Source of the DNA: an uncultured Lachnospiraceae bacterium
Lineage (GTDB): Bacteria; Bacillota; Clostridia; Lachnospirales; Lachnospiraceae
Direction: 5' to 3'
Assembly: GCA_947626395.1 (NCBI GenBank)
Contig: CANQRU010000023.1
Coordinates: 1-53,299, forward strand
Length of the DNA: 53,299 nt
The position numbers and the translations under genes are program-made. The first letter of the stretch is position 1. Each line of letters begins with the position of its first letter. The notes beneath the pieces are model-generated. The model worked only from the letters and a program-made list of their open reading frames with translations. It had not been told where the DNA came from and searched no databases. Shown here piece after piece: positions 1-53,299 of this stretch.

Positions 1-1051
1 CGCGTCGTCGATCATGATCTTGCGGGATACGTAGATGCCCTTGACGAAGTTCTGCTTGGCGTGAAGGGCGATATTATAGAAACCATCCTCCGGCACGTCG
101 AAATCCCACTCGATCCACTGGCCCGTATGGCTCCAGCCGCCTCCGCCGATGGTGTTGTTCTTAAGCGCTCTCGCGCTGTAGGGAAGGATCGCAGGGGACG
201 ACTGGTCCTGCGTCGGATAAAGCATGCTGGACGATTTCTTCTGCGCGTATTCCGCCTGCAGCTCGATGGTCCGTCCCGCGGTGTCCTTTGCCCCCGACGC
301 CTGCCAGGCGGCAAGCTGATCCGCGTAGCTTAAGGTATCGGGCTCGTTCTTGATGATCAGACTGCCGATGACCATAGGCTCTCTCTGGGAAACAACGGTG
401 ATCGTGTGCGTTCCGGCCTCCAGATAGACGCTCAAAGGCTCCACCACATAGCCGTCCACATCGTAGAACTGGCTGGTAATCCATTCCGGCGCTTCGATCT
501 GGGTAGGCTTCAGATCGTTCCCCTGGTTGTCCGATTCCCACTCATTCACGGAATTGACCCAGACGCGGGAGAATTCCACCTCGGCCATCTGCCGGTACGG
601 CAGCTCGCCGTCCACGAAGAAACCTCTCTGGATGGAAGAACCGTTGCCTTCGACAGGATAATAGGTCAGCGCCAGCTGGTACATGCCGGATGTGCGGATG
701 TCCACCTGGTACTCGACCATGCCGGTGTCATAGGTATAGACGGATCTGCCCGTCCTGCCCATGTAGTCCGTGAGAATCTGCGGCTCCTCTTTTCCTTCGC
801 TGCGCACGAAGTCGCCGCCTTCGATCTCATAGACGTCTTCCGGCCAGACGCTGTCCGGATACTGAGCCTGGTACTCCCCATAGTCCTGGTACTCAGCGGT
901 ATAGTTGAGCACGTCCTTGAAATCCTCCAAAGACTTGTCTGTCGCGGCGCGGGCGGTAATGCCGATACCGCCAAGCCCGCTCAGACACAGGGCCGCAAGG
1001 AAGACGCCGGCCGCGAAAAGACAGATCTGGCTTTTCTGTAACCGTTTCATC
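1..1051 (-). CDS. Sugar ABC transporter substrate-binding protein, 5' part only
   Basis: Partial gene; it reads out of the window at position 1, leaving about 350 codons. The start is the first of two tandem ATGs, nine bases after AGGAGG. The product opens with a signal peptide (MMKR, a hydrophobic stretch, then ITARA before the predicted cut). The visible part is a beta-rich carbohydrate-binding-like N-terminal region (motifs YQVDIRTSGMYQLALTYYP and SIQRGFFVDGELPYR). I associate this region with long (over 900 residue) solute-binding proteins of Paenibacillus and Lachnospiraceae; the classical family 1 binding domain would lie beyond the window. The neighbouring LacI regulator and a strong promoter support a sugar-uptake locus. 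The substrate cannot be told. A secreted CBM-containing enzyme is the alternative. Confidence 0.7.
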
Positions 1052-1102
1052 ATCCTCCACTTCCTCCTATTAAAAAATTAATTATGTATAGCTTTAGAAT
1101 TA

Positions 1103-1131
1103 ATTGTATATTTAACCATCTGTTTTGTCAA
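1103..1131 (-). promoter_or_regulatory. Sigma-A promoter of the solute-binding protein gene
   Basis: Read on the minus strand: -35 TTGACA (1126-1131), a 17-base spacer, and -10 TACAAT (1103-1108). The leader to the start codon is about 50 bases. The palindrome ACTTAAGT (1133-1140) abuts the -35 box and contains TTAAGTA, which also occurs three times at the LacI-family gene's own promoter. It is a candidate operator. Confidence 0.8.
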
Positions 1132-1372
1132 TACTTAAGTTGGTTTTCAGCATGTTGTATATTTGTTTGGAAATTTTTTGTTGAAAATGCACTATCTATG
1201 CAGAATATGAATGGATTCATTTTTGAATGCGAGGGTTGCTCCCGAAGATTTCGGCCGGATTGTATGAATATGGATATATATGGAAGGATTTCCTTTACTT
1301 AATGCTTGATTAATTGGAAATGGAATCTGTGATAGAATTATTGCATATTTGCTGACAGTCTGCCAGAAATAT

Positions 1373-1433
1373 AAAAAACGCCCGGAACAGCAGAATCCGG
1401 CGACAGATCCGATCCCGCACATCCCAGGCGTTT
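1373..1433 (-). terminator. Probable terminator of the LacI-family gene
   Basis: On the minus strand, AAACGCC (1427-1433) pairs with GGCGTTT (1376-1382) around a GC-rich internal region, followed by a T run. It lies 35 bases past the stop of the regulator. The long interior makes the exact fold uncertain. Confidence 0.5.
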
Positions 1434-1467
1434 CTTCCATAACAATATTTATATTATCTTCCCTCTC

Positions 1468-2451
1468 CTACCGCACGCTTCCCTTTTCCACGATAAAGCC
1501 GGAAATCAGACTGAGCCTCTCCTGCCCGTCCGGGGTCTCGATACGCCTCACGACTTTCTGCAGCGCGGCGTCCGCCATCCCCCGCATATCCACCTCGTAG
1601 GTGGTGATATCCCGGTTGGGAAGTCCCGGATACAGGTAGTTGTCGAAGCCGACCACCGAGACATCCTCCGGCACGCGGTATCCATTTTCCTTCAGAACAT
1701 CGATCAGATGGCTGGCCACCAGGTCGCAGTTGCAGACGAAAGCTTCCGGCATATGCTCCGGCAGCTTTAAGACGATCTCACCGTCCTCTTTGCGGTCCTC
1801 GATCTGCCATTCCTCATAATATGTCAGGCCGTGTTCCAGCACAGAACGGTAATAGCCGCAGTACCGGTCCATGATGCTGCTGGTGGCGTGGATGGAACCC
1901 ACGAACGCGATCTCCCGGAAGCCCTTGTTATAGAGATATTCCGTCAGCAGATACGTGCCGTAGAAACCGTCGGTGATCACCGCGTCGTCGGCCACTTCCT
2001 TATAATAGAAATCCATCATGATCACCGGCTGCCTGACCTTGCCCCGCAGAAACGCGATATACTCCCTGCTGATCTCGCCCATGACGATCAGCCCCTCCAC
2101 CGCGTTCTCCTCGACGAAGCGCGGCAGAAGCAGGTTCCTCTCCGCCCCCCATTTAAGGATTTCGGCGCTGACCATGCAGTTTAGGCCTGAGGCGGCCATC
2201 ATCAGTTCCTGATACATTTTCCAGTAAAATGTGGTGTAATTCGCCAGATATCTCTCTGAAATGATCACTCCGATATTGCGGAGACTGCCCGCATTGCGGC
2301 GTTCCTGAAAATACCCCATCTCCTTCGCGGCACTCAGCACCTTCTCGCGAACCGAGTCGCTGACCCCGCGCTTGCCCGTAAGGGCGTTGTGCACGGTCAC
2401 CGCGCTTACCCCTAACCGATCCGCGATGTCCTGCATACGAACCTTTGCCAT
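1468..2451 (-). CDS. LacI-family transcriptional regulator
   Basis: 327 residues, normal for the family. Residues 1-60 form the LacI helix-turn-helix and hinge (VRMQDIADRLGVSAVTVHNAL, then KRGVSDSVREKVLSAAKEMGY). The rest is a periplasmic-binding-protein-like effector domain, including the conserved VSVVGFDN segment near residue 270. It probably controls the sugar-uptake gene 416 bases downstream on the same strand and, judging from TTAAGTA repeats around its own promoter, itself. VTVHNAL replaces the usual VTVSRAL in the recognition helix, suggesting a non-canonical operator. The effector sugar is unknown. Confidence 0.92.
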   Translation of the reverse strand: MAKVRMQDIADRLGVSAVTVHNALTGKRGVSDSVREKVLSAAKEMGYFQERRNAGSLRNIGVIISERYLANYTTFYWKMYQELMMAASGLNCMVSAEILKWGAERNLLLPRFVEENAVEGLIVMGEISREYIAFLRGKVRQPVIMMDFYYKEVADDAVITDGFYGTYLLTEYLYNKGFREIAFVGSIHATSSIMDRYCGYYRSVLEHGLTYYEEWQIEDRKEDGEIVLKLPEHMPEAFVCNCDLVASHLIDVLKENGYRVPEDVSVVGFDNYLYPGLPNRDITTYEVDMRGMADAALQKVVRRIETPDGQERLSLISGFIVEKGSVR

Positions 2452-2499
2452 AAATAACCCCCATTCTGTCTGCTCTCTTATTTGTTAAACCATAGCAAC

Positions 2500-2556
2500 T
2501 ACTTAATTTACTTAAATTATATCTTAATTGCAGGTTTTTGTCAAACACTTACTTAA
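2500..2556 (-). promoter_or_regulatory. Consensus promoter of the LacI-family gene with three TTAAGTA motifs
   Basis: On the minus strand, -35 TTGACA (2539-2544) and -10 TATAAT (2516-2521) are separated by 17 bases: a perfect consensus promoter. TTAAGTA occurs at 2550-2556 just upstream of -35, and at 2509-2515 and 2500-2506 just downstream of -10, nine bases apart. The same heptamer sits next to the -35 box of the downstream binding-protein gene. Autoregulation is inferred. Confidence 0.75.
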
Positions 2557-2650
2557 AATTAATCTGCAGTAATGCTGGCGCCGGCAGGTATTCTGTACGC
2601 TGACATGAAACAAAAGAATGGTGTTTTGAAGGCGAATACAAAAATACAAA

Positions 2651-2717
2651 CAGGGCGTCACTGGCGCCTGCATGAAAATACGAACAGAGCGCCACTGACG
2701 TCCTGCCCGCATGGAGA
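2651..2717 (+). repeat. Dispersed hairpin repeat, two tandem units
   Basis: Two adjacent copies of the ~39 bp family. The first is CAGGGCGTCACTGGCGCC, TGCATG, AAAATA (2651-2680); the second is a degenerate copy with GAGCGCCACTGACGTCC and CGCATGGAGA (2682-2717). Each forms a short stem with a CACTG-containing loop. Confidence 0.8.
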
Positions 2718-2722
2718 CACAA

Positions 2723-2765
2723 AGAGATCCCGGCGCAGACGCAATCGCCCGCTGCCGGGATCTCT
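2723..2765 (-). terminator. Hairpin terminator downstream of the ATPase-like gene
   Basis: A 12-bp perfect stem, AGAGATCCCGGC (2723-2734) with GCCGGGATCTCT (2754-2765), followed on the minus strand by TTTGTGT. It lies about 70 bases past the stop at 2836. Confidence 0.6.
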
Positions 2766-2797
2766 CCCTTTCTCAGCACTCCTCCATCTACAGGCCG

Positions 2798-2826
2798 GCA
2801 GGACTTCCCGAAAGTCCTGCTTTTCG
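2798..2826. terminator. Hairpin with T run on the plus strand
   Basis: GCAGGACTT (2798-2806) pairs with AAGTCCTGC (2812-2820) over a five-base loop and is followed by TTTT on the plus strand. It lies ten bases past the stop of the minus-strand ATPase-like gene. The T run points the other way, so its role is uncertain. Confidence 0.45.
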
Positions 2827-2835
2827 GCCGTCCTT

Positions 2836-3459
2836 TCAGAATTTCTTCCGGATCACCAGTTCCACCTTATCGGAACGGATCCCGACCTGCACATCATCGG
2901 CCAGCTTCGCCACGATGGACTTCTCCAGTTCGTCCCAGGCTTCCTCCGCCGCGGCGTCGTCCGAATGATGCGCTTCCACATCGTCACGATAGCGGTCCAG
3001 GGACCAGCGGGAATTCGCCCAGTCCATACCGGCGCTCATCATGCCGTAATCATCGCCCGGCATCAGGCTCATGCCGTTGTCCGTCGCGTACTCGCTGATA
3101 TCGTCATAGTTCAGGAGATAGTTCTCCATCATATCCCGGATCCGCCCCATCAGGCCTTTCGCCGCCATATTCTTCCCGGAACTGGACACAGCAAGAAGCT
3201 CTTCTTTCTTGTCAATATCCATCTCCACATAAGCGTCCAGATGCAGGGCCACATTCTTCCTCTCGCCTTCGATCCAGAAATATGCGCCGTATTCTCCGAC
3301 AATGCCGCCCAGCATTCCCAGCATCTCCTCCGCCAGAAGCCGCAGACGCAGCGTCTCCTTATGGTTCAGTTCCTGATAAGCGGCGAATTTCTCCAGTTCA
3401 TCGAACGCCTGCTTTCTGCCGATCCCATGATCATTAACCGCGATCCGATTGGTCTCCAT
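2836..3459 (-). CDS. ATP-binding (RsbW-like HATPase) protein, degenerate
   Basis: 207 residues, 35 bases downstream of an STAS-domain gene in one transcription unit. The start is supported by AAAGGATG about ten bases upstream. The N-terminal part (residues 15-60, with LRLRLLAEEMLGML) resembles the helix of anti-sigma-factor kinases that carries the ATP-binding N-box. The usual Asn is absent and the G boxes are hard to see, so ATP binding is doubtful. The middle is acidic and rich in Met, Asp and Tyr. The likely role is partner of the STAS protein in a partner-switching regulatory pair. No sigma factor gene is adjacent. The family call is by resemblance and context only. Confidence 0.6.
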   Translation of the reverse strand: METNRIAVNDHGIGRKQAFDELEKFAAYQELNHKETLRLRLLAEEMLGMLGGIVGEYGAYFWIEGERKNVALHLDAYVEMDIDKKEELLAVSSSGKNMAAKGLMGRIRDMMENYLLNYDDISEYATDNGMSLMPGDDYGMMSAGMDWANSRWSLDRYRDDVEAHHSDDAAAEEAWDELEKSIVAKLADDVQVGIRSDKVELVIRKKF

Positions 3460-3494
3460 ATAATTTCACATCCTTTCCGTACGCCCGCTCCGGC

Positions 3495-3791
3495 CTACTC
3501 GATCGTGAGGATCTCAGTAAAACCGGTGATATCAAACACTTCCATGATCATCTCATTCACATGGCATACCTTCATCTCACCCTGACGGCTCATCACCTTC
3601 TGGGCATAGAGAAGGACGCGCAGCCCGGCCGAAGATACATACTCCAACCGCTCCATGTCGAAGACCAGACTCTTTATATTCCCGAGACCGCTCTTCAATT
3701 CCATCTCCAGATCGGGAGCTGTATTTGTATCCAGGCGCCCGGTCAGCGCTATCGTCAATTCATCGCCGCTACGCATCTTTCTGATCGTCAT
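3495..3791 (-). CDS. STAS-domain anti-sigma factor antagonist
   Basis: 98 residues, the size of SpoIIAA/RsbV proteins. The motif LEYVSSAGLRVLL at residues 51-63 carries the serine that is the conserved phosphorylation site in this family. The ATG at 3791 was chosen over an upstream in-frame ATG because AGGAGG lies nine bases before it. It is transcribed ahead of the ATPase-like gene. The pair probably forms a partner switch whose downstream target is not encoded here. Confidence 0.87.
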   Translation of the reverse strand: MTIRKMRSGDELTIALTGRLDTNTAPDLEMELKSGLGNIKSLVFDMERLEYVSSAGLRVLLYAQKVMSRQGEMKVCHVNEMIMEVFDITGFTEILTIE

Positions 3792-4014
3792 ATCAGTCCG
3801 CCTCCTGCTTATTCTTGTCACCGGATCCCCGCGCCCTGCTCTCCGCGGTTCCGCGCTCAGATCCGCCGCCATCTTACCGCCGCCGATTCCCCCGTGAAGT
3901 CTGTCCCATTGCTGATTCCCACCTGGCAGGCGGCATAAAGAATCAAATAAATTATGTCATATTCTCCGCGGAAATGCAATGCTTTCTCACGAATGATCCG
4001 CTGGCCGGCATAAT

Positions 4015-4045
4015 GCGGGCAGGGCGTCACTGGCGCCCTGCCCGC
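4015..4045 (+). repeat. Dispersed hairpin repeat, 12-bp perfect stem
   Basis: GCGGGCAGGGCG (4015-4026) pairs perfectly with CGCCCTGCCCGC (4034-4045) around the loop TCACTGG. It is the best-paired member of the family in this window. The usual GAAATA tail is missing here. Confidence 0.85.
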
Positions 4046-4063
4046 ACACTGACGCACTTAAAA

Positions 4064-4087
4064 GGAGCGCCGGTTTCCCGGCGCTCC
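4064..4087 (-). terminator. Intrinsic terminator of nifJ
   Basis: On the minus strand, GGAGCGCCGG and CCGGCGCTCC form a perfect 10-bp stem with a GAAA tetraloop, followed by TTTTAAG. It lies about 115 bases past the nifJ stop. Confidence 0.85.
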
Positions 4088-4202
4088 CGTCTGTATGATC
4101 GTCTGCACGATCACAATGTACCACGTATCAGGTGCCGCCTGGGCACCGCATACATCTGAGCTTTCTGCAGCTGTACTTCTCTTCGGAACTCTCTTCTTCG
4201 GA

Positions 4203-7200
4203 TTATTCCGCTCCGTACAGTCCGATCAGCTTCTTCAGATAATCGTAACGCTCCTTCGCCTCTGCCTCGTTCTTGGCAAACAGCTTCGCAGCTCTCTCCG
4301 GATTCTTCATGGCCAGGGACGCGTAACGGACCTCGCCCTTTAAGAAATCCTGATAGCCTTCCATCTTCGGCTCCTTGCTGTCCAGAGTGAACTTGTTCTC
4401 CGCAGCCGGATTGAAGCGGAAGTTGTTCCAGTAACCGGTCTCTACTGCCAGCTTCTCCTCGGTCTGAGCCTTGCTCATGCCCTTCTTGATGCCGTGGTTG
4501 ATACACGGAGCGTATGCCAGGATCAGGGACGGTCCCGGATAAGCCTCAGCCTCCGTGATGGCCTTGATGGTCTGAGCCATGTCGGCGCCCATGGAGATCT
4601 GAGCGACATACACATAACCGTAGCTCATGGCGATGGAAGCCATATCTTTCTTCTTGGTCTCCTTGCCGCCCGCAGCGAACTGCGCCACAGCGCCGGTCTT
4701 GGTAGCCTTGGAGGACTGGCCGCCGGTGTTGGAGTAAACCTCGGTATCGAATACCATGACGTTGATGTCCTTGCCGGACGCCAGCACATGGTCTACGCCG
4801 CCGAAGCCGATATCATAGGCCCAGCCGTCGCCGCCGAATACCCACTGGGATTTCTTCGCCAGGAAGTCCGCGTTGGCGACCAGATACTTGGCCGTATCGC
4901 AGTCACAGGTCTTCAGAGCCTCTACCAGAACGTCGGTAGCGGTTCCGTTCAGAGCGCCTTTGCTGAAGGTTTCCAGCCATTCCTTGCCGGCCGCCTTCAC
5001 AGCCTCGGGAGCCTCGTCCTTCGCGATCAGAGTCTCAACCTTCTCCTTCAGCTCGTCGCGGATCGCGTTCTGAGCCAGCAGCATACCGAAGCCGTACTCC
5101 GCGTTGTCCTCGAACAGGGAGTTGCCCCAGGCCGGGCCCTGTCCCTTGGCGTTGGCCGTGTAAGGAGTGGACGGTGAGGAGTTGCCCCAGATGGAGGAGC
5201 ATCCTGTCGCGTTGGCGATGTACATACGATCGCCGAACAGCTGGGTGATCAGCTTCGCGTAAGGAGTCTCGCCGCAGCCTGCGCATGCGCCGGAGAACTC
5301 GAGTAAGGGCTGCTTGAACTGGCTGCCCTTCACAGTCGTGTCTTTGAACTTGGCAACGACGTCGGTCTTGATCGGCAGGGACTGGCCATATGCGAAGATC
5401 GGCTGCTCATCCAGATGATTCGCCAGCTTATCCATGGTCAGAGCCTTCTCGCCCTTCTTGCCCGGGCAGACGTTCGCGCAGGAGCCGCATCCGGTACAGT
5501 CAAGAGCGGAAATGGTCACTGCGAACTTGTAGCCCTGCATGCCGGTCAGCGGCAGCATCTTCATGTCGGCCGGAGCCTTGGCAGCCTCATCCTCGGTCAG
5601 AGCGACCGGACGGATGACAGCGTGCGGACATACATAGGAGCAGAAGTTGCACTGGATGCAGTTGTCGGGATTCCATACCGGAACGTCGACCGCGATACCG
5701 CGCTTCTCATAAGCGGCTGCGCCGGAGGGCGTGGAACCGTCCACATAATCCTTGAACGCGGATACCGGCAGGTTATTGCCTTCCTGCGCGCTGACTGCGG
5801 ACTGGACGTTGTTGACGAAATCGACGACATCCTTGCGTCCCTCGGTCACGACCGCGTAATCAAGTCCCTCATCCTCGCAGTTCTTCCAGGACTCCGGAAC
5901 CTCTACCTTCACGAAGCCGGTAGCGCCGGCGTCGATGGCGGCCCAGTTCTTCTTAACGACATCCTCGCCCTTGCGGCCGTAGGTCTTCTGGGCGGCATCC
6001 TTCATCAGCTGGATCGCCTTGTCCTGCGGAATGATTCCGGTCAGGGTGAAGAACGCGGACTGAAGGATCGTGTTGATACGGGTCGGGCCCATGCCGGTCT
6101 CGATACCGATCTTCACGCCGTCGATGGTGTAGAACTGAATGTTGTGGTCAGCGATGTACTTTTTCATCTGACCGGGCAGATGGGTCTCCAGCTCCTCTGC
6201 GTTCCAGGCGCAGTTCAGCAGGAAGGTACCGCCGTCCACGATCTCCTGAACCATGTTGTACTTGCGTACATACGCCGGGTTGTGGCACGCCACGAAGTTC
6301 GCGGTGTGGATCAGGTAGGTGGATTTGATCTTCTTGTGTCCGAAACGCAGGTGGCTCATGGTCACGCCGCCGGACTTCTTGGAATCGTAATCAAAATACG
6401 CCTGTGCGTACATATCGGTGTTGTCGCCGATGATCTTAATAGAGTTCTTGTTCGCGCCGACCGTACCGTCTGCGCCCAGACCCCAGAACTTGCAGTTGGT
6501 GGTTCCTTCGGGCGTGGTAACCAGCGGAGCGCCGACCGGCAGGGACAGATGGGTCACATCGTCCACGATACCGATGGTGAAGACCTTCTTCTCGGTGTTC
6601 TCATAGACAGCTACGATCTGAGCCGGCGTGGTGTCCTTGGAACCAAGGCCGTAACGTCCGGTGTAGATCGGAACAGCGTCGAACTTGCTGCCCTTTAAAG
6701 CTGCGACAACGTCTAAGTACAACGGCTCGCCCATGGCGCCCGGCTCCTTGGTCCTGTCAAGAACAGAGATCTTCTTCACAGTATCCGGGATCGCGTCGAT
6801 CAGGGCCTGCGCGCTGAACGGACGGTACAGGCGGACCTTGACAACGCCGACCTTCGCGCCGTTCTTCATCATGTAATCCACAGTCTCCTCGATGGTGTCG
6901 TTGACGGAACCCATCGCGATGATCACCTGCTCGGCATCGGGAGCGCCGTAGTAGTTGAACAGCTTATAATCCGTACCGATCTTCGCATTCACCTTGTCCA
7001 TGTACTTCTGGACAATGGCCGGAAGAGCGTCATAGTACGGGTTGCAGGCCTCTCTTGCCTGGAAGAAGATATCCGGGTTCTGAGCGGAACCTCTCTGGCA
7101 CGGATGATTCGGGTTCAGAGCATGATGACGGAACTCTGCGATCGCGTCCCAGTTGACCATCTCAGCCAGATCGTCATAATCCCACGCTTCGATCTTCTGG

Positions 7201-7739
7201 ATCTCATGGGAGGTACGGAAACCGTCGAAGAAGTTGATAAACGGAACCTTGCCCTCGATAGCCGCCATATGAGCGACAGCGGTCAGGTCCATAACTTCCT
7301 GTACGCTGGATTCGCACAGCATCGCGCAGCCGGTCTGACGGCAGGCATACACGTCGGAGTGGTCGCCGAAAATGGAAAGAGCGTGGCTCGCGATCGCACG
7401 CGCGGATACGTTGATCACGCCCGGCAGCTGCTCGCCCGCGATCTTGTACAGATTCGGGATCATCAGCAGAAGACCCTGGGAAGCGGTATAGGTGGTCGTC
7501 AGAGCGCCGGCTGCCAGAGATCCGTGAACAGCGCCCGCTGCGCCGGCCTCGGACTGCATCTCGGTGATCTGAACCGTGCGGCCGAAAATGTTCTTCCTGC
7601 CTTCGGTAGCCCACTCATCCGTATGCTCCGGCATGACGGAAGAAGGGGTGATGGGATACATGGCTGCTACTTCGGTAAACGCATACGAAGCATGAGCGGC
7701 AGCCTGATTACCATCCATGGTTTTCATTTTTCTTGCCAT
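4203..7739 (-). CDS. nifJ: Pyruvate:ferredoxin (flavodoxin) oxidoreductase
   Basis: 1178 residues, full length for the single-chain homodimeric enzyme. It oxidises pyruvate with CoA to acetyl-CoA and CO2 and reduces ferredoxin, the central step of anaerobic fermentation. Domain order: N-terminal pyrimidine-binding domain (YPITPSS near residue 29), gamma domain, two-cluster ferredoxin domain near residues 690-760 (CIQCNFCSYVCP and CTGCGSCANVCP), then the thiamin-diphosphate domain with CAGCGETPY and GGDGWAYDIGFGG. The start ATG follows AGGAGG by eight bases. It appears monocistronic, with its own promoter, a leader of about 130 bases and a terminator. Confidence 0.97.
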   Translation of the reverse strand: MARKMKTMDGNQAAAHASYAFTEVAAMYPITPSSVMPEHTDEWATEGRKNIFGRTVQITEMQSEAGAAGAVHGSLAAGALTTTYTASQGLLLMIPNLYKIAGEQLPGVINVSARAIASHALSIFGDHSDVYACRQTGCAMLCESSVQEVMDLTAVAHMAAIEGKVPFINFFDGFRTSHEIQKIEAWDYDDLAEMVNWDAIAEFRHHALNPNHPCQRGSAQNPDIFFQAREACNPYYDALPAIVQKYMDKVNAKIGTDYKLFNYYGAPDAEQVIIAMGSVNDTIEETVDYMMKNGAKVGVVKVRLYRPFSAQALIDAIPDTVKKISVLDRTKEPGAMGEPLYLDVVAALKGSKFDAVPIYTGRYGLGSKDTTPAQIVAVYENTEKKVFTIGIVDDVTHLSLPVGAPLVTTPEGTTNCKFWGLGADGTVGANKNSIKIIGDNTDMYAQAYFDYDSKKSGGVTMSHLRFGHKKIKSTYLIHTANFVACHNPAYVRKYNMVQEIVDGGTFLLNCAWNAEELETHLPGQMKKYIADHNIQFYTIDGVKIGIETGMGPTRINTILQSAFFTLTGIIPQDKAIQLMKDAAQKTYGRKGEDVVKKNWAAIDAGATGFVKVEVPESWKNCEDEGLDYAVVTEGRKDVVDFVNNVQSAVSAQEGNNLPVSAFKDYVDGSTPSGAAAYEKRGIAVDVPVWNPDNCIQCNFCSYVCPHAVIRPVALTEDEAAKAPADMKMLPLTGMQGYKFAVTISALDCTGCGSCANVCPGKKGEKALTMDKLANHLDEQPIFAYGQSLPIKTDVVAKFKDTTVKGSQFKQPLLEFSGACAGCGETPYAKLITQLFGDRMYIANATGCSSIWGNSSPSTPYTANAKGQGPAWGNSLFEDNAEYGFGMLLAQNAIRDELKEKVETLIAKDEAPEAVKAAGKEWLETFSKGALNGTATDVLVEALKTCDCDTAKYLVANADFLAKKSQWVFGGDGWAYDIGFGGVDHVLASGKDINVMVFDTEVYSNTGGQSSKATKTGAVAQFAAGGKETKKKDMASIAMSYGYVYVAQISMGADMAQTIKAITEAEAYPGPSLILAYAPCINHGIKKGMSKAQTEEKLAVETGYWNNFRFNPAAENKFTLDSKEPKMEGYQDFLKGEVRYASLAMKNPERAAKLFAKNEAEAKERYDYLKKLIGLYGAE

Positions 7740-7877
7740 TTGATTTTCCTCCTACTAATGTGAATGTAACCCAGTGCTGTGTGCGCAGGCGCCGGCGCGC
7801 TTTCTGCATAGCGGTTCGGCCGGATAAAAGGCCCTGGGAATGGGCGGCAGACGGCCGCACACACTGACCTGTCTAAC

Positions 7878-7906
7878 ATTATAGCAACTATTCTTTGATT
7901 TGAAAA
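7878..7906 (-). promoter_or_regulatory. Promoter of nifJ
   Basis: Minus strand -10 TATAAT (7878-7883), 17-base spacer, and weak -35 TTTTCA (7901-7906, four of six matches). It gives a leader of about 130 bases. Confidence 0.6.
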
Positions 7907-7956
7907 GAACAAAAGCAAAGAAATTATGTACTATTTTTTAAACAGTCTGTACAAAC

Positions 7957-7986
7957 GGGGCGTCACCGGCGCCCTGCCTGCATGGA
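7957..7986 (+). repeat. Dispersed hairpin repeat, single unit
   Basis: GGGGCGTCACCGGCGCCC followed by TGCATGGAAA. It matches the family core and tail and lies directly beside the terminator of the VanW-family gene. Confidence 0.75.
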
Positions 7987-8013
7987 AAAAAGCGCACCCG
8001 AAGATGCGCTTTT
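7985..8013 (-). terminator. Intrinsic terminator of the VanW-family gene
   Basis: AAAAGCGCA (7988-7996) pairs with TGCGCTTTT (8005-8013). On the minus strand the stem is followed by a T run, about 95 bases after the stop at 8107. Confidence 0.8.
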
Positions 8014-8106
8014 ATAAATTCGCATATCCGCGGACACCGCCGCGTCCATCCGCCGCGCCCCGGCTCCGATACCGCCGCTCTGTCCGGCTTTCGGCCGCAG
8101 TCCGGC

Positions 8107-10053
8107 TTACCCGATGGGAGGCGGAGCGACTACCATATCCCCGCCGTTCTGTTCCGCTCCTCCCGGTCCCGGCGATACCTCTGCGGGTCCCGGAACCCCC
8201 TGGCCCTGAACCACATCCGGCGCAGGGGTCTCCGTCGGCAGCTCCACAGGCGGACTGACCGCAGATCCGGTGGTCTCGTCAGTCGGCGACAGAGAACCCG
8301 CCGGCCCCATCGGGCCTAACGGGCCGGAAGGTACGGACTCCACAGACGGCTCCGTTACCGCTTCCGAAGACTCGGCAGCCGTGGTCTCATCAGCCGGCGG
8401 AATGTATATGCCGGAAGTATTCCTTTTGATCACCGGTGCATGCCCCTTATAAGAGGTAGTATGATCCACATCGCGGCTTATGACCTCGCCGTTCTTCTTC
8501 ACGATCAGTCTCGTCTCCCAGCGGCTTCCCATAGAACCGGAAGACACCGTGACTTCCTGACCGGGCTGGACCGACTGATCCTCCTGATAGGTAGGCGCAG
8601 GCGGATCGATATCCTCGAGCTTCGTGGACTCCAGCGAGTATGTCACGCCGTCCTCCAGTACCGGGATCCCGTACACGGAAACTGTCACCGTCTGGTTAGA
8701 GTAGCTGGCCCTGATGCCGACAGCCGCCTTGCTGGTATTCACGAAGCGGAAATCCGGTCCTCCCCAGCTGACGGTCGCGTCCTGTCCCGGCGTCACATAA
8801 GACGGTTCGAAGGTATGGGACCGGCGCATAGATATCTGAAGTCCCGCACGAAGCACCGCGTTATACAGCGTCGTGGACACCTGGCAGACGCCGCCGCCGA
8901 TCTCCTGAACCACTTCGCCGTTATTATACGCGGCAGCGCTCTGATACCCCTTCTCCTCGGTGCGCTCACCCACAGTATCGTTAAAGGAAAGCTCCTGACC
9001 GGGCTGGACAATGGTTCCGTTCAGCTTCTGGGCCGCCAGCTTTACGTTGGTGTTGCGCTTGGAATTGGCGGTGGTATTGGTCGTATAGGTACCGATAGTC
9101 TTATAAAGGCTCTGGGCGCTGGCCTGCGTGATCTCCGGCTCGACCGAACCGGCGCTCACCTGGATCTGCGCGTCGAAATCCTTGGACTTGATCGCAGCCT
9201 GAATATCGGAGGTCAGCTTCTCCTCGTCGACAGCCACCCCATACTCTCCGGCCGCAAACGTAAAACTGTCGTTCGACGCGTCATAGGCGGAAATGGAGCC
9301 GTTCTTCGGTTCCTTGTTCCACCGTTCCTTCATGGCGGCAACCTGCGCCGTCACCGCGTCGTCGAGCCCCGAGGTATCGAGCGTATAGCTTTCTTTCGGT
9401 TCACCGGTAAATATCTCTTCCAGCAGGGCGTCTACCTTGCCTGACATCAGATTCGTCAGCTCATAGACATCTCCCTCATAGACCGCCGTCATCCTCCACG
9501 GATAATTCTTAAGAATGGCTTCCTTCGCCTGTTCCCTGGACATCCCCGTGATCGTGATGTCATCCACGGTCACTTCCTTGACAAGCTCGGTCTCCGGTTC
9601 CGCCGTCTCTGAAGTCTGCGCCTCCGACGCGGTCTCATCTTCCTTAACCGGCGATCTGCCGGGATTCTGGGTCATGGCGAACGCCACGGCTGCGATCACC
9701 AGGATCAGGATCACCCCGATGATCGCGATGATACGGTAATCCGGAGACGGTTTCCGTCTGCGGTTTCTATAACTGCGGTATGTGGTGCCGGAGCTGTAGC
9801 CCGTCTTTGCGCGGCTGCCGCTCCCGCTGCCCGAACGGCTCGCGTTTCCGCTTCCCGAGCGGCCTGCGCTTCCGCTTCCCGAGCGGCTCGCGCTTCCGCT
9901 TCCCGAGCGGCCTGTGCTTCCGCTTCCTGAGCGGCTCGCGCTTCCGCTTCCCGAACGGGTCCCTCCCGCCGTACTCCTCGATGATGTGCTGCGGCTCCCC
10001 CCTCCGCTGCTGCCGGAGGAGGAATAGCTGCCGGTACGATTCGTTGTACTCAT
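8107..10053 (-). CDS. VanW-family membrane-anchored cell-wall protein
   Basis: 648 residues from the ATG at 10053, which follows AGGTGA by five bases. Order: a cytoplasmic Ser/Gly/Arg tail with 8-residue repeats (about 15-85), one membrane helix (IIAIIGVILILVIAAVAFAM, about 108-127), a peptidoglycan-binding-4-type region (about 160-300), the VanW domain (about 310-445, with GQELSFNDTVG and GGGVCQVSTTLYNAV), a G5-like region (about 460-540), and a Pro/Gly/Glu-rich tail. VanW proteins are common in Clostridia and are taken to act at peptidoglycan; their biochemical activity is poorly defined. Monocistronic. Vancomycin resistance is not implied. Confidence 0.88.
   Translation of the reverse strand: MSTTNRTGSYSSSGSSGGGSRSTSSRSTAGGTRSGSGSASRSGSGSTGRSGSGSASRSGSGSAGRSGSGNASRSGSGSGSRAKTGYSSGTTYRSYRNRRRKPSPDYRIIAIIGVILILVIAAVAFAMTQNPGRSPVKEDETASEAQTSETAEPETELVKEVTVDDITITGMSREQAKEAILKNYPWRMTAVYEGDVYELTNLMSGKVDALLEEIFTGEPKESYTLDTSGLDDAVTAQVAAMKERWNKEPKNGSISAYDASNDSFTFAAGEYGVAVDEEKLTSDIQAAIKSKDFDAQIQVSAGSVEPEITQASAQSLYKTIGTYTTNTTANSKRNTNVKLAAQKLNGTIVQPGQELSFNDTVGERTEEKGYQSAAAYNNGEVVQEIGGGVCQVSTTLYNAVLRAGLQISMRRSHTFEPSYVTPGQDATVSWGGPDFRFVNTSKAAVGIRASYSNQTVTVSVYGIPVLEDGVTYSLESTKLEDIDPPAPTYQEDQSVQPGQEVTVSSGSMGSRWETRLIVKKNGEVISRDVDHTTSYKGHAPVIKRNTSGIYIPPADETTAAESSEAVTEPSVESVPSGPLGPMGPAGSLSPTDETTGSAVSPPVELPTETPAPDVVQGQGVPGPAEVSPGPGGAEQNGGDMVVAPPPIG
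9811..9962 (-). repeat. 24-bp coding tandem repeat in the VanW-family gene
   Basis: About six imperfect 24-bp units encode alternating SRSGSGSA and GRSGSGSA in the cytoplasmic tail. The near-identical units (CTTCCGCTTCCCGAGCGGC on the plus strand) suggest recent expansion by slippage and probable length variation between strains. Confidence 0.85.
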
Positions 10054-10288
10054 ACTTTCACCTGTCTGCAATGATTGTAGAATAATCCAAAATGAGTATA
10101 CCATACTTTCCCCAAAAAGGAATACCAAATTTTCTTATGTTTGTCTTACGATTTGAGCGCCGTATTACCTGTCTGTTACAAATATTTCATTTCCGATAAA
10201 AATGAATGAATTTTCCCAAAAACCGGAAACAGTGGCAAGCAGGCAGACATATGATGAAGTGTAATCAGAATATCTGGAGGAACGAAAC

Positions 10289-10510
10289 ATGAGTGATTTA
10301 GCGGCAACAAACTGCGGCTGCGGGTGCGACTGTACGACAGGGGGAAATGGCTGCAACATTATCTTCCTGATCCTTCTGCTGTGCTGCTGCGGCGGAAACG
10401 GCGGATCGAACATAGGCGGCGCAAACTGCGGCGGCGGATGCGGCAACGATATCATCTGGATCCTTCTGCTGCTGTGCTGCTGCGGGAACGGAAACGGCTT
10501 CTGCTGCTGA
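10289..10510 (+). CDS. Small cysteine/glycine-rich protein with two repeats
   Basis: 73 residues, 17 of them Cys and many Gly. GGAGG stands ahead of the ATG. The protein has two similar halves, each a Cys/Gly cluster, a hydrophobic run and a CCC cluster (CNIIFLILLLCCCGGNG and NDIIWILLLLCCCGNGN). Similar Clostridial proteins are, as I recall, annotated as chorion-class high-cysteine proteins; their function is unknown. A structural, metal-binding or spore-surface role is possible. A sequence like a late mother-cell promoter (AC at 10229, 17 bases, CATATGATG at 10248) lies upstream but is weak evidence. A strong hairpin follows the stop. Confidence 0.75.
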   Translation: MSDLAATNCGCGCDCTTGGNGCNIIFLILLLCCCGGNGGSNIGGANCGGGCGNDIIWILLLLCCCGNGNGFCC

Positions 10511-10585
10511 TGCACGAAGGGAAATAAGTCAGGAAAGCCGCCGGCCGCTGCGCCGGCGGCTTTCCCTTTCCCGACCATCCATCCG
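10511..10585. other. Convergent intergenic spacer
   Basis: Short gap between the Cys-rich gene and the convergent 54-residue gene; it contains only the shared hairpin terminator. Confidence 0.6.
10532..10567. terminator. Bidirectional hairpin terminator
   Basis: A 14-bp perfect stem: GGAAAGCCGCCGGC pairs with GCCGGCGGCTTTCC over a six-base loop, followed by CTTTCC on the plus strand. It ends the Cys-rich gene and could also serve the convergent small gene. Confidence 0.8.
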
Positions 10586-10750
10586 TCATTTCCGGGTCAT
10601 TTGTCCGGAAGGCCCGGTCTTCTGACAGCGGACCATGCAGCCGCTGGCTGCGGCGGACTGCCTTTCTGTCTGCCTTTTCTTCTGCTTTTCCATGCACTCC
10701 TCATCGATCTCATAGACCGAATTTCCATCTATAATCAGGCGGCCTGGCAT
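10586..10750 (-). CDS. Small conserved-looking hypothetical protein (54 residues)
   Basis: A short frame on the minus strand starting with ATG at 10750, five bases after GGGAGGG, and ending with TGA at 10586. The product begins MPGRLIIDGNSVYEIDEE, followed by a Lys/Gln/Arg-rich helix and two further Cys residues. The strong ribosome binding site, natural N-terminus and fit between the convergent terminator and the divergent gene at 10851 argue that it is real. Function unknown. No competing frame on either strand has similar support. Confidence 0.55.
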   Translation of the reverse strand: MPGRLIIDGNSVYEIDEECMEKQKKRQTERQSAAASGCMVRCQKTGPSGQMTRK

Positions 10751-10850
10751 ATTTCCCTCCCGCATTTTCTTCTATACTTCCATCATATGCCGGAATATCT
10801 GACATGTTCCCCCGCATAGGATGTATGCAAAGAGATTTTGTGAGGCGGAC

Positions 10851-11240
10851 ATGAACGAAGGACCCACCATCAAGCTTACCGGCTTCGATCATCTGACCGG
10901 CGACCGCCACCTGCAGATGATAAAGGCCGCCCTTCCATATGTAAACGCATCCGGCCAGAGATTCCTCTCTATCCTTGTCAAATTCCAGGAGCTGCGCCGG
11001 ACCGTCGCGCTCTTTGACCGGGGCGAGGCGGCTGAACTGGGCATTATGTCTCTGGGAGAGAACCAGCGCCGCTCTCCCGCCGACATGCTGAATGCGATAA
11101 AACCTTACGCCAGCCCCCAGGAGCAGGATTTCATCGACATGGCCTGCAATCTGATGGAAGGGCTGCGGATCGGCAGCCAGTACCAGCAGGAGGTCATGAT
11201 GCAGGAAGCGGCGGGCGCGGCCAAAAGGAGGCTTCCATGA
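10851..11240 (+). CDS. Hypothetical protein, first gene of a two-gene unit
   Basis: 129 residues from the ATG at 10851, which follows GAGGCGGAC; an upstream ATG at 10821 lacks a site. The protein is mostly helical, with no signal peptide or membrane segment (MNEGPTIKLTGFDHLTGDRH, then LQMIKAALPYVNASGQRFLS). It ends in a basic Ala-rich tail. Its stop overlaps the next start by four bases (ATGA), so the two are translationally coupled. I do not recognise the family; the helical make-up would fit an adaptor or regulatory pair. Confidence 0.7.
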   Translation: MNEGPTIKLTGFDHLTGDRHLQMIKAALPYVNASGQRFLSILVKFQELRRTVALFDRGEAAELGIMSLGENQRRSPADMLNAIKPYASPQEQDFIDMACNLMEGLRIGSQYQQEVMMQEAAGAAKRRLP

Positions 11241-11527
11241 GCGGAAACTGGCGCGACGATCCACGGATAAAGGAGATGGATCCGCAAAAGATCGAGTTTC
11301 TGGAAGAATTGAGCGGACAGATCGGAAAAACGCCAAAATCCAGGCTGATGAACCGCTTTCTCATGATGACGGCAGAAGCCGGCCGGAAAGGGATCGTATT
11401 CTCAGACCGTGAGACGGACATACTGGCAGGGATACTGACAGAATACATGGATCCGGAAGACCGCGGCAGAGTGGAAATGTTCCGGATGCTGTCCAGAAAA
11501 ATGGCGGGCCGCCAGATGCCCCGGTAA
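11237..11527 (+). CDS. Hypothetical protein, second gene of the unit
   Basis: 96 residues, overlapping the preceding gene by ATGA, with AGGAGG about ten bases upstream inside that gene. It starts MSGNWRDDPRIKEMDPQKIE and contains a helical stretch FLEELSGQIGKTPKSRLMNRF. Rich in Met, Arg and acidic residues; cytosolic; no recognised domain. It probably acts together with the preceding product. Tandem hairpin repeats follow its stop. Confidence 0.7.
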   Translation: MSGNWRDDPRIKEMDPQKIEFLEELSGQIGKTPKSRLMNRFLMMTAEAGRKGIVFSDRETDILAGILTEYMDPEDRGRVEMFRMLSRKMAGRQMPR

Positions 11528-11532
11528 TACAG

Positions 11533-11594
11533 ATGCGGCGTCACTGACTCTTTTCCGCATAGAAATACAGGCAGGGCGTCACTGGCGCCCTGCC
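11533..11594 (+). repeat. Dispersed hairpin repeat, two tandem units
   Basis: A degenerate unit (ATGCGGCGTCACTGACTC, CGCATAGAAATAC) is followed by a well-paired unit, GGCAGGGCG-TCACTGG-CGCCCTGCC (11570-11594). They lie between convergent genes, where the second stem could act as a transcription or RNA-stability boundary. Confidence 0.85.
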
Positions 11595-11602
11595 TTGCCG
11601 AC

Positions 11603-12967
11603 TCACTGTTCCAAAGGACTCTTAGGCCCCGAGGAAGGCTGGTTTTGAACGTCACCGGCCGACGGAGCTGCCGGGGCCTGAACGCTGCCGGGGACCTGGC
11701 CCGCCGCCGGAGTCTGAACACCGCCGGGCGCCTGAGCTGTTCCGGATGCCGCCGTCTGCGGCGTCCCACCCTGCCGGATGAGCCCGGTCGAATCCACCTC
11801 ATATCCATCCGGCGTTTTCGCGCCGGCATACATGGCTCCAAACGGTCTCTGGCCCGCGGTCGACATTTCCGTCTGCCCGGTCTGCGCGTTGCGGACCGGC
11901 TGCGGAACCGGCGTCACAGTATTAAAATAATACCAGCCGCCGGCGATCTGCTGCCATCCGGTGCACATGGCGCCGCTTGCCGCCAGATAATACCAGTAAC
12001 CGCCGTCGTAAAGCCAGCCGGTCCTCATCTGTCCGTTATCCGTTCCCAGATAATACCAGACCTTGTCGACCTCCTGCCAGCCCTTCTTCATATGGCCGTC
12101 CGCGGCCAGATAATACCAGATGCCGCCGCCCTGATACCAGCCGGTATTCATGATCCCGTCGCTGCCCATATGGTACCAGAGGCCGCCCTTAAACACCCAC
12201 GTATTCTTCGCGTAAGCTCCGGACGCCAGTTTGAATTTCCAGAATTCGCCGGTCTGTTCCCAGCTTCCCGGAGTCTCCACCGCGGCCGCAGAGGGGATCT
12301 GATAGACGCCGCCCGCGCCTGTGCCGCCGGGCCCGCCGGACGATCTGCGGCTTCCGCCTCCGCCGCCTCCCCATCCGCCAAAGCTCCCGCTTCCGCCGCC
12401 GGAAGATGCGCTTCCGCTGCCGGAGGAACCCTGGGATCCGGAGAGGGCGACCGTGCTGTTCTGAACGAAAGTAATATCGAACAGTTCGCCGTCCGCCACG
12501 ATCTCTCCGCCGTTTACCGACACGTTCAGCTTTCCTTCCGTCTCCGTCCTCAGCGTCCCCAGTTTCCGGATATTCGCCTGTTCCATGATCTTTCCGCTGC
12601 CGGCGATCACGATCGTCAGAAAGCCCCTGTCCGCGTCATATTCGTATTCCCTGATCAGGCTGTCGTCCCAGCCGCTGTCAAAGACAAATTCTACGGATTT
12701 CACATCCGAAAGATCCTCCGCGGTAAAAGCCGCGTTGACCTGGATCGCCGTAATATCGCCGAGCCCCAGCTGCCGCACCAGCTGAACCGACAGTTCCGCC
12801 TGCCCGTCTTTCGCCGCTTTCTTCCAGGAAGCCGCGCCGCTGATATGACCGGTCTCCGCACGGGCCGTCATACCGAAGAACAGGACGGTCAGAAAAAGCA
12901 TCACGCAGAACATCACCGCGGTCAGACGCGGAACCGGCCGGTATTTTCTCTTAAGCATCTCTCTCAT
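11603..12967 (-). CDS. Secreted wall-binding protein with cohesin-like N-terminal domain
   Basis: 454 residues. Signal peptide 1-37 (ends MTARA). Residues 45-172 form a beta-rich domain with a cohesin-like pattern (ITAIQVNAAFTA, VKSVEFVFDSG, FLTIVIAGS, IRKLGTLRTETEG, VADGELFDITF). A Gly/Ser-rich linker follows (175-220), then four to five choline-binding-type wall repeats (240-350; WYYLAADGHMKKGWQ and similar) and a Pro/Ala/Gly-rich tail. GGAGG lies nine bases before the ATG, which overlaps the stop of the upstream dockerin-bearing metalloprotease (ATGA). Wall attachment is well supported. The cohesin assignment is by motif pattern and by the partner gene, and needs a profile or structure search. 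Confidence 0.8.
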   Translation of the reverse strand: MREMLKRKYRPVPRLTAVMFCVMLFLTVLFFGMTARAETGHISGAASWKKAAKDGQAELSVQLVRQLGLGDITAIQVNAAFTAEDLSDVKSVEFVFDSGWDDSLIREYEYDADRGFLTIVIAGSGKIMEQANIRKLGTLRTETEGKLNVSVNGGEIVADGELFDITFVQNSTVALSGSQGSSGSGSASSGGGSGSFGGWGGGGGGSRRSSGGPGGTGAGGVYQIPSAAAVETPGSWEQTGEFWKFKLASGAYAKNTWVFKGGLWYHMGSDGIMNTGWYQGGGIWYYLAADGHMKKGWQEVDKVWYYLGTDNGQMRTGWLYDGGYWYYLAASGAMCTGWQQIAGGWYYFNTVTPVPQPVRNAQTGQTEMSTAGQRPFGAMYAGAKTPDGYEVDSTGLIRQGGTPQTAASGTAQAPGGVQTPAAGQVPGSVQAPAAPSAGDVQNQPSSGPKSPLEQ

Positions 12968-15900
12968 GACAGACCGCCTCCTTCATTCAGCATGATCTGC
13001 GGAAGTTCCGCCGGCACATCCACGAACAGCGTGGAACTGACGAGCCGCTCTCCCTCATTGGTCAGCGCATTGTCCACCCGATACAGTTCGGCGCGCACCC
13101 TGGAAGCATTTACCGTACCCGCGTAAGCCGGCTCAATATAGTAGACCCAGGTTCCTGAACTGACTTCTCCCAGAAGCCCGTCCTTCGGATCCGGCGCGAA
13201 AATGACCTGCACGGCGCGGACATTTCCCTGCGCGTCCGTACCTCCCACCAGCTGTCCGTTCTCATCCCACAGAAGCACCGCGTTAAACGCCGGATTGCCT
13301 TTATACTGCCCGGTGAAAATGATGGATCCGGCCGGGATATGGACGCCGTTCGCTCCGTTAAAGTCCGCTTTCAGGATACCGATGCTTCCGGCGGGCGCCA
13401 GATCGATGTTGTCGCCCGTCTGTCCCATCAGCGACAGTTCGGCAACCGCGACGGCCGAATGTCCCTGGCCTTTCGCCCTGATCCGTACATAGGACGCGTC
13501 GTATGTATAGAGATTCTTCTCATCGTGGAACCAGACCGTATGACTGCCTGCTGCATCCGGCTGGAACCGTTTTTCTGTCGTGACCACCGTCTTCCAGTCC
13601 TGCCCGGTCTCGCTCACGCTGATCTCAAAGTCGGTGATCGCCGGCCCGGAACCCGCCCGGTACTTAAGTCCCGTGACCGTCTCCGGCTGGTTCAGATGGA
13701 TAATGATCTCCGGATCGGAACCATCCGCGGTACGGCCGGTGAATGCGGTCGCATCGTCGCCGTCGATCATCGCCTCGATACCGGGCTGCTTCGTCGTGTC
13801 CGGATGCTCTTCATTGGGCTGCTCCAGATCGTCGTTGACCAGATTCGTGCTGACCGTCCACAGCGTATTGTCCAGACGTCCGTCATGGCTGACCTTCACG
13901 GAACCGATCTCCGTCCTCGCCGTCGGATTCAGGCACCGGTCATAACCTACAACCTCATAAGTAAATGTATGATTATTGATCGTCCCAATCACGTCTGTAA
14001 ATATCGCATTTCCGCCTGCAAACGCTTCCGCGTAACCTACCGGACGGCGCTCGATGCCGTCCTTCACGCGCTCATAGCGGTAGATCTCGTACATCCAGAT
14101 CTCACTGTCCGAGCTCAGATTCAGCGTCACCTGACTGCTGCCTTCCGTATAGTCGATATTTCCGCTGACGGCCGCGCCGGCCGCACGATCCCATCCGTAT
14201 CCGTTCTCAAGCTGATACGCGCGGATCTCATCATTGGCAAACCAGATTCCCCGCGTTTCCTTCTCGAACTGGCTGGCATAGGCCACGGTCCCCGCGTCCG
14301 GCTCCAGGCCCCACCGGGTGAAGAATTCCAGGATATTCTTCTCCGCGGCGGCCACCGCAAGACGCATCAGCTTATTGTCCGTATCCGCCTGGGACAGCGA
14401 CAGCTTATTGCCTTCCGCGCCCGGCGCAGCGTCGGGATGGCGCGCATAGGAATCCGCTCTCGCGAAGAACAGATTCGCCAGCTGCTCCGCATTGTCGTCA
14501 TAGGTCTTATAGTTATAACCTCCCAGATCATAAGCCAGATGCAGCTGCCAGTACATCGCCAGCTGGACGAAGACGTTGGACGCCTTCCCCTTTGTCCCGG
14601 ATGTGACCTTTTTAAATACGTCGCCGTACTGAAAACGGACGGAGTCGTTGGTGTCCTTCGCCTGGGCCAGCACCGAGAAATAGTTGTTGGTGACTTCCGC
14701 CACCGCGTAAGCGCCTTCATTGATCTCATGGCCGATCTCATGGGCGATGCCCCAGCCGAAGTACTGTCCGGTTCCCGCGTATCTTCCGTTTCCGTCAGTC
14801 TGCACAGGCACGCCGCCCATCATTCCCTTAAGCTCCGGCCACTCGATACCGATATGCTTTCCGCCCGCGTACATGAACGCCCCGGCGAACATCCTCTGGT
14901 AGCGGATGTTGATCCGGCTCACCGGCATCTTATTGTAAGAAGGCGCCTTCTCATCCTCGCTCAATCCCTTATGCTGATAGAACAGGACCATCATCTCATC
15001 GAAAGCCCGCATGGACTGTTCCAGCTTCCGCGCCATATCGTCCGCGCTGCCCCTTCCCGGTCCTTCCAGAACCTGCGTGACCGCGGTAGAGATCATGCCG
15101 TAGCGCGTCAGGATATCCGTGGCCTGATAGATACAGTTCTCCGGCTGCCATGTATATTTCTGATGGTCTTTGGCATGATCAGTCCGGGCCGCCTCTTCCT
15201 GTGCGGTTACCTCAAGCAGGTATTCTCTGGCCAGTTCCACCCTTTTGGCGGTATCCGTCTCATCCGACAGATCCAGAACGGCCGCCTTATGGCCTCCGCT
15301 GACGCGCACTCCGTACTGCTCCGCTCCGGAAGCGCCGGTATACTCCACATACAGCTGGCCGCCGCGCTCCAGATTCATATCGTCAAGCGCCGTGACCGTG
15401 ATCTCATTGGGGCCTCCCTTTAAGTAACCAAGGGATTTGAATACCGCATTGCTGCTGCCGTGATACTGGGAAATGATCAGCTCAAGCCGCGTAGTGTCTC
15501 CGTTTCTTACCATCGGTCCGCCTACATAGACCGTTACCGTTTCCCCGGCCAGGGCAGTCACTCCCAGCGGCTGATAGGTATTCAGGCCGCCGCGGAAGGT
15601 GATATGGCTGTCCGAGCGCGCCGTATCCTTCGTATCGACCGCAAGGATCTGCGCCTGCGCGCCTTCTTTTAAGATCTTCTCCGCATTGTCCAGTTCGGTC
15701 TCCAGCTCCGCCTTGCGGGGATGATACTCGCCGCTGACGCTGTCCTTAATCTTGAGTTTCGCGCGCAGGGCATTGATATCCGCGACAGTCACGTCCTCAC
15801 GCAGTACCACATGGTAGGAATCTGTATACAGATCCATGATCTCATGCTCAATGGGATCATAATAATAGAATTTCATCTCGGCGACGCTGATCCGTCTGGC

Positions 15901-18360
15901 GTGGCCGTAGGAATTTCCCATAAGAAGCTGTACCTTCGAAGCCTTAAACGGCTGCTCCGTCTGGAACGTATAGTAGATCTTGTTATTGCTGCTGACCTTG
16001 CGGCGCATGGTGGTCTTAAGCGCCGTCTTCGTTCCGTCCGCGGACCAGTACTGCAGCGTCGCGCCGGTCATCTCATAGGTCTGCGCTTCATCCGGAATAA
16101 CGAGGACCGTATCCATCTCATACTCCTGGTCAAACGTCACGACCGGCGCTTTTCCATCATCCGGATAGGTATAACCGGCGTCCCAGTCTTCCCGCACCCA
16201 GGATGTGTCGTACCGTCCGTCCACGATATCAAACTGACGGTCTCCCTCTCCGCCGTTGGCGACAGAGAGAATATGGGCGGTCACGGCTTCTCCGGTCCGC
16301 ACGGTATTGATCAGTTTATAATTCGGCGTCTCCGGCGGATTCAGACTGATCGTCGAGGCGGTATAATGCAGGGATTCCGGGCCCTCGCCGATCGGATTCA
16401 CGCCGGTCAGATAGAACTCATATTCCGTCTCATCCTGCAGGTTCGTCAGCTCGTATTTCGTTCCCGCAATGGCCTTCACCGGCTGGTAAGGCGTGTTGTC
16501 GCTGGACGCGATCCGGTAGAACAGGTTATAGGTTTCCGTATCCTTCATATCCTTCCAGCTGATGATAAGACGCCGGTAACCGGACTGGATCACCAGATTC
16601 TCCGGCGCAGGGGGCAGTCCCATCGCCCTGGGCGCCGCGCTCACCTTCGCGGCCTGGCTCCGCCAGGAACCGTTAACGGAACGGACTTCCACTTCGTAAA
16701 GGTTACCGTTGACAAGGTCGGAACCGTTTAAGGACGTCACTTCCAGACCGGCGGTCTCAACTTTATGGGTATCCGAAGACGTCCGGCCCTTGCTGTCTGT
16801 TCCCGAGACCACGACCTCATAGCCGGTCACATTGGGCATCTTCTTCCATGAGAGCGTGAAACACTCGCTTCCATTTTCTACAACTACCCGCTCGGGAACC
16901 GACATGGGAGCCTTCGGAATCCGGTCAGCCATATCCCCATAGAATTCAACGTCCGAGATCTCGGCCAGGCTGCCCCCGCTCATGGTCTTCGTAACCTTGA
17001 TCGTTATCTTCTTTACGGCAACCTGTCCCTTAAGATCGATCACAATGGGCATGCCCTGCAGCATCCCGTCCTGAATGGCGATCGTATTAAGCGCGAAGAA
17101 TCCGGCGCGGATCATGCTGACCTGCTGAAGCGCCTGCCCGTCGCGGACCGTAAACACTCTCTGCGTTCCTTCTTCCGTTTCCACGACGACCTGTCCGTCG
17201 CGGATACTTCCATCGGAACCTTCTACCGGGTCGATCACGAATCCTCCCATCGTTTTCGGCTCCGCAAATTCCGCGGAGACCTGCACCGGAGATGTGTCGC
17301 TGATCGCCGCCCCGGCGCTCTTTAAAGCCACCGCGCTGCCTTCCCCGGTCATCGCGCCGGTCAGGGAACCCGTTACCTCCGTCCCGGTCTCCGCTTTCTC
17401 CGTCACTTCCCCGGCCCGGATCACAATATTCTCCACCGGATGCGCCTTGCGGCTCTCAAGACCGGTTCCGTAATATCCGGCAAACACCGACACATCGAGC
17501 AGATTTACCTGACCGTCGCCGTTCAGATCGGCTCTGTCGCAGTAAACGCTGTGCGTCTCTTCTTTCCCGGAAATAATATCCATCAGGATATCTTTATCTG
17601 CTTCATCCAGAATACCGTCGGCATTCACATCGCCCATGATAAGGACGCCGAATTTCTGCGCCGCGGCCTGATCCGTATATCCGTGGAGTTCCGGCTTATC
17701 GTTCATCAAATGGATCGTCGTCAGATTCGTGCCGATCTCAATATTCTTCTGTTCATAAGGGAGATAAGAACTGTCCGTGTCGGACATGGGGGTCAGTTTC
17801 AGATCATAGACGCCCGACGGGATCTCTTCAAGAACCGCCGACGCGTTCACATAGACGCCGTCTTCCGTTCCCGGAAGCTCTATCGTGGAACTGAGCTGAC
17901 TGATCTGTCCTTCCTCGGCCGAAACCGTGCCGGAAGGATAAAGCTCCGCCTGCCAGACAGACGGGCGGCTGGCCACGACGCCCTGAATATCGATCTTCAG
18001 ACTTCCTGTTTTCTCAAGTATGATCCGGCGCATGCCGAAAAGCGACTGCGCCTCCGACGCGGTCGCGGCTGCGATCTCCTCATCCGGATCCGTGCTTTCG
18101 TCCGCGTCTTTGTCCGGCTCGGCTACCGATTCTGCTGACGGCTCGCCTTCCGGTCCCGCGCCCGGTTCGGTCTCTTCTGCCACGGTTGCCGGATCCGTAT
18201 CATCCTCCACGGTCTCCGCCGCCGCATCCGGCATCTTATCTTCATCTCCCGACGCCGGAGTTTCTATTATCGGCAGAGTATACCGAACCCTGGCCGCGGA
18301 AGTAACCGGCATTTCAAGGGCCATCAGTACCGCTAAAAATAACGCTGCTTTCTGTCTCAT
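12964..18360 (-). CDS. Secreted M60-type (mucinase-like) zinc metalloprotease with dockerin
   Basis: 1798 residues. Signal peptide 1-22, then an acidic low-complexity stretch. A type I dockerin-like pair of calcium loops lies at about 240-305 (GDVNADGILDEADKDIL and ADLNGDGQVNLLDVSVF). Next come a carbohydrate-binding-like region, two fibronectin type III domains (about 480-670), an F5/8 (discoidin)-like region (about 680-840) and the peptidase. The site HEIGH (1207-1211), with Glu at 1222 in AVAEVTNN, fits HExxH-x(8-28)-E of M60/enhancin gluzincins, many of which cleave mucin-type glycoproteins. A second F5/8-like domain lies near 1500-1630. It has its own promoter and is coupled to the downstream wall-anchored protein. 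Likely role: surface degradation of host mucins (inference). Confidence 0.9.
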   Translation of the reverse strand: MRQKAALFLAVLMALEMPVTSAARVRYTLPIIETPASGDEDKMPDAAAETVEDDTDPATVAEETEPGAGPEGEPSAESVAEPDKDADESTDPDEEIAAATASEAQSLFGMRRIILEKTGSLKIDIQGVVASRPSVWQAELYPSGTVSAEEGQISQLSSTIELPGTEDGVYVNASAVLEEIPSGVYDLKLTPMSDTDSSYLPYEQKNIEIGTNLTTIHLMNDKPELHGYTDQAAAQKFGVLIMGDVNADGILDEADKDILMDIISGKEETHSVYCDRADLNGDGQVNLLDVSVFAGYYGTGLESRKAHPVENIVIRAGEVTEKAETGTEVTGSLTGAMTGEGSAVALKSAGAAISDTSPVQVSAEFAEPKTMGGFVIDPVEGSDGSIRDGQVVVETEEGTQRVFTVRDGQALQQVSMIRAGFFALNTIAIQDGMLQGMPIVIDLKGQVAVKKITIKVTKTMSGGSLAEISDVEFYGDMADRIPKAPMSVPERVVVENGSECFTLSWKKMPNVTGYEVVVSGTDSKGRTSSDTHKVETAGLEVTSLNGSDLVNGNLYEVEVRSVNGSWRSQAAKVSAAPRAMGLPPAPENLVIQSGYRRLIISWKDMKDTETYNLFYRIASSDNTPYQPVKAIAGTKYELTNLQDETEYEFYLTGVNPIGEGPESLHYTASTISLNPPETPNYKLINTVRTGEAVTAHILSVANGGEGDRQFDIVDGRYDTSWVREDWDAGYTYPDDGKAPVVTFDQEYEMDTVLVIPDEAQTYEMTGATLQYWSADGTKTALKTTMRRKVSSNNKIYYTFQTEQPFKASKVQLLMGNSYGHARRISVAEMKFYYYDPIEHEIMDLYTDSYHVVLREDVTVADINALRAKLKIKDSVSGEYHPRKAELETELDNAEKILKEGAQAQILAVDTKDTARSDSHITFRGGLNTYQPLGVTALAGETVTVYVGGPMVRNGDTTRLELIISQYHGSSNAVFKSLGYLKGGPNEITVTALDDMNLERGGQLYVEYTGASGAEQYGVRVSGGHKAAVLDLSDETDTAKRVELAREYLLEVTAQEEAARTDHAKDHQKYTWQPENCIYQATDILTRYGMISTAVTQVLEGPGRGSADDMARKLEQSMRAFDEMMVLFYQHKGLSEDEKAPSYNKMPVSRINIRYQRMFAGAFMYAGGKHIGIEWPELKGMMGGVPVQTDGNGRYAGTGQYFGWGIAHEIGHEINEGAYAVAEVTNNYFSVLAQAKDTNDSVRFQYGDVFKKVTSGTKGKASNVFVQLAMYWQLHLAYDLGGYNYKTYDDNAEQLANLFFARADSYARHPDAAPGAEGNKLSLSQADTDNKLMRLAVAAAEKNILEFFTRWGLEPDAGTVAYASQFEKETRGIWFANDEIRAYQLENGYGWDRAAGAAVSGNIDYTEGSSQVTLNLSSDSEIWMYEIYRYERVKDGIERRPVGYAEAFAGGNAIFTDVIGTINNHTFTYEVVGYDRCLNPTARTEIGSVKVSHDGRLDNTLWTVSTNLVNDDLEQPNEEHPDTTKQPGIEAMIDGDDATAFTGRTADGSDPEIIIHLNQPETVTGLKYRAGSGPAITDFEISVSETGQDWKTVVTTEKRFQPDAAGSHTVWFHDEKNLYTYDASYVRIRAKGQGHSAVAVAELSLMGQTGDNIDLAPAGSIGILKADFNGANGVHIPAGSIIFTGQYKGNPAFNAVLLWDENGQLVGGTDAQGNVRAVQVIFAPDPKDGLLGEVSSGTWVYYIEPAYAGTVNASRVRAELYRVDNALTNEGERLVSSTLFVDVPAELPQIMLNEGGGLS

Positions 18361-18399
18361 CTCAGCCTCTCCCTTTGCAACCTATTTTATAGTTAACCT

Positions 18400-18428
18400 A
18401 TTATAGCACTTCTTTGATGGCCTAGCAA
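18400..18428 (-). promoter_or_regulatory. Promoter of the metalloprotease / wall-protein operon
   Basis: Minus strand -35 TTGCTA (18423-18428), 17-base spacer, -10 TATAAT (18400-18405). Leader of about 35 bases. Confidence 0.7.
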
Positions 18429-18466
18429 CCATATTTTGATAGGATCCGACGAAAAAGCACAAAATA

Positions 18467-18500
18467 ATGGGCAGATGATAACCTGTCTTCATCTGCCCAT
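18467..18500 (-). terminator. Intrinsic terminator of the telA unit
   Basis: ATGGGCAGATGA (18467-18478) pairs perfectly with TCATCTGCCCAT (18489-18500), followed on the minus strand by TATTTTG. It lies about 70 bases past the stop of telA. Confidence 0.85.
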
Positions 18501-18572
18501 GACTTTGTGTTTCCGCCTGTTTTCTCTGCTCTTATCCGGAAATTTCTGGCATGACTCCCTTTGGAATTTCAC

Positions 18573-19766
18573 TCATGCCTGTGTATCCGGTCCCTTTTGA
18601 CGGCTCATCTCCAGCAGCTTCCGGCGCAGCTCTCCCTCGATCCTGCCCAGCTCCTGCTCGGCCTCCTGGCGCTTGACGCGGCCTTCCTCCTGGATCTTCA
18701 TCACGTCGTCCAGAGTAGAGATCAGCGTCTGGTTCGTCGTCTTCAGCGTCTCGATATCCACGATGCCGCGCTCCGACTCCTTCGCGGTCTCCACCGTCGC
18801 CAGCTTCAGCATCTCCGCATTTTTCTTCAGCAGCTCGTTGGTCGTGTCAGATACCTGGCGCTGTGCTTTGGCGGCCTCGGTAGAATGACTTAATCCCACC
18901 GCGATCACCATCTGGGTCTTCCACAACGGGATCGTATTCACCAGAGTAGACTGGATCTTCTCCGACATCACCGTATCATTGTTCTGAACCAGCCGGATCT
19001 GGGGCGCCATCTGCAGGGACACCATGCGGGTCAGATCCAGATCATGCAGCTTCTTCTCGAACCGGTCGCAGAGGTTGCTCAGATCGCTGGCCGCCTGGGT
19101 ATCCTCCGGCAGGCCGCTCTGATTCGCCTTCTCGAAAGCCGCGGGGAGTTCTGTGCTTCTTACCTCTTCCAGCTTCTTCCTGCCGGCCATGATGTACATG
19201 GACAGTTCCTTCAGATAGGACAGATTCAGATCGTACATCCGGTCCATGACCGCCACATCCTTGAGAAGCTGTATCTGGTGATTCTCCAGCATCTTGCAGA
19301 CCTGGTTCACATGGCTCTCCGCCTTTTCATATCGGGCCTTTATCGCTGACAGCTTATTGGTGTTCTTCCTGAAAATGCCGAAGATCCCCTTGTCTTCCTC
19401 GTCGTCGATGGTCTTAAGCTCCCCTACCAGTTCCGTCAGCATCTGACCGACCTCGCCCAGATCCTTGGTCCGGATATTCTCCAGCGCCGTATCGGAGAAA
19501 TCGGCGATCTTCTTCTGCGCACCGGCTCCGTACTGCAGGATCATGTTGGAATTGGTCAGATCGATCTTCCCGGCGAATTCATCCACCATTTTCTGTTCCT
19601 CCGGGGATAATTTCACCTGAACCGCTTCCGGCCTGGGCGCGGCAGCAGGGTCTGCCACGGTCTGAAGCTCCTGCTTTTCTTCCGGAACCGTCTCCGCCCC
19701 GAACGGCTCCAGCGTAAGTTCAAGTTCGGGCGCTTCCGTGATCATATCATCCATGTTCTGTGCCAT
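18573..19766 (-). CDS. telA: TelA-family toxic anion resistance protein
   Basis: 397 residues, typical TelA length. After an acidic Pro/Glu-rich N-terminus (1-50) the TelA domain spans about 50-380. It is almost wholly helical, with IQLLKDVAVMDRMYDLNLSY and the conserved PLWKTQMVIAVGL segment, and ends in a coiled coil (EQELGRIEGELRRKLLEMS). The family is associated with resistance to tellurite and to cell-envelope stress; its mechanism is unclear. It lies 56 bases downstream of xpaC, as is usual for this pair (compare yceG/yceH of Bacillus). Confidence 0.92.
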   Translation of the reverse strand: MAQNMDDMITEAPELELTLEPFGAETVPEEKQELQTVADPAAAPRPEAVQVKLSPEEQKMVDEFAGKIDLTNSNMILQYGAGAQKKIADFSDTALENIRTKDLGEVGQMLTELVGELKTIDDEEDKGIFGIFRKNTNKLSAIKARYEKAESHVNQVCKMLENHQIQLLKDVAVMDRMYDLNLSYLKELSMYIMAGRKKLEEVRSTELPAAFEKANQSGLPEDTQAASDLSNLCDRFEKKLHDLDLTRMVSLQMAPQIRLVQNNDTVMSEKIQSTLVNTIPLWKTQMVIAVGLSHSTEAAKAQRQVSDTTNELLKKNAEMLKLATVETAKESERGIVDIETLKTTNQTLISTLDDVMKIQEEGRVKRQEAEQELGRIEGELRRKLLEMSRQKGPDTQA

Positions 19767-19822
19767 CTTTCAAAACCCTCCCATGATTATTCTCTTTTAT
19801 GAAATCTCCGCCTCGGACAGTC

Positions 19823-21346
19823 TTAATCGGTTTTCTGACCGCCGCCGTCGAAATCCCCTTCTGTCAGCCCTTCCCGCTTCAGAATGGTCTGAAGCACCGA
19901 AGCGTCGGTCATCACGTCGAACGCCGTGTCTTCATACATATCGTCCAGAAGCTTCTCGAAGGCCCCGTTGATCGTGTCCATGGTCTCCTCGATCTCCTTC
20001 ATGGCGTTATTGATATTGTCTCCCGGAAACTCCACGGAAGCGAACTCGCTGTAAGCCGTCACCAGCTTCACCGTAGTCGGAAGATAATACTCCATGAACC
20101 GCTCCAGCTCATCCAGCTGATCCGGATACTTCCGCAAAGTCGCAAACAGCCTCTCCAGCACACGGTCCAAACGGATCAGCTTATCCGTCATCCTGCCGGC
20201 CGGCAGGGACTGACGCATCCGATCCAGCGCCTCCATCTGCTCCTCGCCGCGGGCGATGGCCGCTGTCACCGCGGCATCCCCGGAATCAGAACCTCCGGTC
20301 CCACCGGTCCCGGCGCCCTGCCGCGCCGTCTCCGGCTGCGCGGCTGCAGTATCCCGCGCGCCGCCGTCTCCCTGATTCCTGCCGGCCTTCTGCGCTTTCT
20401 CCGCTTCGCGGGCCATTTCCTCTTCCTGCTGCTTCCGGCTGCGCTCCTGCTCCTGCCGGATCCTCAAAGCTTCCTGGGACATCTCATACTGACGGTAGGT
20501 CTCCGCGTCCATCATCAGATAGGTTCCCTTATCGTCCATCCTGGCGTCCGGCAGCATCCCAAGCCTCAGGATCTTCTGCAGATCCTTCTTCGCGAAGCTT
20601 TCGCTGCGTCCGGCCGCGCGTCCCAGACGGCCCACTTCACAGTAAGGTCTTCCGACCCGCCGGATCTCATCCAGATACTGCTTAAGTCTGTGGACACGGC
20701 CATATCTGCTGACTCCGCCCCACAGCATCAGTCCAAAGCCGGCGGTTATAAGACCAAAAAGCAGGACCATGATCCACCCGGCCGCTCCGTCGATCGCGAT
20801 CAGAGACATCGTGATCATCAGAAATGTCAGCATCCCGAACGCAGAGGTACCCAGGGCGCCGGCCATGCTCATCAGAACTCCCGATATCCGCCCTCTCCAC
20901 CGAACGCGGTAATCCGCCGTCTGCGGCGTCTGCTTCTGTCCGCCGTAAGTATAGGGCTCGGAACTGTAAGTACTCTGCCAGCCCGAATTTCCATAACTAT
21001 ATCTGCCGTCGTCCCCCGGCTGGCGGGTTCCGTGTCTCCAGTTCTCATCTCTGCCGGAAACGCCTGCCGTTTCTCCGCCTGAAGAAGCTGCTCCGCTGTT
21101 CCCGGCGCTGTCCGCTTCCTCCGGCACCCAATTGGCGGCCTGGCTGTCCACCGGCTGCCCCGACTGCTTTGCCGCCTGGCTGCGGTATCTCTCAAACTGC
21201 TGTCTGGCCTCATCAAGGGCAGAATCCACCGTACCGCTGATGGAACGGTTCAGCTGATCAAAATCGCTGAAATCCAGCGCCTGGCTCAGCGCCCTCCGGA
21301 TCTGTTCCGCGATATCGTTCTTTCCCCTTTCACCCTGTCCGCCCAT
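19823..21346 (-). CDS. XpaC-family (5-bromo-4-chloroindolyl phosphate hydrolysis) membrane protein
   Basis: 507 residues from the ATG at 21346, which follows GGGAGG by about five bases; an ATG 39 bases further upstream has no site. A Ser/Gly/Gln-rich N-terminus (1-140) precedes two membrane helices (about 150-205, including VLMSMAGALGTSAFGMLTF), then the XpaC domain with KKDLQKILRLGMLPDARMDD, a coiled-coil Glu/Gln/Arg region and a conserved helical C-terminus. Usually found with TelA, as here. Enzyme activity is not established for the family. It is longer than the Bacillus homologue because of the N-terminal extension and coiled coil. Confidence 0.85.
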   Translation of the reverse strand: MGGQGERGKNDIAEQIRRALSQALDFSDFDQLNRSISGTVDSALDEARQQFERYRSQAAKQSGQPVDSQAANWVPEEADSAGNSGAASSGGETAGVSGRDENWRHGTRQPGDDGRYSYGNSGWQSTYSSEPYTYGGQKQTPQTADYRVRWRGRISGVLMSMAGALGTSAFGMLTFLMITMSLIAIDGAAGWIMVLLFGLITAGFGLMLWGGVSRYGRVHRLKQYLDEIRRVGRPYCEVGRLGRAAGRSESFAKKDLQKILRLGMLPDARMDDKGTYLMMDAETYRQYEMSQEALRIRQEQERSRKQQEEEMAREAEKAQKAGRNQGDGGARDTAAAQPETARQGAGTGGTGGSDSGDAAVTAAIARGEEQMEALDRMRQSLPAGRMTDKLIRLDRVLERLFATLRKYPDQLDELERFMEYYLPTTVKLVTAYSEFASVEFPGDNINNAMKEIEETMDTINGAFEKLLDDMYEDTAFDVMTDASVLQTILKREGLTEGDFDGGGQKTD

Positions 21347-21494
21347 GGCCGCCTCCCATTCCGCGCCGCTCTGCCGCCGCGGCATATTCTGTCAATATCA
21401 TTTTTATTTTATCCAACACTGTCCTGCAAAACCTGTTTCCTTTTCATCCGGCAGCGATCCCCGGAACCTGACCGCCTTCTGCGTCACGTCCCGC

Positions 21495-22448
21495 CTAGGA
21501 AAGGAGAAAACTGACCAGGCTGTATCCCACAAAGAGGATCACGCCCACGTTGACGCATACGGTCATCAGCCACCGCCCCGTCGGTACCTTCCGCGGCATC
21601 CGGTAGAACCAGATCTGTTTCCGTCCGACGATCAGGAGCACGATCCCGCCGATCACACTGGAGAACAGGACAATGTACCATACCAGCATCAGCACCGAAC
21701 CAAGCATCATGTTTCGTTCTATACACCGCAGGATCAGGATCGGCACGATGCTCCCGCTGAAATTCACCAGCATGTGCAGCGCGATCGTATACCGGATCCT
21801 ACCCGTGCGCAGATACACATACGCGAAAATGATGCCCAGCGCGAACGCGTAGAAGAACTGGTAGAAATTCCCATGCGCCAGCGCGAAAAGCCCTCCGGAC
21901 ATCAGGACCGCGGTCAGCTGCCCGTAGCAGGCCACCCGGTCCAGCAGGAATTTACGGAACATCATCTCTTCCAGGATCGGCGCTATGATCACGGCCGCCA
22001 CCAGGATGCTCCAGGGATCCATATCCAGGATCAGTTCCTGAACGTTATTGACCATAGGCTGTCCCGTCAGCAGGCTCACCACCAGCATCAGAAGCTGTCC
22101 GATCAGATTTCCCACAAGCATGGCCCCCAGGCAAATAACGAAGATCGCCGCGAAACGGCCGCCTCCCACCGGAAACTGCCATGACGGTCCCCTCCTGGGA
22201 ACGGTATGCGCCACAAGGCAGCACAGCGGAAACGCGACAGGATACATGGACAACAGGCCAAGCAGGGCATAAAGGCCGTCTCCAATGACGTCCCTTACTC
22301 CCGCCAGCGCCGCCATCGCAGCGACCTGGCAAACAGCCGCCGTCACGAAGAACACCAGATAGGCCAGTCCCATCCGGGAATAGGCGCTGCGTATCTTCTT
22401 AAGCCGCTGCTCTTCGCCATTGTTATACTCTACCATATATCCGTCCAC
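21495..22448 (-). CDS. CPBP-family intramembrane metalloprotease
   Basis: 317 residues. The start is the GTG at 22448, seven bases after AGGAGG; the ATG twelve bases later is too far from that site. About eight membrane helices. The catalytic motifs of the CPBP (CAAX protease / bacteriocin-processing) family are all present: EEMMFRKFL, FALAHGNFYQF and HMLVNFSG, giving the paired Glu and two His ligands. Members process prenylated or membrane peptides or give bacteriocin self-immunity; the target here is unknown. It is the first gene of a likely unit with xpaC and telA and is separated from the upstream EF-G gene by a terminator. Confidence 0.9.
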   Translation of the reverse strand: MDGYMVEYNNGEEQRLKKIRSAYSRMGLAYLVFFVTAAVCQVAAMAALAGVRDVIGDGLYALLGLLSMYPVAFPLCCLVAHTVPRRGPSWQFPVGGGRFAAIFVICLGAMLVGNLIGQLLMLVVSLLTGQPMVNNVQELILDMDPWSILVAAVIIAPILEEMMFRKFLLDRVACYGQLTAVLMSGGLFALAHGNFYQFFYAFALGIIFAYVYLRTGRIRYTIALHMLVNFSGSIVPILILRCIERNMMLGSVLMLVWYIVLFSSVIGGIVLLIVGRKQIWFYRMPRKVPTGRWLMTVCVNVGVILFVGYSLVSFLLS

Positions 22449-22516
22449 TTTCCGGCCTCCTTTATCGCCAGCCGTGATCTTCCTCGCTGGCAGTTTCGGC
22501 ATACTGACGTAAAACA

Positions 22517-22542
22517 CCCCGGCGGCTTGGCCGCCGCCGGGG
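22517..22542 (-). terminator. Intrinsic terminator of the EF-G-like gene
   Basis: CCCCGGCGGC (22517-22526) pairs with GCCGCCGGGG (22533-22542) over a six-base loop; on the minus strand the stem is followed by TGTTTTAC. It lies about 40 bases past the stop at 22581. Confidence 0.8.
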
Positions 22543-22580
22543 ATTGGTCCTTACTGTCTGTCAGATCATATGCGCCAGGA

Positions 22581-24683
22581 TCAGCTCTCCGCATCCTCCA
22601 GGCTGGCAGCCCTTGCCTCGACTTCCTTCTTCTGGATGTCGCCGGGAGCCTGTTCGTAACGGCTGAACTCATACTCGAACACGCCGATACCTCCGGTCAT
22701 GGAGCGCAGATCGGTATTGTAACCGAACATCTCGCTCATAGGCACATCCGCCTCGATGATCTGCTTGCCGTGATGGTCGGAATTCATACCAAGCACACGG
22801 CCGCGGCGGCGGTTCAGATCGCCCATGATATCGCCGGTGAACTTATCCGGCACCGTCACCTTCACGGAGGCGATGGGCTCAAGAAGAACCGGGTTGGCTT
22901 CCATGAACGCCTTCTTGAACGCCAGGCTTGCCGCCATCTTGAAAGCCATTTCCGAAGAGTCTACCGGATGGTAGGAACCGTCCAGAAGGATCGTCTTCAG
23001 ACCCACGACCGGATATCCGGCAAGCGGTCCCTTGAGAACGCATTCCTGAATGCCCTTCTCAACGGCCGGGAAGTAGTTTCTCGGAACGGCGCCGCCGAAT
23101 ACCTGCTCTTCGAAGGTATACGGAGTCTCCAGATCGCCGGAGGGCTCGAAGGACATCTTCACATCGCCGTACTGGCCGTGGCCGCCGGTCTGCTTCTTAT
23201 ACTTGCCCTGGGCCTCCACTTTCTTGCGGATGGTCTCGCGGAATGCGAATTTGGGCTTGGACAGTTCGATGTCGACTTTATAACGGCTCTGCAGCTTGCT
23301 GACTACGACCTCCAGCTGCTGGTCGCCGATGCCGTACAGAAGGGTCTGACGGTTCTCCTTATCGCCGACCATCTTCAAGGTCTGATCCTCGTCCATCAGC
23401 TTCGCCAGGGCGCTGGCCACCTTGTCGTCGTCGCCCTTGGTCTTGGTCGTGTAGCGCATATAAGTGTAAGGCGTGGAGATCTCCGGCTTGTGATACAGGA
23501 TCGGGGCCGTGCGGACCGCCAGCGTATCGCCCGTCTGGGTCACATTCAGCTTCGCCACCGCGCCGATGTCGCCGGCCTTCAGCTCCGCGAGCTCGATCTG
23601 CTCCTTGCCGCGTAGCGTGTAGACCTTGCCGATCTTCTCCTCGGTTTCCTTGCTTACATTATAGGAAGTCATGTCCGGTTTCAGGGTGCCTGTACACACT
23701 TTGACCAGAGAATACTTACCGATGAACGGATCCACGATGGTCTTGAAGACTCTCATGGAAAGGGATACGTCGTCGTTGTACTTGGCCACAAAGCGCTCGC
23801 CGGTGGACACGTCCACGCCGATGCACTCGAAATGATCCGGCGACGGCAGATACTTGTCGATCGCCTGCAGAAGCATCTTGGCGCCCTGGGCGTTGATTCC
23901 GCTGCCCAGCATGACAGGAACGATGCTGCCATTGATCACGTTCTCACGCAGCGCGGAAGAGATCTCCTGGTAGGTGAACTCTTCGCCGGAGAAATATCTC
24001 TCCATGAATTCCTCGTTCGTCTCCGCCACAGCCTCCATCAGGGCCTCGCGGTAGATCGTCAGGTTCTTCTCGCAGTAATCCGGAATCGGACACTCCTCGT
24101 AATCGCTTAAGGTCGTGAACTTCCGTCCGGCCATCTTCACCACGTTCACGAAGCCCACGAACTTCTCGTTCTCACGGATGGGCATATGGAAGGGCGCGAT
24201 CTTGCGGCCGAAGCGGGTCTCCAGCTTCAGGATCAGGTCGCGGTAGCTGGCGTGGTCGTCGTCCATATTCGTCACGAAAATGATCCTGGGCAGGTTATAC
24301 TTCTCGCAGAGCTCCCATGCCTTCTCAGCGCCGACCTCGATGCCGGCCTTGCAGTTGATCACGATCACGGCCGCGTCGGCAACGCTGACGGCTTCCTCTA
24401 CCTCGCCCACGAAATCGAAATATCCGGGAGTGTCCAGAATATTGATCTTGATCGGGCCGTTCTCACCCTTGTACTCAATGGGCACTAAGGATGTGGAAAT
24501 GGAAAACTGCCTTTTGATCTCTTCCTTATCATAATCGCTGATCGTCGTTCCATCTACTACATTGCCCATACGCTTGGTGATCCCTGTCACCAGAGCCATC
24601 GCTTCCACCAGTGTGGTCTTGCCTGCGCCGCCGTGGCCCAGCATAGCCACGTTGCGGATCTGCTTGGTGCTATACACGTTCAT
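22581..24683 (-). CDS. fusA2: EF-G-like translational GTPase (EF-G paralogue)
   Basis: 700 residues with the five-domain layout of EF-G. The GTPase boxes are GHGGAGKTTL (G1), DTPGYFDF (G3) and TNMDDD (G4). The first and last differ from the AHIDAGKTT and NKMD of housekeeping EF-G. This matches the second EF-G group of Firmicutes and other phyla, whose exact role (alternative translocation, recycling or stress) is not settled. Start ATG follows AGGAGG by eight bases. It is monocistronic, with its own promoter and terminator, and is not linked to rpsL/rpsG/tuf, which also argues for the paralogue. Confidence 0.85.
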   Translation of the reverse strand: MNVYSTKQIRNVAMLGHGGAGKTTLVEAMALVTGITKRMGNVVDGTTISDYDKEEIKRQFSISTSLVPIEYKGENGPIKINILDTPGYFDFVGEVEEAVSVADAAVIVINCKAGIEVGAEKAWELCEKYNLPRIIFVTNMDDDHASYRDLILKLETRFGRKIAPFHMPIRENEKFVGFVNVVKMAGRKFTTLSDYEECPIPDYCEKNLTIYREALMEAVAETNEEFMERYFSGEEFTYQEISSALRENVINGSIVPVMLGSGINAQGAKMLLQAIDKYLPSPDHFECIGVDVSTGERFVAKYNDDVSLSMRVFKTIVDPFIGKYSLVKVCTGTLKPDMTSYNVSKETEEKIGKVYTLRGKEQIELAELKAGDIGAVAKLNVTQTGDTLAVRTAPILYHKPEISTPYTYMRYTTKTKGDDDKVASALAKLMDEDQTLKMVGDKENRQTLLYGIGDQQLEVVVSKLQSRYKVDIELSKPKFAFRETIRKKVEAQGKYKKQTGGHGQYGDVKMSFEPSGDLETPYTFEEQVFGGAVPRNYFPAVEKGIQECVLKGPLAGYPVVGLKTILLDGSYHPVDSSEMAFKMAASLAFKKAFMEANPVLLEPIASVKVTVPDKFTGDIMGDLNRRRGRVLGMNSDHHGKQIIEADVPMSEMFGYNTDLRSMTGGIGVFEYEFSRYEQAPGDIQKKEVEARAASLEDAES

Positions 24684-24718
24684 AACTTGTACCTCCTGTC
24701 AAATAAGCCTATGTTATC

Positions 24719-24747
24719 ATTCTACTAAATAATTGCGGATTTTACAA
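24719..24747 (-). promoter_or_regulatory. Promoter of the EF-G-like gene
   Basis: Minus strand -35 TTGTAA (24742-24747), 17-base spacer, -10 TAGAAT (24719-24724). Confidence 0.6.
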
Positions 24748-24867
24748 GTGAATTGTAACGAATTGACTGGTTTTTTTCTGAAATATGCGTTGGGGCTGGT
24801 TTATTCGCGAATTAGTAGGCATAATGAAGAGAGCGTTCGGGGGTATGCACATGGTCGTGAACGTTAC

Positions 24868-25088
24868 GCGCAGGCCCCCTGCTCCTCATGAGGTTCAGGT
24901 TTGCTCGCGGGAAAAGTCTAAGTTCGCGGCGATTTGCTAAAAGCGGCGCGAAAAATGGGACCAGCGTGTGTGCATCCGTAAGATGAGTTCCCTGGTCCTC
25001 CCATTTTTCGCGCCAACGCAAATCGCTGCTTACTAAGACTTTTCAGCCGCTCACAAAATTCACCTCATGAGGAGCAGGGGGCCTGCGC
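24868..25088. repeat. Large imperfect inverted repeat (hairpin 1, about 220 bp)
   Basis: The outer 27 bases (24868-24894, starting GCGCAGGCCCCC) match the reverse complement of 25062-25088 perfectly. Inner blocks also pair: GAAAAGTCT, GCGATTTGC and GGCGCGAAAAATGGGA on the left each have a reverse-complement partner on the right. The loop is about 25-30 bases around 24970. No gene, transposase or terminal duplication is evident. It could be a structured RNA or a non-autonomous mobile element. Confidence 0.85.
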
Positions 25089-25278
25089 TGGTAGTTCAAT
25101 GAATAAGGAATATGAGCGTTAGCTGCATATTGCCGATGCGCGCGTCGTTCCAAATCTTTCGTTTAATCAAATTACTAACTCATTCTGCCTTATCGACGAC
25201 TTGTCAAATAAAAATTCCGACACACCTCTGGCACACTGCACAAAGCAGAAAACCAGATTAAATAACCTGACAAATAAC

Positions 25279-25328
25279 GGCGGGAGCAAATAATCCACCA
25301 GCCAGAACCCCAGGGCATTTATCCCGCC
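25279..25328. repeat. Small stem flanking hairpin 2
   Basis: GGCGGGA (25279-25285) pairs with TCCCGCC (25322-25328), immediately upstream of hairpin 2. It may belong to the same structured element. Confidence 0.4.
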
Positions 25329-25340
25329 AGCGACAGCGCA

Positions 25341-25595
25341 GCGGGACAGGCGGGGGCGCGGCACATCCTGGGCGCGATTTGCGGAGAAGGGTTAGCCTGA
25401 CTTAGCGGGAAAGGGGGCCGTTTCGGGGTCGGAGTCCCTGACCACAAGTCAGGGACGGAGCGCAAGCTGAGGGAGAACTCATCAAGAGTTCTCCCGAATT
25501 TGACGGTGCCCCGAAACGGCCCCCTTTCCCGCTTAGACAGGCAACCCTTCGGAGCCATGAGCGCCCGGGATGTGCCGCGTCCCCGCCTGTCCCGC
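25341..25595. repeat. Large imperfect inverted repeat (hairpin 2, about 255 bp)
   Basis: The left arm (from 25341, GCGGGACAGGCGGGG) and right arm (to 25595, CCCCGCCTGTCCCGC) pair over some 85 bases, including a long perfect block GCGGGAAAGGGGGCCGTTTC. Several arm differences are G-U compatible. The apical part holds two perfect smaller hairpins: GTCCCTGAC-CACAA-GTCAGGGAC and GGGAGAACTC-ATCAA-GAGTTCTCCC. This branched layout looks RNA-like, but a mobile element is possible. Its left arm shares GCGATTTGC with hairpin 1. Confidence 0.85.
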
Positions 25596-25726
25596 GTACC
25601 TCCCGCGACGACATACACATCACCCACTAATCAGCAATCCCATTCTCCAGCCCTCCTGTGGCGAAGCTGGTTACCAAACCGCCGCCTCTTTTTTTATCAC
25701 ATTTCCAACAAAACGCAATACACCTG

Positions 25727-25758
25727 TTGACAACTAATATTATTCGATATATAGTATT
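25727..25758 (+). promoter_or_regulatory. padR promoter with overlapping palindrome
   Basis: -35 TTGACA (25727-25732), 17-base spacer, -10 TATAGT (25750-25755). An imperfect palindrome, AATATTAT (25736-25743) and ATAGTATT (25751-25758), overlaps the spacer and -10 box. It is a candidate autoregulatory PadR operator. Confidence 0.75.
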
Positions 25759-25807
25759 ATTAATCCACTAATATTTTCATATAGCAGTCAAAGGAAGGAG
25801 AACGTCA

Positions 25808-26149
25808 ATGGCATTTCAGACCGGGGCCGCCATGCTTGACGCCTGCGTACTGGCCGTACTGGGCGGCCGGGACGTATACGGCTACGAACTGACGGTCTAT
25901 ATCAAAAGCTTGATCGACATCTCAGAGAACAGCCTCTACCCGGTGCTGCGGCGATTGCAGAAGGACGGCTGCCTCACAACCTACGACCAGCCCTTCAACG
26001 GCCGTAACCGCCGCTATTACTCGATCACCGACTCCGGCCGGCGGAAACTGACCGGATACCGGAACGACTGGGAAGAATACAGGAAGAATATGGATCTGCT
26101 GCTTGGCAGGAAAGCAGATCCGCCGGAGAAGTCCGGCGACACGCGGTAA
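25808..26149 (+). CDS. PadR-family transcriptional regulator
   Basis: 113 residues. The winged helix spans about 10-85, with VYGYELTVYIKS, ENSLYPVLRRLQKDGCL and RRYYSITDSGRRKL typical of PadR. Start follows GGAAGGAG. It is 26 bases upstream of a DUF1700-type membrane-associated gene, a very common Firmicutes pairing in which PadR represses its own operon. The inducing signal is unknown; envelope stress is often suggested. Confidence 0.92.
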   Translation: MAFQTGAAMLDACVLAVLGGRDVYGYELTVYIKSLIDISENSLYPVLRRLQKDGCLTTYDQPFNGRNRRYYSITDSGRRKLTGYRNDWEEYRKNMDLLLGRKADPPEKSGDTR

Positions 26150-26175
26150 CCACTCTATTTTAAGGAGGCTCTCAC

Positions 26176-27309
26176 ATGAACAAAGAACAATATCTTCAGA
26201 AACTCAGAGAAAGCTTAAGCGGACTTCGCGCGGAAGACGCCGCCGAGATCATGCAGTATTATACGGAATATTTCGAGGACGCGGGACCGGAACACGAAGC
26301 CGCGGTCATCGGGGAACTGGGGGATCCGGCGGTTCTGGCCGCGCAGGCCATGGAGGCCCTTGGCCAGACGCAGGAAGCGGGCAGGAACGCATCCCGGCCA
26401 TTGCTCCTCTCCCTGCTCGGCCTTCTCAAAGGCCGCAGCGCCGCACAGGAAGATCCGCAGTCCGCTTACCGTTTTCAGGAAATGGATCTGGAACCCTTCC
26501 GCAGCGTTTTCGTCCATGTCCGCAACTGTTCCATTTCCATAAAAGAATCGGCCGGCGGCAGATACGGCGCCGACGTGTGCCTGCTGTTAAATGAAGGCGA
26601 GACCGCGCAGGCCGGCATTGAAAACGGCGCTTTCACCGTCCGGATCGACGGCAGGGCTCTCTCTCACAGGAACCTGCAGGGAAACCAGTATGTAAAGCTG
26701 TACCTTCCGGCCGCGGAATATGAACGCATCGAACTGCATTCTTCCAACGCCCCGGTCATATCCGACTGCCCCGCCGCGGTCCGCAGTGAACTCAAGATGG
26801 ATACCAGCAACAGCCCTGTCAACGTAAGCGGCATTCGGGACGCAGGAAAGATCCATGCGGACACCAGCAACGGCAGTATTCATTTCCGCTCGCTGAAGGG
26901 TACGGAACTCGTCGCCGATACCAGCAACGGATCGATCCGCATCGAAGACGCCTTCTGCGACGTGTGCATTACCGACACCTCCAACGCTTCCATTTCTGTA
27001 AAGTCCTCCGTCTTCCGTAAATGCACGGCGGACACCAGCAACGGCGGCATCACCGTGAGCGGATGCCGGTTCACCGAGGAACTGAAAGCCGATACCAGCA
27101 ACGCCCCGATCACGGCGGAACTGGAAGGAAGCGAATCAGACTACCGCGTGAGCGCGGACACCTCCAACGCCGCGATCTATGTAAACGGTGAGAAGCGCGG
27201 CAAGTCCTGCAGTGTGGGTTACGGAACCAGGAAGGTCGTCCTGGATACCTCCAATGGAAGGATCAATATAACCTATAAACCGGCGCTGTCTGCGGATACG
27301 AAAGCATAA
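26176..27309 (+). CDS. DUF1700 / DUF4097 fusion protein with DTSN repeats
   Basis: 377 residues; AGGAGG stands ten bases before the ATG. Residues 1-80 are a DUF1700-type helical domain (MNKEQYLQKLRESLSGL, EIMQYYTEYFEDAG). Residues 100-370 form a DUF4097-type right-handed beta repeat in which DTSN recurs eight times at roughly 15-25-residue steps (DTSNSPV, DTSNGSI, DTSNASI, DTSNGGI, DTSNAPI, DTSNAAI, DTSNGRI). Unusually, no clear membrane helix joins the two parts; only a short LLLSLLGLL stretch is present. Co-transcribed with padR. Function unknown. Confidence 0.85.
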   Translation: MNKEQYLQKLRESLSGLRAEDAAEIMQYYTEYFEDAGPEHEAAVIGELGDPAVLAAQAMEALGQTQEAGRNASRPLLLSLLGLLKGRSAAQEDPQSAYRFQEMDLEPFRSVFVHVRNCSISIKESAGGRYGADVCLLLNEGETAQAGIENGAFTVRIDGRALSHRNLQGNQYVKLYLPAAEYERIELHSSNAPVISDCPAAVRSELKMDTSNSPVNVSGIRDAGKIHADTSNGSIHFRSLKGTELVADTSNGSIRIEDAFCDVCITDTSNASISVKSSVFRKCTADTSNGGITVSGCRFTEELKADTSNAPITAELEGSESDYRVSADTSNAAIYVNGEKRGKSCSVGYGTRKVVLDTSNGRINITYKPALSADTKA

Positions 27310-27349
27310 CCCGTCTGGTATCCCGGAAGCGGGTACCTCCGAAAACATA

Positions 27350-27378
27350 TTTACAGAACCGGAATGCGGAAGTATAAT
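27350..27378 (+). promoter_or_regulatory. Promoter of the cytidylyltransferase gene
   Basis: -35 TTTACA (27350-27355), 17-base spacer, -10 TATAAT (27373-27378). It separates this gene from the padR operon. Confidence 0.8.
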
Positions 27379-27424
27379 AGAAATGGCAGTACCAGCGACA
27401 CATAAGCCTACGGAGGAAAAATCA

Positions 27425-28192
27425 GTGAAAACAGTAATCTGGGCCGGCGGCCTGGGCTCCCGCATCAGCGAGGAGAGCCATCTGCTGCCGAAGCCGATGA
27501 TCGAGATCGGCGGCAAACCGATCCTGTGGCACATCATGAAGATCTATTCCCATTATGGGTATAATGACTTCATCATCTGCCTCGGCTATAAACAGGAAGT
27601 CATCAAACAGTTTTTCGCCAACTACATCGCCAACAACTACGATGTGACCTTTGATATGCGCGAGAATAAGACCGTTATCCATGAGACCGCCATAGATCCG
27701 TGGTCCGTGACCCTGGCCGACACCGGTCTGATGACCGGAACCGCCGGCCGTCTGGCCCGCGTCCGCAAGTACATAGGCGATGAAACTTTCATGGTAACCT
27801 ACGGCGACGCGGTCGCCGACGTGGATCTTCCGGCGCTGGAGCGGTTCCACCGTTCCCATGGGAAGCTGGTTACGATCACCACCGCCACTCTGGCCCAGAC
27901 CAAGGGCGTCCTGAACGTAGACAGCGATGGCAGCGTCCGGGCGTTCCGCGAAAAGAAGGACGAGGACGCCGCGCTGATCAACGGCGGCTTCATGGTCATG
28001 GAGCCGGGTATCTTCGACTACATCGAGGGCGACGCCCAGATGGACTTCGAGCTGCTGCGGAATCTGGCTGAACTTGGCCAGGTGAAAGCCTATCAGCATG
28101 ACGGTTTCTGGCAGTGCATGGATACCCAGCGGGAGAAGAAGAAGCTGGATGAGATGTGCCGGCGCGGCGAGATGCCGTGGAAGGTCTGGTAA
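27425..28192 (+). CDS. rfbF: Glucose-1-phosphate cytidylyltransferase
   Basis: 255 residues, the usual length. Converts glucose-1-phosphate and CTP to CDP-glucose, the first step to CDP-3,6-dideoxyhexoses. Start is the GTG at 27425, eight bases after GGAGG. N-terminal nucleotide-binding motif VIWAGGLGSRISEESHLLPKPM, then EIGGKPILWHIMKIYSHYG and the C-terminal GFWQCMDTQREKKKL. The family partners (CDP-glucose 4,6-dehydratase rfbG and rfbH) are not adjacent; the gene has its own promoter and terminator. CDP-glucose may be used elsewhere, or the pathway genes lie outside the window. Confidence 0.92.
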   Translation: MKTVIWAGGLGSRISEESHLLPKPMIEIGGKPILWHIMKIYSHYGYNDFIICLGYKQEVIKQFFANYIANNYDVTFDMRENKTVIHETAIDPWSVTLADTGLMTGTAGRLARVRKYIGDETFMVTYGDAVADVDLPALERFHRSHGKLVTITTATLAQTKGVLNVDSDGSVRAFREKKDEDAALINGGFMVMEPGIFDYIEGDAQMDFELLRNLAELGQVKAYQHDGFWQCMDTQREKKKLDEMCRRGEMPWKVW

Positions 28193-28201
28193 ACCGTTTA
28201 A

Positions 28202-28231
28202 AAAGAGCCCCGCATCCCTGCGGGGCTCTTT
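28202..28231 (+). terminator. Intrinsic terminator of the cytidylyltransferase gene
   Basis: AAAGAGCCCCGCA and TGCGGGGCTCTTT form a perfect 13-bp stem over a TCCC loop, ending in TTTCC. Confidence 0.9.
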
Positions 28232-28235
28232 CCAT

Positions 28236-28274
28236 ATTCCCATGCAGGAAGAGCGCCGGTGACGCTCTTCCTGT
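28236..28274 (-). repeat. Dispersed hairpin repeat, inverted copy
   Basis: On the minus strand: AGGAAGAGCGTCACCGGCG, CTCTTCCT, GCATGGGAATA. It is the only clear copy in the opposite orientation and sits just past the stop of the wall-binding gene at 28285, where the AGGAAGAGCG stem may help end transcription. Confidence 0.8.
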
Positions 28275-28284
28275 ATTCCCAAAA

Positions 28285-30453
28285 TTACTGGATCCAGACG
28301 CCGTTGGCATCTACATTATAACCGTCCGGCGTAGTTCCGTTCACGAACAGGGAGCCCTGCGGGCCGCCGCTCTCGGGACGGAAGTAATACCATTTGCCGT
28401 CGATCTCATGCCATCCGGTGTACATATAACCCTGCGTACCGTCGGATACCGGATGCAGATAGTAGCGGTTGTTCTCCCATGTGACCCATCCGGTCACCAT
28501 GTAGCCTTCCGCATCGAAGTAATACCAGTCTGTCTTGCCGTTCCAGACCAGCTGCGCCCAGCCGTTCGCCGGCCATGTGCCGTCCGGATTCTGATACCAC
28601 CAGCGCACGCCGTCCGCAGCACGCACCCACTTGCCAGTCGGGGTAGTGCTCGCAACCGAACGACTGTAACTTCCTCCGCTGGAAGATATTTTAGTTGCAG
28701 TCAGAACAAACTCACTAAAGGATTTTGTCTTAAAATCCACCCTTAAAGCTCCGCCTCTGGACGGCGTCCATACCACATCGGCCAGAGTTGTCTTCTTGCC
28801 GCCATGAATGTGCTCAACCGTATACTTATATTGAGACCTATCATAGGCATCGGCAAAAGCTTCCGGAGTTTTAACAGTCAGGCTGACCGGAGTCACCAGA
28901 TCTCCCTTTATTTCTTCCCCATTAACAAGAAGCTTCACATCCAGCACAACCTTAGTAGCCGTCGCCGGCGTCGCTTCTTCTACTTCCAGCATCAACGATG
29001 TATCCGTAGATTTATAACCGGAAGCCAAAACCAAACCGGTCGCATATACTACCAGGTCAGCATCAGCAGATGTCGCCGTTACCAAATTGTCGATGTCAAG
29101 TCCATAGGCCTTGGCAAGCGCTTCATCCATTTGATTAATCTCATCCGCTGTCAGAGTGGAAGCCTGTTTCTTCACTACATCGACCAGCGCATCCGCGACT
29201 TTTGTCCTAAGTTCCAAAGAATACGTATCGTCAAGTTCATTTAGCTGCTCCAACGTATTGAGTAAATCTTCCGCTTTCGTGGCGTCAGACGGAGTCGCAA
29301 ATTCAGGAGCTTTGGTGTCATCCACTATTCCATTCTTAAATGTATAGGTAAGCGCGCCAACAGCCTTCTCACCGTTGACAGTCGCATCAAAGTAACCATC
29401 CTTGTTCACATAGGCTTTACTGCTGTCCCTGGGAACAACCGCATCTCTGACAATCTCACCGTTCGCATCAACATAGCGCTCACCGCCTTCATCATTGACC
29501 CATGTCTTTGCAGACATGACACCTTCATCATCAAAATGATAACGGCCTCCCCCTACACTCTTCCATCCGCTGCGAGCAGCCCTTCCATCGTTACGGAAGA
29601 AATAGAATTTTCCATCTTTTTCAACCCAACCATTGGAGAATCTGACGCCGGCTTCATCCAAATAATAAAACTCTCCGTCAAATTCAATCACTTTATCCAC
29701 AACCATACGGCCGTCAGGTCCCAAATAGTACCAGTAGGTGTTGCCATTAGCCGCACTGACACCCTCACGCCAGTCGTCAATAACCATATCGCCATTTTCG
29801 TAATAATAGAAATCTTTTCCTTCCTGCACCCAGCCTTCCTTTAACTTCGGCTCAGAAGGATTGGTCAATGCACCGCTGTCACTGAATGTATAAGTTACTC
29901 CGTCGATCGTCATCTGATCACCGGCAAACATCTTGCCGTCGTATTCGAAATAATACCACTCTTCATCAATCTCGTGCCAACCGACAGCCTTTTTTCCTGT
30001 TTTCCCAAAGTAATAAAATTCACCCTCACCGGACTTCACCCAGCCAAGGACATAAATCTCACTGTCTTTCGCCGGTTCCTTCGGATCCTCCAGCGCTCCG
30101 CTACCGTCAAATTTGTATGACTTTCCTTTAATGGTAATTGTTTCGCCGGAAAGCATCCTTCCATCGCCGCCGACATAATACCAAGAGGAACCGTCTACTC
30201 CCGGAATCCAGGTGTTCTTAACTGTCTTGCCATCTTCGCCGGCAAAATAGAATGCACCGTCCTTATCTATCCAGGCATTCTTGGCCTCTGCGTTATTATC
30301 GTTGGCATTGACCCATACATCCTTCTCGTTGAGCTGCCAGTCAGGTTTCTTAGGCTCCTCGGCCACACTCGTCAACGCTGTCATCGCCATCATAACGAAT
30401 GACAGCAGCAGCGCAATATACCGTTTTGCGCTCTTACTTCTTAAACCCTTCAT
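28285..30453 (-). CDS. Secreted protein with N- and C-terminal cell-wall-binding repeats
   Basis: 722 residues from the ATG at 30453, seven bases after AGGAGG. Signal peptide about 1-30 (YIALLLSFVMMAMTALTSVAE). About eleven choline-binding-type repeats fill residues 35-330 (SSWYYVGGDGRMLSG, EEWYYFEYDGKMFAG and others). A unique helical and beta middle region (about 350-590) has no recognised domain. Three or four more repeats end the protein (TDWYYFDAEGYMVTGW, GKWYYFRPESGG). Much of the gene is AT-richer than its neighbours, suggesting transfer. It is divergent from an XRE regulator. Probable surface protein; target unknown. Confidence 0.85.
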   Translation of the reverse strand: MKGLRSKSAKRYIALLLSFVMMAMTALTSVAEEPKKPDWQLNEKDVWVNANDNNAEAKNAWIDKDGAFYFAGEDGKTVKNTWIPGVDGSSWYYVGGDGRMLSGETITIKGKSYKFDGSGALEDPKEPAKDSEIYVLGWVKSGEGEFYYFGKTGKKAVGWHEIDEEWYYFEYDGKMFAGDQMTIDGVTYTFSDSGALTNPSEPKLKEGWVQEGKDFYYYENGDMVIDDWREGVSAANGNTYWYYLGPDGRMVVDKVIEFDGEFYYLDEAGVRFSNGWVEKDGKFYFFRNDGRAARSGWKSVGGGRYHFDDEGVMSAKTWVNDEGGERYVDANGEIVRDAVVPRDSSKAYVNKDGYFDATVNGEKAVGALTYTFKNGIVDDTKAPEFATPSDATKAEDLLNTLEQLNELDDTYSLELRTKVADALVDVVKKQASTLTADEINQMDEALAKAYGLDIDNLVTATSADADLVVYATGLVLASGYKSTDTSLMLEVEEATPATATKVVLDVKLLVNGEEIKGDLVTPVSLTVKTPEAFADAYDRSQYKYTVEHIHGGKKTTLADVVWTPSRGGALRVDFKTKSFSEFVLTATKISSSGGSYSRSVASTTPTGKWVRAADGVRWWYQNPDGTWPANGWAQLVWNGKTDWYYFDAEGYMVTGWVTWENNRYYLHPVSDGTQGYMYTGWHEIDGKWYYFRPESGGPQGSLFVNGTTPDGYNVDANGVWIQ

Positions 30454-30505
30454 TCTTTTTCCTCCTAACCCTGCATTCATTATGCAGAAATCTAAAAACG
30501 ATACT

Positions 30506-30534
30506 ATTTTAGAACAATATGGTCTAAATGTCAA
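30506..30534 (-). promoter_or_regulatory. Promoter of the wall-binding protein gene, with possible operator
   Basis: Minus strand -35 TTGACA (30529-30534), 17-base spacer, -10 TAAAAT (30506-30511). An imperfect palindrome in the spacer (TTAGA and TCTAA half-sites, 30509-30527) could bind the divergent XRE regulator. Confidence 0.75.
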
Positions 30535-30589
30535 CGATATCCATGATTCTATTTTATAATTCATTTTATAATCGTCTGCAGGTGATCAC

Positions 30590-30826
30590 ATGAAATTTAC
30601 AAGACTTCGGTATTTGCGGGAACAGAACGAATGGCCGCAGCGAACCGTTGCCTCCATGTTACATACCTCGCAAAGAGCATATTCCTATTATGAAAACGGG
30701 AACCGCGCTGTTCCTGTTGAGATTCTGTCGGCCCTTGCTGATATCTATCAGGTAAGTACCGACTATTTATTAGAGCGCACGGATAATCCGGTCCCGTACC
30801 CGAAGAATCAGTCTTCTCATGAGTAA
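30590..30826 (+). CDS. XRE-family helix-turn-helix regulator
   Basis: 78 residues, a single HTH domain (residues 1-65): MKFTRLRYLREQNEWPQRTV, then MLHTSQRAYSYYENGNRAVP and DIYQVSTDYLLERTDNP. AGGTGATC stands just before the ATG; two TATAAT boxes (30555-30560, 30567-30572) lie upstream. It is divergent from the wall-binding gene and may regulate it. Confidence 0.88.
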   Translation: MKFTRLRYLREQNEWPQRTVASMLHTSQRAYSYYENGNRAVPVEILSALADIYQVSTDYLLERTDNPVPYPKNQSSHE

Positions 30827-30919
30827 GCATCCTCTCTGTAAGAATCCACCCCGTTTCTGACATTTTTCATAATTGCTCCCACTCTTCTTCGTTATTTTGC
30901 GATTTAAACCAATAAAGTG

Positions 30920-30955
30920 TTGACAATCTTCCACTCATGGCATAGAATAGAGTGG
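30920..30955 (+). promoter_or_regulatory. Promoter of the aroF-tyrA-aroA operon
   Basis: -35 TTGACA (30920-30925), 17-base spacer, -10 TAGAAT (30943-30948). CCACTC (30931-30936) and GAGTGG (30950-30955) form an inverted repeat enclosing the -10 box, a possible operator. In the leader, ATACAGCC (30979-30986) and GGCTGTAT (30991-30998) form a short perfect hairpin without a T run. Confidence 0.8.
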
Positions 30956-31034
30956 CGTCAGAACCTGCCCCGGCTTCCATACAGCCCGGCGGCTGTATTC
31001 CGGCCTACTATAGATATGCGAGGATTACATAATT

Positions 31035-32045
31035 ATGATCATTATCATGAAACCAGGCGCTTCTGAGGAAGCGATATCCAGAGTTACGAAAATTATTGAA
31101 TCCAGGGGGCTTCAGGCTCATCTCTCCCATGGCGACGAAGTGACGATCGTCGGCGTCATCGGCAACAAGGCCAAGCTGCAGGGAGCCAATATCGAAAGCT
31201 CGGAGGGCGTGGACAAGATCCTTAACGTCACCGAATCCTACAAGCTGGTCAACAAGAAATTCCACCCGGAGGACTCGGTGATCCCGGTAGGGAACACCCG
31301 GATCGGCCCCGGCAATTTCACGGTCATGGCCGGTCCCTGCGCCATCGAGAATCACGACATGCTGCTGGCAAGCGCCGAGGCGGTGAAGAAGGCCGGAGCC
31401 ACGTTCCTGCGGGGCGGCGCGTACAAGCCGAGGACTTCGCCCTACTCCTTCCAGGGTCTGGAGGAGGAAGGGCTCAGATATATGAAGGAAGCCCGCGAAG
31501 CCACAGGACTTAATATCATCTGCGAAGTCACAAGCCTGCGGGCGCTGGAGACGGCTGTCAAATATGTGGACATGCTGCAGATCGGCGCACGGAATATGCA
31601 GAATTTCGAACTTCTGAAGGAAGTGGGCAAATCCGGCGTACCGGTGCTTTTGAAACGCGGCCTGTCGGCCACCATCGACGAATGGCTGAACGCCGCGGAA
31701 TATATCATTTCCGAAGGAAATCCGAATATCGTTCTCTGCGAGCGGGGCATCCGGACCTATGAAACCAGTACCCGCAACACGCTGGATCTGAGCGCCGTTC
31801 CGGTCATCCGCGCGAAGAGCCATCTTCCGGTCATCGTGGATCCCAGCCACGCTACCGGCGTGCGGGCCTACATTGAACCGCTGTCCAAAGCATCCGCGGC
31901 GGTAGGCGCCGACGGTCTCATGGTGGAGGTACATCCGTGTCCGTCCTGCGCCATGTCGGACGGTCCCCAGTCGCTGACCTTCGAGCAGTTTGACGCGATG
32001 ATGCAGCATCTGAAACCGTATGTGGAACTGGCGGGGAGGGCATGA
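31035..32045 (+). CDS. aroF: 3-deoxy-7-phosphoheptulonate (DAHP) synthase
   Basis: 336 residues. Condenses phosphoenolpyruvate and erythrose-4-phosphate, the first step of aromatic amino acid synthesis. Residues 1-70 are the ferredoxin-like regulatory extension typical of the Thermotoga/Clostridia type I-beta enzyme ([19 protein letters not shown]). The barrel carries [27 protein letters not shown] and VDPSHATG. First gene of a three-gene operon; feedback control through the N-terminal domain is expected from the family. Confidence 0.95.
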
Positions 32046-32118
32046 TATCATTCCCGCTGACACACTGCGAGGGTGTGAGTCCATCTTCGCCGCAAAACCA
32101 TAACAGGAGATTTTCAGC

Positions 32119-33237
32119 ATGAATACGATAACTGCTACACCCAAAAAAGATTCCATCTTCGGCTTCATCGGACTTGGTCTCATCGGCGGGTCCATCGCCA
32201 GAGGCATCAAGCGCCGGCAGCCCGACGCGACCATTATGGCCTATATGCGAACCCGCGCGCGTCTGGAACAGGCGAAAGCGGACGGCGTCGTGGACGTGAT
32301 CCTTGACGGCATCGGCGAGGAACTGCGTCTGTGCGATATCATTTTCCTGTGCGCGCCGGTGGAGTACAACGCGGCCTATCTGGAACAGATCGGGCCATAT
32401 CTGAAGCCGGGAGCCATTGTCACCGACGTGGGAAGCACGAAGACGGACATTCACGAGCAGGTCACGCGGCTCGGCATGGAGGATGTGTTCGTGGGCGGAC
32501 ACCCGATGGCCGGTTCGGAGAAGACCGGATACGAGAATTCCACAGATCATCTGCTGGAAAACGCCTACTATATCGTCACTCCCACCGCCGCCTCGACGGA
32601 GGAGAATGTGCAGCGTCTTGTAAATGTGGCGAAGACCGTCGGATCCCTTCCGATCATTCTGGACTACCGCAGACACGACCGGATCACGGCGGGGATCAGC
32701 CATCTGCCCCATGTGATCGCGTCCAGCCTGGTGAATCTGGTAAAGGACTCTGACAGTGAGGACGGCATGATGAAACGGCTGGCGGCCGGAGGATTTAAGG
32801 ATATCACAAGGATCGCCTCTTCTTCCCCCGAAATGTGGGAGCAGATCTGCGTGACCAACCGGGAGAACCTGGCCCAGATGCTGCGCCGCTATATCCGGTC
32901 GCTTCAGGACATCGCGGCGGAACTGGAGCGCGCGGACGGACAGTCGCTTTACGATCTGTTCGCCTCCTCGCGGGAATACCGGAACAGCTTCTCGGAGAAG
33001 GCCCGGGGCGCCATCGCGCCGGAATATTCCTTCACGGTGGATATCGTGGATGAGGTCGGTTCCATCTCGACGCTTTCCGTGATCCTGGCGTCCAAGGGGA
33101 TCAGTATCAAGAACATCGGGATCAATCACAACCGGGAGCACGGCGAAGGGGCGCTGCGGATCGAATTCTACGAGCAGAGCGCCATGGAGCAGGCCTGGGA
33201 TGTGCTGCAGAAATATCATTATGAATTAATGCGGTAA
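32119..33237 (+). CDS. tyrA: Prephenate dehydrogenase with ACT domain
   Basis: 372 residues. NAD-dependent oxidative decarboxylation of prephenate to 4-hydroxyphenylpyruvate for tyrosine. Rossmann motif GFIGLGLIGGSIARG near residue 15, then GGHPMAGSEKTG and SHLPHVIAS. A C-terminal ACT domain (about 295-372, VDEVGSISTLSVILASKGIS) should sense tyrosine. AGGAG stands about ten bases before the ATG. Second gene of the operon, 73 bases after aroF. Confidence 0.95.
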   Translation: MNTITATPKKDSIFGFIGLGLIGGSIARGIKRRQPDATIMAYMRTRARLEQAKADGVVDVILDGIGEELRLCDIIFLCAPVEYNAAYLEQIGPYLKPGAIVTDVGSTKTDIHEQVTRLGMEDVFVGGHPMAGSEKTGYENSTDHLLENAYYIVTPTAASTEENVQRLVNVAKTVGSLPIILDYRRHDRITAGISHLPHVIASSLVNLVKDSDSEDGMMKRLAAGGFKDITRIASSSPEMWEQICVTNRENLAQMLRRYIRSLQDIAAELERADGQSLYDLFASSREYRNSFSEKARGAIAPEYSFTVDIVDEVGSISTLSVILASKGISIKNIGINHNREHGEGALRIEFYEQSAMEQAWDVLQKYHYELMR

Positions 33238-33372
33238 AAGGGACGCGGAATCCTGTATGTTGCAGCGCACTTTGCCTGCAGCAGACAGAAAGCCCAGCGG
33301 CGAAAACACTGCCTGTATAGGAACCGCTGAAAAACGGATTCATAGTCAGCAGAAAGAAAGGATATAACCTTC

Positions 33373-34764
33373 ATGAAATTTACAAAATGCAGCAGGTTGC
33401 GCGGTGAGGTTACCGTGCCGGGAGACAAATCCATTTCCCACAGAAGCGTCATGTTCGGCTCGATCGCGAAAGGAACCACAGAGGTTCACAACTATCTGCA
33501 GGGCGCGGACTGCCTGTCTACGATCTCCTGCTTTCGGAAGATGGGGATCGAGATCGAGAACCGCGGCGACGCCGTCCTGGTCCACGGCAGGGGTCTGCGG
33601 GGACTTACGCGGCCCGCGGCCGTTCTTGACTGCGGCAACAGCGGCACCACCACGCGGCTGATCTCCGGGATCCTTTCGGCTCAGGATTTCGACGTGACGC
33701 TGACCGGCGACGCCTCGATCCAAAAGCGCCCCATGAAGCGGATCATGGAACCGCTGTCGCTGATGGGCGCGTCCATCGAAAGCGTGAACGGAAACGGCTG
33801 CGCGCCGCTTCGGATCAGCGGCCGGAAGCTGCACGGTATCTCCTATACATCGAAGGTGGCTTCCGCCCAAGTGAAATCAGCGATCCTTCTGGCCGGGCTT
33901 TACGCGGACGGTGAGACGCGGGTGACAGAACCATATCTTTCGAGAAATCACAGCGAGATCATGCTGAACTATTTTGGGGCGGACGTGAGGACGGAGATTG
34001 AGGACGCGACAGGCAAGGCGTCACTGGCGCCCTGCTCGCATGGAAACGCGACGGGTACCTACGGCAGCGCAAATATTGCTGATCTGCCCGGCCAACCGCA
34101 GCCTGCGGGCCGCGCCACTGCCGTCATTCAGCCCGCGACAGAGCTTCACGGCAATCTGGTGGCGGTTCCCGGCGACATTTCCTCCGCCGCGTTCTTCCTC
34201 TGCGCGGGACTGATGACGCCCAATTCGGAGATCCTGATCCGAAACGTGGGGATCAATCCCACCCGGGCCGGGATCTTAAACGTGATCCGCGACATGGGCG
34301 GCGATATCACGCTGTTAAATGAACACGCCGGCTCCGGGGAGCCGACGGCCGATATTCTGGTGCGCTCTTCTTCCCTTCATGGCACAGTGATCGAAGGCGC
34401 CGTGATCCCGACGCTGATCGACGAACTGCCGATGATCGCCGCCATGGCCTGCTTCGCGGACGGAACCACCGTGATCCGCGACGCGGCGGAACTGAAGGTG
34501 AAAGAATCTGACCGCATCGCCGTTATGACGGAAAATCTGACCGCCATGGGCGCGGATGTGACTGCGGCCGATGACGGAATAATCATCCGCGGCGGCCGGC
34601 CGCTTCACGGGGCTGTTGTCGACAGCCATCTGGATCACCGGATCGCCATGACCTTTGCCGTCACCGGGCTTTGCGCCGACGGCGAGACACAGATCCTTGG
34701 GGCGGAGTGCGTGAATATCTCCTACCCGCGGTTTTGTGAGGATCTGAAGCGGTTAATCAGGTAA
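33373..34764 (+). CDS. aroA: 5-enolpyruvylshikimate-3-phosphate synthase with inserted loop
   Basis: 463 residues, about 35 more than usual. Transfers enolpyruvyl to shikimate-3-phosphate. Conserved motifs: GDKSISHRSVMFGSIA near residue 20, DCGNSGTTTRLISG near 88, VASAQVKSAILLAGL near 160, PGDISSAAFFLCAG near 260 and KVKESDRI near 377. The extra length lies at about residues 208-250, between VRTEIED and TELHGNLVAV, in a normally short hairpin. It includes GKASLAPCSHGNA, encoded by a copy of the dispersed repeat, followed by Gly/Gln/Pro/Ala-rich sequence. The frame is open, so the enzyme is probably functional, but this is not proven. Confidence 0.93.
   Translation: MKFTKCSRLRGEVTVPGDKSISHRSVMFGSIAKGTTEVHNYLQGADCLSTISCFRKMGIEIENRGDAVLVHGRGLRGLTRPAAVLDCGNSGTTTRLISGILSAQDFDVTLTGDASIQKRPMKRIMEPLSLMGASIESVNGNGCAPLRISGRKLHGISYTSKVASAQVKSAILLAGLYADGETRVTEPYLSRNHSEIMLNYFGADVRTEIEDATGKASLAPCSHGNATGTYGSANIADLPGQPQPAGRATAVIQPATELHGNLVAVPGDISSAAFFLCAGLMTPNSEILIRNVGINPTRAGILNVIRDMGGDITLLNEHAGSGEPTADILVRSSSLHGTVIEGAVIPTLIDELPMIAAMACFADGTTVIRDAAELKVKESDRIAVMTENLTAMGADVTAADDGIIIRGGRPLHGAVVDSHLDHRIAMTFAVTGLCADGETQILGAECVNISYPRFCEDLKRLIR
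34012..34046 (+). repeat. Dispersed hairpin repeat inside aroA
   Basis: GGCAAGGCGTCACTGGCGCC, CTGCTCGCATGGAAA matches the intergenic family core and tail in the same orientation. It is translated in frame as GKASLAPCSHGN (residues 214-225). Confidence 0.85.
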
Positions 34765-34879
34765 TTGCCGCTCTGTTCATGATTACGCATATTATTACAA
34801 GATGCGGAAGTTTCACATTGGAATGCTTTCGGCATGCTGACCCGGCAGACTGTCTGCCTGTCCGGGAACCCGTTCTCAT

Positions 34880-36292
34880 TCACTCCCGAGGAATCATCCG
34901 CCCGCCGTACTGGATCGCGTACAGTCCGCGCTCTTCCGTCTCGATCAGCTTCACAAACGTATCCGTATACGGATTGCGGACGATCGCCGTCCTGGGCCCG
35001 GTGGGGATGATATGCTTCTCCTCGCCGTCGGTCCTGGCGCCGATCCGTCCGTCTGACTTCTCATAAAGCTCCACCACGGTTCCTTCCCCGGACAGATACC
35101 GGCCCGACGCCTTACGAACTGTCTCCGCGCTCCAGACCGTCTCCCTCCACGGAGTTCTCGTGTTCACCGGGCAGTCTCCGTTATAGGCTTTCATGAACGC
35201 GTCGGAAATGGCGCTGACCGGCACATCCAGCGTGTTGCACAGAACGATCACCGCGGCCTCGGACTCATAGGAGAAGGCGATATTCGAGGAAACGCCCGGC
35301 AGACTCCCGCCGTGCTCGATCACCTTCATATCTCCAAGCTGCCTGATCTCCAGGCCGTAACCGTAGTTCTCAAATGTATTGCACGGAATCCGGGGCTTTA
35401 CCATCTCCCGCACATGGTACTGGCTCAGGACCCGCACGCCTTCCGGTGACCGGCCCTCATTCAGATACATGGTCAGATATTTCTTCAGGTCGTTCAGCGT
35501 GGACTTCATGGAACCGCCGCCGTGCAGGACGAAAGCGTCGTCGTGGTAATCCCGATGCCCCTTCATAACGCCGCCGATCTTCTGGTAAAGCGTCGCCGCG
35601 TTCTCATCCACACTGGGCCGGACGAAATCACAGCAGCTGCGCTCCATGCCCAGAAGCTTCAGGATATTCTTCAGCAGATAGGCCGCATAGGATCTCTCGC
35701 CGCCATAGCGCCGGATGACGTCCGACAGCACGGCAAATCCGTCGTTGCAGTAGCTGTAGTTCTCTCCGGGCCTGCCATTCAGGCCGTTCTCCGCCGTCAG
35801 GCTGTCCAGACGGCCGGCCACCAGACGGATCCCTTCCTCGGCCAGGCCCTCGTGATAAGCGAAATCGCCGTCCACAGCCTCATCCAGCCCCATCTTCTTC
35901 GCGATATCACCCACCAGGATCCGGGGCTGCGGGAAGAAACCGCCGCTGTGGCTGAGCAGATGACGGATCAGCACCGGCGCGCTCTGGTTCCTGTTCGTAA
36001 ACTCCGGAACGTACTTACTGACGGGGTCGTCGATGCTTAAGATCCCCCGCTCCTCCAGCTGCAGGATCGCCATGGTCGTAAAGGACTTGGTCACCGAGGC
36101 GATCCCGAAAATAGTGTCGCCGTCGATCGCCTTCCCGGAATCCAGATCGCGCACGCCCCAGAACCGCTGATACTGCGTCTTCCCGTTCTTATCTACGACT
36201 GCCACGGCAATGCCGCAGGCGTCATAGTCCTTTTTGATCGATTCGGTCAGCTGCTCGGCCAGCAGCAGATTGGATTCCGTTAACCGGTTCAT
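34880..36292 (-). CDS. Beta-lactamase-family serine hydrolase (class C / PBP4*-like)
   Basis: 470 residues with no signal peptide. Catalytic motifs: S66-V-T-K69 in GIASVTKSF, YSYCNDGF (YxN type) near residue 183 and HGGSLPG near 325. The C-terminal 100 residues are a lipocalin-like beta region. Such proteins are esterases or D-aminopeptidases more often than true beta-lactamases. The lack of an export signal makes antibiotic hydrolysis unlikely; substrate unknown. The gene sits convergent to aroA and 44 bases downstream of a lipoprotein gene. Confidence 0.88.
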   Translation of the reverse strand: MNRLTESNLLLAEQLTESIKKDYDACGIAVAVVDKNGKTQYQRFWGVRDLDSGKAIDGDTIFGIASVTKSFTTMAILQLEERGILSIDDPVSKYVPEFTNRNQSAPVLIRHLLSHSGGFFPQPRILVGDIAKKMGLDEAVDGDFAYHEGLAEEGIRLVAGRLDSLTAENGLNGRPGENYSYCNDGFAVLSDVIRRYGGERSYAAYLLKNILKLLGMERSCCDFVRPSVDENAATLYQKIGGVMKGHRDYHDDAFVLHGGGSMKSTLNDLKKYLTMYLNEGRSPEGVRVLSQYHVREMVKPRIPCNTFENYGYGLEIRQLGDMKVIEHGGSLPGVSSNIAFSYESEAAVIVLCNTLDVPVSAISDAFMKAYNGDCPVNTRTPWRETVWSAETVRKASGRYLSGEGTVVELYEKSDGRIGARTDGEEKHIIPTGPRTAIVRNPYTDTFVKLIETEERGLYAIQYGGRMIPRE

Positions 36293-36336
36293 CGTGTTGT
36301 TCTCCTTTTCAATCTGAAAATGTACTGCGGCTGCCG

Positions 36337-37224
36337 TCAGTCGGCAAACAGCACCAGCTTCGTGACCGTATCATATTCATCCGTCCAGATCAGACAGCGG
36401 GAGCCGTCATGAACGTCGTCCAGCGTCACGATATTCCGCGTCAGGTACGGCAATACTTCCACATCGTCCGCCAGCATATAGTCCTGCTCTCCGTAAGCGT
36501 CCAGAAGCTTCCCATTATCTGTATCCACGACGGTTCCTGCGGAAAATACAAACACAGGCGCCTTATAATCCTCCGGGATCTTCACGACCACCGCGTAAGC
36601 CGTCGTCTGAGGCGGCAGCGACATGGTCATGGCCGGGCCGAGATAGGCCACGAAGCTTTCCCCTTCTTCCAGGTCGGAAAGCTCCACCGGCAGACCATTC
36701 ACCGCGTCCACGACCACCGAATGGGCCGGGTCGATATGAATGATCATCTCTCCGGGAGACGATACGTCCGACTGATTGTCCACGGTAATACTCCCTCCGG
36801 CCGGCGGCACGTCCGGCTCATCCGCAGTGATCTCATCGTCTTCCACGCTGACAATGGTGCCCCATACCTTCACGGGAGCCGCCGCATCCGTCTCTTCCCC
36901 GGCCGGCGCCGTCTCCGCTTCCGTCGCAGAGGTGTCGGCGATATTGCCGTGAGCCGTCATTGTGTCCTTGTCAAACCACACCGCGCCGGGAGCCGCCGAC
37001 AGATCCGGCGCGTCGTTACTGATAACCACGGCGCTCTCCGAGGAGTCCGCCGCGTCTCTCTCCACGGCTGTTTCTTCCGCCGTTGTCACCGCTGCCGTCG
37101 TTTCTGCTGTCGTCGTCTCCGCGGAAGATCCTGCCGCGGCCGCATCGTTCCGCCCGCAGCCGCCGGTGATCAGCATGAGCCCGGCCAGTCCTGCGGCAAG
37201 CATCACTGCATAATTTCTTCTCAT
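36337..37224 (-). CDS. Lipoprotein of unknown function
   Basis: 295 residues from the ATG at 37224. The signal sequence ends in a lipobox (LMLITGGC), so Cys at about residue 23 should be lipidated. Residues 25-110 are Ala/Thr/Glu-rich low complexity; the C-terminal half is a beta-rich domain beginning VKVWGTIVSVEDDEITAD and ending in LIWTDEYDTVTKLVLFAD, suggestive of an OB-like or propeller-type fold. No recognised family. A TATAAT box on the minus strand at 37331-37336 may be its -10. It precedes the serine hydrolase gene on the same strand. Confidence 0.8.
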   Translation of the reverse strand: MRRNYAVMLAAGLAGLMLITGGCGRNDAAAAGSSAETTTAETTAAVTTAEETAVERDAADSSESAVVISNDAPDLSAAPGAVWFDKDTMTAHGNIADTSATEAETAPAGEETDAAAPVKVWGTIVSVEDDEITADEPDVPPAGGSITVDNQSDVSSPGEMIIHIDPAHSVVVDAVNGLPVELSDLEEGESFVAYLGPAMTMSLPPQTTAYAVVVKIPEDYKAPVFVFSAGTVVDTDNGKLLDAYGEQDYMLADDVEVLPYLTRNIVTLDDVHDGSRCLIWTDEYDTVTKLVLFAD

Positions 37225-37596
37225 TTTATTCCCTGTCCGCCGCCCGGGATGGCGGCGCCTTTCCATATGATTCGATCAGCCGGCCGCGGCCCCATTCCTT
37301 CCCAGCCGCGCACTTCCGCTGTCTGTATCCATTATACCCGATCCTGCCGGAAATTGCCATTACGGGCATATGAAGATTTCTTACAAAATCCTTTGCCTCG
37401 CTCTCAGTCCCCGCACGGCGCAGGCATCAGACTCTCCCATCCCGGCAGATCCGGCGGATCCCACCGGTCTGTTCCGCTCTATTATACACAAACAGCCGTC
37501 CTGCCGCAAGACCAGGGAATACTTATCCGTGGAGAAGCGCACATCCGCACACAGAAATCGCAGAAAACAGTCCTCCGGAATCGTTCAATTTTCCAA
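37225..37596. other. Divergent intergenic region between lipoprotein and degV
   Basis: Apart from a possible lipoprotein -10 box near 37331 and the degV promoter at its right end, I see no gene, repeat copy or structured element in this stretch. Confidence 0.55.
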
Positions 37597-37624
37597 TTGA
37601 AATATTCCTCAGATATGCTATACT
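37597..37624 (+). promoter_or_regulatory. Promoter of degV
   Basis: -35 TTGAAA (37597-37602), 16-base spacer, -10 TATACT (37619-37624). CAATT/AATTG half-sites overlap the -35 box. Confidence 0.6.
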
Positions 37625-37685
37625 GTTGCTTACGAACAAATTTCCGGCATAATCTGCCGGGCAGTTCTGAGAGGAAATAACAGCC

Positions 37686-38564
37686 ATGTATTCGATTGGA
37701 ATCGTCACAGACAGTCACAGCGGAATTGACCAAAGCCTGGCGGCGAAGCTGGGCGTCATGGTACTCCCCATGCCGTTTTATGTGAATGAAGAATGTTATT
37801 ATGAAGAAAGCACCCTCACCCGGGCGGAATTCTTCCGTCTGCAGGAAAGCGGCGCTTCCGTAACCACATCCCAGCCGTCCCCGGCGTCGGTGATGGAGAT
37901 CTGGGACAAGGCTCTGCAGAAGTACGAAAAGATCCTTTATATGCCGATCAGCAGCGGCCTGAGCGGCTCCTGCGCCGCGGCCCAGGCCCTGGCGTCCGAC
38001 GAACCCTATGAGGGCCGGGTGCTGGTCGTGGATCACGGCCGGGTATCCACGCCGCTGGTGCGGATGATCATGGACGCATTGGAACTGATCCACAAAGGCC
38101 TTGCCGCGGAGGAGATCCGGGATATTCTGGAGAAGCACCGGGCCGACATGGTCATTTATCTGGGCGTACAGACCCTGGAATATCTGAAGCGGGGCGGACG
38201 CATCACTCCCGCCACGGCGGCCCTGGGGACTCTGCTGAACATCAAACCGGTCCTGCAGCTTGACACCGAGAAACTGGACGCCATCAGGAAATGCCATGGC
38301 TTCATCAAAGCGAAGCATTTTATGATCGAGACCTTAAAACACGATCTGGAGACGCGTTTTAAAGAAGCGTACGAGGCCGGCCGGGTCCATCTTCTGGCCG
38401 CTTCCAGCGCCACGCAGGAAGAAACCGCCGAATGGGTAGAGGAGATCCGGGCCGCGTTTCCGGGACACGACGTGCTGTGCGGCAATCTGTCCCTGGGCAT
38501 CTGCTGCCATACCGGTCCGGGCGCGCTGGGGATCGGATGCTCCTGCAGTCCGAAGCTCGGATAA
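37686..38564 (+). CDS. DegV-family fatty-acid-binding protein
   Basis: 292 residues, normal length. Motifs IGIVTDSHSGI at the N-terminus, SVTTSQPSPASVMEIW near residue 58 and YMPISSGLSGSCAAAQ near 84 define the DegV fold. The family binds a fatty acid and delivers it to fatty acid kinase (FakB role). No fakA is nearby, so the partner would be encoded elsewhere. Convergent with hemW. Confidence 0.93.
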   Translation: MYSIGIVTDSHSGIDQSLAAKLGVMVLPMPFYVNEECYYEESTLTRAEFFRLQESGASVTTSQPSPASVMEIWDKALQKYEKILYMPISSGLSGSCAAAQALASDEPYEGRVLVVDHGRVSTPLVRMIMDALELIHKGLAAEEIRDILEKHRADMVIYLGVQTLEYLKRGGRITPATAALGTLLNIKPVLQLDTEKLDAIRKCHGFIKAKHFMIETLKHDLETRFKEAYEAGRVHLLAASSATQEETAEWVEEIRAAFPGHDVLCGNLSLGICCHTGPGALGIGCSCSPKLG

Positions 38565-38592
38565 GAGGCGGATCTTTCGCATTGCCGTCTTC

Positions 38593-39747
38593 TCAGTCAA
38601 GCAGGAACTCGCTCAGAACATAATTGCTGATATCCATTCCGAAATCCGTCAGCCGTATGTAGGGGCTCTCCACCTCGATCAGCTTATTCTCCTTAAGCTT
38701 CGGCAGCACCTTGCTGTATACATTCCACATATTCTGGCCGAACCGCTCCAGGAATTCGCTTCCGGAGACTCCCCGCGTCATGCGGAGTCCCAGGAACATG
38801 AATTCTTCGATCCTGTCCTTTTCCGACAGCTCCGTAATGTCCTGATGGAGCCGCCAGTCCGCGTCGTCCGCCTTCATATTGATCTTCCGGTATGTATCCA
38901 GATCCGGTTCATTGCGGAAGCGGAATCCCTGCAGATAGGACGACGCCCCCAGACCCAGACCCAGATATTCCACGCCGGTCCAGTAGCCGATATTGTGACG
39001 GCACTCATAGCCCGGCAGCGCGTAATTGGAGATCTCGTAGCGCTCCAGTCCATGCTCCTTTAAGATCTGGCGCGCCGCGTAGTACATCTCCCGGTCCTCT
39101 TCCTCCGACGGAAGCAGCTCCGGATGGCCGTGGTACATTTCATAAAACGGAGTCCCTTCCTCGATCATCAGGCTGTAGGCGGAGATGTGCTCCGGCTTCA
39201 GCATCAGCACCCGGCGCAGCGTGGATTTCCACGACGCCAGGGTCTGCCCGGGAAGCGCCGACATCAGGTCTACATTCACATTGGTAAATCCGGCCAGCCG
39301 GACCCGCTGGTAAGTCTTTAAGAACTCGTCAAACGTATGAATGCGGCCCAGAGTTTTCAGTTCCTTATCATTCGCCGTCTGGAGTCCCAGACTGATCCGG
39401 TTGATGCCGCAGTCCGCGAACGCCTTCAGCTTGTCCAGATTGGCCGTTCCGGGATTCGTCTCGATCGTGATCTCGGCGCCGCTCTCCAGGTAAAAGCACT
39501 GCCGGATTTTATCAAGGATCGCCCGGATATCCTCCGCCTTAAGGATCGACGGCGTGCCGCCGCCCAGATAGACGCTGGTCACACCGTAGCCCTGATAATA
39601 GCCGCTCTCCCGGTCGATCTCCGCCAGAAGCTGCTCCACATAGCCGTGCTGGGACATCTCGCTGGCCGGCTGGGACAGGAAATCGCAGTAAAGGCATTTG
39701 CGGACGCAGAAAGGGATATGGATGTAAAGTTCAAGCGGTCTTCTCAT
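38593..39747 (-). CDS. hemW: HemW-type radical SAM heme chaperone
   Basis: 384 residues. The radical SAM motif is C-V-R-K-C-L-Y-C near residue 14 (CxxxCxxC), followed by YLGGGTPSIL and the HemW C-terminal domain. It lacks the longer N-terminal region of true coproporphyrinogen oxidase HemN. It lies directly downstream of lepA, the usual Firmicutes order. Confidence 0.92.
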   Translation of the reverse strand: MRRPLELYIHIPFCVRKCLYCDFLSQPASEMSQHGYVEQLLAEIDRESGYYQGYGVTSVYLGGGTPSILKAEDIRAILDKIRQCFYLESGAEITIETNPGTANLDKLKAFADCGINRISLGLQTANDKELKTLGRIHTFDEFLKTYQRVRLAGFTNVNVDLMSALPGQTLASWKSTLRRVLMLKPEHISAYSLMIEEGTPFYEMYHGHPELLPSEEEDREMYYAARQILKEHGLERYEISNYALPGYECRHNIGYWTGVEYLGLGLGASSYLQGFRFRNEPDLDTYRKINMKADDADWRLHQDITELSEKDRIEEFMFLGLRMTRGVSGSEFLERFGQNMWNVYSKVLPKLKENKLIEVESPYIRLTDFGMDISNYVLSEFLLD

Positions 39748-39798
39748 CTTCTTCGCCCCTTTCTGCCGTGTCTCCCGAAATGCTCATTCTTCATTTTA

Positions 39799-41613
39799 TT
39801 ACTCGTCGTCCAGCTTCAGCACGCTCATAAACGCCTTCTGCGGGATCTCCACATTGCCGATCTGGCGCATCCGCTTTTTGCCTTCCTTCTGCTTCTCCAA
39901 GAGCTTTTTCTTCCGCGTGATGTCGCCGCCGTAGCACTTGGCCAGCACGTCCTTGCGCATAGCCTTCACGGTCTCGCGGGCGATGATCTTGCTGCCGATG
40001 GCCGCCTGGATCGGGATCTCGAACAGGTGCCTGGGAATCTCGTCCTTCAGTTTCTCGCACATCTTCCGGCCCCTCTCGTAGGCCGACTCCGCATGCACGA
40101 TAAAGGAAAGCGCGTCGATATATTCATGGTTCACCAGAATATCCAGCTTCACAAGCTCCGACCTCTGATAGCCCTTCACCTCGTAGTCCAGCGACGCGTA
40201 GCCCCGCGACCGGGATTTCAGCGCGTCGAAGAAATCGTAAATGATCTCGTTTAACGGCAGGTCGTACCGCAGGATCGCCCTGGTGGCCTCCATATATTCC
40301 ATGCCAAGATAATTTCCGCGGCGCTCCTGGCACAGCGTCATGATCGCGCCCACATATTCGGTGGTCACCATGATCTCGGCGCTGGCCACCGGCTCCTCCA
40401 TGTAGTCGATCTCCGTCGGATCCGGCATGTTGGACGGGTTCGTCAGTTCGATCATTTCCCCGTTCTTCTTATGGATCCGGTAAATAACGCTGGGCGCGGT
40501 GGTGACCAGATCCAGGTTGTACTCCCGCTCCAGCCGCTCCTCGATGATCTCCAGATGGAGAAGTCCCAGGAACCCGCAGCGGAAACCGAAGCCCAGCGCC
40601 ACCGACGTCTCCGGCTCGTAGAACAGGGACGCGTCGTTTAACTGCAGCTTCTCCAGCGCGTCCCGCAGGTCGCCGTAGCGGGCGCCGTCCGCCGGATAGA
40701 GGCCGCAGTAGACCATGGATGTAACCTTTTTATAACCGGGCAGCGGCTCCGCGCAGGGCCGGTCCCTGTCGGTGATCGTGTCGCCAACCTCTGTATCCTT
40801 CACATTCTTGATGCTGGCCGTGATGTAACCTACCATTCCGGCACTCAATTCGTCGCAGGGTATAAACTGGCCCGCGCCAAAATAACCGACTTCCACGACT
40901 TCTTCTTCCGCTCCGGTAGCCATCATGCGGATCGCGGTCCCCTTCTTCACCGTGCCGTCCATGACGCGGCAGAAGACGATGACGCCCTTGTAGGAATCAT
41001 AGATAGAATCAAAGATCAGGCAGCGAAGCGGCGCGTCCGGATCGCCCTCCGGCGCCGGGATCTTCTCGACGATCGCCTCCAGCACATCCTCCACATTCTG
41101 CCCGGTCTTGGCGGAGATCCGCGGCGCGTCGTGGGCCTCCAGCCCGATCACGTCCTCGATCTCGGCCGCCACCCGGTCCGGCTCGGCGCTGGGCAGATCG
41201 ATCTTATTGATGACCGGGAACACCTCCAGATTATGATCCAGAGCCAGGTAGACGTTGGCCAGGGTCTGGGCCTCAATGCCCTGGGCGGCGTCCACCACCA
41301 GCACGGCGCCGTCACAGGCCGCCAAGCTTCGGGACACCTCATAGTTAAAGTCCACATGTCCCGGCGTATCGATCAGATTGAAAATATATTCCTCGCCGTC
41401 TTTGGCCCTGTACACGGTGCGGACCGCCTGGGCCTTGATCGTAATGCCCCGCTCCCGCTCCAGATCCATGTTGTCAAGGACCTGCGCCTGCATCTCCCGG
41501 CTGGTCAGAAGCCCGGTCATCTCGATGATCCGGTCGGCCAGCGTGGATTTGCCGTGGTCGATGTGGGCGATGATGCTGAAATTGCGTATCTTGCTCTGGT
41601 CTATGGATGGCAT
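39799..41613 (-). CDS. lepA: Elongation factor 4 (LepA)
   Basis: 604 residues from the ATG at 41613, eight bases after AAAGGA. A longer in-frame start at 41670 lies in the structured leader. GTPase boxes [18 protein letters not shown] and NKIDLP, then the EF4-specific C-terminal domain ([20 protein letters not shown]). Ribosome-bound GTPase thought to act on stalled or early elongating ribosomes. Followed by hemW after 51 bases. Confidence 0.96.
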
Positions 41614-41636
41614 ATATGGATTCCTTTCGCTTGCTT

Positions 41637-41766
41637 TCTCTGGCGAGATTATATCATGTCCTCCGGACATGCTCCCTCCGGGGGATGCGCACGGTTCGCT
41701 TCGGTGTTTGCCCTCCCGACGGTCGGGCGCGAACCGGCGCGGTATAATCTCTGGCGAGATTATACC
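41637..41766 (-). promoter_or_regulatory. Structured leader of lepA with a duplicated 18-bp element
   Basis: TCTCTGGCGAGATTATAT (41637-41654) recurs with one change at 41748-41765. The second copy is half of a perfect palindrome, GGTATAATCTC-TGGC-GAGATTATACC (41741-41766), overlapping the -10 box. Between them are CATGTCC-TCC-GGACATG and a nested stem (GGTTCGC...GCGAACC enclosing CCCGAC-G-GTCGGG). Confidence 0.6.
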
Positions 41767-41787
41767 ATCTTTTCAACCAACTTGCAA
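41759..41787 (-). promoter_or_regulatory. Probable promoter of lepA
   Basis: Minus strand -35 TTGCAA (41782-41787), 17-base spacer, -10 TATAAT (41759-41764), the latter inside the 26-bp palindrome. Confidence 0.6.
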
Positions 41788-41818
41788 TCTGAGAAAACGC
41801 AATATTGCAATCGACGCC

Positions 41819-43231
41819 TCAGCCGCCCAGCGTCATGTCCAGCAGCTCCGCCAGCGGTTCCATGGCGTTATATGCTTCCTCATAGGTATTCGTCTGCGCT
41901 CCCACCTCGATCAGCGCGGACCTGGGCCGCACATGGAGATTGTAGCGCAGGCCTTTCAAATAGATCTTCCGCGTAAGCCCCGGATAATACGCCGCCGCGT
42001 CCAGCTGCATCTGCAGGCTGAAGGCCAGGTTGTCTTCCTTACAGGGATTCGGCAGATATTCGATCGGCCCGTCCGGCGTCTGGCTCATACCGTTGAAGAA
42101 CATGATCTGCGCCGTCGGTTTTCCGTCGATCTCCGTGACCAGATGAACCGATTCATTCACGCCGTCCCGGTGGATATCCAGCACCACCTGAATGGACGGA
42201 TACTGCTGCAGGATCGCCGTGATCCCGTCAAGCGCATAGTTGTAGGCATGATTCCGGTCCAGTTCGCCGTTCATGATATCGTATGCGGCCGTATCGTGGA
42301 TAACCCTGTACCCCTTTTCCTCCAGCAATTCTGTCAGACGGCTGCCGATCCCCACAACCGTGGCCCCCGGATTCTCCGGTCCGTAATCGGCAAAGGTCTC
42401 CTGGGAATGGGTATGATAAATGAGAATCTGCGGCTGTTCCGTCCCCTTCTCTATAGACAGATCCCGGGCCAGAAGCGCCGCCGCGTCGATCTCCTCGCGC
42501 CCGGTTGTGGTAGACGCGTGAACGCTGTAGAAATTCTGCATCAGGAAATCAAAATCGCTGAGCTGCTCCAGCACATAGGCCGTTCCGGTCACCGCCAGTC
42601 CGTCGCGCCGGTGATACGCGGGAGTCAGGCTTGTCATCTGACGGAACGCGATCTCCTCCTGTGACAGCCCCGGACGATCTCCCGAAGCTGCTTCTTCCGA
42701 TCCCTGTCCCGCGCTGACCGGGCCCTGCACTGTCCCGGTCACTCCCTGTCCCGCTCCGCCTGGTTCCGCGTCCTCCGCCGCGCCCGCACCCAGCGGCCCC
42801 AATGGTCCCTCAAAGCTGTTCTCATCCCCATAGAGCGCCAGATACCAGGATTCATTTATTAATTTCTGTCTGGCCAGATAACCGGCATACGCCGGATCCG
42901 GATCGGAGACAACCGTAACCTGCGTCATAGTTTCCCGTGCCATAAACCGGAGAAACGGATCTCTTCCCAGCAGGAAAGCGACGATCCCGCGGGCAATGCC
43001 GCTGCGCACGGATTCCGCAAAGTCTGCCCGGTATTCTCCGGACCCGCCGGACGCGGCGTATTCCGGCCGTTCCTCCGCTTCCGTCCCGCTGCCTTCTTCC
43101 GGAAACAGCGTCTTTCCCAGAAGGTTGTCCTTTACTGTCAGAGCCTTATAAAACCAAGCCAGCATCAGAACCGCGCTCACCGCAAGCATTGCGGCGCGCA
43201 GCACGGTATCGGCCCGGTACCGTCTTCTCAT
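41819..43231 (-). CDS. spoIIP: Stage II sporulation protein P
   Basis: 470 residues. One N-terminal membrane helix (about 10-30), a Gly/Ala/Glu-rich spacer (about 150-190), then the SpoIIP amidase/endopeptidase domain: ILIYHTHSQETFADYG, VVGIGSRLTELLEEKGY, VVLDIHRDGV and the final LIEVGAQTNTYEEA. It cleaves septal peptidoglycan during engulfment together with SpoIID and SpoIIM. It follows gpr in the order found in Bacillus. Confidence 0.95.
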   Translation of the reverse strand: MRRRYRADTVLRAAMLAVSAVLMLAWFYKALTVKDNLLGKTLFPEEGSGTEAEERPEYAASGGSGEYRADFAESVRSGIARGIVAFLLGRDPFLRFMARETMTQVTVVSDPDPAYAGYLARQKLINESWYLALYGDENSFEGPLGPLGAGAAEDAEPGGAGQGVTGTVQGPVSAGQGSEEAASGDRPGLSQEEIAFRQMTSLTPAYHRRDGLAVTGTAYVLEQLSDFDFLMQNFYSVHASTTTGREEIDAAALLARDLSIEKGTEQPQILIYHTHSQETFADYGPENPGATVVGIGSRLTELLEEKGYRVIHDTAAYDIMNGELDRNHAYNYALDGITAILQQYPSIQVVLDIHRDGVNESVHLVTEIDGKPTAQIMFFNGMSQTPDGPIEYLPNPCKEDNLAFSLQMQLDAAAYYPGLTRKIYLKGLRYNLHVRPRSALIEVGAQTNTYEEAYNAMEPLAELLDMTLGG

Positions 43232-43345
43232 GGCTGCCGCCCCCTTCCTTCTCCCGTCATTCTTCTGCCGGTTCCGCGCGCTTCCCGCTTCCTAACGCCC
43301 GTCCGCCTTCATTTCCCCGGCATGCGCACAGTCAAAACTGTAACA

Positions 43346-44344
43346 TCATATGCCGTAGTCCTCTTCATCTTGCGGATTTTCGTAAAACGCCAGATGGATC
43401 CCCTCGGAGATCGTGTAGCCGAGCTGTTTCACCGTCTGATCGATATCCGGCGGCGTCACATAAAGCTGACCGAATTCCGGTTCCAGAAGCTCGCTGATCA
43501 ACTGGTACTGTTCGTCCGGCGGCAGTTCGTCCATATAGTCGCCCATTCCCTTCGTCTCCATATGGCTCCACAGCGTCCCGATCAGCGCGGAGATCGTGTC
43601 ATGGACAATAGCGGCTGCTCCGACCACCGTAGGCACGCCGATGGCAAGCACCGGAATACCCAGGCTTTCTTCCGTCAGGCTGTGCCTGTGGTTTCCCACG
43701 CCGGAACCGGGCTGGATGCCGGTGTCGGTCAGCTGGATCGTAGTTCCCAGGCGCCGGATGCTCCTGGCCGCCAGGGCGTCGATGGCAATGATCAGATCCG
43801 GCGCCGTCTCATGAAGGATCCCTCCTACGATCTCCAACGTCTCCATACCGGTCTGCGCCATGACTCCAGGCACAATGCCGCTCAGGATCACCGGTTCTTC
43901 CTCTCCGGCAGGCAGGCCGGACGCGGCGCGCAGATTGCGGTTCACGCGAAGATTGCCCAGGACTCCCGGCCCCAGAGAATCCGGCGTAACCGACGGATTC
44001 CCCAGCCCCACCACCAGCACGTGGAGAGGATCTCCGGCCGGAAGGGCATGACGTTTCCGCAGACCTTTAAGCATCCTGCGCAGCTGAGCCGCCAGCTCCT
44101 TTGACACTTCCCGGTGATACCCCTCATCCTTATGTCCCATCTGCTTCGCCTCCATCGTCAGATAGGTCCCGCAGGACTTTCCCATCGCCCGGGCGCCGGC
44201 TTCGTCAAGGATCCTCACCTCCGTCATCTTGATGGAACTGGAAGCTTTTCTCCACTCCCGCAGGGAGACCCCGGATATCTCTCCGCCGTTTCCCTGAAAA
44301 CCCTCTTTTTCTTCTACCGCCAGATCGGTACGGATCTCAAACAT
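43346..44344 (-). CDS. gpr: GPR endopeptidase (germination protease)
   Basis: 332 residues from the ATG at 44344, nine bases after AGGAGG; an upstream in-frame start at 44422 lacks a site. MFEIRTDLAVEE opens the mature region, preceded in the family by a pro-sequence removed in the forespore. Conserved segments include GLGNPSVTPDSLGPGVL, ETLEIVGGILHETAPDLIIAIDALAAR and LAIGVPTVVGAAAIVHDT. It degrades small acid-soluble spore proteins on germination. Divergent from rpsT. Confidence 0.95.
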   Translation of the reverse strand: MFEIRTDLAVEEKEGFQGNGGEISGVSLREWRKASSSIKMTEVRILDEAGARAMGKSCGTYLTMEAKQMGHKDEGYHREVSKELAAQLRRMLKGLRKRHALPAGDPLHVLVVGLGNPSVTPDSLGPGVLGNLRVNRNLRAASGLPAGEEEPVILSGIVPGVMAQTGMETLEIVGGILHETAPDLIIAIDALAARSIRRLGTTIQLTDTGIQPGSGVGNHRHSLTEESLGIPVLAIGVPTVVGAAAIVHDTISALIGTLWSHMETKGMGDYMDELPPDEQYQLISELLEPEFGQLYVTPPDIDQTVKQLGYTISEGIHLAFYENPQDEEDYGI

Positions 44345-44405
44345 ATTCCGCTGCCTCCTTTTTCTTTCTCTCAACATCTTTCGCAAAAAACGTCCGAAAT
44401 ATGTA

Positions 44406-44434
44406 TTGACAATCCCCGGCAAATCCTATAAAAT
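44406..44434 (+). promoter_or_regulatory. Promoter of rpsT
   Basis: -35 TTGACA (44406-44411), 17-base spacer, -10 TAAAAT (44429-44434). Leader of about 85 bases. Confidence 0.85.
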
Positions 44435-44525
44435 ACTAGCGTATGTTTACATTGAACTGTCCGTGTCCAGGCTTTAATGCAAACACAGCTCATAAACCAG
44501 ACCAATATATCGGAGGTGTAACAGA

Positions 44526-44789
44526 TTGGCTAACATTAAATCCGCGAAGAAGAGAATCTTAGTGAATGAGACCAAGGCCGCCCGTAACAAGGCGATCCGT
44601 TCCAGAGTTAAGACCGCTATGAAGAAAGTCGACGCTGCTGTCGCTGCCGGCGATAAGGCTGCCGCACAGGCTGCGCTGACAGGCGCTGTTTCTGAGATCG
44701 AGAAGGCCGCTTCCAAGGGCGTTTATCATCCGAATAACGCATCCCGGAAGGTGTCCCGCGTCAGCAAGGCTGTGAATACCCTCGCTTAA
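44526..44789 (+). CDS. rpsT: 30S ribosomal protein S20
   Basis: 87 residues, full length and highly basic at the N-terminus (MANIKSAKKRILVNETKAARN). The start codon is TTG at 44526, seven bases after GGAGGTG; no ATG is available. S20 binds 16S rRNA early in small-subunit assembly. In Escherichia coli rpsT also starts with UUG and this is part of its translational control, so the same may hold here. Confidence 0.97.
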   Translation: MANIKSAKKRILVNETKAARNKAIRSRVKTAMKKVDAAVAAGDKAAAQAALTGAVSEIEKAASKGVYHPNNASRKVSRVSKAVNTLA

Positions 44790-44859
44790 GCGGCGCGCTA
44801 AGATCTATGTGTTGTGTGAAGCGCGCCCGGCGCGTGTTCACGTCATCATGAAAAGAAAA

Positions 44860-44900
44860 AGACCTGTCCATACCGCGGCGGACAGGTCTCTTATTTTTTA
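44860..44900 (+). terminator. Intrinsic terminator of rpsT
   Basis: AGACCTGTCC (44860-44869) pairs with GGACAGGTCT (44880-44889), followed by CTTATTTTTT. Confidence 0.92.
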
Positions 44901-44913
44901 TAACTTCCATATA

Positions 44914-44938
44914 TAGAGCGCTGGCAACGCTCTTTTTA
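44914..44938 (-). repeat. Degenerate hairpin, possible terminator of holA
   Basis: GAGCG-TTGCCAG-CGCTC on the minus strand, with TATATATGGAAG following: a weak member of the dispersed repeat family. It lies just past the holA stop and has A/T runs on both sides. Confidence 0.45.
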
Positions 44939-44948
44939 TTTTCCGTTT

Positions 44949-45923
44949 TCAGTATTGCTTCGCGATCAGAAGCTCCACGGCGATCCGCTCGCCCAGGCGG
45001 CCGGTCTTGACCGCCTCCTCTGAATCGACGCACAGATCCACATAGGAAAGGATCTGCTCACGGGTAAAGCTTCTGGCCTGAGCCATGATCTTCCCGGCCA
45101 CGAAGGACTGCAGCTTCATCTGCGCCGCGATCGCATCCCGGCCCATGCCGTCCGCCATCAGCTCCTTCACCTGCAGGATCTGATTGAACTGCCTGGCGAT
45201 CAGGAACAGGATACGCATAGGCGGTTCCTTTAACGTCAGAAGATCCTCGTAAAGATCCATGGCCTGGCGCGTCCTGCGGTTGGAGATCGCCGTTACCATT
45301 TCGAAGATCCTGCCGGTCACCTGCTGCGTACAGACCGCTTCCACATCCGTGTCGGTCACCACGTCCCGTCCCTCGGTATAGCCGATCAGCTTCTCCAGTT
45401 CCATGCGGATATTTTCCATATCGTCGCCGGTCCCGGCAAGGAAATGCTCCATCGTCCGGGCCGTGATCTTCCGGCCCGCTCTGGCCAGGATCCCCCCGGC
45501 CCATGCCGCCAGCTGCTTCTCATCCTGCCGGGTCATCTCCGCCGCATATCCTTTCGCTTTGACCGCCTTATAAAGGCGGCTGCGCTTATCCACCTCCGAC
45601 TCCACAAACAGCATATAAGTGGTATCCGGCATCTGCGGCAGATACTCCACAAGTTCGTCCGCCCCGCTCCCCTTGAAAAGCCCGCTGTCCTCGATCTGGA
45701 TCAGGCGGCGCTCCCCGAAGAACGGCATGGTATCCGCCAGGCTTATGATCTCCTTAAGATCCAGTCCTTTCCCCTCGAAATAATGATAATTCATGGCGTC
45801 GCCGCCGATCAGGGCCTCTTTCAGCTGGTTCTTGTAGCTTTTCCTGAGAAATGCTTCCTCGCCGAAGAGCAGATAGATCTGTTTAAATTCCCCGGTTTTG
45901 ATATCCTGTGAAATCGTCTTCAT
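44949..45923 (-). CDS. holA: DNA polymerase III subunit delta
   Basis: 324 residues. Clamp-loader subunit that opens the beta sliding clamp. MKTISQDIKTGEFKQIYLLFGEEAFLR is the typical N-terminus (PVYLLYGEE-like), followed by the degenerate AAA+ modules and the collar domain (PPMRILFLIARQFNQILQVKEL). Convergent with rpsT; the position next to rpsT is conserved in Firmicutes. Confidence 0.93.
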   Translation of the reverse strand: MKTISQDIKTGEFKQIYLLFGEEAFLRKSYKNQLKEALIGGDAMNYHYFEGKGLDLKEIISLADTMPFFGERRLIQIEDSGLFKGSGADELVEYLPQMPDTTYMLFVESEVDKRSRLYKAVKAKGYAAEMTRQDEKQLAAWAGGILARAGRKITARTMEHFLAGTGDDMENIRMELEKLIGYTEGRDVVTDTDVEAVCTQQVTGRIFEMVTAISNRRTRQAMDLYEDLLTLKEPPMRILFLIARQFNQILQVKELMADGMGRDAIAAQMKLQSFVAGKIMAQARSFTREQILSYVDLCVDSEEAVKTGRLGERIAVELLIAKQY

Positions 45924-45983
45924 TGCTGTAGCTCCATCCCTGCCGCGCTGAACACAGCTTACATTTCGTTTCGGACGCGGCCA

Positions 45984-46421
45984 TCACGCCTTCCGGTTCT
46001 CCGTCCCGATGCCGCTTCCGGTATACCGGCGTTTTCTGCCGTCCCCCAGCCTGTCCGCCCACCGCTCGGTGAAAAATGCCGCGTAAGGCATCTGTTTCCG
46101 CCTGCGGTATTCCCGAAAGCAATTGCACCAGATCACCGACGGCAGCCCGACCACCGGGAGGTACAGCGGCCCCAGCATCAGCGACTGAAACGTGTGCCCG
46201 TATTCATGCCAGACCATCCCGCCGTCCCAGTCATCGCCGGAGGCCGGCGTGAAGATGAACATTCCCAGGGAGAGCCCGTTCTTCCCCGGCCAGCGGGTGT
46301 GGACCGCGCCGTGAAACGCCGCGTGGGGCGACCTGCGATAACGCAGATATAGCAGAAATCCGGCCAATGTCTGGGGAAGTCCCCAGGTACACTGCAAAAG
46401 CCGGTAAAGCCATTTCCACAT
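45984..46421 (-). CDS. Small HEYGH-motif putative metallopeptidase
   Basis: 145 residues; GGAGG stands about nine bases before the ATG. An N-terminal hydrophobic helix (LLQCTWGLPQTLAGFLLYLRYR) is followed by a compact domain with WHEYGHTFQSLMLGPLYLP and VGLPSVIWC, then YAAFFTERWADRLG. HExxH with a downstream Glu (TERWAD) suggests a zinc gluzincin-like site, with most other conserved residues being Gly/Pro/Trp. I do not know a characterised homologue. It lies between nth and holA on the same strand, 60 bases upstream of holA. Confidence 0.7.
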   Translation of the reverse strand: MWKWLYRLLQCTWGLPQTLAGFLLYLRYRRSPHAAFHGAVHTRWPGKNGLSLGMFIFTPASGDDWDGGMVWHEYGHTFQSLMLGPLYLPVVGLPSVIWCNCFREYRRRKQMPYAAFFTERWADRLGDGRKRRYTGSGIGTENRKA

Positions 46422-46510
46422 CCTGCCGCCACCTCCATCTGTTTTCAGACCGGTTATATGCCGCTTCAGCAGATCCGCCTCATCAATATTCTGTCATACC
46501 CGCAAGATGG

Positions 46511-47176
46511 TCACTCTTCCGAAGCTCCGGCACGCTGCGCCGGTACCCCGACCTTCGGACAGATATCATTCAGCACACATTTGTCGCAATACGGCTTTGT
46601 CCGGGCCGTACAGACGTCGCGGCCGTGCATGACCAGACGATGGCAGAAATCGCTGCCCTCCTCCGGCGGAATGATCTTCCATAAAGCCATTTCCACCTTC
46701 TTCGGCTCCTTAACGCCGTCTACCAGCCCCATGCGGTTGGTCAGGCGGATGCAGTGGGTATCGGTGACAATGGCCGGCCTGCCGAATACATCGCCCATGA
46801 TCAGATTGGCGCTCTTGCGGCCCACGCCCGGCAGTTCCAGGAGCCTGTCAAAATCATCGGGCACCTTCCCGCCGTACTGATCCCGCAGGACGCGCATGCA
46901 GGCGCTGATGTCCCGGGCCTTGCTGCGGCCCAGACCGCAGGGCTTCACGATCGCCTCGATCTCCGCCGGATCGGCGGCCGCCAGAGCCTCCACATCCGGG
47001 AATTTCGCGTACAGATCCTGCACTACCACGTTCACGCGGGCGTCGGTACACTGGGCGGCCAGACGGACGCTGACCAGAAGCTTCCACGCCTGGTCGTAAT
47101 CCAGGGTACATTCCGCCATCGGATATTCCTGCTTCAGACGCTCAATGATCGCAAGCGCCAGTTCCTTCTTCGTCAT
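46511..47176 (-). CDS. nth: Endonuclease III
   Basis: 221 residues from the ATG at 47176, preceded by CGGAGG. Base-excision-repair glycosylase/AP lyase for oxidised pyrimidines. The helix-hairpin-helix LPGVGRKSANLI carries the catalytic Lys, and VTDTHCIRLTNRMG the catalytic Asp. The C-terminal iron-sulfur loop reads C-x7-C-x2-C-x5-C, one residue longer in the first gap than the usual x6. Confidence 0.95.
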   Translation of the reverse strand: MTKKELALAIIERLKQEYPMAECTLDYDQAWKLLVSVRLAAQCTDARVNVVVQDLYAKFPDVEALAAADPAEIEAIVKPCGLGRSKARDISACMRVLRDQYGGKVPDDFDRLLELPGVGRKSANLIMGDVFGRPAIVTDTHCIRLTNRMGLVDGVKEPKKVEMALWKIIPPEEGSDFCHRLVMHGRDVCTARTKPYCDKCVLNDICPKVGVPAQRAGASEE

Positions 47177-47198
47177 ATCGATATTATCCTCCGTATCT

Positions 47199-48272
47199 CT
47201 ATTCACACAGACACTCCGGCAGAAATTCCGCCAGACTGTAGTATATTTTCCCGTCTCTTCCCACAGCCCGCTCCGCGCAGACCATGGAATTCAGGATCGC
47301 CTCGTTCGCGGCCTCGGCCGCGGCCTGAAACGCCTTGTTGATCAGATCCTCGTGGATCACCGTCTGGGTCAGGAAAATGTTATCGCTCCCCGCATCCTTC
47401 GGCACCCGGTTGGCCGTGGTGAATCCGATCATCACCTCACCGCTCCCGTGGCCCGTATACGCGCCGGTCCGGGCGATCCCGACGCCGGTACGCCGGATGA
47501 TCCGGTAAAGCTGACGCTCTGACACCGGAAGATCCGTCGCCAGGATCGTCATGATCGAACCCTGGTCCTGCCGGGAAACGGCCATATCATTGCGGGATTC
47601 CTTCATTTTCAGGATCTTCCCGCCAACCGGCACGCCGCCGATCGTCAGATCCACGGTGGAGCCGAAATTACTCTGGACCAGCACGCCAACCGTATATTTC
47701 TTTCCACCGATCTCGATCACGCGGGACGCGGAGCCGATGCCGCCCTTTAAGCCGTAGCAGACCGTACCTGTTCCCGCTCCCACGTCGCCTTCCTCGAAGT
47801 CCTCACTCGCTCCGGCGATGGCTGCCAGCACGTCCGCCTGGGTGACCGCGCGAACAGTGATGTCGCTGAGTCCGCTGTCATTGCACTCGCCCACCACGGG
47901 ATTTAAGCTGGTCACCTTCACGCCCTCCGCCCGGCAGCGGTCGATCGTATACTGGGCGACGCCGTCCCAGACCAGACCCACGTTCAGCGTATTGGTCAGC
48001 GCAATGGGCGTCTCAAGCGTTCCCAGTTCCCCGATCTGCACCAGCCCCGCGCTCTTGCCGAAGCCGTTATGTACATAACCGGAGGCGGTGTATTTGTTCG
48101 TAAACGCGTTATCCGGGCCAGGCACAATGACTGTGACGCCGGTACGGTGCGTTTCATTCTTAATCGTGACATGGCCCACTTTCACGCCGGACACATCCGT
48201 GATCTTATTGTGCGCGCCGGGCTTCAGGCATCCGATCGTGATCCCGTAATCCCGAATTCTCTTTTTCTGCAT
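47199..48272 (-). CDS. P1-family peptidase (DmpA/aminopeptidase-like)
   Basis: 357 residues from the ATG at 48272. Motifs GAHNKITDVSGVKVGHVT at the N-terminus, GTGTVCYGLKGGIGSASR in the middle and the autoprocessing Gly-Ser in RQDQGSIMTILATDLPVS near residue 253. Family members self-cleave before that Ser and act as N-terminal nucleophile aminopeptidases, some on D-amino-acid or beta-peptides. Lies directly between nth and a D-amino-acid-type aminotransferase, hinting at D-amino-acid metabolism (inference). Confidence 0.92.
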   Translation of the reverse strand: MQKKRIRDYGITIGCLKPGAHNKITDVSGVKVGHVTIKNETHRTGVTVIVPGPDNAFTNKYTASGYVHNGFGKSAGLVQIGELGTLETPIALTNTLNVGLVWDGVAQYTIDRCRAEGVKVTSLNPVVGECNDSGLSDITVRAVTQADVLAAIAGASEDFEEGDVGAGTGTVCYGLKGGIGSASRVIEIGGKKYTVGVLVQSNFGSTVDLTIGGVPVGGKILKMKESRNDMAVSRQDQGSIMTILATDLPVSERQLYRIIRRTGVGIARTGAYTGHGSGEVMIGFTTANRVPKDAGSDNIFLTQTVIHEDLINKAFQAAAEAANEAILNSMVCAERAVGRDGKIYYSLAEFLPECLCE

Positions 48273-48302
48273 ATTTCTGTCTGCCTTTCGCAAAATATAT
48301 CC

Positions 48303-49151
48303 CTACCGCCCGCACTTCTCCACTTCGTCCAGATACATTTTCCGCAGCTTCTCCACCGTCGCGGCGTCCTTCATACCTACTGCCGTTCTATCGATCTCCC
48401 GTACACGCATGCTCGGGTGGCTGGTGCTGGACATGATGATCTCGTCGGCCTCTTTCAGTTCCTCCAGAGTAAACTCCCTCTCCTCCACCGGAATCCCGAG
48501 CTCCCCGCAGTACGCGATCATATGCTTCCGCTCCACGCCCGGCAGGATCAGATTATCCGCCGGATGGGTAATGAACACGCCGTCTTTGATCATGGACACG
48601 TTCGAATGGGAACCCTCCGTCACAATGCCGTCCCGCACAAATACCGCCTCCTGGCAGCCATTTTCCTTCGCCGTCTGGGCCGCCAGCACATTCAAAAGCA
48701 GGTTCAGCGTCTTGATATTGCAGTTCAGAAACCGGGTGTCCGTCACGCTGACCAGCCGGTAGTCGTCCGACATCTCCACGCCGGGCCACGGCTTGCTGTA
48801 AACATACAGATTGCTGGCCGTCCCCGCCGGGAACAGATGATTGCGCGGCGCGGTACCCCTGGTGATCTGCCAGTACAGGAACTGACTGTCACTCTCCACC
48901 CGGTTCGCCAACTCCTGCAGAAGGTCGCCGATCTCCCGCCGCGTCATCGGCAGTTCGATACGCACCATGGCGGCGCTGCGCTCCATCCGGTCCAGATGTT
49001 CCTCAAGAGCGAATATCTTCCGGTGAAATACCATCGCCACCTCATAGATCCCATCCCCAAAATAAAAACCGCGGTCGCCGGCCGGGATCATCATGTCCGC
49101 GATCCTCGTGACCGTTCCGTTATAATACGCAAGATCTTTCATTTTCTCCAT
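48303..49151 (-). CDS. dat: D-amino-acid aminotransferase-like (class IV) enzyme
   Basis: 282 residues from the ATG at 49151, preceded by GGGGAG; the frame stays open upstream through three tandem repeats but has no start signal there. Class IV PLP enzyme: GDRGFYFGDGIYEV, QITRGTAPRNH, the PLP-binding Lys in CNIKTLNLLLNVLA, and DGIVTEGSHSN. These favour D-alanine aminotransferase over branched-chain aminotransferase. It would interconvert D-Ala and D-Glu for peptidoglycan. Confidence 0.87.
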   Translation of the reverse strand: MEKMKDLAYYNGTVTRIADMMIPAGDRGFYFGDGIYEVAMVFHRKIFALEEHLDRMERSAAMVRIELPMTRREIGDLLQELANRVESDSQFLYWQITRGTAPRNHLFPAGTASNLYVYSKPWPGVEMSDDYRLVSVTDTRFLNCNIKTLNLLLNVLAAQTAKENGCQEAVFVRDGIVTEGSHSNVSMIKDGVFITHPADNLILPGVERKHMIAYCGELGIPVEEREFTLEELKEADEIIMSSTSHPSMRVREIDRTAVGMKDAATVEKLRKMYLDEVEKCGR

Positions 49152-49200
49152 AATGCACTCTCCCCTTTCACACGGCAGCGATATCCGCCGCGCGCTGATG

Positions 49201-49336
49201 GAAATACGAGCAGGGCGTTCACCGGCGCTCTTCTCGTATGAAAATACAAGCAGAACGTCACCAGCGCTCTTTCTGCATGAAAATGCAAGTCGAACGTCAC
49301 CGGCGCTCCTCCTGCGTGGAAATAAAAACGCCGGCC
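49201..49336 (+). repeat. Dispersed hairpin repeat, three tandem units
   Basis: Three consecutive units of 40, 39 and 39 bp start at 49201, 49241 and 49280, each reading GAAATA(C), an AGCAG-like arm, CGTTCACCGGCGC or CGTCACCRGCGC, CTC, and CGTATG/GCATG/GCGTG. A partial unit with GAAATAAAAACGCCGG follows. The unit is a multiple of three in length, so frames pass through it. Confidence 0.88.
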
Positions 49337-49402
49337 CTGCACTCTTCAGTATACACGGTATACCTCCAAATATCAAGGCCGGCGGCCAGGGATTTTCCTG
49401 TT

Positions 49403-50002
49403 TCACCCGTGGATCATAATGCTGATCCGCTTATATACCAGCGCCGTAATGAGCGACACGATCGCGCCCTTCACCAGATTGAACGGGGCCACCGCCAGGA
49501 ACACGAAGGTCCACACGTTGGAGATAGCCGGATTGATCTCCGCCCCCTGTTCAATGATCTGCTCAAGCGGCATGAAATTCGAATAGAACGGCAGCATGAC
49601 AAGCGCGTTCAGCACCGCCCCCACAAGGGCCATGCAGATAGTTCCGACGATCATTCCGATGACCGCGCCCTTCTTCGTCCGTTTGAATTTATAAATCACC
49701 GCCGCCGGGATCACCAGCGAACAGCCAATGCAGACATTGGCGAATTCCCCCACGAACCCGGTCGACGTGGGCTTGATCACCAGCTTCACCAGGATCTTCA
49801 CCAGCTCGATAACCGCCCCGGCCACCGGCCCCATGGCGAATCCGCCCACCAGCACCGGGATCTCGCTCAGATCCAGCTCATAGAACGCCGGCGCAATGAA
49901 CGGCAGCGGGAACTCAAACAGCATCAGCACGGCGCCCAGCGCGCCGAACATCCCCATCAGCGTGACGTGCTTCACAGACAGCAGTTTCTTCTCTTCTTTC
50001 AT
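49403..50002 (-). CDS. ribU: Riboflavin ECF transporter S component RibU
   Basis: 199 residues, five or six membrane helices. LPFIAPAFYELDLSEIPVLVGGFAMGPVAG and VKILVKLVIKPTSTGFVGE are typical RibU segments. It binds riboflavin and works with a shared EcfA/A'/T module encoded elsewhere. An FMN riboswitch and terminator upstream support the substrate assignment. Confidence 0.95.
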   Translation of the reverse strand: MKEEKKLLSVKHVTLMGMFGALGAVLMLFEFPLPFIAPAFYELDLSEIPVLVGGFAMGPVAGAVIELVKILVKLVIKPTSTGFVGEFANVCIGCSLVIPAAVIYKFKRTKKGAVIGMIVGTICMALVGAVLNALVMLPFYSNFMPLEQIIEQGAEINPAISNVWTFVFLAVAPFNLVKGAIVSLITALVYKRISIMIHG

Positions 50003-50105
50003 GACTACATCCTCCTTGAAAATGAAATGATCGTGCTAAGTTCATTCGCAAGTGGAACCGCGCGCCGGTCTTTACGCAGGGCCGCCGGCCGTGGTAAGAC
50101 AGATC

Positions 50106-50180
50106 CAGGCAGAGTGCCGCCGACGCTCCGGCCGCAGGAAAATGCGGGCAGAACATCACCGGCACTCCGGCTCGCAGGAA
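50106..50180 (+). repeat. Dispersed hairpin repeat, two degenerate tandem units
   Basis: CAGAGTGCCGCCGACGCTCC, CGCAGGAAAATGC, then CAGAACATCACCGGCACTCC, CGCAGGAAAACA: period about 40. They lie between the FMN-responsive terminator and ribU. Confidence 0.7.
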
Positions 50181-50183
50181 AAC

Positions 50184-50211
50184 AAAAAGCCCCGGGCCAA
50201 ACACCCGGGGC
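50184..50211 (-). terminator. FMN-controlled terminator upstream of ribU
   Basis: On the minus strand, GCCCCGGG and CCCGGGGC form a perfect 8-bp stem, followed by TTTTT. It lies between the riboswitch and ribU, as expected for transcription attenuation. Confidence 0.85.
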
Positions 50212-50253
50212 GTCTCATCACAGCGAAACCCGCGCATCCGCGCGGCACGCAGT

Positions 50254-50366
50254 TTCTTCTCTCATCCAGACTGTACTGTCGGTTTTGGAATCTCACCAAA
50301 TCGGCCGCCAAAGCGGTTCGCGGACTATACCGCCGGTGGGGACTTGCACCCCGCCCCGAAGAACTT
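50254..50366 (-). ncRNA. FMN riboswitch (RFN element)
   Basis: On the minus strand the conserved blocks occur in order: CTTCGGGGCGGGGTG, CCCCACCGGCGGTA, GTCCGCGA, TTTGGTGAGATTCC, ACCGACAGTA, AGTCTGGATGAGAGAAG. It controls ribU through the downstream terminator: FMN binding should stop transcription. Confidence 0.96.
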
Positions 50367-50383
50367 ATCTGATTTCGCTGGTC

Positions 50384-50412
50384 ATTATAACTCTTTGCAG
50401 ACTGTTATGCAA
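50384..50412 (-). promoter_or_regulatory. Promoter of the riboswitch-ribU transcript
   Basis: Minus strand -10 TATAAT (50384-50389), 17-base spacer, -35 TTGCAT (50407-50412), a weak match. Confidence 0.6.
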
Positions 50413-50663
50413 GGATTTTTTTATAAATTCCGGCAGGATATCCCCCACGCATAGTAAACCATAGCCCCTACGCCGAAGCAGACTGTCCTTATTCCGGCAG
50501 GGTCTTCTTTATATCGAAAAGTTTTCGTGAAAACAGCGGCCAGGGCGCGGCGCGCCCGGCCTGATGCCCGCCTTCTAAGCAGGCTTTGATTTGTTCAGAT
50601 TTTAATTGACTGTAACTGACTGAATGTTTCTTCCTGTCAAATAGAAGCTTCCTGCCGCAAAGC
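50413..50663. other. Spacer downstream of the Rpn gene
   Basis: No gene or recognised element. A 78-codon frame overlapping the end of the Rpn gene in another phase has no ribosome binding site. A GC-rich inverted stretch (GGGCGCGCCGCGCCC, near 50541-50555) could end the Rpn transcript. Confidence 0.45.
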
Positions 50664-51506
50664 CTATGCCCGCGTATCCCCGGCGTCCGCGTCCTGCAGA
50701 CGGTACTTCGCCAGCATCTCCTCAAGGAACGCCGGATCGCTGTTCAGCCGCGCAATCTGCTCCGCCTCACCGGCCGCGGCCATCGCCGCAGTCAGCGCCA
50801 GGATACGATTACGTTCCTCTGCACGGCCCTGTTCAAGCCCTTCTCGCTCCCGCTCCCGCAGCAACTCCTCAAACTGCATATATCGCGCCTCCCATTCTCT
50901 GCTCCTTTTCAGTTCCCTGATCCGCTCATGCAGCTTCCGCACCGTCGGATCATCCACTTCGCTCACATACGCATCCGTCGAATTCTCCATATAATGCAGC
51001 AGATTCACCAGCTCCTTCGGTACCTCCGACTCGTTCATTCCCTTCGTGCTCAGGAATACCCGCGCCGCTCCGTCGCCAAGCGGAAAATCTTCCTCCTCAC
51101 ACCGGTTCGTAAACGTATAGCGATACCGCCCCCGCCCAAACGGATCGAACGTGCAGATAAACACCACATACACCGGCTTCAACTCCGCGAAGCTCTCCCC
51201 GGGCTTTAACGCAGTGACATCCATCTCTGCCTGATGGTAACGGCTCCTCTGCGGCAGTGATGTCCTCTCGCTGTTCTCCATCTCCATGTTGTAATGGACT
51301 TCCACCGTATCGCTGACATATACATCCAGGCGCACGCTCCGGAAATCACTGCTGTACAGGAGCGAATGCTCAACGCTTACCTTCACACCGCTAATCTTGA
51401 TGCCCAGAAGCGTCTCCAGAAGCAGCTGGCTGGTCTCCTCGTTCTCCGCCACGGCGGCAAACAGGAAATAATTTGACAGGTTAAGATCCTGAAATCGTGT
51501 TGCCAT
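50664..51506 (-). CDS. Rpn-family PD-(D/E)XK nuclease / transposase-related protein
   Basis: 280 residues. Starts MATRFQDLNLSNYFLFAAVAE (typical Rpn opening with conserved Phe/Phe). The nuclease core is near residues 57-75 with VRLDVYVSD and YNMEMEN (D...ExE pattern), then helical, ending in a Glu/Arg coiled coil (LLREREREGLEQGRAEERNR). Preceded by GAGGGG and a TAAAAT -10 box. Rpn proteins promote recombination and are often multicopy; no flanking inverted repeats were seen, so it is not called an insertion sequence. Confidence 0.88.
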   Translation of the reverse strand: MATRFQDLNLSNYFLFAAVAENEETSQLLLETLLGIKISGVKVSVEHSLLYSSDFRSVRLDVYVSDTVEVHYNMEMENSERTSLPQRSRYHQAEMDVTALKPGESFAELKPVYVVFICTFDPFGRGRYRYTFTNRCEEEDFPLGDGAARVFLSTKGMNESEVPKELVNLLHYMENSTDAYVSEVDDPTVRKLHERIRELKRSREWEARYMQFEELLREREREGLEQGRAEERNRILALTAAMAAAGEAEQIARLNSDPAFLEEMLAKYRLQDADAGDTRA

Positions 51507-51657
51507 ATATATACCCCTCTTTCTTTGAGAATTCTGAGGGATATCCTGCCAAGATTATTTTAACACAGGGTAAGGGAAATTGGAAGGAGGAAATACTTAA
51601 AGCGATAGTATTTACGTGTTTTTTCAATGCCGGTCACCAGCATTTTGATAAGAGCCG

Positions 51658-52989
51658 CTATTCCATCCTCACCACTCCTTCTGTACTCTCCTTCAAAAAC
51701 AATACCTTCACAGTCAGAAACAGAATCCGCATATCCTCCACAATGCTAGGATGAGACAGATACATCAGATCCATCTGAAGCTTATCATATGGTTCCGTAT
51801 TGTACTTCCCATAAACTTGGGCATACCCGGTAAGTCCTGCCTTCCCTTTTAGCCGCAACGCAAACTCCGGCAGTTCTTTCTCATACTGCGCCGCAATCTC
51901 TGGTCTCTCTGGCCGTGGACCCACCAACGACATATCCCCCTTCAGAACTGTGAAAAACTGTGGCAGTTCATCAATTCGGAACCTGCGGATAAACCTGCCA
52001 ACACGTGTCACCCGCAAATCATCTTCCCCTGTAGACAACTGCGCCCTTCCATCACCCTCTGCATCCACCCGCATAGAACGAAATTTCATAAGCCAAAACT
52101 CTTTTCCATCCTTTGTCAGACGTTTCTGACGGTAAATCACCGGCCCTCCATCCTCTATATGTACCGCAAGCGCTGTCACCAGCATCACTGGTGAAGTAAT
52201 TACCAATGCTGCCGCAGAAATTATGATGTCCATCATACGTTTTATGACAAGGTATTCTACCGGCAGATGGAACCAGCTCACATGGAGAATCGGCAGATGG
52301 AACATATGAGTTCGCTTCGCACCACTCATGATCGTGTCGCCAATACGCGGAATCACATAGACAGAAATATCTTTCTCCAGGCAATACTTGAGAATGATAT
52401 TCCGCTCATGGCTATGAACCCCGCCCAAAAACACTGCCTCCATCCCATCCAGCATCTCCAGGTCTGTCAGACATGCATTGACATCCTTCGTCAATACCAC
52501 ATTGAATTTTTTCTCCATACGATACCTGGTCACCAGCGTTTCCAGCTCCGGCCGCCGGTCATAGATAACAGCGGAACGAAGTGGCGGAAACACTGCAAAA
52601 TACCCATTATGGGCAACCAACGACCAAATAACTGCCAGAATCATCTGCACGCAAAAAGCCATCAGCAACGGCAATGGATTTGGAACAAATTTTGTAAGCA
52701 GATAAGTGACGACATACAGGATTGCATCAGCAAATCCTGCCGCTAATATCTGACTGTACACGAGTTCCCCAATCCGGCTGGTGGACACGGCGAAAGCATC
52801 GTATATTTTCACATATGTTATATATATAACCATGAATAGGGCGATGACCGCCCAATTTCCGCGGCGGAAGAAAGGGGAAAACAGTCTATCTGCATAATAG
52901 CCATACCAACTGTACACAAATGGTGCTGTTATCAGCAGTACATTTGTTATTTTTACAAATCGAAACATCAGGTTATTCCTGATACGCAT
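51658..52989 (-). CDS. Undecaprenyl-phosphate sugar phosphotransferase (WbaP/EpsE-type)
   Basis: 443 residues from the ATG at 52989, which follows AAAGGAG by twelve bases; a longer start at 53064 has no clear site. Four N-terminal membrane helices (about 10-120), a Rossmann-like segment, then the catalytic bacterial sugar transferase domain (about 240-440): KRMMDIIISAAALVIT, KFRSMRVDAEGDG, RRFRIDELPQFFTVLKGDMSLVGPRPERPE. It loads the first sugar onto the lipid carrier for an exopolysaccharide or capsule; its cluster would continue beyond the right edge. Confidence 0.92.
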   Translation of the reverse strand: MRIRNNLMFRFVKITNVLLITAPFVYSWYGYYADRLFSPFFRRGNWAVIALFMVIYITYVKIYDAFAVSTSRIGELVYSQILAAGFADAILYVVTYLLTKFVPNPLPLLMAFCVQMILAVIWSLVAHNGYFAVFPPLRSAVIYDRRPELETLVTRYRMEKKFNVVLTKDVNACLTDLEMLDGMEAVFLGGVHSHERNIILKYCLEKDISVYVIPRIGDTIMSGAKRTHMFHLPILHVSWFHLPVEYLVIKRMMDIIISAAALVITSPVMLVTALAVHIEDGGPVIYRQKRLTKDGKEFWLMKFRSMRVDAEGDGRAQLSTGEDDLRVTRVGRFIRRFRIDELPQFFTVLKGDMSLVGPRPERPEIAAQYEKELPEFALRLKGKAGLTGYAQVYGKYNTEPYDKLQMDLMYLSHPSIVEDMRILFLTVKVLFLKESTEGVVRME

Positions 52990-53035
52990 AATCTTTCTGT
53001 TCTCCTTTGTTCCTATCCTACCTTCAAAGTACCAT

Positions 53036-53275
53036 TTACCCCATTGACGAAGCATTTCTGCCATGATCGCCGATCAATTTGATAAAGGACTTACCCGCTC
53101 CCGTTATCTGAAACTTTCGTTTTTCAATTGCATCGGCCATACCATCCGCCTTTTCTCCGGTCACATCCGCATATAGTAAGATCATCCAGAACATCGGCTG
53201 CCGATAGTTTATTAAGAAAAAACGGTTCTTCTCTAAAAGTTGGTGATTCTTCTCCATTTCCTGGTGTTTCACCAA
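53036..53275 (-). CDS. Uncertain small ORF at window edge
   Basis: Up to 79 codons, opening with a TTG or GTG codon and no convincing ribosome binding site. A hydrophobic stretch (QPMFWMILLYADV) is followed by a basic tail (EKRKFQITGAGKSFIKLIGDHG). It overlaps only the extended, less likely start of the sugar transferase. The 5' part includes AAAGTTGGTGA/TCACCAACTTT inverted arms (53236-53280). It may be the end of a degraded gene or not coding. Confidence 0.3.
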   Translation of the reverse strand: MVKHQEMEKNHQLLEKNRFFLINYRQPMFWMILLYADVTGEKADGMADAIEKRKFQITGAGKSFIKLIGDHGRNASSMG

Positions 53276-53299
53276 CTTTCATAGAAGATCTTCTCCATT

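What the first reader, a model, noticed from the sequence alone, without database searches (positions are those of the whole stretch)
11603..18360. Two-gene surface system: dockerin-bearing M60 metalloprotease plus cohesin-like wall anchor
Seen: the 1798-residue protease has a two-loop dockerin (GDVNADGILDEADKDIL and ADLNGDGQVNLLDVSVF) and the M60 site HEIGH...E. The next gene, coupled by an ATGA overlap, encodes a signal peptide, a cohesin-like beta domain (residues 45-172), a Gly/Ser linker and wall-binding repeats. Known: cohesin-dockerin pairs build cellulosomes and attach some Clostridium perfringens glycosidases; M60 enzymes attack mucin-type glycoproteins. Inference: this is a minimal anchoring device that displays one mucinase at the wall by a dedicated cohesin encoded in the same operon, without a scaffoldin. 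I know of no described cell-wall-repeat protein serving as a single-cohesin receptor for a mucinase.
Basis: partly seen in the sequence, partly recalled or inferred. Interest (0 to 1): 0.87.

Follow-up and report, generated by a model that had tools for sequence, protein, structure and literature searches.

The report
Mucin protease docked to swappable anchors
A gut bacterium makes a large mucin-cutting-type protease carrying a docking plug, and the gene right behind it makes a small surface protein that very probably holds the matching socket; the same gene pair recurs in many related bacteria with the plug and socket kept but with different kinds of surface anchor.

Summary
The two genes are as described: a 1798-aa M60 protease with an N-terminal two-loop dockerin, and, through an ATGA overlap, a 454-aa secreted protein with an unassigned beta-type domain and choline-binding repeats. 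A promoter-like site precedes the pair and a terminator-like hairpin follows it. Profile tests place it nearest to cohesins (above 60 of 60 block-shuffled controls), which is suggestive, not proof. The strong evidence is comparative. In 397 genomes of the family an X-module+dockerin profile finds 37 loci; in 35 of 36 readable ones the same domain family lies next door (32) or in the same protein (3). The pair also occurs in one genome of another family. The domain stays while the tail changes: choline-binding repeats, CWB2 repeats, transmembrane segment, fn3/Big-like repeats. Four M60 proteins without the dockerin have no such neighbour; one carries the fn3-like tail itself. Most likely this is a scaffold-free device tethering one protease to the envelope by a dedicated, divergent cohesin. 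Binding is untested. It is a new variant of cohesin-dockerin anchoring; single-cohesin anchors and mucin-degrading cohesin-dockerin complexes are already known.

The parts
18400..18428 (-). promoter-like site (TTGCTA-17-TATAAT, TG before the second hexamer) upstream of the protease gene
   Evidence: consensus match only, 10 of 12; 9 promoter-like sites found in the region against 3.2 expected
12964..18360 (-). M60 metalloprotease gene, 1798 aa: signal region, X-module, dockerin, two fn3, further beta domains, M60 catalytic domain, F5/8C domain, C-terminal region
17683..18045 (-). X-module, residues about 106-226, just before the dockerin
   Evidence: alignment A3; 16 of 28 members hit Pfam CarboxypepD_reg at E<=0.01, the window member does not; X-modules of type-II XDocs resemble a carboxypeptidase D domain (PMC5141474, passage)
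17485..17634 (-). dockerin, residues 243-292; Ca loops at residues 244-255 (17596-17631) and 278-289 (17494-17529)
   Evidence: second-loop Asp/Asn/Asp/Asp invariant in 28 of 28 aligned members
14308..15021 (-). Peptidase_M60 domain; HEIGH at residues 1207-1211 (14728-14742)
12964..12967 (-). ATGA stop/start overlap coupling the two genes
11603..12967 (-). small secreted anchor protein gene, 454 aa
12443..12856 (-). cohesin-like domain, residues 38-175
   Evidence: family in alignments A1 and A2; nearest to cohesins in profile tests; no Pfam or NCBIfam cohesin and no PDB cohesin match
12266..12442 (-). Gly/Ser-rich linker, residues about 176-234
   Evidence: sequence
11918..12265 (-). choline-binding (cell-wall-binding) repeats, residues about 235-350
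   Evidence: (Choline_bind_1, five stretches, E 4.7e-19)
11569..11595 (-). terminator-like hairpin (10 pairs, 8 G-C) just after the second gene
   Evidence: consensus match only; 9 found in the region against 5.1 expected

Best explanation
A two-gene, scaffold-free surface-display device. The protease is secreted with an N-terminal X-module+dockerin plug. The co-transcribed small protein is secreted, attaches to the cell envelope by its tail (here choline-binding repeats), and presents one divergent cohesin-type domain that grips the plug in a Ca-dependent way, so the O-glycopeptidase-type protease is held at the surface. Shown: gene order and overlap, dockerin, M60 site, co-occurrence of the two parts at nearly every readable locus, constancy of the receptor-type domain and exchange of the tail. 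Inferred: co-transcription, the X-module assignment, cohesin fold, the binding itself, envelope attachment by the tails, mucin-type substrate.
For: (1) Two separate genome-wide searches converge: the X+dockerin profile hits 36 of 397 family genomes (37 loci); the 9-row cohesin-like profile hits 29 of 397, in 25 of them at these same loci (26 loci, 3 of them fused); 9 further loci show the domain in the next gene with a wider profile (domain E 3e-22 to 4e-10). In total 35 of 36 readable loci. (2) The pair occurs outside the family: G689 (L171), M60 1988 aa with Dockerin_1 (E 8.3e-6), next gene with the domain and CWB2 repeats (E 1.5e-49). (3) Of 38 small proteins examined, 13 have choline-binding-type repeats, 1 CWB2, 14 a C-terminal-side transmembrane segment, 10 fn3/Big-like or similar tails without one; in all 38 a hydrophobic stretch lies near the N-terminus. 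(4) Control: 24 of 250 family genomes have a PF13402 M60 at E<=1e-5; 20 have X+dockerin (19, G179), of which 17 have the domain clearly beside or in the protein, G042 is cut, G242 has no significant and G179 only a weak neighbour hit; 4 have no X+dockerin and none of those 4 has the neighbour domain. One of the 4 (G140) carries in cis the fn3-like tail seen on six small proteins (phmmer E 1e-20 to 3e-12). (5) In 11 of 25 pair-bearing genomes the only Pfam dockerin at E<=0.01 is shown to lie in the M60 ORF; in 4 of these 11 no PF00963 cohesin is found even at E<=1, so the neighbour domain is the only visible candidate partner. (6) Cohesin identity: HHalign score 22.7 with 55 cohesins, above 60 of 60 block-shuffled cohesin alignments (max 21.1) and above 54 of 54 M60-protein windows, forward and reversed, against the same cohesins (max 20.5); the cohesin profile hits L110 at E 9e-5 within a set of 40. 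(7) The plug resembles surface-attachment XDocs: the A3 profile hits the XDoc chains of PDB 4wi0 and 4u3s over profile positions 50-168 (E 9.2e-8 and 5.3e-7).
Against: No Pfam or NCBIfam cohesin hit for any of 29 members and no PDB cohesin hit. HHalign probability is only 4-10% with default settings, 2-19% with others; in global mode the 40-row alignment gave an out-of-register match (probability 0.5%). In the first calibration, with 25 cohesins, 3 of 46 M60-protein windows scored as high or higher against the cohesin-like profile (19.8, 20.9, 23.5) than the cohesins did (19.7). In HMMER, reversed sequences also score above shuffled ones, and the best reversed one reaches 10.2 bits, about the window domain's own 10.5 (E 9e-4). 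Tree-distance correlation did not single out the dockerin: the X-module correlates best with the cohesin-like domain (r 0.80), but fn3, the 320-480 region and F5/8C do as well as or better than the dockerin (0.77, 0.72, 0.70; dockerin 0.70). In G242 the neighbour gives no significant hit, in G179 only a weak one (domain E 0.0019). No structure or complex prediction could be run.
Confidence: 0.72

Rival explanations
1. The pairing is real but is not cohesin-dockerin: the small protein's domain contacts another part of the protease (as a folding helper, activator or substrate-presenting subunit), and the dockerin does something else.
For: The domain is not recognised as a cohesin by any library searched; in three fusions it sits near the C-terminus of the protease, far from the N-terminal dockerin; X-module and fn3 distances track it at least as well as the dockerin does.
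Against: M60 proteins that lack the X+dockerin also lack the neighbour (4 of 4) although they keep the M60 domain; even the partner with a degenerate site (HVIGH, L097) keeps both dockerin and neighbour; the domain is nearest to cohesins in the shuffle test.
Confidence: 0.14
2. The dockerin's true partner is the other cohesin of the genome, a membrane-anchored PF00963 protein on another contig (G000:C69), and the operon neighbour is an unrelated surface protein.
For: That protein exists (593 aa; PF00963 E 6.5e-7; a transmembrane stretch is visible in its sequence) and the same-genus genome has one too.
Against: PF00963 matches of any kind occur in 60 of 120 family genomes (E<=0.1), far more than have the M60 pair, and are absent at E<=1 from 7 of 25 genomes that have the pair. 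In five genomes (G015, G340, G284, G283, G299) a PF00963 match lies within about 210 bases of its own separate dockerin match (the G299 cohesin is below cut-off). The neighbour gene is next to X+dockerin M60 genes at 32 loci and fused at 3.
Confidence: 0.07
3. The pair forms a complex as proposed but the tail is not a wall anchor: it binds glycans of the host or mucus, so the complex is released and acts as a two-part secreted enzyme.
For: Choline-binding-type repeats also occur in glucan-binding proteins (TIGR04035 stretch); 10 of 38 tails are fn3/Big-like or similar with no attachment role known to me; one non-dockerin M60 carries the same fn3-like tail in cis.
Against: 14 of 38 tails contain a transmembrane segment, usually near the end with basic residues after it, and one has CWB2 wall-binding repeats, which argues for the cell surface as the common theme.
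Confidence: 0.05

Closest known systems
Type-II XDoc-cohesin anchoring of cellulosomes (C. thermocellum ScaA/CipA XDoc with anchoring scaffoldins; A. cellulolyticus ScaA)
   Same: An X-module followed by a dockerin is the part that goes to the cell surface; the receptor is a cohesin on an envelope protein (PMC5141474, section 2 and passages). The X+dockerin profile matches such PDB chains (4wi0, 4u3s, 2b59).
   Different: There the XDoc is at the C-terminus of a multi-cohesin scaffoldin; here it sits near the N-terminus of a single enzyme, no multi-cohesin scaffoldin was found in the host, and the receptor domain is not recognised by the cohesin model.
Single-cohesin enzyme receptors of C. thermocellum (ScaD and ScaG, PMC5141474 legend passage; older names OlpA and OlpC recalled)
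   Same: One cohesin on a surface protein can bind one enzyme directly.
   Different: Those carry type-I cohesins, which the dockerins of many enzymes bind (recalled); here receptor and enzyme are a dedicated adjacent gene pair and the tail types differ.
Limousia mucinolysome, including cSca5 with an N-terminal cohesin and LPxTG (PMC12997984, Gut Microbes 2026)
   Same: Cohesin-dockerin attachment of mucin-degrading enzymes, including dockerin-bearing peptidases, to the envelope of a gut bacterium (partly predicted there by AlphaFold3).
   Different: A multi-scaffoldin, multi-enzyme system with 21 dockerin CAZymes and six dockerin peptidases in strain ET540; M60 is not named in its main text (0 occurrences). 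Here: one enzyme, one receptor, no scaffoldin found.
C. perfringens X82 cohesin / dockerin enzyme pairs (described in PMC12997984 section 21, from Adams 2008, not read)
   Same: Single cohesin and single dockerin modules joining host-glycan enzymes without a classical scaffoldin.
   Different: There the five cohesin proteins all have a glycosidase domain; here the partner has no recognised catalytic domain and looks like an envelope anchor.
M60-like (PF13402) O-glycopeptidases such as BT4244, ZmpB, AM0627 (names from memory and passages of PMC13003899)
   Same: Catalytic domain with HExGH, with F5/8C and fn3 accessory domains; the PDB sequence matches include M60 peptidases.
   Different: Nakjang 2012 (PMC3267712, Table 4 passage) lists a dockerin in 2 of 415 M60-like proteins and its main text does not mention cohesin (0 occurrences).

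Membership tests
Dockerin type I (PF00404) | score over the Pfam cut-off | tested here: met
   24.8 bits against 22.9 for the whole protein; 30.9 in the genome search
Dockerin type I (PF00404) | two 12-residue Ca loops with Asp/Asn at the coordinating positions | tested here: met
   DVNADGILDEAD and DLNGDGQVNLLD; loop 2 Asp/Asn/Asp/Asp invariant in 28 of 28 members, loop 1 more variable
Type-II-like XDoc (X-module + dockerin) | carboxypeptidase-D-like beta sandwich directly before the dockerin | tested here: inconclusive
   16 of 28 members hit CarboxypepD_reg and 14 PEGA at E<=0.01, the window member hits neither; A3 profile spans part of X and the Doc of PDB 4wi0/4u3s; no structure
Peptidase M60 (PF13402) | score over cut-off and HExGH site | tested here: met
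   39.2 bits against 25.8; HEIGH at 1207-1211
Peptidase M60 (PF13402) | O-glycopeptidase (mucinase) activity | not testable with these tools
   needs an enzyme assay
Cohesin (PF00963) | recognised by the cohesin sequence model | tested here: not met
   no hit for the window domain or any of 29 members; not among the 26 PF00963 matches in the 25 pair-bearing genomes at E<=1
Cohesin (PF00963) | homology by profile-profile comparison | tested here: inconclusive
   score 22.7, above 60 of 60 block shuffles and 54 of 54 windows, but probability only 10%; earlier set not above decoys; L110 E 9e-5
Cohesin (PF00963) | nine-stranded jelly-roll fold (recalled) | not testable with these tools
Cohesin (PF00963) | Ca-dependent binding to a dockerin | not testable with these tools
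   needs a binding experiment
Choline-binding wall-anchored proteins | PF01473/PF19127 repeats | tested here: met
   five Choline_bind_1 stretches, E 4.7e-19
Choline-binding wall-anchored proteins | binding to the cell wall | not testable with these tools
   needs fractionation; another choline-binding-repeat protein lies at 28285-30564
Cellulosome / mucinolysome | scaffoldin with several cohesins and several dockerin enzymes | tested here: not met
   one Pfam dockerin (E<=1) and one Pfam cohesin over cut-off found in the host genome; cohesins that Pfam misses would not be seen

The most novel reading that the evidence does not exclude
The domain is an unrecognised class of cohesin that pairs one-to-one with an XDoc carried directly by an M60 protease, and the pair is a modular plug-and-socket that lets bacteria exchange the envelope anchor (choline-binding, CWB2, membrane, fn3/Big) without touching the enzyme. 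In dockerin-rich genomes the socket has been fused to the enzyme and a second, different dockerin takes its place as the link to a larger complex.
Probability: 0.55. Interest if true: 0.76.

Novelty: new variant of a known kind. Interest (0 to 1): 0.66.

Why it matters
It would show cohesin-dockerin attachment used in its simplest form, one enzyme and one receptor, in many gut-type bacteria, several of them with no other Pfam dockerin, and would explain how a mucin-type protease is held at the surface. It would also define a cohesin type that current models miss: one genome with the pair (G255) has 28 dockerin matches and no PF00963 match at E<=1. The prediction is cheap to test with two purified domains.

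Tried and rejected
Direct database identification of the domain failed. First HHalign tests against 25 family cohesins were not above decoys; a larger cohesin set (55 sequences) improved the score, and block shuffles plus protein windows were then used as controls. The decoy windows (46, 54) overlap and come from one alignment, so they are not independent. Distance-matrix correlation was not discriminating and is not used as support for the interface. Of three non-dockerin M60 tails compared with 386 ORFs, only the G140 tail matched small-protein tails; the G100 and G110 tails matched nothing at E<=0.01 (one search's printout was cut, so one search repeated it).

Hits judged spurious or not pursued: own-genome G000:C9 (E 0.42); L008/L021 and L009/L022 (no M60 ORF of the kind); G176:C7 and G031 (no hit with the A1 profile at E<=1e-3 in L113 and L114), G225 and G373 (weak, not examined); four of five foreign hits (by eye); L013-L015, which match P0002 only at residues 222-396, in or beside the repeats. 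Left out before the distance test: L012, L107, L203 (truncated) and L208. Of 28 extracted family cohesins 25 were used: L046 was dropped because its stretch ran into a second domain, L045 and L053 by a length filter; L035, L038 and matches without loci were not extracted. The G158 gene is split over two contigs (L213 and L107); the two open frames overlap by 25 identical residues at the contig ends, and it is counted as one fused locus.

Literature: ten searches of the held open-access library; cohesin+dockerin+mucinase gave 0 papers; no title or start of abstract in the listings described a cohesin receptor for an M60 protease. Only listings were seen for most papers, and subscription papers were not searchable, so absence is for this library only. 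Passages were seen in PMC3267712, PMC12997984, PMC5141474 and PMC13003899, outlines of PMC12997984 and PMC5141474, section 21 of PMC12997984 and section 2 of PMC5141474; no paper was read whole. OlpA/OlpC names and the role of type-I cohesins are recalled.
Full report
OBSERVATION. The protease gene (12964-18360, minus) encodes 1798 aa; the next gene (11603-12967, minus) encodes 454 aa; stop and start overlap as ATGA. A promoter-like site lies at 18428-18400 and a 10-pair terminator-like hairpin at 11595-11569, so the two look like one transcription unit, though these are consensus matches only. Pfam recognises, in the protease, Dockerin_1 (243-292), two fn3 stretches, Peptidase_M60 (1114-1351) and F5/8C; and, in the small protein, choline-binding repeats. 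HEIGH is at 1207-1211. PDB sequence matches of the protease include M60 peptidases. The N-terminal domain of the small protein has no Pfam or NCBIfam match and only one chance-level PDB match, to an unrelated protein (E 0.27).

ONE DOCKERIN IN THE GENOME. In the host genome (G000, 3.46 Mb, 98.5% complete) the M60 dockerin is the only Pfam dockerin found at E<=1. One other Pfam cohesin over cut-off was found, in a 593-aa protein with a transmembrane stretch on contig C69. PF00963 matches of any kind occur in 60 of 120 family genomes at E<=0.1 (42 over cut-off), far more than have the M60 pair.

THE PAIR IS CONSERVED. A search with the window domain found 8 of 250 family genomes. Neighbourhoods of the six better hits, and of three close relatives in Lachnospiraceae MAGs (L010-L012, found with the whole small protein; the isolate name 'Lapin' suggests rabbit), contained a large M60 protein (truncated by the contig end in L012); the two weakest hits did not. 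A 9-row alignment (A1) found 29 of 397 family genomes. 25 of those 29 have the domain beside, or in, an M60-type protein of 1719-2099 aa (26 loci); the other four hits are weak (E 9e-4 to 0.009). One partner, L097, has a degenerate site (HVIGH) but keeps the dockerin.

A second, separate search with the X-module+dockerin alignment (A3, 28 rows) found 36 of 397 genomes, 37 loci, at E<=1e-12. Eleven of these genomes had no A1 hit at that locus (G176 had a weak one elsewhere). Their neighbourhoods were read with a wider, 30-row profile: in nine the next gene has the domain (domain E 3e-22 to 4e-10); in G042 the protease runs off the contig; in G242 the next gene has no significant hit. So 35 of 36 readable loci have both parts: 32 as neighbours and 3 fused (G098, G220, G158; the G158 gene is split over two contigs whose frames overlap by 25 residues). 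For 23 of the 32 the domain was found by position-blind search; for 9 only by looking next door. As a check, the 30-row profile hits 39 of 3174 ORFs of at least 80 aa in the loci read, at E<=1e-3, and all 39 are these domain-bearing ORFs (30 of the 39 are rows of the profile).

CONTROL. PF13402 finds an M60 in 24 of 250 family genomes at E<=1e-5. Nineteen are in the X+dockerin list (17 with the domain, G042 unreadable, G242 without a significant hit); G179 has a weaker X+dockerin (E 4.3e-13) with a weak neighbour hit (domain E 0.0019). The remaining four (G054, G100, G110, G140) have no convincing X+dockerin and no such neighbour. G140's M60 carries at its own C-terminus the fn3-like tail that six small proteins carry (phmmer E 1e-20 to 3e-12); the G100 and G110 tails matched none. 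The tail thus can occur in cis on the enzyme or in trans on the partner.

BEYOND THE FAMILY. Among 391 genomes sampled from the class, one convincing hit lies in another family (G689): an M60 protein of 1988 aa with Dockerin_1, then a 631-aa protein with the domain and CWB2 wall-binding repeats.

CONSTANT DOMAIN, CHANGING TAIL. All 38 small proteins examined have a hydrophobic stretch near the N-terminus. Thirteen have choline-binding-type repeats (three of them checked with Pfam, the others by pattern), one CWB2, fourteen a transmembrane segment, usually near the end and followed by basic residues (in L019 followed by a long basic tail), and ten fn3/Big-like or similar tails without one. In the three fusions the domain is followed by a second, C-terminal dockerin (by eye; Pfam E 1.7e-9 in L020). 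Those three genomes carry 25-39 Pfam dockerin matches, so the fused enzyme may be joined there to a larger complex; this is inference.

THE PLUG. The second Ca loop is invariant at its Asp/Asn/Asp/Asp positions in 28 of 28. Pfam Dockerin_1 is hit in 25 of 28 members, CarboxypepD_reg in 16 and PEGA in 14. X-modules of type-II XDocs resemble a carboxypeptidase D domain (PMC5141474, passage), and the A3 profile matches the XDoc chains of 4wi0 and 4u3s over the dockerin and part of the X-module. This argues for a surface-attachment type of plug placed directly on an enzyme; the assignment rests on sequence only, and the best-scoring PDB matches are ordinary enzyme-borne dockerins.

IS THE SOCKET A COHESIN? 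Against: none of 29 members hits a cohesin model and no PDB cohesin was hit; HHalign probabilities are 4-10% with default settings; with 25 cohesins 3 of 46 windows of the M60 proteins scored as high or higher against the domain profile than the cohesins did; a global alignment of the 40-row set was out of register. For: with 55 cohesins the score is 22.7, above 60 of 60 block-shuffled cohesin alignments (mean 13.2, max 21.1), above the reversed controls (16.3), and above 54 of 54 windows of the M60 proteins set against the same cohesins (max 20.5). In HMMER the cohesin profile gives L110 E 9e-5 and the window domain E 9e-4 within 40 sequences; 9 of 40 reach 7 bits against 1 of 40 reversed, but that reversed one reaches 10.2 bits, close to the window domain's 10.5. 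In the other direction 6 of 55 cohesins reach 7 bits against 2 of 55 reversed. I read this as moderate support for a divergent cohesin. G255, with 28 dockerin matches and no PF00963 match at E<=1, suggests that PF00963 misses cohesins in this family.

PARTNER BY ELIMINATION. In 25 pair-bearing genomes, 11 have a single Pfam dockerin at E<=0.01 shown to lie in the M60 ORF (a twelfth, G114, has one match whose place was not printed; G284's single match is elsewhere; G367 and G392 have none; the other ten have 2-39). Seven of 25 have no PF00963 match at E<=1; G013, G195, G269 and G338 are in both lists. There the neighbour domain is the only visible candidate.

WHAT DID NOT HELP. Distances between the cohesin-like domains track the X-module best (r 0.80) but also fn3 (0.77), the 320-480 region (0.72), F5/8C and the dockerin (0.70 each) and the M60 domain (0.65), so this shows joint inheritance, not an interface. 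No structure could be predicted.

PLACE AMONG KNOWN SYSTEMS. It works like cellulosome surface anchoring reduced to one enzyme and one receptor. It is not a cellulosome or mucinolysome by the test made: no multi-cohesin scaffoldin was found in the host. Single-cohesin surface receptors for enzymes (PMC5141474), cohesin-dockerin enzyme pairs in C. perfringens and a mucin-degrading cohesin-dockerin complex in Limousia (both in PMC12997984) are known; dockerins on M60 proteins were counted in 2012 (2 of 415, PMC3267712) without a partner. I found no description of this pair in the listings of ten searches of the held library. Hence: new variant of a known kind, with a receptor domain whose class membership is still open.

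Noticed in passing
G000:C69:2259-4037 (L055), minus strand: A second cohesin protein (593 aa, PF00963 E 6.5e-7, transmembrane stretch) next to an 877-aa secreted protein that looks SH3-like by eye; a similar protein is in the same-genus genome (L053) and in G119 (L048). Function unknown.
   Followed up: partly
G015:C78, G340:C15, G284:C35, G283:C30, G299:C3: Separate dockerin and cohesin matches lie within about 210 bases of each other, suggesting another dockerin/cohesin gene pair in this bacterial family.
   Followed up: no
G255 (whole genome): 28 Pfam dockerin matches but no PF00963 cohesin at E<=1, implying cohesins that the model misses.
   Followed up: no
L097:2916-8291 (+): M60-like paralogue with a degenerate site (HVIGH instead of HExGH) that keeps the X+dockerin and the cohesin-like neighbour; a second, intact locus (L105) is in the same genome.
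   Followed up: partly
L020, L101, L107: Natural fusions of the cohesin-like domain to the protease, each followed by a second C-terminal dockerin (Pfam-checked in L020 only); the three genomes have 25-39 Pfam dockerin matches.
   Followed up: partly
window 28285-30564 (-): A 759-aa protein with many choline-binding repeats; the host evidently uses this repeat elsewhere.
   Followed up: no
window 18573-21385 (-): TelA and Halogen_Hydrol (XpaC-type) genes just upstream of the pair; in the same-genus genome two ORFs of similar size, order and strand lie at that position (L016; not identified there).
   Followed up: no
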